From Nitrospira sp. CG24E (GTDB lineage: Bacteria > Nitrospirota > Nitrospiria > Nitrospirales > Nitrospiraceae), in assembly GCA_002869895.2 (NCBI GenBank), contig NEWP02000008.1, positions 72,663 through 108,807 of the forward strand: 36,145 bases of DNA, read 5' to 3'. Below the pieces are notes generated by a model. That model worked only from the letters and a program-made list of their open reading frames with translations, was not told where the DNA came from and made no database searches. This document shows, piece after piece, positions 1 to 36,145 of the stretch (positions are counted from its first letter, which is position 1; each line of letters starts with the position of its first letter). A program made the position numbers and the translations under genes.

Positions 1-23
1 ATGCCACGACGAAAAAGAATGTC

Positions 24-332
24 ATGATCCACTCCGCGCTGCTCGTCGCATTGAGCCTGGCCGGTGCCCAGACGGTTAATGCCGAGCCTAAGGCACCGGA
101 ACTGCCTTCCGGGTGGGAAGCCTGCGGGGGCGTGGCCAAGGCCGGGATGAATGACTGTGCGGTCAGGACCAGCCTCCATTCCTGTGCGGGCATGGCCAAG
201 ACCGACAATGAAGCCGATTCCTATGTCTTCTTGCCGAAAGGCCTGTGCACAAAGATTGTGAAGGGCACCGTGCTGTCTATCACAAAAGAGGATCTGGCGA
301 AGATGAAAGAAATGAGCATGAAAAAGATGTAG
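24..332 (+). CDS. bufA: Bufferin precursor, DUF2282 family (5' end possibly outside window)
   Basis: Small exported precursor of the DUF2282/BufA1 family, whose members are ribosomal peptides modified on cysteine by a DUF692 enzyme and bind copper in the periplasm. The sequence shows a hydrophobic signal region (about residues 4-20, cleavage after VNA) and four cysteines in the family pattern at residues 34, 45, 54 and 75 (WEACGG, MNDCAV, HSCAG, KGLCTK), followed by a Lys/Met-rich tail. The frame stays open upstream to base 3 and would add A-T-K-K-N-V, giving the basic n-region that a signal peptide starting at 24 lacks; the true start may therefore lie before the window. It is the first visible gene of a four-gene operon with bufB, bufC and a DoxX gene. 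Family identity is firm; copper binding and modification are inferred from described bufferins. Confidence 0.88.
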   Translation: MIHSALLVALSLAGAQTVNAEPKAPELPSGWEACGGVAKAGMNDCAVRTSLHSCAGMAKTDNEADSYVFLPKGLCTKIVKGTVLSITKEDLAKMKEMSMKKM

Positions 333-343
333 GACGACGACCG

Positions 344-1189
344 ATGTTTTCCCATTATTCTGCCCCGATCCCGGCACAGGCCGGGATCGGGCTGCGCTCG
401 CATCATTTTCGCGAGATCCTCGACGCGTCGCCTCCGGTCGCCTGGATGGAAACCCATCCGGAGAATTATTTCGGGGACGGAGGTGCACCGCTTCGTGTGC
501 TTGAGCGGATCAGGAGCAAGTACCCGCTGAGTTTCCACGGGGTCGGTCTCTCATTAGGTTCCACCGACCCGATCGATCAGGCCCATCTCGGCAAGCTCAA
601 GGTCTTGATCGATTGCTTCGAGCCGGTCTTCGTGTCGGAGCATCTTTCTTGGAGTTCCGTGGGTGGCCGGTCCTTCAACGATCTCCTGCCGCTCCCCTAT
701 ACTCCGGAAAGTTTGGATCATGTCTGCGCCAGGATCGACGAAGTCCAGACCCTATTGAAGCGGCCGTTGCTGATCGAGAACATTACCCGCTATCTGACCT
801 GGCAGGACTCCACAATACCAGAAGGCATTTTCATGGCCGAGGCGGCCAAGAGAACCGGCTGCGGGATTCTGCTCGATATCAACAACCTCTATGTCAACGC
901 CATCAACTTCGGCCTGGACCCGCTTGAGGTTCTCCGTGCGGTCCCGGCTCAGGTTGTGCAGGAGATTCATCTGGCAGGCTTCGATCGCTTCGGAAGCATG
1001 CTGATTGATACCCATGGTCAACCCGTGTTCCCAGAAGTCTGGAGCCTCTATGAGTGGGCGATCCACCACTTCGGCCCACGACCGACGTTGATTGAATGGG
1101 ACACCAACCTTCCGCCGCTGGCTGTGCTGGTCGAGCAGGCGAGGCAGGCGGACGCCATATTGAAGGAATGCCATGTTGCAGCTTCGTGA
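344..1189 (+). CDS. bufB: BufB, DUF692 multinuclear non-haem iron (MNIO) peptide-modifying enzyme
   Basis: 281-residue TIM-barrel enzyme of the DUF692 (MNIO) family, cytoplasmic, expected to oxidise cysteines of the BufA precursor with an iron cluster and O2. Metal-ligand and active-site motifs are visible in order: ETHPEN (36-41), HGVGLSLGS (65-73), VSEHLSW (97-103), LIENITRY (143-150), LLDINNLYVN (176-185), EIHLAGF (207-213), DTHG (222-225) and IEWD (250-253). The start at 344 has an AGGA-containing site about 7 bases upstream. An in-frame ATG at 245 would overlap bufA by almost 90 bases and precede the conserved fold, so it was rejected. The gene lies 11 bases after bufA and overlaps bufC by 17 bases, which fits translational coupling. 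Full-length with no missing motif that I can see. Confidence 0.93.
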   Translation: MFSHYSAPIPAQAGIGLRSHHFREILDASPPVAWMETHPENYFGDGGAPLRVLERIRSKYPLSFHGVGLSLGSTDPIDQAHLGKLKVLIDCFEPVFVSEHLSWSSVGGRSFNDLLPLPYTPESLDHVCARIDEVQTLLKRPLLIENITRYLTWQDSTIPEGIFMAEAAKRTGCGILLDINNLYVNAINFGLDPLEVLRAVPAQVVQEIHLAGFDRFGSMLIDTHGQPVFPEVWSLYEWAIHHFGPRPTLIEWDTNLPPLAVLVEQARQADAILKECHVAAS

Positions 1190-1949
1190 CACGCAACGCG
1201 CCTTTGCCGAGGCCATCGTCGAAGGGAAGTATGATGCGGCCACGGCAGCGATGGCGGCGGATGGGTTAGCCCTGCGGAGCATGGCGCTCTACCGCAGGCT
1301 GATTCGCAACAACTATCGACAGGCACTCACGATTACCTATCCTATCTTGCTCCAGTTCGTCGGTAGGCGCTATTTCGATATCCTTGCGCGAGGGTATTTC
1401 AAGGCTCATCCTTCGATCAGCGGGGATCTGTTTTTCTATGGGCAATCTCTTCCCACATTTCTCTGCGAGTTAGAGGTGCCCCCCTTGCTGGTGGAATTGG
1501 CGCGACTGGAATGGGCCTGCCATGAGGTCTATCAGGCCGCCGACTCCCTACCGCTGTCCCAGGATCGACTTCAGGTCATCGCGTCGGTAGATCCCTCTCA
1601 GGTGACATTCCACTTGCATGCGGCCTCGCGACTCCTGTCCTTTCCCTTCCCCGTGGATCGAGTCTGGCAGGCGCTGCAGCCTGATGCATCCGCAGATGTC
1701 GTCGTCGAGCTGCCGCTTCCGGAAGAGGAGACCGGCGTCGTCGTCACGCGAGGGAGCGGGAAGGTCCAGGTCACGCCCTTGGCCAGGGCGGACTACCTGT
1801 TGCTTGAGGCTATGGCGCGCGGAGTCGATGCGGCGTCGGTTGAGCGGATGGCGATCGAGTCCGAGCCCAAGTTCGATTTCGCCCTGTTTATGACCACCGT
1901 GCTCAGTCTGCATGTGATCGCCGGATTTTCCGTAGAGCAGGACGTATGA
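1173..1949 (+). CDS. bufC: BufC, DUF2063 partner protein of the MNIO enzyme
   Basis: 258-residue protein with an N-terminal DUF2063 domain (about residues 3-95: the pattern LALYRRLIRNNYRQAL, then ITYPILLQFVG and FFKAHPS-like elements). DUF2063 proteins accompany DUF692 enzymes and are thought to present the precursor peptide to the enzyme, as the RRE-containing partner does in related MNIO systems. The C-terminal half (about 120-258) is less conserved and has an acidic, Pro/Leu-rich linker near 180-195. It overlaps the end of bufB by 17 bases and its own stop overlaps the DoxX start by four bases (ATGA), so the three genes are probably coupled. Assignment rests on the N-terminal pattern and gene order. 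Confidence 0.88.
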   Translation: MLQLRDTQRAFAEAIVEGKYDAATAAMAADGLALRSMALYRRLIRNNYRQALTITYPILLQFVGRRYFDILARGYFKAHPSISGDLFFYGQSLPTFLCELEVPPLLVELARLEWACHEVYQAADSLPLSQDRLQVIASVDPSQVTFHLHAASRLLSFPFPVDRVWQALQPDASADVVVELPLPEEETGVVVTRGSGKVQVTPLARADYLLLEAMARGVDAASVERMAIESEPKFDFALFMTTVLSLHVIAGFSVEQDV

Positions 1950-2479
1950 CGCGCAACACTGGCCTGTTGAGACGCACAGTCGATCTTGCTGTTCCAGTCT
2001 ATCGGCAGCTGGTCCGGGGTCTGGAGGTGCTGATTCCGCTCTTCGACCTATCCCTGCGCCTGTATCTGGCGCATATCTTCTGGAAAGGGGGCATGGTCAA
2101 ACTCTCCAGCTGGATCTCGACCGTGATGCTCTTCACCATGGTCTACGATGTGCCCGTTCTGCCGCCGGAGCTCGCCGCGTATCTGGCCACCGCCATCGAG
2201 TTGGGCGGCTCGTTCCTGCTGGCGATCGGCCTAGCCGGACGATGGGCAGCCCTCTCGCTCTTCGGGCTCAATATCGTGGCCTCGATTTCGTACGGACAGT
2301 TGTCCGAGGCCGCTCTGCAAGAGGCGTTCTATTGGGGAGTTCTGTTTTTGTACCTCGTCCTGCACGGACCGGGACTCCTGTCGGTCGATGCCCTCTTGCG
2401 CTACCTGATTCGGCGAAAGCAAGGGACGCGCATTGCCGATGGAGAGGTGTCCTCACCTGCTGCCCTTCACGGAAGATAG
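1946..2479 (+). CDS. bufD: DoxX-family membrane protein of the bufferin operon
   Basis: 177-residue integral membrane protein of the DoxX/DoxD-like family with about four hydrophobic segments (near residues 28-45, 55-75, 80-100 and 128-150) and a basic C-terminal tail. The family pattern LSLRLYLAHIFWKGGMVKL at the first helix and PPELAAYLATAIELGGSFLL at the third are visible. DoxX genes are regular members of bufferin (also called gig) operons; their exact role there is not established, with quinone-linked redox chemistry or export being possible. ATGA overlap with bufC shows tight coupling. The operon ends here; the next gene is convergent, 94 bases away. The symbol bufD follows gene order and is less certain than the family. 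Confidence 0.85.
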   Translation: MTRNTGLLRRTVDLAVPVYRQLVRGLEVLIPLFDLSLRLYLAHIFWKGGMVKLSSWISTVMLFTMVYDVPVLPPELAAYLATAIELGGSFLLAIGLAGRWAALSLFGLNIVASISYGQLSEAALQEAFYWGVLFLYLVLHGPGLLSVDALLRYLIRRKQGTRIADGEVSSPAALHGR

Positions 2480-2573
2480 GGTGGAGCGAAGATGTGTGAC
2501 ATGCGGGATCGTTCTGATCATGATTCTGGCAAGGGCTCACTTCATGGAGGAACCATGAGACGGCTGATTCGAG

Positions 2574-3341
2574 TCACTGCCCGGTTCGCTTGAACAGGAT
2601 ATCCCCATAATAAGCCGTGGTTGATTCCCCAGTATTGTCCGTGTCGGTCATGATAGCGACCCCGGAGATCATTGGCGGGTCCTCGCCGAATGCTCGTTTG
2701 TAGTCATCGTAGACATTGCGCTCTTCGGTAACCCAGGTATTGAGCTTAGACGAACCGCTTTCCACCACGATCATGTGGACCTGATCGGTATAGGGGTTCG
2801 GCACGGCAGTTCCTACCGGCGCCCGACTCTCCCAGATATAGTTGATGGCGCCCAGCGGCGGATATTGGCCATAGATGAGCTTGGCCGCTTCGTACTTCGC
2901 CTTCCCGAAGAGACCGACTTTCTGGCTGTCGTATTGGAAAGTGACATAGATTCTGGCGGGATAGTCATCCCCTTCTTTCTTGGCCACATCGCCGTATTTC
3001 AAGACATTCGAGACCTTCCACTGCCATCGAATGATCGGATATTCCTTCGGATCGATCAGGACCTCTTTCGTCAGTCCTGAAGAAGAGGCCTGACTGACTG
3101 CTTTGACGGCCACGCGGTCGTCGTCTTTCACAAAGCTGTAATTCGTGTGCTGGGGAATCTTGGGGAAGGTGAGCGGCTTCCAGCCGTTGGGCCATGGGCC
3201 GCCTGGTGTCGCGGCAGAAAATGCGGCGATCTCAATGGTCGCGGGAGATTCGGCTTGTGACCGGTTTGGCTCGCCGAAGTTTGCCACGACGAGAAAGAAA
3301 AACGCGATGCTGACGATCGAGGGAAACATACGTGGTGCCAT
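2574..3341 (-). CDS. DUF3047 family exported protein
   Basis: 255-residue protein with a signal peptide (residues 1-30, hydrophobic IVSIAFFFLVVANFG) and one DUF3047 domain through the rest. Typical features are IIRWQWKVSNVL (about 105-116), DDYPARIYVTFQYD (about 125-138), INYIWESRAPVGTAVPNPYTD and the C-terminal ISGVAIMTDTDNTGESTTAYYGDI. The fold resembles carbohydrate-binding jelly-roll proteins but no enzymatic activity is known. The start at 3341 has GGAG eight bases upstream. It lies 56 bases after the FAD reductase on the same strand and is probably the last gene of a TVP38-reductase-DUF3047 operon. Function unknown; periplasmic location inferred from the signal peptide. Confidence 0.85.
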   Translation of the reverse strand: MAPRMFPSIVSIAFFFLVVANFGEPNRSQAESPATIEIAAFSAATPGGPWPNGWKPLTFPKIPQHTNYSFVKDDDRVAVKAVSQASSSGLTKEVLIDPKEYPIIRWQWKVSNVLKYGDVAKKEGDDYPARIYVTFQYDSQKVGLFGKAKYEAAKLIYGQYPPLGAINYIWESRAPVGTAVPNPYTDQVHMIVVESGSSKLNTWVTEERNVYDDYKRAFGEDPPMISGVAIMTDTDNTGESTTAYYGDILFKRTGQ

Positions 3342-3397
3342 GCTCTGTCTCCTTTGAAATCAATGTACAGAACCATCTCGGTTGAAGACGAGCCTCT

Positions 3398-4891
3398 CTA
3401 TCGCCTCATCCAGGTAAACAGCTTCATTAACAGATTCTTCGTCCGAGGTGTAAAGTGCGCCTTGCGCCACAGATTCACGACCTTCTTATTGACCTCGGCC
3501 TGTGTCGGATAGGGATGGATCGTGCCGGCGATCGTCTTCGCTCCGGCACCGGCTTTCATCGACACAGAAAACTCGCTTATCATGTCGCCGGCATGGGCCG
3601 CCACAATTGTCGCCCCCACAATCTTGTCCGTGCCTTTCTGAATGTGGATTCTCGCGAAACCCTCGTCTTCCCCATCGAGGATCGCACGATCGACCTCATC
3701 GAGCTTGTACGTGTAGGTTTCGACCTCGATCCCTTTCTCTTTGGCGTCCTGCTCATACATCCCGACATGCGCGACTTCCGGCTCCGTGAACGTGCACCAA
3801 GGCATGATCAAGGATTCGACCGTGGCATAGCCTATGCCGAAAGGATGAGGAAATAGGGCATTCTGAATGACGATCTGCGCCATGGCATCGGGCGCGTTGT
3901 ACTCCACACCGACCGCTTCCAACCCGATTCCCTCAACATTCGGAGTGCGCCCGACACCGACAAGAATCTCGTCGACGACCACATCGTACTGCTGGCCGTG
4001 TGAATCGACGGTAAGCCGTTTGCTTGCCTCCGTCTTCTGTACCGTCAGATCCTTCCCGCAGCAGAGCAGATTGACCCCGTCGCGCACCATCTGCTGTTCG
4101 ACAATGTCTGCTGCATCCCGATCTTCGTTCGGCATGATGCCGTGCTGGGCTTCGACCAAATACACATGGCTTCCAAAACGAGCAAACGACTGCGCCAACT
4201 CGCAACCGATGGGGCCGGCGCCGATCACCCCGATGCGTGGCGGCAGTTCCGTCAACGAGAACACGGTTTCATTCGTGAGGTAGCCTACCTCTTTCAATCC
4301 GGGCGTCGAAGGCACCGACGCCCGCGCGCCGGTGCAGACAGCCGCTTTCGCAAAGGTGAGGGTCCGATTGCCGGACGGCCCTTCGACTTGGATCGTATCG
4401 GCGCCAGTAAAGCGTCCGCTGCCGATGTAGACGTCCACGCCCAACGTCGTATAGCGATGAACGGAATCGATGTGGCTGATCCGGGCTCGCAGCTTCCTCA
4501 TACGCGCCATCGCCGCACCGAAGTCGTACTTCACCCCAGGGGGAATGTGCAGACCAAACTCAGCCGCATTCCGTAAATCGGCCCAGGCTCGTGCCGCGCG
4601 AATGATCCCTTTCGAGGGCACACAGCCGACATTCAAGCAGTCGCCACCCATCAGATGTTTTTCTATCAAGGCCACTTTAGCCCCAAGACTGGCGGCAATG
4701 ACCGCCGTGATCAGCCCTGCCGTCCCAGCCCCGATGACCACGATGTTGTAGCGGCCAGCCGGTGTCGGATTGACCCAGTTCGAGGGATGGACGTTGCTGA
4801 TGAGCGTGCAGTTATGCTCGTCATTCGGCAGTATGAGGCTCTCTTCACGCTGAGTCATCACAGCGATCCTCTCTGACGGCTGTGTGACCAT
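3398..4891 (-). CDS. MerA-like FAD-dependent pyridine nucleotide-disulfide oxidoreductase
   Basis: 497-residue class I flavin disulfide reductase. From the chosen start: FAD Rossmann motif VVIGAGTAG (52-60), redox-active disulfide in GGDCLNVGCVPSKG (C85, C90), NAD(P) motif IGVIGAGPIGCELA in the middle, second FAD stretch DEILVGVGRTPNV, and the C-terminal catalytic His in HPYPTQAE (about 459). Databases often call such proteins mercuric reductase, but there is no N-terminal HMA domain and the C-terminus (ending FTWMRR) lacks the vicinal Cys pair that true MerA uses to bind Hg(II), so the substrate is open. ATG at 4891 has GGGAGAGG just upstream; the longer reading from 4930 begins inside a tandem repeat and was rejected. 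It lies 78 bases downstream of a TVP38 gene, a recurrent pairing. Confidence 0.93.
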   Translation of the reverse strand: MVTQPSERIAVMTQREESLILPNDEHNCTLISNVHPSNWVNPTPAGRYNIVVIGAGTAGLITAVIAASLGAKVALIEKHLMGGDCLNVGCVPSKGIIRAARAWADLRNAAEFGLHIPPGVKYDFGAAMARMRKLRARISHIDSVHRYTTLGVDVYIGSGRFTGADTIQVEGPSGNRTLTFAKAAVCTGARASVPSTPGLKEVGYLTNETVFSLTELPPRIGVIGAGPIGCELAQSFARFGSHVYLVEAQHGIMPNEDRDAADIVEQQMVRDGVNLLCCGKDLTVQKTEASKRLTVDSHGQQYDVVVDEILVGVGRTPNVEGIGLEAVGVEYNAPDAMAQIVIQNALFPHPFGIGYATVESLIMPWCTFTEPEVAHVGMYEQDAKEKGIEVETYTYKLDEVDRAILDGEDEGFARIHIQKGTDKIVGATIVAAHAGDMISEFSVSMKAGAGAKTIAGTIHPYPTQAEVNKKVVNLWRKAHFTPRTKNLLMKLFTWMRR

Positions 4892-4920
4892 CGCGTCCCT
4901 CTCCCTTTGTTTATTCGCTT

Positions 4921-4959
4921 CACGTTTCACGCCTCACGTTTCACGCCTCACGTTTCACG
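4921..4959. repeat. 14-bp tandem repeat, about 2.8 copies
   Basis: CACGTTTCACGCCT occurs at 4921-4934 and 4935-4948, followed by a partial copy CACGTTTCACG at 4949-4959, all identical. The array fills the short space between the TVP38 gene and the reductase gene, just upstream of the reductase ribosome site. Such CACGTTTCACG arrays are plausibly dispersed in this genome, which the window alone cannot show. Confidence 0.9.
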
Positions 4960-4969
4960 GGGTTTGTGA

Positions 4970-5749
4970 TCATGCCTGTTTACCAGTCCATTTTTTATAC
5001 AGGTTCGGCGCCAGCGCCAGAAGCCCCAGCAACACGAATGCTCCGATCACGCCGGGGGAAGCAATGTCGTTCAACGAATTGATCATCCCCAGTTGCCGGC
5101 CCGCATAGGCGTAGACGAAGGAACCAGGGATAATTCCGATCGCTGTCGCCACAACATAGGTGCCGACATTCATGCGAGTCAAACCGGACACCAGATTGAC
5201 GACAAAAAATGGAACGAGCGGGATCAGCCGGAGTGTGATGAGATAGCTAAACGCGTTCTGCGCGAAGCCCTGTTGAACCGGCCCCAGCCACTTTCCAAAC
5301 TTCCGTTCTACCCAATCGTGCAGCAGGTAGCGGGAAGCGAGAAATGCGAGCGTCGCGCCAGTCGTCGCCCCAAGATTGACGAAGAGTGTACCCCACACAG
5401 CTCCGAACAAGAACCCGCCGGCTAGTGTCAGAATCGCGGCGCCGGGCAGGGATAATCCGGTCACCATCGCGTATGTGATGACGAAGCTCGCGATGGCGAG
5501 GGCACGATGCCCGTCGGTGAAGGCCAGGAGCCGGTCGCGGTTCGCCTTTACGGCCTCCAGTGTGAGGTAGGTATGCAGGTCAAACCAGAAGAACGCGCCG
5601 ATGGCGAGTCCCATCACTGAGGCGATGAGTATTTTTCCGGCACGCTTCCTGTCTGTCGGCTCGGAGGGCAGAGTTCCCCGATGAGATGGTTGTTTCTGAT
5701 GTAACATCTCGCAGGCGCCGTGATGGTGTGTCGCACACTGAGTCTTCAT
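4970..5749 (-). CDS. TVP38/TMEM64 (DedA-like, SNARE-associated) membrane protein
   Basis: 259-residue polytopic inner-membrane protein of the TVP38/TMEM64 family. After a Cys/His-rich N-terminus (residues 1-15, MKTQCATHHHGACEM) and a basic stretch come about six hydrophobic segments. Family signatures are visible: GLSLPGAAILTLAGGFLFGAVWGTL, the re-entrant-loop-like R..P..PF motif LRLIPLVPFFVVNLVSGLT, and GIIPGSFVYAYAGRQLG. Relatives are lipid scramblase or transport proteins; the bacterial substrate is unsettled. Start 5749 has AAGGGAG about nine bases upstream; an in-frame ATG at 5773 has no such site. First gene of a likely operon with the FAD reductase and DUF3047 genes. The metal-ligand-like HHHGAC at the N-terminus is unusual for the family. 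Confidence 0.9.
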   Translation of the reverse strand: MKTQCATHHHGACEMLHQKQPSHRGTLPSEPTDRKRAGKILIASVMGLAIGAFFWFDLHTYLTLEAVKANRDRLLAFTDGHRALAIASFVITYAMVTGLSLPGAAILTLAGGFLFGAVWGTLFVNLGATTGATLAFLASRYLLHDWVERKFGKWLGPVQQGFAQNAFSYLITLRLIPLVPFFVVNLVSGLTRMNVGTYVVATAIGIIPGSFVYAYAGRQLGMINSLNDIASPGVIGAFVLLGLLALAPNLYKKWTGKQA

Positions 5750-6131
5750 GAGGACACTCCCTTCGATTGGCAAATTGAGGCGTGGTATCTGACCTGTTTT
5801 GGATCGGTTCTGCTAGTCGGACGTTCTCGCATCATGGCAACAGGGTAACTCAATCACAGAGTGGAATCTGTGAGCCAAGTCACAATACGCAACGTACGGG
5901 ACGGCAGAAGGGAAGAAATAATTATGCAATAGGATCCCGGCTCTCTTCGCAGGATTTATATAAGTTGGCTTACGCACTGAGCCCTGACTGGGGCTCACCT
6001 TACGCGGCTCATCATGTATAGAAGTGCCGGCAGCGGGGTAGGGCTTGTAACTCAGCGATAGAGGTGGAGCCAGGGGGATTGTTGACGTCCCAGTAGAGTA
6101 AGGGACCATCCAGGCCGATGATGAGATGATG
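5750..6131. other. Intergenic region between TVP38 gene and the sigma-54 regulator gene
   Basis: No convincing gene. It should hold the promoter of the TVP38-reductase-DUF3047 operon (reading leftwards) and the 3' end of the regulator gene. Two perfect inverted repeats are visible: CACAGA/TCTGTG separated by six bases near 5855-5875, and TGAGCCC/GGGCTCA with a six-base loop at 5978-5997. Neither is followed by a T-run, so they are better candidates for operators than terminators. Open frames here lack codon character and ribosome sites. Confidence 0.5.
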
Positions 6132-7706
6132 CTATAGGGGATCCAGCTTAGCCTTCTTGATCCCCAACGCTTTGATCCGTGACGCGAGTGTGGTCGGCTT
6201 CATGCCCAGGAGTTCCGCAGCGCCGCGAGCGCCGAAGATCCTGCCCTCGCTCGATCGCAACGCCTGGACGATGCTCTCCCGCTCCTGGCGTTTGAGCTCC
6301 TCCCGCGTCAAAAGCCGTGCTCTCGACTGCGTGTCGGGAGGCAATAGGCGCGTCTCGCGCGGCTGTGACGGTTGGAGGTGAATACGCAACGGGCCGCCTT
6401 GCGAAAGAATGAGTGCCCGCTCCACGACGTTCTGGAGCTCTCGCACATTGCCGGGCCAGTCGTGGGCCGCAAGCTGGTCCAGCATCGCCTGTGTCACGCG
6501 CGGAACCCGGCGATTCAGCCGCGTGGCACTCTGTGTAATGAAATGCAGCGCAAGCCGCGGGATGTCCTCACGACGTTCACGGAGCGGGGGGATGTGGACC
6601 GGAACCACGCTGAGGCGATAGAACAGATCCTGGCGGAATCGGCCCGCCTCGACCTCGCGTTTGAGGTCGCGATTGGTGGCGGCCACAATCCGGACATCCA
6701 CACGGCGTGTGCGGGTATCTCCCACGCGTTCGAACTCCCCCTCCTGTAGCACGCGCAGTAACTTGGCCTGCATCGGTAACGGCACCTCCCCGATCTCATC
6801 GAGAAAGAGCGTGCCGCGATCGGCCAGCTCGAAACGGCCAGCTCGATCAGCGAGCGCCCCGGTGAAGGATCCCTTCGCATGGCCGAAAAACTCGCTTTCG
6901 AACAACTGGTCGGGCACGGCGCTGCAGTTGACTTTGATCAAGGCCCGTCCCTTGCGCGGGCTCCGGTCATGGATGGCGCGCGCCACCAGTTCCTTGCCCG
7001 TGCCGCTCTCGCCGGTAATCAGCACGGCGGCATCGGTCGGCGCAACGAGCTGGACCTGGCGTAGCACATGCTGGAGCGCCTGGCTTTCTCCAACGAATTC
7101 TCCCATGCCAAGCGCCGCCGTGACTTCTTCGCGCAGGTAGAGGTTCTCCTCTTCCAGCCGAGTGCGCAGCAGGCTGATCTCATCGAACGCCCTAGCGTTC
7201 GCGATGCTTACCGCCGCGTAGTCGGCGAACATGCGAAGCCACTCGAAGGCTTCCTCGTTGAGCAACCCGCGGTCGAAGAGTGCCAGCACTCCGAGGACCT
7301 CATCCCGGAAGATCAAGGGCTGCGCCGCGAAGGTCTGGACTCCCTCGCGCGCGAACCAGGCAGGGTCAGCGAGCCACTCTTCATCACCGCGAAGCCCGGC
7401 CAGCCGGAGCGGTTCACCGCTCGTGGCGACGCGCCCGATCTTACGCTCTCCCAGCAGAAACCGATGAAAGGCGCCGTCCAGGCGGCCGTAGTCGGCCTTC
7501 GGATCGTTCGCCACGCCGGCACTGGCGACGAGGTGCAGGGACCGCGTGCTGTCTGACGCGTCTTCCCGCTCACGGCACAGGTCGCAGAGCGCATTGGGCG
7601 CGGCGAGCCAGATGCGCGTCAGGACGGTGTTCGGACATTGGGCGATGCCATCGGTGATTGTCCGCAACACGTCACGCAGCCCACGCTGACGAGCTGTGGC
7701 AACCAT
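6132..7706 (-). CDS. Sigma-54-dependent transcriptional activator, GAF-AAA+-Fis type
   Basis: About 524 residues. An N-terminal GAF sensor domain (about 5-180) contains a short Cys cluster (ALCDLC, about 41-46); a linker coiled coil (LRTRLEEENLYLREEV) follows; then the AAA+ domain with FVGES, Walker A GESGTGKE, a GAFTGA-loop variant GSFTGA, Walker B LFLDEIGE, and the arginine-finger region DLFYRLSVVPVHIPPLRERREDI; last is a Fis-type HTH (ARGAAELLGMKPTTLASRIKALG). The family hydrolyses ATP to open sigma-54 promoters. The start is uncertain: ATG at 7706 or GTG at 7733 fits the GAF alignment, whereas the longer frame to 7928 would cover the divergent promoter. It is transcribed away from six genes preceded by a sigma-54 promoter, its probable target. 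Ser in place of the first Ala of GAFTGA is seen in some functional relatives. Confidence 0.92.
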   Translation of the reverse strand: MVATARQRGLRDVLRTITDGIAQCPNTVLTRIWLAAPNALCDLCREREDASDSTRSLHLVASAGVANDPKADYGRLDGAFHRFLLGERKIGRVATSGEPLRLAGLRGDEEWLADPAWFAREGVQTFAAQPLIFRDEVLGVLALFDRGLLNEEAFEWLRMFADYAAVSIANARAFDEISLLRTRLEEENLYLREEVTAALGMGEFVGESQALQHVLRQVQLVAPTDAAVLITGESGTGKELVARAIHDRSPRKGRALIKVNCSAVPDQLFESEFFGHAKGSFTGALADRAGRFELADRGTLFLDEIGEVPLPMQAKLLRVLQEGEFERVGDTRTRRVDVRIVAATNRDLKREVEAGRFRQDLFYRLSVVPVHIPPLRERREDIPRLALHFITQSATRLNRRVPRVTQAMLDQLAAHDWPGNVRELQNVVERALILSQGGPLRIHLQPSQPRETRLLPPDTQSRARLLTREELKRQERESIVQALRSSEGRIFGARGAAELLGMKPTTLASRIKALGIKKAKLDPL

Positions 7707-7772
7707 GACCTGAGGAAGCTGGTGGGGATTCACAGCACTAAAGCTACGAGATTTCGCATGAAGATGCAACGA

Positions 7773-7787
7773 GTAATCGTAGATTAC
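7773..7787. promoter_or_regulatory. Candidate enhancer (UAS) palindrome for the sigma-54 regulator
   Basis: Perfect inverted repeat GTAATC-GTA-GATTAC. It sits about 80-95 bases upstream of the -24 element of the sigma-54 promoter, the usual range for enhancer-binding sites. A second short repeat, GCAT-GAAG-ATGC, lies just upstream at 7756-7767. Assignment is by position and symmetry only. Confidence 0.55.
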
Positions 7788-7866
7788 GAATAATCGTCGA
7801 GTGCAATGAGCATGGAAATTAACAGAAGTTACATACTTTTCAATGCCTTGCCCATTACATGCCACC

Positions 7867-7882
7867 TGGCACGTTGCCTGCT
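7867..7882 (+). promoter_or_regulatory. Sigma-54 (-24/-12) promoter
   Basis: TGGCACGTTGCCTGCT matches the consensus TGGCACG-N4-TTGCW at 11 of 12 defined positions, with the invariant GG (7868-7869) and GC (7880-7881) ten bases apart. Transcription would begin near 7893, leaving a leader of about 50 bases before the first gene at 7943. It lies in the divergent intergenic region beside a sigma-54 activator gene, which makes chance occurrence unlikely. Confidence 0.88.
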
Positions 7883-7942
7883 GAGCACAAAGGCAATCGC
7901 CGCGCTTCAGCGCGGCAGAACCCATCAATCAAAGGAGGCATT

Positions 7943-8512
7943 ATGAACCGCATCGCACAACTGGATCCTCAGACCACAACTGGCCAGGCCAAAATCCTCT
8001 TCGATGGCGTGCAGGGGAAACTAGGCGTCGTTCCCAACCTCATTCGAGTGCTGGGCAACGCGCCCGCTGCACTCAAAGGGTACCTGAACTTCAGCGCGGC
8101 CCTTGCGGATGGAAGCTTTACGCCAAAAGTCCGCGAACAGATTGCCCTCACGGTCGCCGAAACGAATCAATGCGCCTACTGTCTGAGTGCGCACTCGTTT
8201 CTTGCCGGCAAGATCGGGATGACCCGACAGGACCTCGCCGATGCCCGGCAGGCCAATGCGGCCGACAAACGGACCGATGCAATCCTCAAGCTGGCGCAGA
8301 GCATCGTTGTGCAGCGTGGAGAACTAGGAGCTACAGGGCTCGAACAAGCGCGCCATGCCGGACTGACCGATGGCGAGATCGTCGAGACGGTGGCGCATGT
8401 CGCCCTGAACATCTTCAGTAATTACGTCAACCATATCGCCGGGACGGTCGTCGACTTTCCAGAGGTCACGCCCGGCAACTGCCACATCGCTTCTACCTGT
8501 GAATGTGCGTAG
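7943..8512 (+). CDS. AhpD-like peroxidase, carboxymuconolactone decarboxylase family
   Basis: 189-residue helical protein of the CMD/AhpD family. The alkylhydroperoxidase motif TNQCAYCLSAHS is intact (C77, C80, H84), so a peroxidatic/resolving cysteine pair is expected to reduce organic peroxides or a related electrophile. The upstream proton-relay region PKVREQIALTVAETN is also typical, and a second helical half (about 95-170) follows as in 'uncharacterised peroxidase-related' proteins. ATG at 7943 follows AAAGGAGG by four bases; a longer frame from 7859 would start upstream of the promoter and is excluded. First gene of the sigma-54-controlled set, 60 bases before the SDR gene. Physiological substrate unknown. 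Confidence 0.93.
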   Translation: MNRIAQLDPQTTTGQAKILFDGVQGKLGVVPNLIRVLGNAPAALKGYLNFSAALADGSFTPKVREQIALTVAETNQCAYCLSAHSFLAGKIGMTRQDLADARQANAADKRTDAILKLAQSIVVQRGELGATGLEQARHAGLTDGEIVETVAHVALNIFSNYVNHIAGTVVDFPEVTPGNCHIASTCECA

Positions 8513-8572
8513 GTGCCACGTCCAGTCGCCACAGACTCGGGCTAACTGGCTCTGACCAAGAAGGAGAATCAA

Positions 8573-9340
8573 ATGGGCAATGCAAACGAGACTACGGTGC
8601 TGATTGTCGGGGGTTCCAGCGGAATCGGAAAAGCGACAGCAGAACTCCTTCTGAAGCGGGGTCTCTCTGTCTGGCTGCTGGGAAAAAATGAGGAAAAGCT
8701 TCGCGACGCTAAGCTGGAGCTGGCGCCGTTGGGCGGCGTCGAAGTCTCTGCCGTTGATCTTTCCAATTGGGCGGCGGTTGAAGCGTTTGCCGGGTTGATC
8801 GAACGCTCTGCCGTAAACATCCAGTATCTCGTGAACGCGGCGGGCGTCTTCCGTCCCAAGTCGTACCTAGAGCACGTGCCAACGGACTACGACTCCTATC
8901 ATGCCCTAAACAAGGCTACGTTTTTTCTCACGCAGGCAGTTGCGTGCCGGATGAAGGAGAACGGCGGTGGAGTGATCGTGAACGTCGGCTCGATGTGGGC
9001 CCAGCAAGCGATCAAAGCTACGCCGTCCGCTGCCTACTCGATGGCCAAGGCCGGGCTCCATGCTCTGACGCAGCACTTGGCAATGGAGCTGGCGCCTTTT
9101 CGCATTCGAGTGAATGCCGTTTCTCCAGCGGTGGTGGAAACGCCAATCTACAATTCCTTCATTCCTGAATCTGAGGTTTGCTCCACCTTGAAGGGCTTTG
9201 ACGTATTCCATCCGATTGGCAGAATCGGCCAACCCCAGGACGTTGCTGCAGTGATTGATTTTTTGCTCTCGGAGTCTGCCGGTTGGGTAACCGGGGCCGT
9301 ATGGGATGTGGACGGAGGCGTCATGGCCGGTCGCAACTAG
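8573..9340 (+). CDS. Short-chain dehydrogenase/reductase (SDR), sigma-54 unit
   Basis: 255-residue classical SDR with a Rossmann fold. Visible elements: cofactor glycines VGGSSGIG (12-19), NAAG (88-91), catalytic Ser140 (NVGS), Tyr155 and Lys159 (YSMAK), and the C-terminal [12 protein letters not shown] substrate-loop/terminal motif. It should oxidise or reduce a carbonyl/alcohol with NAD(P)(H) in the cytoplasm. AAGGAG lies upstream of the ATG at 8573. Lying between a peroxidase-like and an isochorismatase-like gene under a common promoter, it may clear a reactive aldehyde or ketone, which is inference. Full-length. Confidence 0.93.
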
Positions 9341-9349
9341 TAGACCAGG

Positions 9350-9369
9350 CAACCGCGACGCGCGGGTTG
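9350..9369. other. Hairpin after the SDR gene
   Basis: CAACC-GCG and CGC-GGGTTG pair around a three-base loop with one bulge, nine bases after the SDR stop. A second perfect stem, CCTGCG/CGCAGG, lies near 9450-9467. No T-run follows, so these are more likely mRNA-stability or attenuating structures inside a 188-base intercistronic space than terminators. Confidence 0.45.
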
Positions 9370-9528
9370 ATCTCTCGAGTGCCACGGCCAACACAGCAGG
9401 TTCGCCTGCATCGAGAGGTCAAGCCCGGCGACGGGTACGTCACCCCCTCCTGCGACTGAGCGCAGGGGCCAGGATGTTCAGCCGTCGCAGATTCGGACTC
9501 ACCAACTCAGAAGGAAAGGATGTTCACC

Positions 9529-10332
9529 ATGAAATTCATCAACCATTTGATCATCGCCTCGCTGACCGCTATCACGGTCGGCCTGACCGTCACCCCGTCG
9601 CTGTTTGCGCAGAGCGCGAAGCCGACCGTCTCGCACTATGCCGGACCTCGGGGGGATGCGCCTGTCCCTCGTCCCGGCATGATACCGAAGAAGGGCCGGG
9701 TGGCTGTGGTCGTCACCGACCCGCAGAACGACTTCCTCAGTCCTAAGGGGGTAGCCTGGGGCGTAGTTGGTCAGAGCGTGCAGGAGAATAAAACCGTCGA
9801 GAACATCGAGAGTCTGTTCAAGGCGGCCAAGGCTGCTGGTGTGCCGGTCTTTGTCAGCCCGCACTACTACTATCCGCATGACCATCAGTGGAAGTTCGGC
9901 GGGGCGCTCGAAGTGCTCATGCACAACATCGGTATGTTCGACCGCAAGGGGACCTTGACCCAGGAAAGCTTCACCGGCTCGGGCGCCGATTGGCTCGACC
10001 GCTACAAGCCCTATATCGAGGACGGTCGGACGGTGGTGACAAGCCCACACAAGGTGTTCGGGCCCGAGTCAAACGACTTGATCCTACAACTACGCAAGGC
10101 CGACATCAGTCAGGTGATCCTCGCTGGCATGTCGGCCAACCTCTGCACGGAGTCGCATATGCGCGAGCTGCTGGAGCAGGGCTTCGAGGTCGTTGTGGTT
10201 ACCGATGCCACGGCGGCGGCCAAGTTGCCAGGATTCGACGGCTATGAGGCGGCCTTCGTGAACTTCCGTCTCATCGCCAGCGATGTGTGGAGCACGGCTC
10301 AGACCGTGAAGACGCTAGCGAATCTCAAGTAA
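9529..10332 (+). CDS. Exported isochorismatase-like cysteine hydrolase
   Basis: 267-residue alpha/beta hydrolase of the isochorismatase-like (cysteine hydrolase) family with a clear signal peptide (1-28, ending SLFAQ). The catalytic triad is present: Asp64 in VVVTDPQNDF, Lys175 in SPHKVFGP and Cys206 in MSANLCTES. Relatives include YcaC-type and amide or ureido hydrolases; export is uncommon in the family and points to a periplasmic substrate. ATG at 9529 was preferred over 9520 because the AAGGAAAGG site ends directly at 9520 but is well spaced for 9529. It is third in the sigma-54-controlled set. An HYYYPHDHQW stretch near residue 115 is rich in His and aromatic residues. Confidence 0.9.
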   Translation: MKFINHLIIASLTAITVGLTVTPSLFAQSAKPTVSHYAGPRGDAPVPRPGMIPKKGRVAVVVTDPQNDFLSPKGVAWGVVGQSVQENKTVENIESLFKAAKAAGVPVFVSPHYYYPHDHQWKFGGALEVLMHNIGMFDRKGTLTQESFTGSGADWLDRYKPYIEDGRTVVTSPHKVFGPESNDLILQLRKADISQVILAGMSANLCTESHMRELLEQGFEVVVVTDATAAAKLPGFDGYEAAFVNFRLIASDVWSTAQTVKTLANLK

Positions 10333-10440
10333 CCAACGGACTTCCGGATCGGGCATTAGACGGTGGCGACTGAGACAAGATTACCGGCATTGGCGACCAT
10401 ATTGAGCGTCCATTTTGTTTAAACCAACCAAGGAGGAAAC

Positions 10441-10815
10441 ATGAAAACAGCGATTGTTATTCTGTCTGATCCAAAAAGCGGTGCGGAGGAGGCACTTGGA
10501 CGCGTGTTCAACGCCCTCGCACTGGCCGCTGAATCCAAGCTGAAGGGCGATGAGGTCGCGGTGGTCTTCAACGGCCCTGGCACACGATGGCCGGCCGAGC
10601 TCACGAAGCTGTCGCACCCGGCCAACGGCCTCTACAACTCGGTGCGCGACGTGGTGCAGGGCGCGTCGTGTGCCTGTGCCGAGGTGTTCGGGGCGACAGA
10701 CAGTGTGCGGTCGTGTGGAGTGACGACCGTGAATGACAACGCATTACCGGGGACTGCCGGCCTCTTGAGCCTCAGACGGTACTTGGCTGAGGGATGGAAC
10801 CTGGTGGTGTTCTGA
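10441..10815 (+). CDS. DsrE-like small protein
   Basis: 124-residue single-domain protein resembling the DsrE/DsrF-like family: N-terminal beta strand MKTAIVILSDPKSGAEEAL, helix FNALALAAESKLKGDEV, then VAVVFNGPGTRW. Cysteines occur in ASCACAEVFG and SCGV in the middle, near where DsrE-type proteins carry a sulfur-accepting cysteine; whether any of these carries persulfide is unknown. A strong AAGGAGG lies seven bases before the ATG. It is the fourth gene of the sigma-54 set, 108 bases after the hydrolase. Family call is from overall pattern and is moderately firm. Confidence 0.78.
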   Translation: MKTAIVILSDPKSGAEEALGRVFNALALAAESKLKGDEVAVVFNGPGTRWPAELTKLSHPANGLYNSVRDVVQGASCACAEVFGATDSVRSCGVTTVNDNALPGTAGLLSLRRYLAEGWNLVVF

Positions 10816-10885
10816 GGTAGGGATGGCGGGAAAATCGGCGTGCAATCAAAAGGCGTTGCACGCCGATAGGACGGAGGACGAAACG

Positions 10886-11485
10886 ATGGCGATGAAATAT
10901 TTAGATCTGGCTATGACGGAATCCGTACGCCGAGCTCAGAACCATTACTATGGTCATACCGCGAAGATCGCTGACCCGCCTGACCGTGATCCACTCGGCG
11001 AGGCGGAGGTCGAGTTCATCGCGGCCAGAGACAGCTTCTACCTGGGCACGGTCAGCGAAACCGGATGGCCCTACATTCAACATCGCGGAGGGTCTGCGGG
11101 ATTCCTGCACGTACTCAGTCCCTCCAGCCTGGCGTTCGCCGATTACAGGGGCAATCGCCAACTGCTGAGCACGGGCAACCTCCTGGCGAACGATCGTGTG
11201 GCGCTGTTTCTGATGGATTACGCGAACCGGACGCGACTGAAGTTGTTCGGCCATGCTCGGATTGAGGACGCAAGATCCCAGCCGGATCTCGTGGCGCAAC
11301 TTTCTTCTTCTGACATGCCCGCGAAGGTGGAACGGGTCGTGTTCGTCGAAGTGGTCTCATTCGACTGGAACTGCCCCAAGTACATCACTCCGCGCTATTC
11401 GATCGAGGAGGTGGAGAAGTCAATCGCACGGTTGAAATCACGCATCGCCGATCTCGAAGCCCAACTTTGCACCGATCCCATATAG
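10886..11485 (+). CDS. Pyridoxamine 5'-phosphate oxidase-like FMN-binding split-barrel protein
   Basis: 199-residue split-barrel flavoprotein of the PNPOx-like superfamily. The core (about 35-165) shows FYLGTVSETGWPYIQHRGG, FADYRGNRQLLSTGNL, NDRVALFLMDYANRTRLKLFGHARI and the C-terminal FDWNCPKYITPRYS, followed by a coiled-coil tail IEEVEKSIARLKSRIADLEAQL. Such proteins bind FMN or F420 and reduce small electrophiles; several are annotated as general stress or phage-tail-like oxidases. GGAGGAC precedes the ATG at 10886, whereas the longer frame from 10823 has no such site. Fifth gene of the sigma-54 set. Substrate unknown. Confidence 0.9.
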   Translation: MAMKYLDLAMTESVRRAQNHYYGHTAKIADPPDRDPLGEAEVEFIAARDSFYLGTVSETGWPYIQHRGGSAGFLHVLSPSSLAFADYRGNRQLLSTGNLLANDRVALFLMDYANRTRLKLFGHARIEDARSQPDLVAQLSSSDMPAKVERVVFVEVVSFDWNCPKYITPRYSIEEVEKSIARLKSRIADLEAQLCTDPI

Positions 11486-11545
11486 GGAGCTGTTGGAAGT
11501 CGCCGGTTACCTGACAGGTGTATCTGAAATATACAGGAGCGGGTT

Positions 11546-12025
11546 ATGTCATTAGACCAACACCACCGTCCACCTTTCCCGCCCTTCACTTGGGACACCG
11601 CCATCCAGAAAGTGCGCCTGGCCGAGGACGCCTGGAACACTCGCGACCCAGAGCGGGTATCGCTGGCCTATACAACCGACAGCCTGTGGCGGAACCGATC
11701 GGAGTTCCTGTCCGGTCGCGAGGCGATCGTCGGATTCCTACGCCGCAAATGGGAAAAGGAGCTGAATTACCGCCTTATCAAGGAACTGTGGGCGTTCCAC
11801 GGGGCACGCATTGCCGTGCGCTTCGCGTATGAGTGGCACGACGACTCCGGGAACTGGTTCCGATCCTATGGCAATGAGAACTGGGAGTTCGACGGGGGCG
11901 GCCTCATGCGTCGGCGCATCGCAAGCATCAATGACTTGCCCATTAAGGAGTCGGAGCGGAAATACCACTGGCCGCTAGGCCGTCGTCCCGATGCTCATCC
12001 CACCCTGTCCGACCTCGGTCTGTAA
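11546..12025 (+). CDS. DUF1348 / NTF2-like family protein
   Basis: 159-residue NTF2-fold protein of the DUF1348 family, nearly the complete length of that family. Characteristic stretches are [20 protein letters not shown]-like start (13-33), [63 protein letters not shown] and the end [16 protein letters not shown]. No catalytic role is established. AGGAGCG lies seven bases before the ATG. It appears to be the last of six genes of the sigma-54 unit; about 600 bases without a clear gene follow. Confidence 0.9.
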
Positions 12026-12621
12026 GAGAGTGAATCGCTGCGCCGTCTGATCCACCGAGGATGAGCCGCGTCGCTTCTCCCGTTGTGTGGCCCGGAGAAG
12101 CGAGTTCGCTTCCAACAGCGCGTGGGAGCGAGAGAGTGTGGGTGGACTGCGCCTCGCTCGTCAACAGCGCCATCTCGACTTTGGCATAGGTGATTCACCA
12201 TTGGCTGCTATTTGCCTGAGATTCTCCACCGTCTCCGTGAGAATCCCCTGCAGGGTTCCCAACGTCATCGCGGGGGCTGCCTGAAGGGGCTTCTTGAGAA
12301 TGCGCCGGTTTGGCGGCAAGCACCAACAGACCGATCGTCACCTGTCTATTCATCATTCTTTCTCTTGGGCCGTCCTCCATCCTCACAGCAAGAAAGACCA
12401 TGCCGTAGCGGGGCCGCCAGACCGGTAAGCCACCGTACAGTTCCGTGACCTTTCTTTTGGGTAAATAAACGATCTGTGCTTCGACCGAGACGCGGGGGAG
12501 GGATCCAACGCTGGCCCTATGCCATGACGGCGAGATCTTTCGCACACCATTTGACAGGGAACACCCATTGCCTTGGAGGGGATAACCGAGTAGTCTGAAT
12601 CCTCCTCGTGGAGCCGACAGC
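12026..12621. other. Intergenic region between DUF1348 gene and Crp-family gene
   Basis: No well-supported gene. A small palindrome GGTGA-T-TCACC occurs at 12189-12199. On the - strand a 53-residue frame (12195-12356) begins MMNRQVTIGLLVLA and could be an exported small protein, but it lacks a good ribosome site and is listed separately at low confidence. The promoter of the Crp-family gene should lie in the right-hand part. Confidence 0.45.
12195..12356 (-). CDS. Possible small exported protein
   Basis: Frame of 53 residues beginning MMNRQVTIGLLVLAAKPAHS, which resembles a short signal peptide, followed by a Ser/Gly/Asp-rich tail. The AAGAGAAAG upstream is a weak ribosome site and the same frame stays open much further upstream, antisense to the Crp-family gene, so the signal-like start may be chance. 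Kept only as a candidate. Confidence 0.18.
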   Translation of the reverse strand: MMNRQVTIGLLVLAAKPAHSQEAPSGSPRDDVGNPAGDSHGDGGESQANSSQW

Positions 12622-13323
12622 ATGGACCGACAGCAAGGCGCCCCCAACAAACTCTGGTATCTCAAACACATTCGATTGTTCGACGGGATTTCTCCCTCTG
12701 AGATGCAGGAGATGGAGAAGATTACTCGCATGGAGGAGGTCAAGAAGCGGCAGCCCCTGTATCTTCCTGGCGACCCGAGCAACAGTGTATATCTCCTCAA
12801 ACGAGGGCGCGTCAAAATTGCCAACACGTCGCCCAGCGGAAAAGAAGTCACCTTCGAAATCTTAGAGCCGGGGGAAGTTTTCGGAGAACTCGACGTGTTG
12901 GAAGATGCTCCTCGCTCGACATCAGCCGAAGCCCTCGATGATGCGCTCATATGTGTGATTCCACGGAGGGATTTCGATCAGTACTTGGGCATGCATCCCA
13001 ATGTGACGTTCAAACTGACCAAGCTCATCGGGCTGCGGCTCGGAAAAATCCAGAGCCGCGTCGAAGATCTGGTCTTCCGCGACGTTCCAGCTCGCCTGGC
13101 CCACTTGCTCTCGGAATTGAGCAAGACCGAGGGTGTCGCAGACAAACAGGGTATCCGCCTCAAGGTCACGTTGACCCACCAGGAAATGGCCAACCTGATC
13201 GGCTGCAGCCGCGAAACCGTGAGCGCCACCATGGGGCAGTTTCGGGACGACGGCCTCATTCAGATGGATGGTCGGACGATCACCATTGTGAACGAGAAGG
13301 GGTTGTCCACACTGCTCGGTTGA
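12622..13323 (+). CDS. Crp/Fnr-family transcriptional regulator
   Basis: 233-residue regulator with an N-terminal cyclic-nucleotide-binding-like beta roll (about 18-135, including GDPSNSVYLLKRGRVKI and PGEVFGELDVLEDAPRS), a dimerisation helix, and a C-terminal winged HTH (about 165-230; recognition region LTHQEMANLIGCSRETVSA, then MGQFRDDGLIQMDGRTITI). There are no N-terminal cysteines, so it is not an FNR-type Fe-S sensor; residues for cAMP cannot be judged safely. GGAG lies about nine bases before the ATG. It faces a convergent DUF2934 gene and its regulon is not evident. Neighbouring detoxification genes are possible but unproven targets. Confidence 0.93.
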   Translation: MDRQQGAPNKLWYLKHIRLFDGISPSEMQEMEKITRMEEVKKRQPLYLPGDPSNSVYLLKRGRVKIANTSPSGKEVTFEILEPGEVFGELDVLEDAPRSTSAEALDDALICVIPRRDFDQYLGMHPNVTFKLTKLIGLRLGKIQSRVEDLVFRDVPARLAHLLSELSKTEGVADKQGIRLKVTLTHQEMANLIGCSRETVSATMGQFRDDGLIQMDGRTITIVNEKGLSTLLG

Positions 13324-13404
13324 TACCGAGTTCCTGGGCCATCTCGCTTCCGATCGTATACCGGGTCGATCAAACGATCGAGTCATTGCCGGGCAGGCAA
13401 GGAG

Positions 13405-13614
13405 TTAGCCTCGAGCCTTCGACTTTTCTTGATGCTGTTCGAGCACCAGTCGCTCCGCCTCGGCCCAGTGCTCACGATCGTGGCCGTGCTCGTGACCGCA
13501 TTGACAGTAGAGTGTGTAGGCCAATTGTTCGATCTGTTCCCGTAGTTGCTCGCTGGGCAGCCTCTCCGACTTGCCTCCCTGAACCACGATCTTGGTCTGT
13601 TGTCTCTGTGTCAT
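13405..13614 (-). CDS. DUF2934 small protein
   Basis: 69-residue soluble protein with the DUF2934 pattern: a helix IEQLAYTLYCQCG, then HEHGHDREHWAEAERLVLEQ (Gly-x-Asp-x-x-x-Trp-x-x-Ala-Glu). The family is widespread as tiny proteins of unknown role. Here the loop is His-rich (CGHEHGHDREH) and carries two cysteines, suggesting but not proving metal binding. AAAAAGGAGG precedes the start by five bases. It follows the TVP38-like gene by 43 bases on the same strand and may be co-transcribed with it and the PagL-like gene. Confidence 0.85.
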   Translation of the reverse strand: MTQRQQTKIVVQGGKSERLPSEQLREQIEQLAYTLYCQCGHEHGHDREHWAEAERLVLEQHQEKSKARG

Positions 13615-13657
13615 CGCATCCTCCTTTTTGTTTAACGGAATGGCGCAGAATACTTCG

Positions 13658-14434
13658 TTATGGCAACGTACCTCCGCATGAGGGGCAGGACACCTGCCCA
13701 GTTTTCTCCCTGCCGTGCTGAGGTAGAGGAACCGGCATATCTCCGCGCAGCAGCGAGACCCAACGTGACGATGAATAGCGAACCATCAGTTTCGGAACCA
13801 GAAATAGGAAGCCAACGAGGCCCATTCCCATCAAGATCAGCGGCCATTCACCGATGGCTAGATGTCCCCCCAGAGAGGTCAGTAGGTATGTGGGCAGCAT
13901 CATGCCGATCAAGGTTGCCAGTGCGAAGGCTCGCAGCGACATGTTTGTCAATCCAGCTCCGTAACTCACCAGATCAAAGGAAAAGATCGGCAGGAGTCTG
14001 GACAACAAGACAAAAATAGCTAAATGCCGGTCTGAGCAATGTTCGCAGAATGCAATCTCTATTCGAAGAATTCTCGTGAGAGCTTCCCGCCCCAGAGACC
14101 GGCCAATCAGAAAGCTGAGGATAGCGCCGATCTCTGCGCCAATGACGGCATAGAGGGTTCCGAGTGTGACGCCAAAAGTCGCACCTGCAGCCAGATCCAG
14201 TGGCAAGCTGGGAATGGGGCTGATCACGACAGCCAGCGCCATGAGCAGCATGAAGAGTATCGGCCCGAATGGGCCGGCGGCACGGAGATGCGTGGCGAGC
14301 CGTTCAGGGTTCAGGACCTCGCCAAGATCGAGCCAAGACACGGCCATGTAGGTTCCTGCAAGCAGGGCCAGGAACAGGCCGAGCTTAACCACGCCTGTTC
14401 CCAAGAATCTCGACGAGACGGCGGAGAGGTCCAT
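13658..14434 (-). CDS. TVP38/TMEM64-family membrane protein (second copy)
   Basis: 258-residue polytopic membrane protein. Signatures are VVISPIPSLPLDLAAGATFGVTLGTLYAVIGAEIGAILSFLIGRSLG (central helices) and LLSRLLPIFSFDLVSYGAGLTNM, the R-x-x-P-x-x-x-F/D motif of the family. It differs from the copy at 4970-5749 in a FCEHCSDRH loop and a cytoplasmic-type C-terminal tail with one CPSCGG motif, neither of which is standard; together they could bind a metal. Start 14434 has AGGGA eight bases upstream; the frame extends further but into the PagL-like gene. It begins 25 bases after the PagL-like stop, so the two are probably co-transcribed. Confidence 0.87.
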   Translation of the reverse strand: MDLSAVSSRFLGTGVVKLGLFLALLAGTYMAVSWLDLGEVLNPERLATHLRAAGPFGPILFMLLMALAVVISPIPSLPLDLAAGATFGVTLGTLYAVIGAEIGAILSFLIGRSLGREALTRILRIEIAFCEHCSDRHLAIFVLLSRLLPIFSFDLVSYGAGLTNMSLRAFALATLIGMMLPTYLLTSLGGHLAIGEWPLILMGMGLVGFLFLVPKLMVRYSSSRWVSLLRGDMPVPLPQHGREKTGQVSCPSCGGTLP

Positions 14435-14459
14435 GATAGTTCCCTGTGAGTGTTCGTTG

Positions 14460-15110
14460 TTAAAACCTGCTGGGTAAGAACAACGACACTCCGACATAGG
14501 GCAGCACCCCGTTGATCCCGGTATTCCGTTCGCCGAGGTTGGCATTGGAGATATGGTGCAATCGCACGCCCATTGTCCAAGAGATCCGGTCCGTCACAAA
14601 ATAGTGCACGCCGGGACCTGTTTCTAAGCCAAATTCGAACTGGGTGCTCTGTTCGGAAATCCGAGGGGCCAGATTCGTCCAGAATATGCCGGCTCCGGCA
14701 TCCCAGAAGGGCATCCATCGACCGAACGAGAGAAAATTGTATTTCACGACGAACGACCCTCCAGCTCCCTCGGCCGCAAACGGCCTGGTGAATCGCGCAA
14801 ACACCGGCTCCACCAACAGCTCGATATTGCCTTGGTACCACCCAGATCCAAGAGGATCGGTCAGCACTATTCCGATGCGCGGCAACACAAAGACCGCGCT
14901 CCGGTTGGTCGATGTACCAGCACCGATCGCCGTGGTGGCCTGGGCATATCCCACGGCCCCTCCGAGTTCAATGGCACCGCGAGTTACGACGTCGCGAGCC
15001 GCGAAGGACGATTCCGCGGTCGCCACCCCGCCATCGATCCAGAGCATTGCCCCCATGACGATTAATGCAAATAGAGCGGCACGACCTCGACGTCGCAGTT
15101 GGTCTGTCAT
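14460..15110 (-). CDS. Outer-membrane PagL-type lipid A 3-O-deacylase (acyloxyacyl hydrolase)
   Basis: 216-residue exported beta-barrel protein. Residues 1-33 form a signal peptide (RRRGRAALFALIVMGAMLW, cleavage near ATA). Alternating hydrophobic strands fill the rest and the PagL active-site motif is present in LHHISNANLGERNTGIN (His-Ser and downstream Glu), ending in aromatic F. PagL removes the 3-linked acyl chain of lipid A from within the outer membrane. Alternative in-frame starts exist at 15176 and 15221; 15110 gives the best signal peptide. It heads a run with a TVP38-like and a DUF2934 gene, suggesting envelope remodelling. Confidence 0.83.
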   Translation of the reverse strand: MTDQLRRRGRAALFALIVMGAMLWIDGGVATAESSFAARDVVTRGAIELGGAVGYAQATTAIGAGTSTNRSAVFVLPRIGIVLTDPLGSGWYQGNIELLVEPVFARFTRPFAAEGAGGSFVVKYNFLSFGRWMPFWDAGAGIFWTNLAPRISEQSTQFEFGLETGPGVHYFVTDRISWTMGVRLHHISNANLGERNTGINGVLPYVGVSLFLPSRF

Positions 15111-15492
15111 TCTTTCCGAGGTTATCTGTGCGGCGAGTCTGTGATATCGGTCGTCTCGCTCTTCTGTGAATCGCATCGCCTCGCATCCCCACCTTTCTTT
15201 CCACCATTGGATGGGAGCCATGCTACGACACGTTCATGCCGTGGGTCTGTAACCTATCTTACAAGCGAGGAGGAAATACGTCGGCGGGGAATCGATAGCG
15301 GTGAACTCGCGCGAACATTCTATGCAATCAGGGAACTTTGAAGATCTCTGTTTTCGGATGGAAGGCGTACCAGGCAAACCAGAAGGCCATGATGGAGGGA
15401 AGCAACTTTCCCTCGGTGTCTGTGATGGAGGCACTGCGGGTGCGCGTGTCGAATCGAGGTCATCTTGGTGAAGAGATTGGGCTGGATGTCGC
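15111..15492. other. Intergenic region between AhpD-fold gene and PagL-like gene
   Basis: No supported gene. A perfect stem GAGGGAA/TTCCCTC with a six-base loop lies at 15395-15414, downstream of the AhpD-fold gene on the - strand; it has no T-run. A short + strand frame ending at 15511 reads protein-like but has no usable start signal. The PagL promoter (reading leftwards) should be in the left part. Confidence 0.4.
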
Positions 15493-16137
15493 TCATTGGA
15501 GTAAGAAGTAAATCCCGACGGCAATGGGCAAGAGCAGGACGCTCATGATGAGGATGCCGCCGATCCAAGAGGCAGTCGACTGGGCCTTTTCCCTTGAGAG
15601 CATAATCTTGCTGGATCTCGTCGCTTCGTAACTCCCATATTCCTCACGCAGGCAATGGCTCACGAATGCCGTAGTCTCCGTGACGTCAGCGGGCATGATT
15701 CCGGACAGATAGCGGTCAAAGGCCTTGAAAGACCGAATGGCCGACACGATTTTCTCGCATCTGTCATGGTCGAGAGCATTGAGACGGAACACATGAGGCG
15801 AGGCCGCGATGTAGTAGGTTCCGGTATCGTTGGTCGTGATTGCCAGCGCCACAATCTGTTTGGTCCTGTCATCCAGGCTATCGAGGTCAAGATCTTCTTT
15901 GAACAGTTCCCAGGCCGATTCGAGGTACGCCGGTCGATTGCACATCCCCTCAAACAAATCGGGTACGAACGAGACGGCCAACGTCCGGGTGATGTCCATA
16001 AAGACCGTCTGGACAGCAGCTTGGCGTGAGAGTTCGGCGCGGGTTCGTCCTAACGCCGATCTCTCCGTAGGTGTTAAGAGGGTCGAAGTGCGAGGTAGAT
16101 CAGTGACCGTGCTTATTGGCTGTTCGCCTGTTCGCAT
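15493..16137 (-). CDS. Membrane-anchored AhpD-fold protein lacking catalytic cysteines
   Basis: 214-residue protein. The central part (about 70-165) resembles AhpD/CMD-fold proteins: LDSLDDRTKQIVALAITTNDTGTYY, then AASPHVFRL in the place of the usual C-x-x-C-x-x-x-H helix. Both cysteines are replaced, with only the His kept, so peroxidase activity is not expected. The C-terminus is a single strong transmembrane segment (about 190-213, ILIMSVLLLPIAVGIYFLL) that would anchor the helical domain to the inner membrane. Its first 25 bases overlap the end of the thioredoxin-fold gene upstream, implying coupled translation. AhpD-like assignment is by pattern and is moderately sure; function unknown. 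Confidence 0.68.
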   Translation of the reverse strand: MRTGEQPISTVTDLPRTSTLLTPTERSALGRTRAELSRQAAVQTVFMDITRTLAVSFVPDLFEGMCNRPAYLESAWELFKEDLDLDSLDDRTKQIVALAITTNDTGTYYIAASPHVFRLNALDHDRCEKIVSAIRSFKAFDRYLSGIMPADVTETTAFVSHCLREEYGSYEATRSSKIMLSREKAQSTASWIGGILIMSVLLLPIAVGIYFLLQ

Positions 16138-16370
16138 TCTTTCATTCTCTCCAGGAGCCAGTCTTTCTTCGGTAGCCCTGCGGCCACAATGTTGCCATTC
16201 ATCAAAATTGCCGGAAGGACGGGAAAGCCCAGTGCGTTGACCTCGTGCTCCGATAATGGATGGATGGCGATATGCCAGTCAGGACAGTCCTGTTCAATTT
16301 CTCCCGCCAGCAGAAGAACGGACTGCCGCGACAAGCAGCTATCGTGAAAATAGAAATCCATCTGCCACAT
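16113..16370 (-). CDS. Small thioredoxin-fold (glutaredoxin-like) protein
   Basis: 85-residue protein (or 82 from the second Met) with a minimal thioredoxin-like pattern: strand MDFYF, then HDSCLSRQSVLLLAGEI with a single Cys (C12) where C-x-x-C would be, strand WHIAIHPL, and FPVLPAILMNGNIVAAGLPKKDWLLERM, which has the cis-Pro (VLPA) and the terminal helix. A monothiol mechanism is possible. Its last 25 bases overlap the AhpD-fold gene, so the products probably act together. The start lacks a strong ribosome site. Fold call inferred from the pattern. Confidence 0.65.
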   Translation of the reverse strand: MWQMDFYFHDSCLSRQSVLLLAGEIEQDCPDWHIAIHPLSEHEVNALGFPVLPAILMNGNIVAAGLPKKDWLLERMKECEQANSQ

Positions 16371-16840
16371 GACAGCACCGTAACTGATAGTGCCGAAATG
16401 ATCTGTGAGCTGGCATACAGAAAGAGGGTGGTGGTTAGGAGGGCTGTGTTGCTACCCGCAATTCGCATTGAGGTGGGCGGATTCTATTAGAGCTACGATT
16501 TCAACGGTAGCCACTGTGGGCAGTCGGCCGCGGCCCTGGCGAATCCCGCATTGTGCCATTCAAGAACAATATTCCCGGATCGACTGTGGTGATCTGATGG
16601 AGCGCTGTCAGAGCTTGGTTAGGCGCGGCAACAGCTGCTTCGTAAACGGTTTCCGGGAAAAAGATTTCAGAGGTGAAAAATGTGCAAAGACTGGTGTGCA
16701 ACCCTTCATTGTTTCGGAATCCTCTTTCGCGTAGGCCGTTGAATCGCATGACATTTCATAGCTAGCCCTCGGCAGGCTTCTTGCTGAGTCGTCTGCACGA
16801 AAGTAGTTCACCTACTGGCTCTTTATCAAGGAGGTGCGAG
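16371..16840. other. Intergenic region before the unknown exported protein gene
   Basis: Nothing firm is visible. Two overlapping frames of about 100 and 80 residues on opposite strands lack ribosome sites and family patterns. The region must carry divergent promoters for the thioredoxin-fold gene and for the exported protein at 16841. Confidence 0.4.
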
Positions 16841-17371
16841 ATGCAGACGAAGCCTATATTGGCGATGGCCATGGTATCGATGATGATAGTTCCCCTTGCC
16901 TTGGCTGAGAGTGGGAAAGGAAAAAATGGGAATGGAGGTGGATCGACAACTGGTGTGGCCGGCACAGACACGAGGCTGATTGCGAAGATGCTGCCCATCC
17001 CTGGTGGCCAACAAGACCCATTATTTGAGGGGCATGTGGTGCGTCGCACGCAAGGCACGTCCCGTGACGAGTTTGAAGCGCGGGTAGAAGTACCGGAAAG
17101 CTTCTTCGGCGCCAATGGTCACCCGGACAGCGTGTCTCTCGATCTGGTAGCCAATACCATTCAATGTGTCATGGTGCTGGACCAGGTTAATCAGGTCACG
17201 GGTGTGGTGGAGTATAAGACCAGTATCCGAAGCAGGAACGGTAGTACGGCGGTGAATCGAGCTGGCTCATGCAACCCGCAAGGTATTCCGAACATGCAGG
17301 TAGGGAATTCAGCTTCAGCCGACTTCGGCAACGGTAATATATTGCAAGGACGATTCAACCCTAAACGATAG
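16841..17371 (+). CDS. Exported protein of unknown function
   Basis: 176 residues with a clear signal peptide (1-22, MAMVSMMIVPLALA), then a Gly/Lys/Asn-rich linker (SGKGKNGNGGGSTTG) and a beta-rich domain (about 40-176) containing two cysteines (TIQCVMV and GSCNPQG) that may form a disulfide. I do not recognise the family. The ATG at 16841 has AAGGAGG seven bases upstream; the longer frame to 16781 is less likely. It stands alone, 318 bases before the haem lipoprotein gene. Periplasmic or secreted location is inferred. Confidence 0.8.
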   Translation: MQTKPILAMAMVSMMIVPLALAESGKGKNGNGGGSTTGVAGTDTRLIAKMLPIPGGQQDPLFEGHVVRRTQGTSRDEFEARVEVPESFFGANGHPDSVSLDLVANTIQCVMVLDQVNQVTGVVEYKTSIRSRNGSTAVNRAGSCNPQGIPNMQVGNSASADFGNGNILQGRFNPKR

Positions 17372-17689
17372 GTTGCCGTCATCTTCTTCGCTTCGGCGGT
17401 TCTGAAGGCGGGCGGTACGTGAAGTGCCCACGCCCCTGATACTTTGGCGTCGATGGTCACTGGTGCAACGGGAGTTCTCACTGTGTGCTGAGTCCTACAG
17501 ATCAGACAGGATTGACCAGGAAGTCGCCGGCTCTCCCTTGAGGCCTGCGATGCAACTGCGAGCCCCCGCGGAACATCTTGTATCTAGATGACATTATCAG
17601 GGGGCGTTTGATCGGATCGGCATAGGGCTTGCTCTATCCTATTTGCAGCTACTCTGTGCCTGCCTGGCCATCACGGAAGAAGGTCAAGA
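17372..17689. other. Intergenic region before the HzsA-like gene
   Basis: No gene seen. Base composition is less coding-like than the flanks. It presumably carries the promoter of the haem lipoprotein gene; a TTGATC...-type -35-like sequence near 17606 is too weak to call. Confidence 0.4.
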
Positions 17690-19957
17690 ATGGGAATCGA
17701 TAAACGAAAGCCTAGTCCTAGATTTTCCCTGCGAGCGATTCTTCTTGTTGGGCACGTGCTTCTCTGTTTTGCGATCATATCCTGCACCGGTGGGGAGACG
17801 AGTCAGCCGGTCACGAGCGGAGGGACTCCTCCACCGGCTGGGCCGACGCCTGTGGTAGCGGGAACATTCCCGCTCCTCTTTGTCACGCAAGTCCCGGTCA
17901 GTGGCGATTTCACCGCGATCACGGCGACCTTTGGAAACCACCACTCCAGCATGCAGCAGGCTCCACGAGGAGGCGACCTGTGGATCCGTTACCCGGACGG
18001 CATACGGAAAAATCTGACGCAGACTGCGGGGTTCGGCATGGAGGGAATGCAGCTTGCGCAAGCGATTGCCGTACGCGATCCGAGCGTACATTGGGATGGG
18101 CAGAAGGCATTGTTTTCGATGGTGATCGGCGCGCCGACTCAGCAATTCCATGTGCAAGATTTTTTCTGGCAGCTCTACGAAATTACCGGTTTTGGAAAAA
18201 ATGAGACGCCGGTCATCACCAAGGTCCCGAATCAACCGACAGATTTTAACAATGTCTCGCCGATCTATGGCACAGACGGACGCATTATCTATACGTCGGA
18301 TCGTCCCCGGAGCGGAGAGAAACATCTGTATCCCCAGCACGACGAGTACGAATCCACTGCCGTCGTTTCCGGCCTGTGGAGTCTCGACCCGGTCAATGGC
18401 GATCTGTTTCTCTTGAATCATGCGCCATCCGGAAACTTTACTCCGACCATCGACAGTTTTGGCCGTGTCGTCTTTACGCAGTGGGATCACTTGAAGCGCG
18501 ACCAACAGGCTGATGCCGACAAGTATGCAGGCGGCGCCAACGGTACCTTCACCTATGCGAGCGAAGCCGCGAGCGCGCAGAAAGTTTCGAATCTGTTCGG
18601 CAGCGAAATTTTTCCTGAACCACGTGTCGATCAAGAAGTGGCCGGCACGAACATGAACAAGCATGACTTCAATCATTTCTTCCCCTGGACGATTCTCGAA
18701 GATGGGACAGAGGGAGAGACGCTCAACCATCTTGGACGCCAGGAGCTGCATAGCTATTTGCCGTCGAGTCTCAACGACGATCCCAATGTCATCGAATTCT
18801 TCGGCCAGCTGCCGCGATTCAATCAAAATCCCATTTCGCACATGTTTCAGATCAAGGAAGATCCGCTCAAGCCAGGTCGCTATTATGGTGTCGATGCTCC
18901 AGAGTTCGGCACGAGAGCCGGTGGACAGGTGGTTTTTCTGGATGCGCCGCCTAGCCAGAATCCCGATGCCATTGCTGTGACCTACGTCACGCACCGGGAC
19001 ACGGCCGGTTTCAATGAAGACAATCAGCCGCCTGCGCCCAACAATAGCGGCCACTACCGCGATCCCCTGCCGCTATCCGACGGAGGTCTCGTGGCAGCCC
19101 ATACAGCTGAGACCCGCCAGGATGGGCCGACCGGCACCGCCAACCCGTCCCGTTACGACTATCGGTTGAAGACACTGAAGAAGCAGGTCAATGGATTTTG
19201 GAAGGCAGATCAGCCCTTGACGGCTGGGATCGCAAAGAGCGTTTCCTATTGGGATCCTGATAGGAAAATCAGCTATTCCGGCAATCTTTGGGAACTCCAA
19301 CCGGTGGAAGTAAAGCCGCGAGGGAAGCCTGCGAAACTCACGGTTCCTCTTCCGGCTCCTGAGCAGCAGATCGTGCAGCAGGCCGGGGTTAATCTCAACG
19401 CACTACGCAGCTATTTGACGCAGAACAACCTGGCTCTCGCGGTTATGCGGAACGTAACGATTCGAGACGATGGGGATCGTCAGCAACCGTTCAATCTGCA
19501 TGTGCCGGGCGGTGTCCAAACCGTAGGAGCTGCGGGGAAGCTCTACGACATTGCACATTTTCAATTGTTCCAAGCCGATCAGGTGCGGGGCCTTGGAGGG
19601 ATCAATACCCCGCGAGCCGGTCGGCGAGTGCTCGCGCGCACGCTGCATGAATCGAGCGCGCTCTCCGGTAATAAACCGAATCCCACCGGGCCTCCCGGAA
19701 GCGTTGCGGTCGCGAGCGATGGGTCGGTTGCGGCCTTCGTGCCGGCGCGACGGGCGCTTACCTGGCAATTGACCGATCCTCAGGGCATACCGGTTGTGCG
19801 TGAACGTTATTGGGTGACGTTTCAACCGGGCGAAATCCGTGTCTGTGCTTCCTGCCACGGAGTGAATGATAAGAACCAAGCAGGCGGTCCTGCTCCAACG
19901 AATACCCCACAGGCATTGCTTGAACTCCTCCAATATTGGAAGGCCCAGAACCCCTAA
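17690..19957 (+). CDS. Hydrazine synthase alpha-like c-type cytochrome lipoprotein
   Basis: 755 residues. The N-terminus is basic, then hydrophobic, ending in a lipobox (AIIS-C32), so it should be lipid-anchored and periplasmic. The large middle resembles the beta-propeller/middle domain shared with hydrazine synthase alpha subunits ('HzsA-related' proteins): GGDLWIRYPDGIRKNLT, HWDGQKALFSM, SPIYGTDGRIIYTSDRP, FTQWDHLKRDQQADAD, and later YWGTF-like WVTFQPGEIRVCASCHG. A single haem c site CASCH lies near the C-terminus (C719, C722, H723). Hydrazine synthase proper needs further haems and beta/gamma subunits, none of which is here, so hydrazine chemistry should not be assumed. HzsA-like single genes occur widely in non-anammox bacteria. 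Its role is unknown; electron transfer or a propeller scaffold is possible. Confidence 0.82.
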   Translation: MGIDKRKPSPRFSLRAILLVGHVLLCFAIISCTGGETSQPVTSGGTPPPAGPTPVVAGTFPLLFVTQVPVSGDFTAITATFGNHHSSMQQAPRGGDLWIRYPDGIRKNLTQTAGFGMEGMQLAQAIAVRDPSVHWDGQKALFSMVIGAPTQQFHVQDFFWQLYEITGFGKNETPVITKVPNQPTDFNNVSPIYGTDGRIIYTSDRPRSGEKHLYPQHDEYESTAVVSGLWSLDPVNGDLFLLNHAPSGNFTPTIDSFGRVVFTQWDHLKRDQQADADKYAGGANGTFTYASEAASAQKVSNLFGSEIFPEPRVDQEVAGTNMNKHDFNHFFPWTILEDGTEGETLNHLGRQELHSYLPSSLNDDPNVIEFFGQLPRFNQNPISHMFQIKEDPLKPGRYYGVDAPEFGTRAGGQVVFLDAPPSQNPDAIAVTYVTHRDTAGFNEDNQPPAPNNSGHYRDPLPLSDGGLVAAHTAETRQDGPTGTANPSRYDYRLKTLKKQVNGFWKADQPLTAGIAKSVSYWDPDRKISYSGNLWELQPVEVKPRGKPAKLTVPLPAPEQQIVQQAGVNLNALRSYLTQNNLALAVMRNVTIRDDGDRQQPFNLHVPGGVQTVGAAGKLYDIAHFQLFQADQVRGLGGINTPRAGRRVLARTLHESSALSGNKPNPTGPPGSVAVASDGSVAAFVPARRALTWQLTDPQGIPVVRERYWVTFQPGEIRVCASCHGVNDKNQAGGPAPTNTPQALLELLQYWKAQNP

Positions 19958-19971
19958 CGAGCCTCACGCGA

Positions 19972-20376
19972 TCATCTTTCAGTGCTCTCTCGGCGAGCGT
20001 GATTTTCCTTCATGACCTCGGTAGTCGATCTGCGCCACAGCCACCCGTACAGGGAGACATTGATTGCGAGCACGACCGTGCCAAGCAGAAATTGAACGTC
20101 GCGAGTCAAGCCATCGGGATACAGAATGGGCAACAGATAGTTGGCGATGAAGTCTGAACGATGGCCAGTTTGGCCCGCTTGCTCTCGAAAGTAGTTCTCC
20201 AACGGAGTGAGCGGACAGATCCAGCCGGTGTATTCGACGACCGCGCCCCAGAGGGCAGCCGGCAGGTGCAGCCACGCAATCCACCGCCATCTCAACAGAA
20301 GCAGCCCGCCGCAGACGACGAAGACTACGAATCCCAGGTGAACAATCAGAACCAGATCGGCCAGGAGAGGGTACAT
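19972..20376 (-). CDS. DUF2784 membrane protein
   Basis: 134-residue integral membrane protein with the DUF2784 layout: first helix ADLVLIVHLGFVVFVVCGGLLL, RWRWIAWLHLPAALWGAVVEYTGWICPLTPLENYFR in the middle, and a third helix near 95-115. The conserved H, W-I-C-P-L-T-P-L-E and Y-L..LYP positions are visible. The ATG directly follows the TAG stop of the upstream DUF488 remnant (TAGATG), with no ribosome site of its own, so its translation was probably coupled to that lost gene. Function unknown. Confidence 0.88.
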   Translation of the reverse strand: MYPLLADLVLIVHLGFVVFVVCGGLLLLRWRWIAWLHLPAALWGAVVEYTGWICPLTPLENYFREQAGQTGHRSDFIANYLLPILYPDGLTRDVQFLLGTVVLAINVSLYGWLWRRSTTEVMKENHARRESTER

Positions 20377-20553
20377 CTAGAATAAAGAGGGATTGGTTGG
20401 TTTCGGATAGGTCACTGTTCCCTTCTCGAATTTGGCAAATGGCGTCAGTTTGTGCTGGTCGGCCTTTGTCGCAGTCATGATGTGCCGGACCTCCCAACTA
20501 TGGATGACGAGCGCATTGGCAATCAACGACCGATGGCAGCGCCACGGGTCGAG
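20377..20553 (-). pseudogene. C-terminal remnant of a DUF488 family gene
   Basis: Translating directly after the stop of the propeptide-like gene, in the same frame, gives 58 residues that match the C-terminal part of DUF488 proteins: PWRCHRSLIANALV, then WEVRHI, HKLTPFAKFEKGTVTYP. The N-terminal two thirds of such a protein is missing and the reading frame is entered only through the TGA at 20554-20556. It looks like the tail of a gene lost by deletion that fused the protease-propeptide copy to DUF488. The downstream DUF2784 ATG follows immediately. Confidence 0.72.
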
Positions 20554-21045
20554 TCAATCCGGCGGCATTTTCCCCGGATCGATTTCGAGCAGGCGCAGTC
20601 GGCCATTGGCGATATGCTCGGTCTTGTAGAGCCGATCGCCCAGTTGCATGGTTCCCACGAGGAGATTGCCGCTGGCCACAAAGGTGAAGTCGCCCCGTGA
20701 AGGCGGTTTGAAGATGCCGCGGATGACGGCGGTATCGTTGCTGCGGGAGACCGTCGAGGTGATGTCCAGTTCAGGGGTGGCTCCATTAAAGAGCTCAACG
20801 GTGATCCTGGGGTGGGGTCTGGCCCCTGCATCCTTCAATATCTGAAACAATGGCATGTCGAGAGCGATTTCCCGATCGCGAAGCACCCAGGGTCTTCGCG
20901 GCGCCGGTGGCTGATCGGCAGCGGGAGGAGGAAGGACTGTCTGCCACAAGCTCATCGGTGCCTGGCGCTCATCCGCCCCTGCAATCTGCCAGAAGATACT
21001 GCTCAGCACCGCGACGAGAACAACAATGACGGACCGGCTGATCAC
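20554..21045 (-). CDS. Free-standing protease-propeptide-like exported protein (truncated paralogue)
   Basis: 163 residues from a GTG start with AAGGAGA nine bases upstream. A signal peptide (1-23, VIVVLVAVLSSIFW) is followed by a domain that parallels the N-terminal region of the neighbouring metalloprotease: WVLRDREIALDMP vs WMLRHRTMTLNPA, ITVELFNGATPELDI vs VTLNLFDAGTRTLDL, GDRLYKTE vs NERLYKIE, and LLEIDPGKMPPD vs LVEIDEAALPPD. The similarity ends exactly at the stop, where the protease continues into its catalytic domain. It may be a functional inhibitor-like propeptide or simply the 5' remnant of a second protease gene. The next bases in frame encode a DUF488 tail. Confidence 0.75.
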   Translation of the reverse strand: MISRSVIVVLVAVLSSIFWQIAGADERQAPMSLWQTVLPPPAADQPPAPRRPWVLRDREIALDMPLFQILKDAGARPHPRITVELFNGATPELDITSTVSRSNDTAVIRGIFKPPSRGDFTFVASGNLLVGTMQLGDRLYKTEHIANGRLRLLEIDPGKMPPD

Positions 21046-21171
21046 TGGGTTGTCTCCTTATCAAAGGCGGCATGGTGGTTCCGTCCCATTATATAGAGGG
21101 GTGGGGTCCTGTGCGATCATGAAATCTTGAACTAGAGGAGCACGGACAATCATCCTTAAGCCTCTTTCCGG

Positions 21172-22587
21172 TCAAGGGACGATCACTCGAAAATTTTTCG
21201 GCGCAGCGGGAGGGGTCACGTCCGATGCCCCTGCGCGCCAAGCTGCGACGACCTGACGGACTTCGTTCATGGAACGTGCATTGTCCGCGGAGTTTGCCGG
21301 ATCGATGGCATGATCGATACCGGCCGGCCGTCCGTTGATGAGAATGTTCGGGTTCGAAAAATACTTCACACGCGGGCAGGAGACGGTCGGGCAGGCGTAG
21401 GCCATGATCGTCCGGAACCTTCCGACTGTATCTCGATACCCATAGGAGTAGGCAAAGGCGCCGGTGCCGCCGGTCGCGCGGTCGTGCGCGTTGCCCATGT
21501 TATGTCCCATTTCATGGGCGAGGGTGTCGTTCACAATGCAATCGCGCGCCGTCACGCTGAAGGCGGAACTGGCGAAGCTGGCGCGCGGGCCGTTGGTCAT
21601 GACATAGGCGATGCCGCAAAAGCTGCCACCGTTGTCCACGATCAAGGCCACGAGATCGGCCTTATGCTGATCGCGCAATAGATGAACCTGATCCATGATC
21701 CCATCGGTCGTACTGCGCAGACGGGTGAGATCGGTGTCGATGCCGCCCGATTCCGTATAGGCGACTTCGGCCGTGTGGACGAGCCGGAGCTGCATCGCGA
21801 TCTGGCTGTTACTGTAGGCCTGATTTGCCGAATCGACGCCCAATTCGATCAAGGCCTCTATGGCGGCCTGGCCCCCTTCCTGCGTCTTTGCCGTAGCTGT
21901 GTAGACGACCAGCAGGTCGACGATGGTATCGGTCGCTGCCGCGGCGGTGGGATCGGTCTGTTGCGAGGTGGTATCTGTGGGAGGGGCCTCAGCAGCGTCG
22001 TCGGCTACGACGAGCGGATGGTGATCCGGAGGTAAGGCTGCTTCGTCTATTTCCACGAGACGGTGAAGGTTTCCGACGGTCGATTCGATTTTGTAGAGGC
22101 GCTCATTTGAGAGAATCGTCCCGGCCATGGTTGTTCCGTGGGTCACCAACGTAACCTCGCTTCTTGCTTCTCCTCGGAGCCGCCCGCGCCACACCTTCGT
22201 TTGTTTGGGATGCTCCCGTGGCTGATCGAGGTCCAGCGTTCGAGTCCCGGCATCGAAGAGGTTCAGTGTCACATCCGGTCGAGCGTCGACAGGCGAGCGA
22301 TGCATGACATCCAATGCGGCGGGATTGAGCGTCATCGTTCGATGCCGCAGCATCCATCGTTTAGGCATTGCAGGCGCAGGCAGCGCCTGGGCGATGGCAG
22401 GAGGCCCGGCGCTAGTGGTGTCTTCGAAGAGCGGTATCGATGATGATGTCGATGCTCCCAGCACGGCAGAGGGCGCTTCACATGCTGCGAGGCAAAGACA
22501 GAGAACCAGCGTGCGCGAGCGAAGGTTCGGAAGGCGGTGTTTTGCGACAGTGGCCGGTGACCGTGGTATCGGTGCAGTCGGTTCCAT
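21172..22587 (-). CDS. Reprolysin-type (M12) zinc metalloprotease lipoprotein
   Basis: 471 residues. A basic start and hydrophobic LVLCLCLAAC give a lipobox (Cys36). A propeptide-like region (about 75-190) is followed by an acidic, Thr/Pro-rich linker and the catalytic domain (about 220-455) with the zinc site HEMGHNMGNAHD (358-369) and the Met-turn TIMAY (about 393-397), as in reprolysin/adamalysin-like metzincins. The C-terminus ends in TPPAAPKNFRVIV, which looks like the first strand of a fibronectin type III domain cut short. ATG 22587 has GGAAGG seven bases upstream; a longer frame to 22647 lacks this. It is followed by a free copy of its own propeptide region. Substrate unknown. Confidence 0.88.
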   Translation of the reverse strand: MEPTAPIPRSPATVAKHRLPNLRSRTLVLCLCLAACEAPSAVLGASTSSSIPLFEDTTSAGPPAIAQALPAPAMPKRWMLRHRTMTLNPAALDVMHRSPVDARPDVTLNLFDAGTRTLDLDQPREHPKQTKVWRGRLRGEARSEVTLVTHGTTMAGTILSNERLYKIESTVGNLHRLVEIDEAALPPDHHPLVVADDAAEAPPTDTTSQQTDPTAAAATDTIVDLLVVYTATAKTQEGGQAAIEALIELGVDSANQAYSNSQIAMQLRLVHTAEVAYTESGGIDTDLTRLRSTTDGIMDQVHLLRDQHKADLVALIVDNGGSFCGIAYVMTNGPRASFASSAFSVTARDCIVNDTLAHEMGHNMGNAHDRATGGTGAFAYSYGYRDTVGRFRTIMAYACPTVSCPRVKYFSNPNILINGRPAGIDHAIDPANSADNARSMNEVRQVVAAWRAGASDVTPPAAPKNFRVIVP

Positions 22588-23043
22588 ACATCCTTCCTTT
22601 GCGTAACGCCCTATGCCAATGAGAGAGCAAGGGTGATGCCGTTTCATGGGATGTTCCCGCTGGGTCAGCGGGCCGGCGCTTCTACAATATCAAGCAATTC
22701 CGAGGCTGACGAAAAACGGCCCACAGGTGGGCGGAAGAAAAACCCTACGCAGAGAGCAAAAGTGGAGGCTGTAGCCTACGCGGAATTATCGCGGGCAATT
22801 GATCGATTCTGTTGTGACTGAGACAGGACATTCGTCATTCTGATAACTGTATTCCCCCCCATGCTTACCCGGTCGCCCAGGATTCCTCAAGGCTCAGTCC
22901 TGTAAAATAGTGATTCGCTGCATCAAGTCTTATGGTACAGCAATCCTAGTAAAACCCCTCAAGAAGAAAGAGGCGCGATCATTGGCCTGAGTTTTGCTTA
23001 ACTTAGCAGGCAGTCGTAATTCAGATTCCTTGAGGAGGCAAAT
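22588..23043. other. Divergent intergenic region, protease / di-haem cytochrome
   Basis: No gene found. A perfect hairpin CCCGCTG-GGT-CAGCGGG lies at 22656-22672, about 70 bases upstream of the protease start; without a T-run it is a candidate operator or leader structure. The right part is AT-richer and probably contains the cytochrome promoter. Confidence 0.45.
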
Positions 23044-24429
23044 ATGAAATGGCCTACCTGGGGACAGTGGTATCAGAGGGTTCTTGGCCTCATAGCTCTC
23101 TCTTGCATGATTTGGGCTCTATCGGCAGTCTCTGCCTGTGTCTCAGTGCCAGTACCTGCCACTGATCTTGTCTCGAAGGGGAGAGAGATCTTCTTCAACG
23201 AGACATTCAACGGGAACGGTAGAACCTGCGGCACCTGCCATCCGGCTCAGAACAACTTAGTCCTCGATCCGGCATTCATCGCGACGTTGCCGCCGACGGA
23301 TCCCTTGTTTGTCGCCGAGTTCAATCCCGATCTCAAGAAGAATTTTGAGAATCCGAAGCTGATGCGTCAGTTCGGCCTGATCCTGGAGAACCTGGATGGA
23401 TTCGACGACTTGGAGAACAAGTTTGTCATGCGTGGCGTGCCCCATGTGCTTGCACAACGGACATCCGTCAACAGCAATCAGGGGCCGCGCACAGGGTGGT
23501 CAGGCGACGGAGCGCCGGGCGACGGCTCGCTTCGCTCCTTTGCGACCGGGGCCGTGATTCAGCATTTTACCAAGACGTTGAATCGCGTATCGGGAGTGGA
23601 CTTCCGCCTCCCGACGGAGGAGGAATTGGATGCCATCGAGGCCTTCATGCTGTCCCTTGGCCGGCAACAGGACCTCACCTTGCCCCTGCCGCTGAAGGGG
23701 ATCGTGGCGAAACGGGGCCAGGACATCTTCCTGGATAACCAGCTGGGCAAGTGCAACCTCTGCCATGTCAACGCCGGGGCCACGGCGAACTTCGGTGCTG
23801 GGAATATTGGAAACGCGAACTTCAATACCGGTGTGGAGGATCTGCCGGATCAGCCGGCCGATCTTACCGGCGAGAAGAACCCGCCTGACGACGGATTTGG
23901 CAGACCGGGTGATGGGACCTTCAACACCCCCCCGTTGGTGGAGGCCGCCGATTCCGGGCCGTTTTTCCACAACAATGCAATCGAGACGATCGAAGGGGCG
24001 GTGGCATTTTATGACGGCAAGGCATTCAACAACTCTCCTGCGGGCCGTGCTCTCGCCGCGGCCGATCCAAATCAAGTCGGGATAGAACTGGATGGAACTC
24101 AAATTGTCGCCATTGCCGCGTTTCTGAGGGTTCTCAATGCGCTGGAGAACATTCGGCAGAGTCTTGAACTGCTGGAGTCAGGGGCTAAGACCAGTTTCGG
24201 CGAAAGGGCTGAAGACCGGGAACGTATCAAACGAGCCGTAAGTGAGACGCAGGACAGCATCAAGGTTCTTGAGAACGGCGGGCTCCATCCCGATGCGGTC
24301 ACCCATCTACTGAAGGCGAAGGAATCTGCGGAAAAGGCGCACAGTAGCCTCTTCAGGCGGCGCGCCCTAGTCCAGCAGGCGGTCGATGAACTGCGGAATG
24401 CCCGCACGCAACTCATCGAGGTTTCCTGA
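23044..24429 (+). CDS. Di-haem cytochrome c lipoprotein, MauG/CCP-like
   Basis: 461 residues. A hydrophobic N-terminus ends in a lipobox (VSA-C32). Two haem c sites occur: CGTCH (C62, C65, H66) and CNLCH (C237, C240, H241). Between them lie MRGVPHVLAQRTS, TGWSGDGAPGDGSL and FATGAVIQHFTKTLNR, and after the second site FNTPPLVEAADSGPFFHNNAIETIEGAVAFYDG, which together match the di-haem peroxidase/MauG family. The last 100 residues form a long helical, charged tail not typical of the family. GAGGAGG lies before the start. Likely a periplasmic haem enzyme or electron carrier; the tail may mediate partner binding. Substrate unknown. Confidence 0.88.
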   Translation: MKWPTWGQWYQRVLGLIALSCMIWALSAVSACVSVPVPATDLVSKGREIFFNETFNGNGRTCGTCHPAQNNLVLDPAFIATLPPTDPLFVAEFNPDLKKNFENPKLMRQFGLILENLDGFDDLENKFVMRGVPHVLAQRTSVNSNQGPRTGWSGDGAPGDGSLRSFATGAVIQHFTKTLNRVSGVDFRLPTEEELDAIEAFMLSLGRQQDLTLPLPLKGIVAKRGQDIFLDNQLGKCNLCHVNAGATANFGAGNIGNANFNTGVEDLPDQPADLTGEKNPPDDGFGRPGDGTFNTPPLVEAADSGPFFHNNAIETIEGAVAFYDGKAFNNSPAGRALAAADPNQVGIELDGTQIVAIAAFLRVLNALENIRQSLELLESGAKTSFGERAEDRERIKRAVSETQDSIKVLENGGLHPDAVTHLLKAKESAEKAHSSLFRRRALVQQAVDELRNARTQLIEVS

Positions 24430-24471
24430 AACAGCCTGCGAGTCGAGGCAAGCAATGGAAGGGACAATGCC

Positions 24472-24849
24472 ATGCTACACCGTCATCTGACATTGGCGAT
24501 CATCATCCTGTCGCTGGGATGGGGCCTGGATGCTTTCGGCCAGCAAGCCACTGAAATGTTCATCCCGCTTGGACAGTCTCCCGGACTGTCCAAGGGAGGT
24601 AGTGTGATTGGAACTCTTGAATCGATGGATCCGGAGAAACACTCGGTAACCGTCGTGAGCCTGTCCGGCGCACAGACGGTGGGGATAACGGATCGGACGA
24701 TGATCTGGTTGGATCTGAGCCAGCAAAAGCAACCGAACCGAAACGGTGCAATCAACGATCTGCAGCAAGGCCGCAGGGTCGAGGTGAAAGTTCGCAAGGG
24801 CGACCCAAAAGCTGTCGCCGAATGGATCAAAGTCCAGGTCAGCCCGTGA
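24472..24849 (+). CDS. Small exported protein, OB-fold-like
   Basis: 125 residues with a signal peptide (1-24, LAIIILSLGWGLDAFG-Q) and a beta-rich domain: GSVIGTLESMDPEKHSVTVV, GITDRTMIWLDLS, and GRRVEVKVRK...AVAEWIKVQV, the pattern of DUF5666-like or OB-fold periplasmic proteins. GGAAGGGA lies about 9 bases before the ATG. It follows the di-haem cytochrome by 42 bases and is probably co-transcribed with it. No catalytic residues are apparent. Confidence 0.75.
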   Translation: MLHRHLTLAIIILSLGWGLDAFGQQATEMFIPLGQSPGLSKGGSVIGTLESMDPEKHSVTVVSLSGAQTVGITDRTMIWLDLSQQKQPNRNGAINDLQQGRRVEVKVRKGDPKAVAEWIKVQVSP

Positions 24850-24851
24850 AG

Positions 24852-25181
24852 TCATCCTCCACGGGCCTGCATATTTGAAACCGCCTCTGTACCCCAAGCG
24901 GTCAGCTGTTCGCGGTCCTCCAATACATCCACCGGCACTTCATAGAAGGATTTGAGGGTTTGTTTGGCATTCGGTCGAAACGGCTTCATGCCCTGCTCTT
25001 TGTAGAGTGAGACGGTCGCGGGGGTAACTTTGAAATACAGTCGGCCCTTGTGAATGATGCCAAAGAATGTTTCTCGTTGGGACAACCCGTATCCGCCGAA
25101 CATGGCGCGGCAGGTTACGCCCTGCAGATCACCGAGCTGGTCCAACACGAAGTTCTTGAATCCGTCGTCGTTGGGCGCCAC
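24852..25181 (-). CDS. TfoX/Sxy N-terminal-domain protein
   Basis: 109-residue protein consisting of one TfoX_N domain: VTCRAMFGGYGLSQRETFFGIIHKGRLYFKV, then PFRPNAKQTLKSFYEVPVDVLEDREQLTAWG. Only the N-terminal domain of Sxy/TfoX is present, which is common for stand-alone bacterial copies of unknown function; a competence role cannot be inferred. The start is GTG at 25181, seven bases after the methyltransferase stop, without a strong ribosome site, so coupled translation is likely. It is the last gene of a long - strand run. Confidence 0.88.
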   Translation of the reverse strand: MAPNDDGFKNFVLDQLGDLQGVTCRAMFGGYGLSQRETFFGIIHKGRLYFKVTPATVSLYKEQGMKPFRPNAKQTLKSFYEVPVDVLEDREQLTAWGTEAVSNMQARGG

Positions 25182-25188
25182 GGTTTTG

Positions 25189-26049
25189 TCACAGAGGTTT
25201 GCGTGCTGCGACTATTCTGACAGCAATGGGAAAGGTGATGCGGTCGCCACGCTGAAAATTAGACGCGGCCTGGGTAATACGCTGTTTGGCGTCCTGCTTC
25301 TGGACATCTGAAAGTCTCGCCATAAGATTTTGGACCGGTGCGGCGATCTCCATCAGGCTGGTGTAATACTCCTCTGCCGACGCGTAGGACCACTCCGCGA
25401 GAAATTCCTGATCCGTGACATCGGCCAGTCCTGCTTGGTGCATCATTCCTGCGAGATCGCCTGGCTTGGCCAGGCGGAAGATACCGGGCGCGGTCGGGTC
25501 CGGTGTGGGCAATTCGACGACTTGTTTTATCGCCTCCATTGAGAGACCGATCGAAGGGTTTTTCTCCGGCGCAGACCAGACGGCTGCTGCGACCCAGCCT
25601 CCGGGCTTCAGCAGGCGAGCGATTTCAGCGGCGGCTTTCGGAATCTCGGGAAGAAACATCAGGCAGAAGCGGCTGGTGATGGCATCGAAGGAGTTGGGTT
25701 CGAACGACAGGGCCGTCACATCGCCGGTCTTGAAGGAAACGTTCTGGAGGCCCAGCCTCGTGGCCTTTCGTCCGGCCACCGCGAGCATGTGTTCGGCAAG
25801 ATCCACCCCCACGACACTGCCGGATGGGCCGACCGTCTGTGCGCCGAGCAGGGCCGGATAGCCGGTGCCGGATCCAAGATCGAGGACCTTCATGCCGGCT
25901 CGCAGTCGCGCATCGGCCACGAGCCGGTGATTCAGGAATGCCATCTGCTCATCGAAGAATCGGTCCCACTTTTCCCATCCGCCGGCAACGCGGTTCCAGT
26001 CTTGACGTTGGCCTTCGATGACTTGTTGCGCCGTTTGTTGGGGGGACAT
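25189..26049 (-). CDS. Class I SAM-dependent methyltransferase (UbiE-like)
   Basis: 286 residues with the Rossmann-fold methyltransferase motifs: motif I VLDLGSGTGYPALLG, motif II-like VVGVDLAEHML, LSFEPNSFDAITSRFCLMFLP (post-motif) and LLKPGGWVAAAVW. The overall layout resembles UbiE/COQ5-type or small-molecule methyltransferases; the N-terminus WEKWDRFFDEQM is typical of SAM enzymes acting on diverse acceptors. AAGGAG lies seven bases before the ATG. It is followed at 7 bases by the TfoX-like gene and preceded by the MoaD-like gene. Substrate unknown. Confidence 0.9.
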   Translation of the reverse strand: MSPQQTAQQVIEGQRQDWNRVAGGWEKWDRFFDEQMAFLNHRLVADARLRAGMKVLDLGSGTGYPALLGAQTVGPSGSVVGVDLAEHMLAVAGRKATRLGLQNVSFKTGDVTALSFEPNSFDAITSRFCLMFLPEIPKAAAEIARLLKPGGWVAAAVWSAPEKNPSIGLSMEAIKQVVELPTPDPTAPGIFRLAKPGDLAGMMHQAGLADVTDQEFLAEWSYASAEEYYTSLMEIAAPVQNLMARLSDVQKQDAKQRITQAASNFQRGDRITFPIAVRIVAARKPL

Positions 26050-26102
26050 AATTCTCCTTTTAACGATTGACGGATCACTGATGACGAATAACGAACCCCA
26101 AT

Positions 26103-26363
26103 TTATCCGCCGCTGAGCGCGCAGATGATATAGACCCTATCGGTGTCCTGAAGCGGCGCGGTCACATCGTGTCGCTGCTCCTCGTTCACGAAAATTCTGA
26201 TATGCGGCCGGATCGTATCCTGCTCCGTAATGATCCGAAATCGAATGCCGGGAAAGCGACGATCCAGTGCCGTCAGCGCCTCTGCCAACGTCGCACCTTC
26301 TATCTGCACTTCACCCTGCTGTGCCGTGTAGGATCGCAATGCGCCAGGAATGTGCAGGTTCAT
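26103..26363 (-). CDS. MoaD/ThiS-family ubiquitin-like protein
   Basis: 86-residue beta-grasp protein ending in the Gly-Gly needed for C-terminal activation (ICALSGG). The pattern LHIPGALRSYT, VQIEGATLAEALTALDRRFPGIRFRI, HIRIFVNEEQRHD and TDRVYIICALSGG is that of MoaD/ThiS sulfur carriers. No moaE or thiG lies nearby; instead its ATG overlaps the stop of the BNR-repeat gene by four bases (ATGA). A role in sulfur transfer or protein conjugation is open. Because the end of the protein carries the reactive Gly-Gly, it is probably active if adenylated. Confidence 0.87.
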   Translation of the reverse strand: MNLHIPGALRSYTAQQGEVQIEGATLAEALTALDRRFPGIRFRIITEQDTIRPHIRIFVNEEQRHDVTAPLQDTDRVYIICALSGG

Positions 26364-27523
26364 CGCCCGAGCGTCGCCGTTTCCACTGAGTAAATTTCAG
26401 GCAGATGCCTGGCGATGCAGATCCAGGTTGCCCCTTCATTCCGGCTTGCCCAGATCTCGCCCTGCGTCGTGCCCACATACAACCCGACGGTTTCATGCGC
26501 ATCGTTCGTCATGGCCTGACGTTTTACCGTCCACCAGGCGTTTGACCGGGGAAAGCCTTTGTCCTGTCTCGTCCAGCTCTTCCCGGCATTGCGTGTCACA
26601 TAGGCCGCCGGCTTTCCGTCCGGACTCACGCGTGGCCAGACAGTCTGGCCGTCCATCGGGAACACCCAGGCGATGTCTGCGTTACGAGGATGAACTATCA
26701 TGGGAAAACCGATGTCGCCGATCTTCTTCGGCATGTTCTTTCCGATCCGCAGCCAGGTATCAGAGGGTCGATCGAGTCGGTAAATGCCGCAGTGATTCTG
26801 TTGGTACAGTCGATCGGGATTGCTGGGGCAGAGCCTGACACAATGGGGATCGTGGAAGGTCGCAGTGGTTGGGGCAAATCCCTCGACCACGTCGAGTCCT
26901 TCAAGGAGTGGGACGAATGCTTTCCCACCGTCGGTTGATTCATGTACCCCGCCTCCGGACATGGCGAAATAGAGATGCTTGGGATTGCGCGGATCGACAA
27001 GGATCGAATGGAGCTTCGGGCCGTCCGGCGTGCCGTCTTGTATGCTGCCCATCCACTCACGGTATTGCGGATCGTCGTTGATGTAGGAAAAGGGCCTCCA
27101 CGTCGCCCCTCCGTCCTCGGAGCGGAAAAGGCCCTGCGGTGAGGTGCCGGCATACCATACGTTCGGCTCGTTCGCGTGGCAGGGTGTGAGCCAGAACGTG
27201 TGATTCACTGCGCGGCCCTTCTTGCCCTCGGGTACTTTCAGGAAGGCCGGCGGCGCGGCAGACTCCTTCCAGGTCTTCCCTGCATCGGTCGATCGAAACA
27301 GGGTCGGCCCCAGATGCCCGGTGCTGGCCGCCATCAACATCGTGCGGCGATCCCGTGGGTCACAGACGATGTGATGGATAATGTGACCGAGGAATAGCGG
27401 TGCGGAGAGTTTCCACGTCCGTCTCGCTCGATCGCTTTTGAGCGTAAATGCGCCCTTCCTAGTGCCGATCAATAATGCAAGAGGACCTGCAGTTGGCTTG
27501 AGGCTGACGGCTGATAACTTCAT
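26360..27523 (-). CDS. BNR/sialidase-like beta-propeller protein
   Basis: 387 residues with repeated BNR/Asp-box-like elements (STDAGKTW, SEDGGATW, STDGGKAF, TRNAGKSW, RNEGATW), i.e. a beta-propeller of the exo-alpha-sialidase/VPS10-like type. The start at 27523 has AGGGAGG upstream and the N-terminus PLALLIGTRKGAF contains no signal peptide, so the protein is probably cytoplasmic. Sialidase catalytic residues cannot be identified and activity should not be assumed. The stop overlaps the MoaD-like start (ATGA), a tight pairing. In my recollection such propellers occur beside MoaD-like genes in other bacteria. Confidence 0.85.
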   Translation of the reverse strand: MKLSAVSLKPTAGPLALLIGTRKGAFTLKSDRARRTWKLSAPLFLGHIIHHIVCDPRDRRTMLMAASTGHLGPTLFRSTDAGKTWKESAAPPAFLKVPEGKKGRAVNHTFWLTPCHANEPNVWYAGTSPQGLFRSEDGGATWRPFSYINDDPQYREWMGSIQDGTPDGPKLHSILVDPRNPKHLYFAMSGGGVHESTDGGKAFVPLLEGLDVVEGFAPTTATFHDPHCVRLCPSNPDRLYQQNHCGIYRLDRPSDTWLRIGKNMPKKIGDIGFPMIVHPRNADIAWVFPMDGQTVWPRVSPDGKPAAYVTRNAGKSWTRQDKGFPRSNAWWTVKRQAMTNDAHETVGLYVGTTQGEIWASRNEGATWICIARHLPEIYSVETATLGR

Positions 27524-27544
27524 AGCGCCTCCCTGTGGATGCAA

Positions 27545-27979
27545 TTACCTGATCGTTTGAAAGGTTTCGCGAAGTTCTTTCACCTCGGTGATCAAGAGAT
27601 CGAGATGCTGGTCCCGTTGGGGTTGATCATCTTTGAATTTCCAGAGCCGCCCGAAGATCGCGTCAAGTTCCTTCTTATGTGTGACAGCCAAGGCGTAGGC
27701 CGGCGTCTTTCCCTGGGCGTTTGTCACGCCGCAGAAGGAGTCCCTGAGCGCATGAAACTGGTTGTGCAGATCGTCGAAAGCGCTGTCGACTCCCTTGCCG
27801 CCCTTGGCCCTGGCGGCGGTGGCTTCCATCATATTGGCGAGGTTGATGGTGGTCTCGACGCCACTGGCCCCTTTGGCCTGCGCCGCATAGTCGCTTGCGC
27901 GTGGGTAAAACAGATAACTGCAGCCACTGAGACTTGTCAGTATGAATGCCAACGCGAGCCATCCAATCGTTCGTTGCAT
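27545..27979 (-). CDS. Small lipoprotein of unknown function
   Basis: 144 residues. The N-terminus MQRTIGWLALAFILTSLSGC is a textbook lipoprotein signal with the lipid-modified Cys at about 20. The mature part is helical and charged (about 40-140), with no recognised domain. AAAGGAGG precedes the ATG. It lies 21 bases upstream of the BNR gene on the same strand and 118 bases after the DUF1579 gene. Confidence 0.8.
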   Translation of the reverse strand: MQRTIGWLALAFILTSLSGCSYLFYPRASDYAAQAKGASGVETTINLANMMEATAARAKGGKGVDSAFDDLHNQFHALRDSFCGVTNAQGKTPAYALAVTHKKELDAIFGRLWKFKDDQPQRDQHLDLLITEVKELRETFQTIR

Positions 27980-28097
27980 AAGAGCCTCCTTTGGTGAAGT
28001 GAACGGGTTCTAGTCAAGCACGTTGTCTGAACCAGGTCAATGTGTCGCTGGCGGTCTACGTGTTTCCTTTGAAGCACGTGGGATCCGTCCGCGTGAA

Positions 28098-28697
28098 TCA
28101 TTGCTTTCGGCTGTAGGTGATCTCCAGCATCTTCGTTTCCTTGGCGCCGTGGTGCGCTCCATACATGTCGAACTGCTGGGTATTGTTGTCGATAATTTTC
28201 CAGACCGCGCGATGCGTCATATGTCCTCCGCCTGGTTCACCGTGCTGGCCCTTCAGCGTGATGGTCTTGCCGTCGGCGCTGGCCGTGCCTTCCATCATGA
28301 AAATCCCCGTGCCCATGGTATCCATCCATGCGGTGACATATTTTTTGCGCAGGTTATCGTAGGCGTCGATCCCGACTCCGGAAAAGGGCTGGCCCATCAT
28401 CTGGGCATTGTATTCCTGGTAGAGAAAGCGTCCATCAAGCAACATCTTCATCTCGGCGGTGCCGGTGGATTCTGTCGGAGATTTGCCAGGCTCCATCCAC
28501 TCTTTGGTGGTGGTTGTCCAACTGCCGGCCAAGCCGGCAAACAACTTATGGGGCTCGCCAGGCGTACCTAGTTGTTTCCACAACTCCATCATCGCCTGCT
28601 GATCCATCTGTTTCCCGGGCTTCTTGTCTTTGGCCAGGGCCGTAGAGACGGTCAGCAGGACACACAATGCTGTGATTGCAAGAGAGATGACACGCAT
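28098..28697 (-). CDS. DUF1579 family exported protein
   Basis: 199 residues with a signal peptide (1-22, cleavage near ALA-K) and a DUF1579 domain: HKLFAGLAGSWTTTTKEWMEPGKSP, LLDGRFLYQEYNAQMMGQPFSGVGIDAYDNLRKKYVTAWMDTMGTGIFMMEG. The family is a beta-barrel-like fold of unknown function. CAGGAGG precedes the ATG by eight bases. It is part of the - strand run and lies 14 bases after the methyltransferase gene. Confidence 0.88.
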   Translation of the reverse strand: MRVISLAITALCVLLTVSTALAKDKKPGKQMDQQAMMELWKQLGTPGEPHKLFAGLAGSWTTTTKEWMEPGKSPTESTGTAEMKMLLDGRFLYQEYNAQMMGQPFSGVGIDAYDNLRKKYVTAWMDTMGTGIFMMEGTASADGKTITLKGQHGEPGGGHMTHRAVWKIIDNNTQQFDMYGAHHGAKETKMLEITYSRKQ

Positions 28698-28711
28698 GAT
28701 GGCCTCCTGTG

Positions 28712-29434
28712 TTAGTGAATTCGTTTTCGGAGAACGGCGTAGAATGCCGGGACCTGCGCGACTGCGCCCGTCGGGAGGGTGTGCACCGTGTGAATATAAC
28801 TGTTGCCGGTATGAAGGAGCGAAAAACGATCGGGAGGAAACAGCGCCGCCAAGTCGTTTTCGTCCAACCTGCCCGGTGTAATGCCATGCTGGAATACTCG
28901 TGCAAGGCCGAGTGGCTGGCCATTCTGCTTGATCAGTTTCGTGAGGTAGGATTCAGCGGCCGATGAAAGTTCGATCAGATATAAGGTTCCTGTCGCTCCA
29001 AGCAGCCGCGCGATACTTTCTATTGCGGTCGCCTGATCCACGGGGGACAATTGATGCAGCACTCCCCGCATGTAGAGATTCGCATCGCCAACTTCTTCGT
29101 GAAGCGATTGGGCATCATCGGGACAAAGCACATCGAGAATACGATAGGAGATATTGGCGGCAGCATTCTTCGTTCGGGCGATATCAAGCGCGGCGGGAGA
29201 AATTTCAGTGCCGATCACTCTTGCAAAATGATTGGCGAGAAAACGAGTTTGAGTGCCATTGCCACATCCCAGATCGATCAATGGGAGCCGTGAGTCGGCA
29301 TGGTCATGAAACAGTTTCAAATCTTGCTGGGCCGCATGAGCGGGATCGGCATCCCAGAAGATTTCGCCGGATGCTCCGCTGACCGTACTCCAAAATCCCT
29401 CCCAGGATGCCGAATAACGATTCGCTGATGTCAT
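28712..29434 (-). CDS. Class I SAM-dependent methyltransferase
   Basis: 240 residues. Motif I LIDLGCGNGTQTRFLA (about 56-71), then RVIGTEISPAALDIARTKN, and later DANLYMRGVLHQLSPVDQA and LYLIELSS are the usual Rossmann-fold methyltransferase elements. It is not closely related to the copy at 25189. ATG at 29434 has only a weak ribosome site. It precedes the DUF1579 gene by 14 bases. Substrate unknown. Confidence 0.87.
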   Translation of the reverse strand: MTSANRYSASWEGFWSTVSGASGEIFWDADPAHAAQQDLKLFHDHADSRLPLIDLGCGNGTQTRFLANHFARVIGTEISPAALDIARTKNAAANISYRILDVLCPDDAQSLHEEVGDANLYMRGVLHQLSPVDQATAIESIARLLGATGTLYLIELSSAAESYLTKLIKQNGQPLGLARVFQHGITPGRLDENDLAALFPPDRFSLLHTGNSYIHTVHTLPTGAVAQVPAFYAVLRKRIH

Positions 29435-29594
29435 AAGTATTGTTCCCCTATACGCCGCCCTGTTCTATGCCCTGCATGTTCCGGGCATGTCCTGGTTTGG
29501 ATCTGTTAGTTCCCTGGTGCGCTGATTATCGAGGGGAAGCTTCCCTTGCGTTGAGCAACACAAGGGAAGCTTCTCATCTGCGTCACCTGTTCTC

Positions 29595-29801
29595 TTACAC
29601 CGTGACTGTGACAGTCTTGACCGCCGCCTTCGCCTTGGCAACCATCTCCGGAGGCAGTGCGTCAATCTTATGGGAGTGTTTCGCGTGCATGGCCACTAAC
29701 TGGAACAACTCTCCTTCTGTCTCAGCCCTTACTTGAAATCCGCAGCCGGCTGACGCGTCGACATCCAGGCAACCGAGTTGTTTATATTGTTTGTCCGACA
29801 T
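29595..29801 (-). CDS. DUF1059 small protein
   Basis: 68-residue protein with the DUF1059 pattern: QLGCLDVDASAGCGFQVRAETEGELFQLVAMHAKHSHKI. Two Cys and a His cluster (C10, C19, HAKHSH) suggest metal binding, as in the family, but this is inferred. Start 29801 has AGGAGG eight bases upstream; a longer reading from 29861 does not. Cytoplasmic, in the - strand run. Confidence 0.87.
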   Translation of the reverse strand: MSDKQYKQLGCLDVDASAGCGFQVRAETEGELFQLVAMHAKHSHKIDALPPEMVAKAKAAVKTVTVTV

Positions 29802-29919
29802 GATCTTCTCCTCCTGTTTGGTTGGGGTGGATGATACGTGCACTATTTCGCACGGGCACATTTGAACCGATCGGCAGCGCCTTGTCTAGTTCGAATCAAT
29901 ATGTCCAAGCATCAGGCGC

Positions 29920-30285
29920 TTATATCGCATAGAAGAACTCTTCCTTGACGATCTTTCCATTCTGCACCGTATAGAGACCTGTTTCGTCCATGGTCATACG
30001 GTTTCCCCTGTGCTTGGGCGTGACGTCGTACTTGAATCGCACAATGAAGCGGTCGCCATGGGGGAAGGGACCCTCGGCCACAGCTTCGTGGATTTGATGG
30101 TTATCCACCCACCATTGATTCTTCGCCTTCACCTTCTCGGTCCCCCGTTGAGTCTGCTCCATGCCTGGATGGGCCACTGGTTCGACGCTCTCGATATCCG
30201 TTGAGTACAACCGATCGATTGCTTCCTGATTCTTGCCCTGTTTGCACAAGGCGACCAATTCCTTGCCGATTTCCATTGTCGTCAT
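29920..30285 (-). CDS. SnoaL/NTF2-like protein
   Basis: 121-residue NTF2-fold protein: IGKELVALCKQGKNQEAIDRLYSTDIESVEP, then KVKAKNQWWVDNHQIHEAVAEGPFPHGDRFIVRFKYDVT and a C-terminal TGLYTVQNGKIVKEEFFY. The pattern matches SnoaL-like (DUF4440-type) polypeptides; no catalytic residues can be named safely. AAGGAGG lies eight bases before the ATG. It follows the SDR gene by 81 bases on the same strand. Confidence 0.88.
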   Translation of the reverse strand: MTTMEIGKELVALCKQGKNQEAIDRLYSTDIESVEPVAHPGMEQTQRGTEKVKAKNQWWVDNHQIHEAVAEGPFPHGDRFIVRFKYDVTPKHRGNRMTMDETGLYTVQNGKIVKEEFFYAI

Positions 30286-30366
30286 GATATCTCCTCCTTG
30301 TCTTGTGATGTCGATGGTGTAATCACAGGGGGACTCAACAGGCCGTGGAACATTGTTTTGATGGGC

Positions 30367-31125
30367 TCATACTGCCATCACTCCGCCGTCGATAGGCAGA
30401 ATGCTGCCGGTGGTCCAGCGCGACTCATCGGAGGCAAAATAGATCGCGGCCTCCGCGATTTCCTCCGGCTGTCCCAAGCGACCCATTGGATGGATGTTTT
30501 CGAATAATGCCTTGGCCTTCGGGTCCTTCAGCATCTCTTGCACCGGCGGGGTCAGTACGCCTGCCGGACAGATGCAGTTGCACCGGACGCCCTGCTTCGC
30601 ATATTCGACCGCGACGGACTTGGTCAGCATATTCACGCCCGCTTTCGCTGCTTGGTACGCATGGGCTTGAAAGAAGGGAATGGCCTTTAGCCCTGCGACG
30701 GTTGACATATTAATGATGGATCCTCCGCCCTGTTTCAACATCTGAGGGATCGTGGCGCGGATGAATCGGAAGGTGCCCTTGAGAAAAATATCGAAGGTCT
30801 CATCCCAAATCTGGTCGGTGGTTTCATGGAGAGGGCCCGCATAGAATAAGTTGCCGGCGTTGTTCACAAGGATATCGAGACGACCGAACGTCCGGACCGT
30901 GGTCGCTATCGCGTTCTGCACATCCTGCTCATTCGTCACGCTTCCCTGAAGCGCCAGCGCATGGCCACCGCGCTGCGCGATGTCTTGAACGACACGCGCC
31001 AATTCTTCTTTCCGCCGGCCCGTGATCGCGACCTTCGCGCCTTCCCGTGCAAAGGCTTTCGCAATCGCTTCTCCGATACCGGTCCCTCCGCCCGTGACAA
31101 GGGCAACTTTATGTTCGAGTCTCAT
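30367..31125 (-). CDS. Short-chain dehydrogenase/reductase (SDR)
   Basis: 252 residues. Cofactor motif TGGGTGIGEA (about 11-20), NNAGN (about 87-91), catalytic Ser in NMSTVAG, Tyr/Lys in AYQAAKAG, and terminal TTGSILPIDGG. NADP preference is suggested by the Arg pair ITGRRKEE at the end of strand 2. AAGGAGGG is four bases before the ATG at 31125; a longer frame to 31185 is less likely. It is 78 bases after the zinc-ribbon gene and near a TetR regulator that may control it. Substrate unknown. Confidence 0.92.
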   Translation of the reverse strand: MRLEHKVALVTGGGTGIGEAIAKAFAREGAKVAITGRRKEELARVVQDIAQRGGHALALQGSVTNEQDVQNAIATTVRTFGRLDILVNNAGNLFYAGPLHETTDQIWDETFDIFLKGTFRFIRATIPQMLKQGGGSIINMSTVAGLKAIPFFQAHAYQAAKAGVNMLTKSVAVEYAKQGVRCNCICPAGVLTPPVQEMLKDPKAKALFENIHPMGRLGQPEEIAEAAIYFASDESRWTTGSILPIDGGVMAV

Positions 31126-31203
31126 CCGTCCCTCCTTCATAAGGATAGTCTGATCTGGCTTGCCGGTTTTATCGTGAAGGCGCAATCGATGGCGACCGGT
31201 TCG

Positions 31204-31419
31204 TTATCCAGCCGTCACAAGTTCGTTCAACCGTAATTTCAACAACCGATCCGGTTCGTTCTTGCGTGTGGTTGGGCGATGAGCTGCAATGACAGAATCG
31301 ACGATCGAGCCGCAGTTGAGACAACGCCACCCGGAAATCTCATATCCTGCAGAGCCCAATTCCAGATCGTCATACCGCTCTCGAACCATTAGTCCGTCGC
31401 AACGTTGACATGTCATGCG
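31204..31419 (-). CDS. Small zinc-ribbon protein
   Basis: 71-residue protein with two CxxC pairs spaced as in a zinc ribbon: CQRC (C3, C6) and CLNC (C32, C35). The tail is basic. AAGGAGG precedes the ATG by six bases; longer in-frame starts at 31449 and 31485 are less likely. It lies between the TetR gene and the SDR gene on the same strand. Function unknown. Confidence 0.85.
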   Translation of the reverse strand, partial: RMTCQRCDGLMVRERYDDLELGSAGYEISGWRCLNCGSIVDSVIAAHRPTTRKNEPDRLLKLRLNELVTAG

Positions 31420-31496
31420 GCACCTCCTTCTTTCGATGCCCTGGCTATTCATAGTGTGTGGAATGAGCGTTCCATAATGACTCAAAAAATGTGCGA

Positions 31497-32078
31497 TCAG
31501 CCCAAGATCGAAAGTGCGGTCTCTGCTGTCTGCTTCACCACTTCAGCCGATGCTCCGGCTTTAATCATCACAATGATGCCCTGCATCATGGTCGTCAGAA
31601 AGCGAGCCAGGGCGCGGGGATCTTTATCCTGCGTCAATTCACCTTGCTCCTTCGCGCGGGTTAGGACCTTGAAGAATGTCTCTTCGATTCTATGAATGGC
31701 CTGGCGGAGCGTGCCTGCAATCTCATTTTCGTGCGGTGACAGCTCCATCACGGTGTTGGCGATCAGGCATCCGCGGCGCTGAGGATCGGCCAGGCCACCT
31801 TCGATCATGCCGTTGATGAAGTGGCGTAAGGTTGGGAGCGCCGGACCTGGCTGGTCGAGGAGGGAGAATTTTGGGCCGGCAAAGGTGGTGCAGTATCGGT
31901 CGATTACTTTCAGGAACAGGGTGCGCTTATCGCCGAAGGTGTCGTAGAGGGAGCCGCGATTGAGGTCCATCGCGCTCAGCAAATCTTCCATGGATGTGGC
32001 TTCGTAGCCCTTGTGCCAGAAGACCTGCATGGCCTTCTCGATGGCGTCGTCGGGATTGAATTCCTTCGGGCGGGGCAT
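31497..32078 (-). CDS. TetR/AcrR-family transcriptional regulator
   Basis: 193 residues. The N-terminal HTH domain (about 5-55) has MPRPKEFNPDDAIEKAMQVFWHKGYEATSMEDLL and the recognition helix region NRGSLYDTFGDKRTLF; the C-terminal ligand-binding domain is helical (about 75-190, QPGPALPTLRHFINGMIEGGL, GCLIANTVMELSPHE). Start 32078 has GGAG eight bases upstream; the longer frame to 32180 reads through non-coding sequence. It heads the long - strand run and could control the SDR or adjoining genes; ligand unknown. Confidence 0.92.
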   Translation of the reverse strand: MPRPKEFNPDDAIEKAMQVFWHKGYEATSMEDLLSAMDLNRGSLYDTFGDKRTLFLKVIDRYCTTFAGPKFSLLDQPGPALPTLRHFINGMIEGGLADPQRRGCLIANTVMELSPHENEIAGTLRQAIHRIEETFFKVLTRAKEQGELTQDKDPRALARFLTTMMQGIIVMIKAGASAEVVKQTAETALSILG

Positions 32079-32381
32079 GTGGGGCTCCAGTGTTCCTAAT
32101 TCGTGAGCAGGGTAATAGATATTGGAACGATCAGTCAATAATAGATATTCCATCGCCCCATTCTGTTGGATGCCCCCCATGCGGTGGACAGGCTCCTAGG
32201 TAGCTTTCATAGGTCTCTTTGGCGGCTAGACAACAACCATCGCAATGTATTACAACCTCTCCACTTCCGGGGTCCGACAATTCTGAAATCAGGGCGCAGA
32301 GGTTTTCGAGACTGTGGAGCCGGTTCATTGAATCAGATCTTTGAATACATACGCTCAGGCAGTAAAGCACTCCTGCGAAAA
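32079..32381. other. Region between the TetR gene and the PilZ-like gene
   Basis: Carries the upstream sequences of the TetR gene (- strand) and of the PilZ-like gene (+ strand). The only candidate gene is a 65-residue frame on the - strand, listed separately. No terminator or operator is clear. Confidence 0.4.
32131..32328 (-). CDS. Possible small Cys-rich protein
   Basis: A 65-residue frame starting MNRLHSLENLCALISELSD and continuing with GEVVIHCDGCCLAAKETYESYLG, then a Gly/His-rich tail. The composition looks protein-like and it precedes the TetR gene on the same strand, but there is no good ribosome site and no family is recognised. It overlaps the non-coding upstream part of the PilZ frame. 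Confidence 0.3.
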   Translation of the reverse strand: MNRLHSLENLCALISELSDPGSGEVVIHCDGCCLAAKETYESYLGACPPHGGHPTEWGDGISIID

Positions 32382-32771
32382 ATGGGCGTACAGTTTGCCA
32401 AGCCCACCCGTTATGAAACAGTACGACGGGTTGCAAGGGTTCCCCGGACTGAACGTCGGCGGGAAAGCAGAAGCCCGAGGATTAGTCCCTGCACCTATGG
32501 CTTGATGCGTTCGGTCGATCGCGATGGTGTGATGTTGGAAGAGGGGTACGGCACAGCGGTGAACGATAGCCGAACCGGAGTGCGGCTGCTGCTCGGCGTC
32601 GCTCCGTCCAAAGGGCAGATTTTGGAAATCCAAACCAACCATTCGACTCTTGGGCGTGCGACCTGTCTTGTGGAAGTCTGTTGGACAAAACCGCTGCGGA
32701 GCAATGAAGAAGAAGCACTGTACCTCGTAGGCTGTCGCATGAACTTCTACACCACGCAGAGTGTCATCTAG
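32382..32771 (+). CDS. PilZ-like domain protein
   Basis: 129 residues from the chosen ATG. The C-terminal part has the PilZ-type pattern: RRVARVPRTERRRESR, EGYGTAVNDSRTGVRLLLGV, KGQILEIQ, TCLVEVCWTKPL and LVGCRMNFY, though the canonical RxxxR and (D/N)xSxxG motifs are only partly matched (NDSRTG). c-di-GMP binding is therefore possible but not assured. The frame is open upstream to 32166, but that part is not protein-like; no strong ribosome site marks 32382, so the start is uncertain. Transcribed away from the TetR gene. Confidence 0.62.
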   Translation: MGVQFAKPTRYETVRRVARVPRTERRRESRSPRISPCTYGLMRSVDRDGVMLEEGYGTAVNDSRTGVRLLLGVAPSKGQILEIQTNHSTLGRATCLVEVCWTKPLRSNEEEALYLVGCRMNFYTTQSVI

Positions 32772-33042
32772 CTGCTATAGGCATTTCTTCCAGCGCCCAT
32801 CACTTCCCTCCTTGCCCGGCCCGTTTCCGATTTTTCCACGTCGAATCCGGAGAGAGACTGGTCAGGCCTGCCCGAAGCGCGTGTTCCTGTGATGACCAAG
32901 GAAATAGCAGCGCGAAGAACCTCATGGGGGAGGCCTGGTCGCCCGGCCGCCTGGCCACTGGTGTCGAGCGCGGTCAATTGACCAATCCAAAAAGGGGAGA
33001 TAATATCGCCCGGCAAAATCAACTTCATTTAAAGGGGGGAAT

Positions 33043-33342
33043 ATGGCCGAAGTACCTGATGTCTATGCCGACCAATTTCAGCTCAACCTCGGGCCGCTAG
33101 GATGCACGTTGAATTTTCAGGCCTCCGGAGCGAATCCGGTCGCGCCCGGTTCGATGCCGCCCATTGAACGTGTCGCCACCATTCGCTTGAGCCTGCAGCA
33201 TCTCAAAGCGATGGCATTCATATTTCACAAACAAATCGTGGCGTATGAGACCCAAACTCAACTGAACATCGGCCTTCCGGTCGATGTGCTTCGAGCGATG
33301 CAAATCCGGCAGGAGGATTGGGAAGCGTTCTGGCGTCCTTAG
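33043..33342 (+). CDS. DUF3467-like small protein
   Basis: 99 residues resembling DUF3467: VYADQFQLNLGPLGCTLNFQ (start strand pair), RVATIRLSLQHLKAMAFIFHKQIVAYE (central helix with S.QH.K) and a short C-terminal helix ending WEAFWRP. Function unknown. AAAGGGGGG lies just upstream of the ATG. It stands alone between the PilZ-like gene and the reductase gene and is followed by an inverted repeat. Confidence 0.7.
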   Translation: MAEVPDVYADQFQLNLGPLGCTLNFQASGANPVAPGSMPPIERVATIRLSLQHLKAMAFIFHKQIVAYETQTQLNIGLPVDVLRAMQIRQEDWEAFWRP

Positions 33343-33359
33343 CCCGGCTGGATTATTTG

Positions 33360-33420
33360 GTCTGGTCTATTCGGTTGAACAGAACCAGTGGATCCACCAG
33401 GTGGACGAGATAGACCAGAC
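33360..33420. repeat. Inverted-repeat element
   Basis: GTCTGGTCTAT at 33360-33370 and ATAGACCAGAC at 33410-33420 are perfect reverse complements. Between them lie further palindromes (GGTT/AACC, TGGATCCA, CCACC/GGTGG). The whole could form a branched hairpin right after the DUF3467-like gene and may stop transcription, or be a mobile palindromic repeat. Confidence 0.8.
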
Positions 33421-33448
33421 AGGCTCAAACGGTTTTTAGGCTGGCAGA

Positions 33449-33466
33449 TTTTTTCAGCACCCTGTT
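33449..33466 (+). repeat. Copy of dispersed repeat (T-run + CAGCAyCCTGTT)
   Basis: TTTTTTCAGCACCCTGTT lies directly before the reductase gene. Near-identical copies occur at 35633-35649 and, inverted, at 35495-35511 and 36116-36137. Confidence 0.75.
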
Positions 33467-33479
33467 AGAATCGCCCGCC

Positions 33480-34214
33480 ATGCCGGTCGGAACATTTACC
33501 GCACAGGTCGAGTCGATCGAAGATCTCACGCACGACGTGCGCCAGCTCGATCTGCGGTTGATCGAGCCGAAATCTATCGCCTTCAAGCCAGGCCAGTTCA
33601 TTTCGTTCGAGATGCCGCATCCGAAGACCGGTCATCTCGTGACGAGAGCCTATTCCATTGCCTCGCAACCAAGCCGATCGAACGTCGTGACGCTGCTCTT
33701 CAACCTGGTGCCAGGTGGGCCAGGCTCCGGTTTACTGTTTCACCTCACTGCAGGGGAGAAGACACATTTCAAAGGGCCGGCGGGAAGTTTCTATCTGCGA
33801 GAAGACCCAGGACGTGAATTGCTGTTCATCGCCAGCGGCACCGGCATCGCGCCGATCCGCTCTATGTTGCTGGCGAACGCGGAACGTTCCGATCCGAGAC
33901 CGGCGACCCTGTTTTGGGGACTGCGTAGCCAGCGGGATCTCTATTATCAGAAAGAGCTGGCTGATGTGACCAGGTTGACTCCAACATTCCAGGCCATCAC
34001 CACGTTGTCACGCCCCGAGCCAAGCTGGTCCGGCGAATCAGGCCGTGTTCTTCGGCTGATCGAGGAGCGAATTACGTCAGTCGAGAATCTCTCCGTCTAC
34101 CTCTGCGGGAACAGCGCCATGATCGCCGATGCGACAGCCTTGCTCCAGAAGAAAGGCCTCTGTCCCATCTATCGCGAAAAATACTACGACGACAAGGGGT
34201 CTCCGGAAGATTGA
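33480..34214 (+). CDS. Ferredoxin-NADP reductase-like FAD oxidoreductase
   Basis: 244 residues with the FNR-type two-domain fold. FAD domain: FKPGQFISFEMPHP and RAYSIASQP (RxYS at 56-59). NAD(P) domain: LLFIASGTGIAPIRSML (GTGIAP at 120-125), LFWGLRSQRDLYY, and VYLCGNSAMIADATALLQKKG..IYREKYYDD. No ferredoxin domain is fused, so the electron partner is separate. The ATG at 33480 has no strong ribosome site, with the dispersed repeat immediately upstream. Reduces or oxidises a ferredoxin or other carrier; the partner is unknown. Confidence 0.9.
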   Translation: MPVGTFTAQVESIEDLTHDVRQLDLRLIEPKSIAFKPGQFISFEMPHPKTGHLVTRAYSIASQPSRSNVVTLLFNLVPGGPGSGLLFHLTAGEKTHFKGPAGSFYLREDPGRELLFIASGTGIAPIRSMLLANAERSDPRPATLFWGLRSQRDLYYQKELADVTRLTPTFQAITTLSRPEPSWSGESGRVLRLIEERITSVENLSVYLCGNSAMIADATALLQKKGLCPIYREKYYDDKGSPED

Positions 34215-34221
34215 AGCAAGG

Positions 34222-34258
34222 GTAGCCTAGTCATCCTCTTGCTCGCGGAACGCGCACG
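34222..34258 (+). repeat. 5'-half copy of the palindromic element
   Basis: GGTAGCCTAGTCATCCTCTT followed by GCTCGCGGAACGCGCACG resembles the left arm and first loop box of the elements at 34272-34369 and 35201-35320, without a matching right arm. It lies just after the reductase stop. Confidence 0.55.
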
Positions 34259-34271
34259 CTCCGAAGGGGGC

Positions 34272-34369
34272 AAGGGAGTGGTCAGGTGCCCTTCTTGCTC
34301 GCAGAACGCGCACGGTGAAACTGTGCTCGTTCGATGCGCGCAGTCAAGGGCAACCTCGACCACTCCCTT
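34272..34369. repeat. Palindromic hairpin element, copy 1
   Basis: Left arm AAGGGAGTGGTC-AGG-TGCCCTT (34272-34293) pairs with 34346-34369, whose complement reads AAGGGAGTGGTCG-AGGT-TGCCCTT, leaving two bulges. The loop contains TGCTCGCAGAACGCGCAC and GTGCTCGTTCGATGCGCGCA boxes. Copy 2 at 35201-35320 has the same architecture and loop boxes but different arm sequences that still pair. Confidence 0.85.
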
Positions 34370-34484
34370 AGCAGATGTTTGGAGAAAGAGGGATCCGGCT
34401 CAACGTCCGCACGTAGACCAACATGCGTGTCCTTCCAAGAGAAGAAAAGCGAGCGAGCTTGGAGGGAACATTGAAGGTGAGTAT

Positions 34485-35204
34485 ATGTACCGGCTGAAAG
34501 ACAAAGTCGCGATTGTGACGGGGAGTAGCAGTGGCATTGGAAAGGCCATTGCTTTGCGGTTCGGGGCTGAGGGAGCGAAGGTTGTTGTTGCGGCCAGGCG
34601 AGTGGCGCTCTGCGAGCAGACCGTCTCACAGATCACGAAGAGCGGCGGGGAGGCCTGGGCGATTCAAACGGATGTGGCAGATGAACGGGCGGTCGAACGA
34701 TTGATTGACGAAACAGTGAAGCGGTATGGACGGCTGGATATTCTGGTGAACAATGCGGGAGTGATAGCCGGAGGGCGGTTAGCTGAGACGACAACGAAAG
34801 CATTCGATGAAGTGATGAATGTAAACTTGCGCGGCACGTTCTTCTGTTGCCGGGCCGGTTTTACACAGATGAAGAAGCAGGGCGGCGGGACCATCATTAA
34901 TATGTCGAGCGTTGCTGGTGTCCAGGCCTGGGCCGGCACGGGAACGTACAGCGCGTCGAAGCACGGCATCATGGCCTTGACGAAATCGCTGGCCGAGGAA
35001 GGCCGCCCGCATCACATTAAAGTGAGCGCCATCTGTCCAGGCGCTGTAGCCGACGATCTCGTCGATGCCTCGCCGGATGAAATTCTCCGGAGCGAGAAGA
35101 TCGACCCCTTCGACGTGGCTGAGACGGCGCTCTACCTGGCGACCCTGGGTAAGCACACCGTCGTGCATCAGGTCGTGATCGATCGGCTGGGAGCGGAGTG
35201 GTAG
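34485..35204 (+). CDS. Short-chain dehydrogenase/reductase (SDR)
   Basis: 239 residues. Cofactor motif VTGSSSGIGKA, DILVNNAGVIAGG, catalytic Ser in NMSSVAG, and YSASKHG (Tyr and Lys). GGAGGGAACAT and AAGGTGAG precede the ATG at 34485; a longer frame from 34239 runs through the repeat element and was rejected. The C-terminus lacks the usual IxVDGG end (VVIDRLGAEW instead), as in some 3-oxoacyl-reductase-like SDRs. It is flanked on both sides by the palindromic elements. Substrate unknown. Confidence 0.9.
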   Translation: MYRLKDKVAIVTGSSSGIGKAIALRFGAEGAKVVVAARRVALCEQTVSQITKSGGEAWAIQTDVADERAVERLIDETVKRYGRLDILVNNAGVIAGGRLAETTTKAFDEVMNVNLRGTFFCCRAGFTQMKKQGGGTIINMSSVAGVQAWAGTGTYSASKHGIMALTKSLAEEGRPHHIKVSAICPGAVADDLVDASPDEILRSEKIDPFDVAETALYLATLGKHTVVHQVVIDRLGAEW

Positions 35205-35320
35205 GTGGTCCGGGTGATCCTCCGTGCTCGCTGCCCGCGCACCCAAGCACAATTTAATTCTCAGGTTGAGGGCGGTGCTCGGTCAATGCCCGCAGTTGAG
35301 GATCAACCCAGACCACCTAC
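35201..35320. repeat. Palindromic hairpin element, copy 2
   Basis: Left arm GTAGGTGGTCCGGGTGATCC plus TC (35201-35222) pairs with 35298-35320 with one mismatch and one bulged base. The loop has TGCTCGCTGCCCGCGCAC and GTGCTCGGTCAATGCCCGCA boxes aligned to those of copy 1. It begins inside the SDR stop codon region, so the element abuts the gene. Confidence 0.85.
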
Positions 35321-35636
35321 CGGCTTGGGGGTGGAGGAGAAGCACGCTACTCTCAATAGGAAGTGATGAGGAAACTTGGAGGGAGTATGGGCAGATGTGT
35401 TTGCTGACAGCGCAGGCGGACTAATGGAATTTTCAAGTTAGCGAGGCACGCTTCACGAGATGCGTTTCTTGGTCCAGCATTTGCCATCAACGCGGCAGGA
35501 TGCTCAAAAGGGCTGTCAGCAAGGCCGCAGTGAGTGAAGCAGGCTGAGGTCGAGGTTAAAATTAAGCGTTGAACAGGTTTTTGTTAGCTCAACCTTAGCC
35601 TCAGCCTTAACCTTCCCCGTGCGCTGGAAGGATTTT
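35205..35636. other. Repeat-rich region between the SDR and GNAT genes
   Basis: No gene found. It holds palindromic element copy 2 (35201-35320) and a nested palindrome: outer arms GCAGGATGCTCAAAA (35495-) and TTTTTCAGCATCCTG (to 35649), inner arms GGCTGAGG...GAGGTT (35542-35559) and AACCTTAGCCTCAGCC (35591-35606). Confidence 0.7.
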
Positions 35637-35649
35637 TCAGCATCCTGTT
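35495..35649. repeat. Nested palindromic (MITE-like) element
   Basis: Outer arms at 35495-35511 and 35633-35649 are inverted copies of a short repeat seen elsewhere in the window. Inner arms at 35542-35559 and 35589-35606 pair imperfectly (GGCTGAGG with CCTCAGCC, AGGTT with AACCT). The right outer arm contains the stop codon of the GNAT gene. Confidence 0.75.
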
Positions 35650-36101
35650 CTACGATACTTGGCGAAGCAGATAAGATCCAAGTGGTCGTAGTGGTCGGGT
35701 AAAATTGTTTCCGCCTTGTAGCCGAGGCTCGTGAAGAGATGAATGTTCCGGGCCGTTTGTAACATGGTGCAGGCGTAGAACTTGTGGCTCTCGGTCGCAA
35801 CCCGCTCGATTTCCCGTATCAGGGCTTTTGCCGCTCCCTGACTTTGGTGGGTAGGGCTTACGGAGAGCAGTCGGATCACGCAGACTCCTGCCACGTTCCA
35901 GAATCGTACGGACCCAATCATCACGCCGCCCATCTCCGCTACGAAGATGTGTTTTTCCTTGGCATCTTCCTTCAGGCTGTCGAGCGTCTCCGTCGTCCAG
36001 CCGCTGACTTTGTAGACGGCAGCATATTCCCCGAAGGCAGCCTGTTGAACCTGCAGGATGGCTGGGAAGTCAGCTTCGGTGGCGGGTCTGATGTGAATCA
36101 T
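35637..36101 (-). CDS. GNAT-family N-acetyltransferase
   Basis: 154 residues with the GNAT fold: MIHIRPATEADFPAILQV (strand 1/helix 1), HIFVAEMGGVMIGSVRFW (strands 2-3), motif A LLSVSPTHQSQGAAKALI (acetyl-CoA pyrophosphate loop QSQGAA) and a C-terminal LFTSLGYKAETILPDHYDH. The final residues RTGC and the stop codon lie within a copy of the dispersed repeat, so the 3' end may have been altered by the repeat's insertion. No convincing ribosome site was seen; the ATG is the start of the conserved fold. Acceptor unknown. Confidence 0.9.
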   Translation of the reverse strand: MIHIRPATEADFPAILQVQQAAFGEYAAVYKVSGWTTETLDSLKEDAKEKHIFVAEMGGVMIGSVRFWNVAGVCVIRLLSVSPTHQSQGAAKALIREIERVATESHKFYACTMLQTARNIHLFTSLGYKAETILPDHYDHLDLICFAKYRRTGC

Positions 36102-36115
36102 GAAGGGCGCTCCAA

Positions 36116-36137
36116 GCAGGATGCTAAAAAAGTCCGC
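36116..36137 (-). repeat. Copy of dispersed repeat at the right edge
   Basis: GCAGGATGCTAAAAAAGTCC GCC: same orientation as 35495-35511 and opposite to 33449-33466 and 35633-35649. It continues to the end of the window as part of a larger element that is not fully contained here. Confidence 0.7.
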
Positions 36138-36145
36138 CAGCGGCG

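Follow-up and report, generated by a model that had tools for sequence, protein, structure and literature searches.

The window analysed here, a stretch of 36,145 nucleotides from the genome of Nitrospira sp. CG24E, contains an SDR-family dehydrogenase gene with a hairpin-forming sequence on each side. A preliminary description, made from the letters alone, proposed that these hairpins are homologous, that their arms have changed in a compensatory manner so as to differ in sequence while still pairing, and that they might represent a structural RNA, a REP-like mobile element, or a protein-binding hairpin. The question raised by this locus is which of these the element is, how widely it occurs, and why it lies where it does.

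The hairpins of the window

Both hairpins are present at the positions first assigned to them (Table 1), and both fold far below shuffled sequences. On the plus strand the RNA fold of copy 1 reaches -65.4 kcal/mol (z -9.7) and that of copy 2 reaches -58.9 kcal/mol (z -6.5), with no shuffle as low in either case; the z-scores for the minus strand are -8.8 and -8.1, respectively. The loop boxes said to be common to the two were found in both copies, as was the CAACC of the right arm, which includes the usual one- or two-base bulge. With the covariance model described below, copy 1 scores 92.8 bits, which places it in the top three among the scored candidates of its own genome, and copy 2 scores 57.7 bits; a further copy of the long-loop type lies at C1:129127. 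The third piece, initially described as a 5'-half copy, belongs to a related element, of which it forms the left half; the place of the loop has been taken by copy 1, so that this element is interrupted. The core-to-core spacing of 54-59 bp that separates this half from copy 1 was seen again at nine other loci, and both outer halves are visible in the nested examples L041, L168, L034, and L169.

Table 1. Elements and neighboring genes in the window (positions refer to the first letter of the window as 1).
Feature	Position	Strand	Basis
FAD/NAD-binding oxidoreductase gene, upstream, co-directional	33480..34214	+	Pfam PF00970, PF00175
Interrupted element, left half (core TGCTCGCGGAACGCGCAC, 34240-34257)	34222..34258	+	core match, spacing
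Copy 1, complete element, type A	34272..34369	+	fold, covariance-model match, related copies
Copy 1, left arm	34272-34295
Copy 1, core left box	34296-34313
Copy 1, apical loop
Copy 1, core right box	to ~34344
Copy 1, right arm	to 34369
SDR-family dehydrogenase gene, flanked by copies 1 and 2	34485..35204	+	Pfam PF00106
Copy 2, complete element, long-loop type (~23 nt of extra loop)	35201..35320	+	fold, covariance-model match

That the elements flank the SDR gene is correct in so far as there is one on each side; they do not, however, simply bracket it, as each is located at the 3' end of a gene. The half element starts 7 nt after the stop of the oxidoreductase gene, and the TAG stop codon of the SDR gene (35202-35204) sits within the left arm of copy 2. 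The SDR protein has 17 close relatives in Nitrospira-type genomes, with 72-90% identity. Positions 35507-35662 of the window are taken up by a different palindromic repeat, GCAGGATGCTCAAAA...TTTTTCAGCATCCTG, which contains an inverted repeat of the CTCAACCT type and apparently belongs to another family; similar letters are found in L326 and L325, and this palindrome seems to recur behind genes of related genomes.

Structure and covariation

The repeat unit of about 100 bases forms one imperfect hairpin. Its base is made by an outer arm, about 24 bp long and asymmetrically bulged; a 2x3 internal loop and a core follow upwards. In the core TGC-T-CGC(A/G)-GAACG-C-GCAC pairs with GTGC-T-CGTTC-GA-(T/C)GCG-C-GCA, and its sequence is near-invariant (TGCTCGC..GAACGCGCAC..GTGCTCGTTC-GA-TGCGCGCAGT). 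Two T·C mismatches are placed either side of a GA bulge, and the resulting two-fold pseudo-symmetry means that each side has one TGCTCG and one CGCGCA. Mismatches and bulge are kept across copies and across genera, and the 18 invariant columns in an alignment of 42 copies all fall within the core. The apical loop is short in type A, the core of type B reads TGCTCGCGCAACGCGCGGCCTC.GAAGGCCCTCGTTGGACGCGCGCAGT, and the long-loop type includes copy 2. Behind many type B hairpins there is a further conserved sequence, a tail some 30 nt long, GAAGAGATAACGAGCRAGCTTGGARGGANCAT (for example L040 6732-6858 and L032 2262-2388), and a stretch resembling it lies upstream of the SDR gene at 34446-34480. The tail may belong to the mobile unit or serve in ribosome binding.

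The outer arms are hypervariable in sequence and yet paired, the left being rich in purine and the right in pyrimidine; in copies with paired arms the pairing is maintained for about 24 positions outward from the core, beyond which it drops. The direct count across the 42 copies gave 157 pair cells in which both sides had changed, compared with 50.6 +/- 8.3 for shuffles; sliding the structure by one to three columns left at most 54. Double changes occurred in 17 of the 28 pairs counted and in all 10 arm pairs. The median arm alignment score was 26.5 for cognate arms, i.e., those of the same copy, and 7 for arms of unrelated copies (the arm comparison was also made in an earlier version with duplex energies). 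The arm covariation originally remarked upon in the window is thus no coincidence between two sequences, and the pairing exceeds chance by far.

Copy number and distribution

A search of the own genome (G000) with covariance model R1, built from the 42 copies, identified at least 131 copies; as this comes from scoring the best 150 of 1727 candidates, the number is roughly a lower bound, and the concern that there might be no further copies can be set aside. Searching the same genome with copy 1 as a plain DNA query gave 46 matches, a few of which are the same copies on the other strand, and about 40 of these are related sequences elsewhere in the genome with 81-95% identity over all or part of the element. 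All 32 genus-level genomes, the own included, were positive, with from 14 to at least 150 copies each and some 100 or more in many of them, the fewest among near-complete genomes being those of two small genomes of 1.7-1.8 Mb. In a class-wide sample, in which the best 24 candidates per genome were scored, the same family contributed at least 124 genomes, of which 115 had matches and nine are listed without one, and among the sampled genomes of other families only four had matches, one to four each. The element is thus practically confined to the Nitrospiraceae within the sampled class. Four members of the family, G095, G101, G110, and G178 (1.7-4.5 Mb; G178 92% complete, the other three at least 98%), had no element match, and these element-free genomes are useful in a co-occurrence hunt for the mobilizing enzyme.

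No Rfam 15 covariance model matched the element at the gathering threshold, nor at E<=1. A search of the open literature, with most subscription papers outside its scope, found no earlier description in Nitrospira. RepRanger gives REP counts for N. moscoviensis, and the available part of that source describes no such family.

Empty sites and nesting

Relatives of the SDR locus carry both occupied and empty sites. Upstream of the SDR gene L054, L056, and L058 have a short spacer and no element, L052 and L053 hold type B elements or remnants of them, and L057 holds a remnant; in L052 the upstream gene takes its final codons and its stop from an element arm. Further empty sites were found in G015, the closest relative of G000. 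At q4 (L045) the element is present in G000 and missing in G015, as it is at q8, where in G000 it lies between a nuoD-like and a nuoE-like gene (named by eye from their translated ends), and at q9 (L299) the last codons of the gene have been replaced and the G015 gene is without the element.

The elements are also nested in each other. Type A was found within the loop of type B at about nine loci, always at CCGAAGG, and the half copy of the window is an example of this sort. Type B units beginning AGAGG-GGGATGGAGCC are repeatedly nested in another core, just after GGAAC or near it (L324, L349, L353, L361, L015, L024, and L028). A search for long elements with a gene between matching half hairpins gave only nested copies and apparent pairings of neighbors. 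Where constant terminal inverted repeats and target-site duplications were looked for, the element ends proved variable and the insertion junctions with respect to relatives were obscured by divergence. Presence, absence, and nesting are direct observations; that the copies are mobile we infer from this distribution, as no mobilizing enzyme was found which would tie mobility to a gene.

Element loops also contain foreign repeats, such as runs of the TCTGGTT/CCAGACAGACCAG type in L053 (2791 region) and L362 (165-388), and in L370 (357-522) a palindrome of the CTCAACCT type inserted in the loop. These three cases suggest that insertions favor the apical loop.

Turnover at orthologous stops

For five genes which have an element after the stop in G000, the 3' ends were compared in up to 14 further congeners. 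The orthologous stops are mostly occupied, and in the same direction, in 11 out of 11 cases at q1 (partial copies counted) and in eight out of nine at q7; with halves and degenerate copies included, most congeners also have an element at q2, q3, and q5. The arms of these orthologous copies have either diverged with pairing kept, as in GCCTTC/GAAGGC in L366 versus GACTTC/GAAGTC in L367, or are of another subfamily, or are hybrids of two subfamilies with mismatched halves (L319, L357, and L360). The distinct changes observed amount to 15 pair-preserving double changes, 19 single changes to A·C, and five single changes to G·U.

These changes bear on a mutational origin of the covariation. Hairpin arms are classical substrates for template switching, and such switching within a palindrome (quasipalindrome correction) would keep the arms complementary, in a way that is also compatible with a mobile element. 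The high share of double changes at orthologous sites, 15 against 24 single ones, is in line with this explanation. Template switching should, however, also erase the irregularities of the core, yet its T·C mismatches and its GA bulge are preserved, and the hybrids with their mismatched arms persist. As the explanation of the covariation we regard it as possible, if on the unlikely side; correction of this type may contribute to the pattern and leaves the preserved mismatches unexplained.

Placement at stop codons and the possible folded strand

Of 77 cases in G000 with a co-directional upstream gene, 28 have the outer base of the left arm between -16 and +12 nt from that gene's stop; the figures are eight of 19 for other congeners and 18 of 25 for G134, a genome of another genus. 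When the upstream gene is on the opposite strand, the corresponding counts are 0/24, 0/14, and 0/7, which makes 54 co-directional cases versus none, and on the downstream side only four convergent stops are as close. It should be noted that these counts come from a simple home-made gene caller based on codon usage, which loses genes at contig ends; the observed contrast between co-directional and opposite-strand genes is too large to hang on such details. Among the stops adjoining elements TAG is over-represented (25/56 versus 44/177, p 0.007). Pairing of the arms continues through the stop codon in L158, L226, L242, L251, and L168, which led us to consider that the right arm might have been copied from the end of the host gene. 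Targeting could account for the directional bias itself, as could selection for an effect at the 3' end.

Tested as an intrinsic terminator, the element showed no T run after the stem, the right arms being followed by purine-rich sequence. An ordinary intrinsic terminator, GGCCACCGGAAACGGTGGCC + T5, was seen downstream of one gene, behind the element in L045 and also in the element-free L325 and L328. This terminator is retained whether or not a species has the element, so that the role of terminator at that gene does not belong to the element.

Selection on the structure of the sense RNA predicts that G·U should exceed A·C among the mismatches. Over all copies there were 61 G·U and 199 A·C; with the most conservative clustering there were 45 and 70, in which A·C does not exceed the composition baseline of about 40:60; and private changes gave 7-13 and 13-20. 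As G·U was never in excess, selection on a sense RNA structure is not supported, and it is only this absence of a G·U excess that we claim. The strong A·C excess (199:61) is put down largely to subfamily founder effects and composition. A preference for the strand opposite to the mRNA is suggested. In the complete genome G134, where GC skew puts the origin at about 3.9 Mb and the terminus at about 1.55 Mb, 41 of 57 copies run along the leading strand versus about 59% of the coding sequence. Four more complete genomes have the same tendency, which is individually significant in only one of the five (G134), and this replichore bias partly follows gene orientation.

An alternative which takes its evidence from these same placements is a 3'-UTR RNA element, in which an mRNA hairpin after the stop would protect the transcript or slow terminating ribosomes. 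Location at the stop and along the gene would fit, as would persistence at orthologous stops with compensatory changes, and the nearest precedent is that of the REPs near stop codons of E. coli, for which ribosome stalling has been reported at distances of up to 15 nt from the stop (PMC12306157). The G·U excess that it predicts appeared in none of the counts, and in the closest relative the genes concerned (q4, q8, and q9) are without the element, in one case inside the apparent nuoD-nuoE pair. We therefore consider a role as 3'-UTR RNA doubtful, and of the three readings initially offered the structural RNA, taken as sense transcript, is the one that the mismatch spectrum does not support.

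Relation to known systems

That the element forms a family-wide set of DNA sites recognized by structure, with an attC-like logic and an unknown recombinase, their insertion and exchange being stop-codon-specific and directed along transcription with the anti-mRNA strand folded, appears improbable to us.

We rate as very improbable a bona fide REP or REPIN mobilized by a RAYT (Y1 HuH) transposase. Palindromy, copy number, and location at 3' ends are REP-like, the excess of TAG stops recalls the GTAG REPs reported to provide the TAG stop of flanking ORFs (PMC3733652), and three Y1 genes are present in the own genome. Against this, no Y1 (PF01797) match was found in the near-complete genomes G025, G026, G027, and G018, which carry 90-118 copies of the element, and 28 Y1 loci contained only two element matches, which is not above genome density, with no flanking by the element. 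These two results make a RAYT unlikely, and the early suggestion to look for a RAYT gene thus ended in a negative answer. In addition, no fixed GTAG, GGAG, or CGTC tetramer tags the hairpin base in 91 distinct arms; GGAG does occur in 43 of the 91, at variable position in the purine-rich arm.

Sites of the attC type, belonging to an integron or a related tyrosine recombinase system, share with the element the imperfect hairpin with extrahelical and mismatched bases, an arm structure more conserved than its sequence, and the position directly after the stop and along the gene, and a folded strand opposite to the mRNA would be a weak hint in the same direction; this identity is nevertheless highly unlikely, given that an integron integrase scored above the cut-off in only two of the 32 genus-level genomes (none in the other 30), that copies are dispersed across many contigs, often singly and behind genes that read like housekeeping genes, with no cassette arrays seen, and that conservation is found in the central core and not at the outer ends, which are variable and lack RYYYAAC/GTTRRRY (the inner box GTTGGAC of type B fits GTTRRRY and has no partner). 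The true integron integrases (463-464 bits) are those of G014 (L373), where the locus holds two elements, and of G007 (L374), where it holds none.

Compared with REP/BIME and REPIN sequences, the element is likewise a high-copy intergenic palindrome 3' of genes, sometimes over the stop codon, and mosaic and nested. Their units, however, are of 20-40 nt, in contrast to one imperfect hairpin of about 100 nt here, and they have the GTAG/GGAG/CGTC tag and the link to a RAYT, whereas the Nitrospira element has neither; its outer arms are hypervariable and still paired, and its orientation to the gene is strongly biased. ERIC is an enterobacterial palindrome of 127 bp and, as is generally known of it and of BOX, RUP, and NEMIS, these are imperfect palindromes of about 100-130 bp with a conserved central core which are intergenic, non-autonomous, and take insertions. 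The Nitrospira element differs from what is known of them in its core sequence, in adjoining stop codons, and in being directional. Its short length, non-autonomy, palindromy, and conserved central core, together with the empty sites in relatives, are features it shares with ERIC- and MITE-like elements.

Discussion

By its working principle the element is closest to the miniature palindromes of the REP/ERIC type, and it lacks the tag and the RAYT linkage of REPs as well as the distinguishing features of attC. Our preferred reading, which we hold to be probable, is a non-autonomous, Nitrospiraceae-specific mobile palindrome of the REP/ERIC type whose core is read as a folded DNA hairpin and which undergoes insertion, exchange, and loss at the 3' ends of genes. 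We have filed it as a new Nitrospiraceae-specific variant among the bacterial interspersed palindromic repeats. Of the options in the preliminary description the REP-like mobile element fits best, with more than 100 dispersed copies, empty sites, and nesting, and the conserved core with its fixed mismatches suggests that the protein-binding hairpin also has a part in the answer.

The mechanism that we propose for this mobile palindrome would have the core, with its stem, two T·C mismatches, and GA bulge, serve as a protein recognition site in a folded single strand of DNA. A mobilizing enzyme would act on this core, possibly on the strand opposite to the mRNA. The outer arms would need pairing alone, so that their sequence could drift while their complementarity stayed. 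Copies would be inserted into, exchanged at, and lost from the 3' ends of genes, the favored site being just after the stop and along that gene. We infer that the position at the end of genes reflects either targeting or selection, and long-term retention at one stop codon could indicate a host function.

Nitrospira are major nitrifiers, and many of their genes have these repeats behind them. The family separates, over many genera, what a protein presumably reads (the fixed core and its mismatches) from what merely pairs (the arms), which makes it a test case for distinguishing selection on structure from template-switch correction and from selfish spread. That the elements are placed so precisely and directionally at stop codons without a RAYT points to an unknown mobilizing system.
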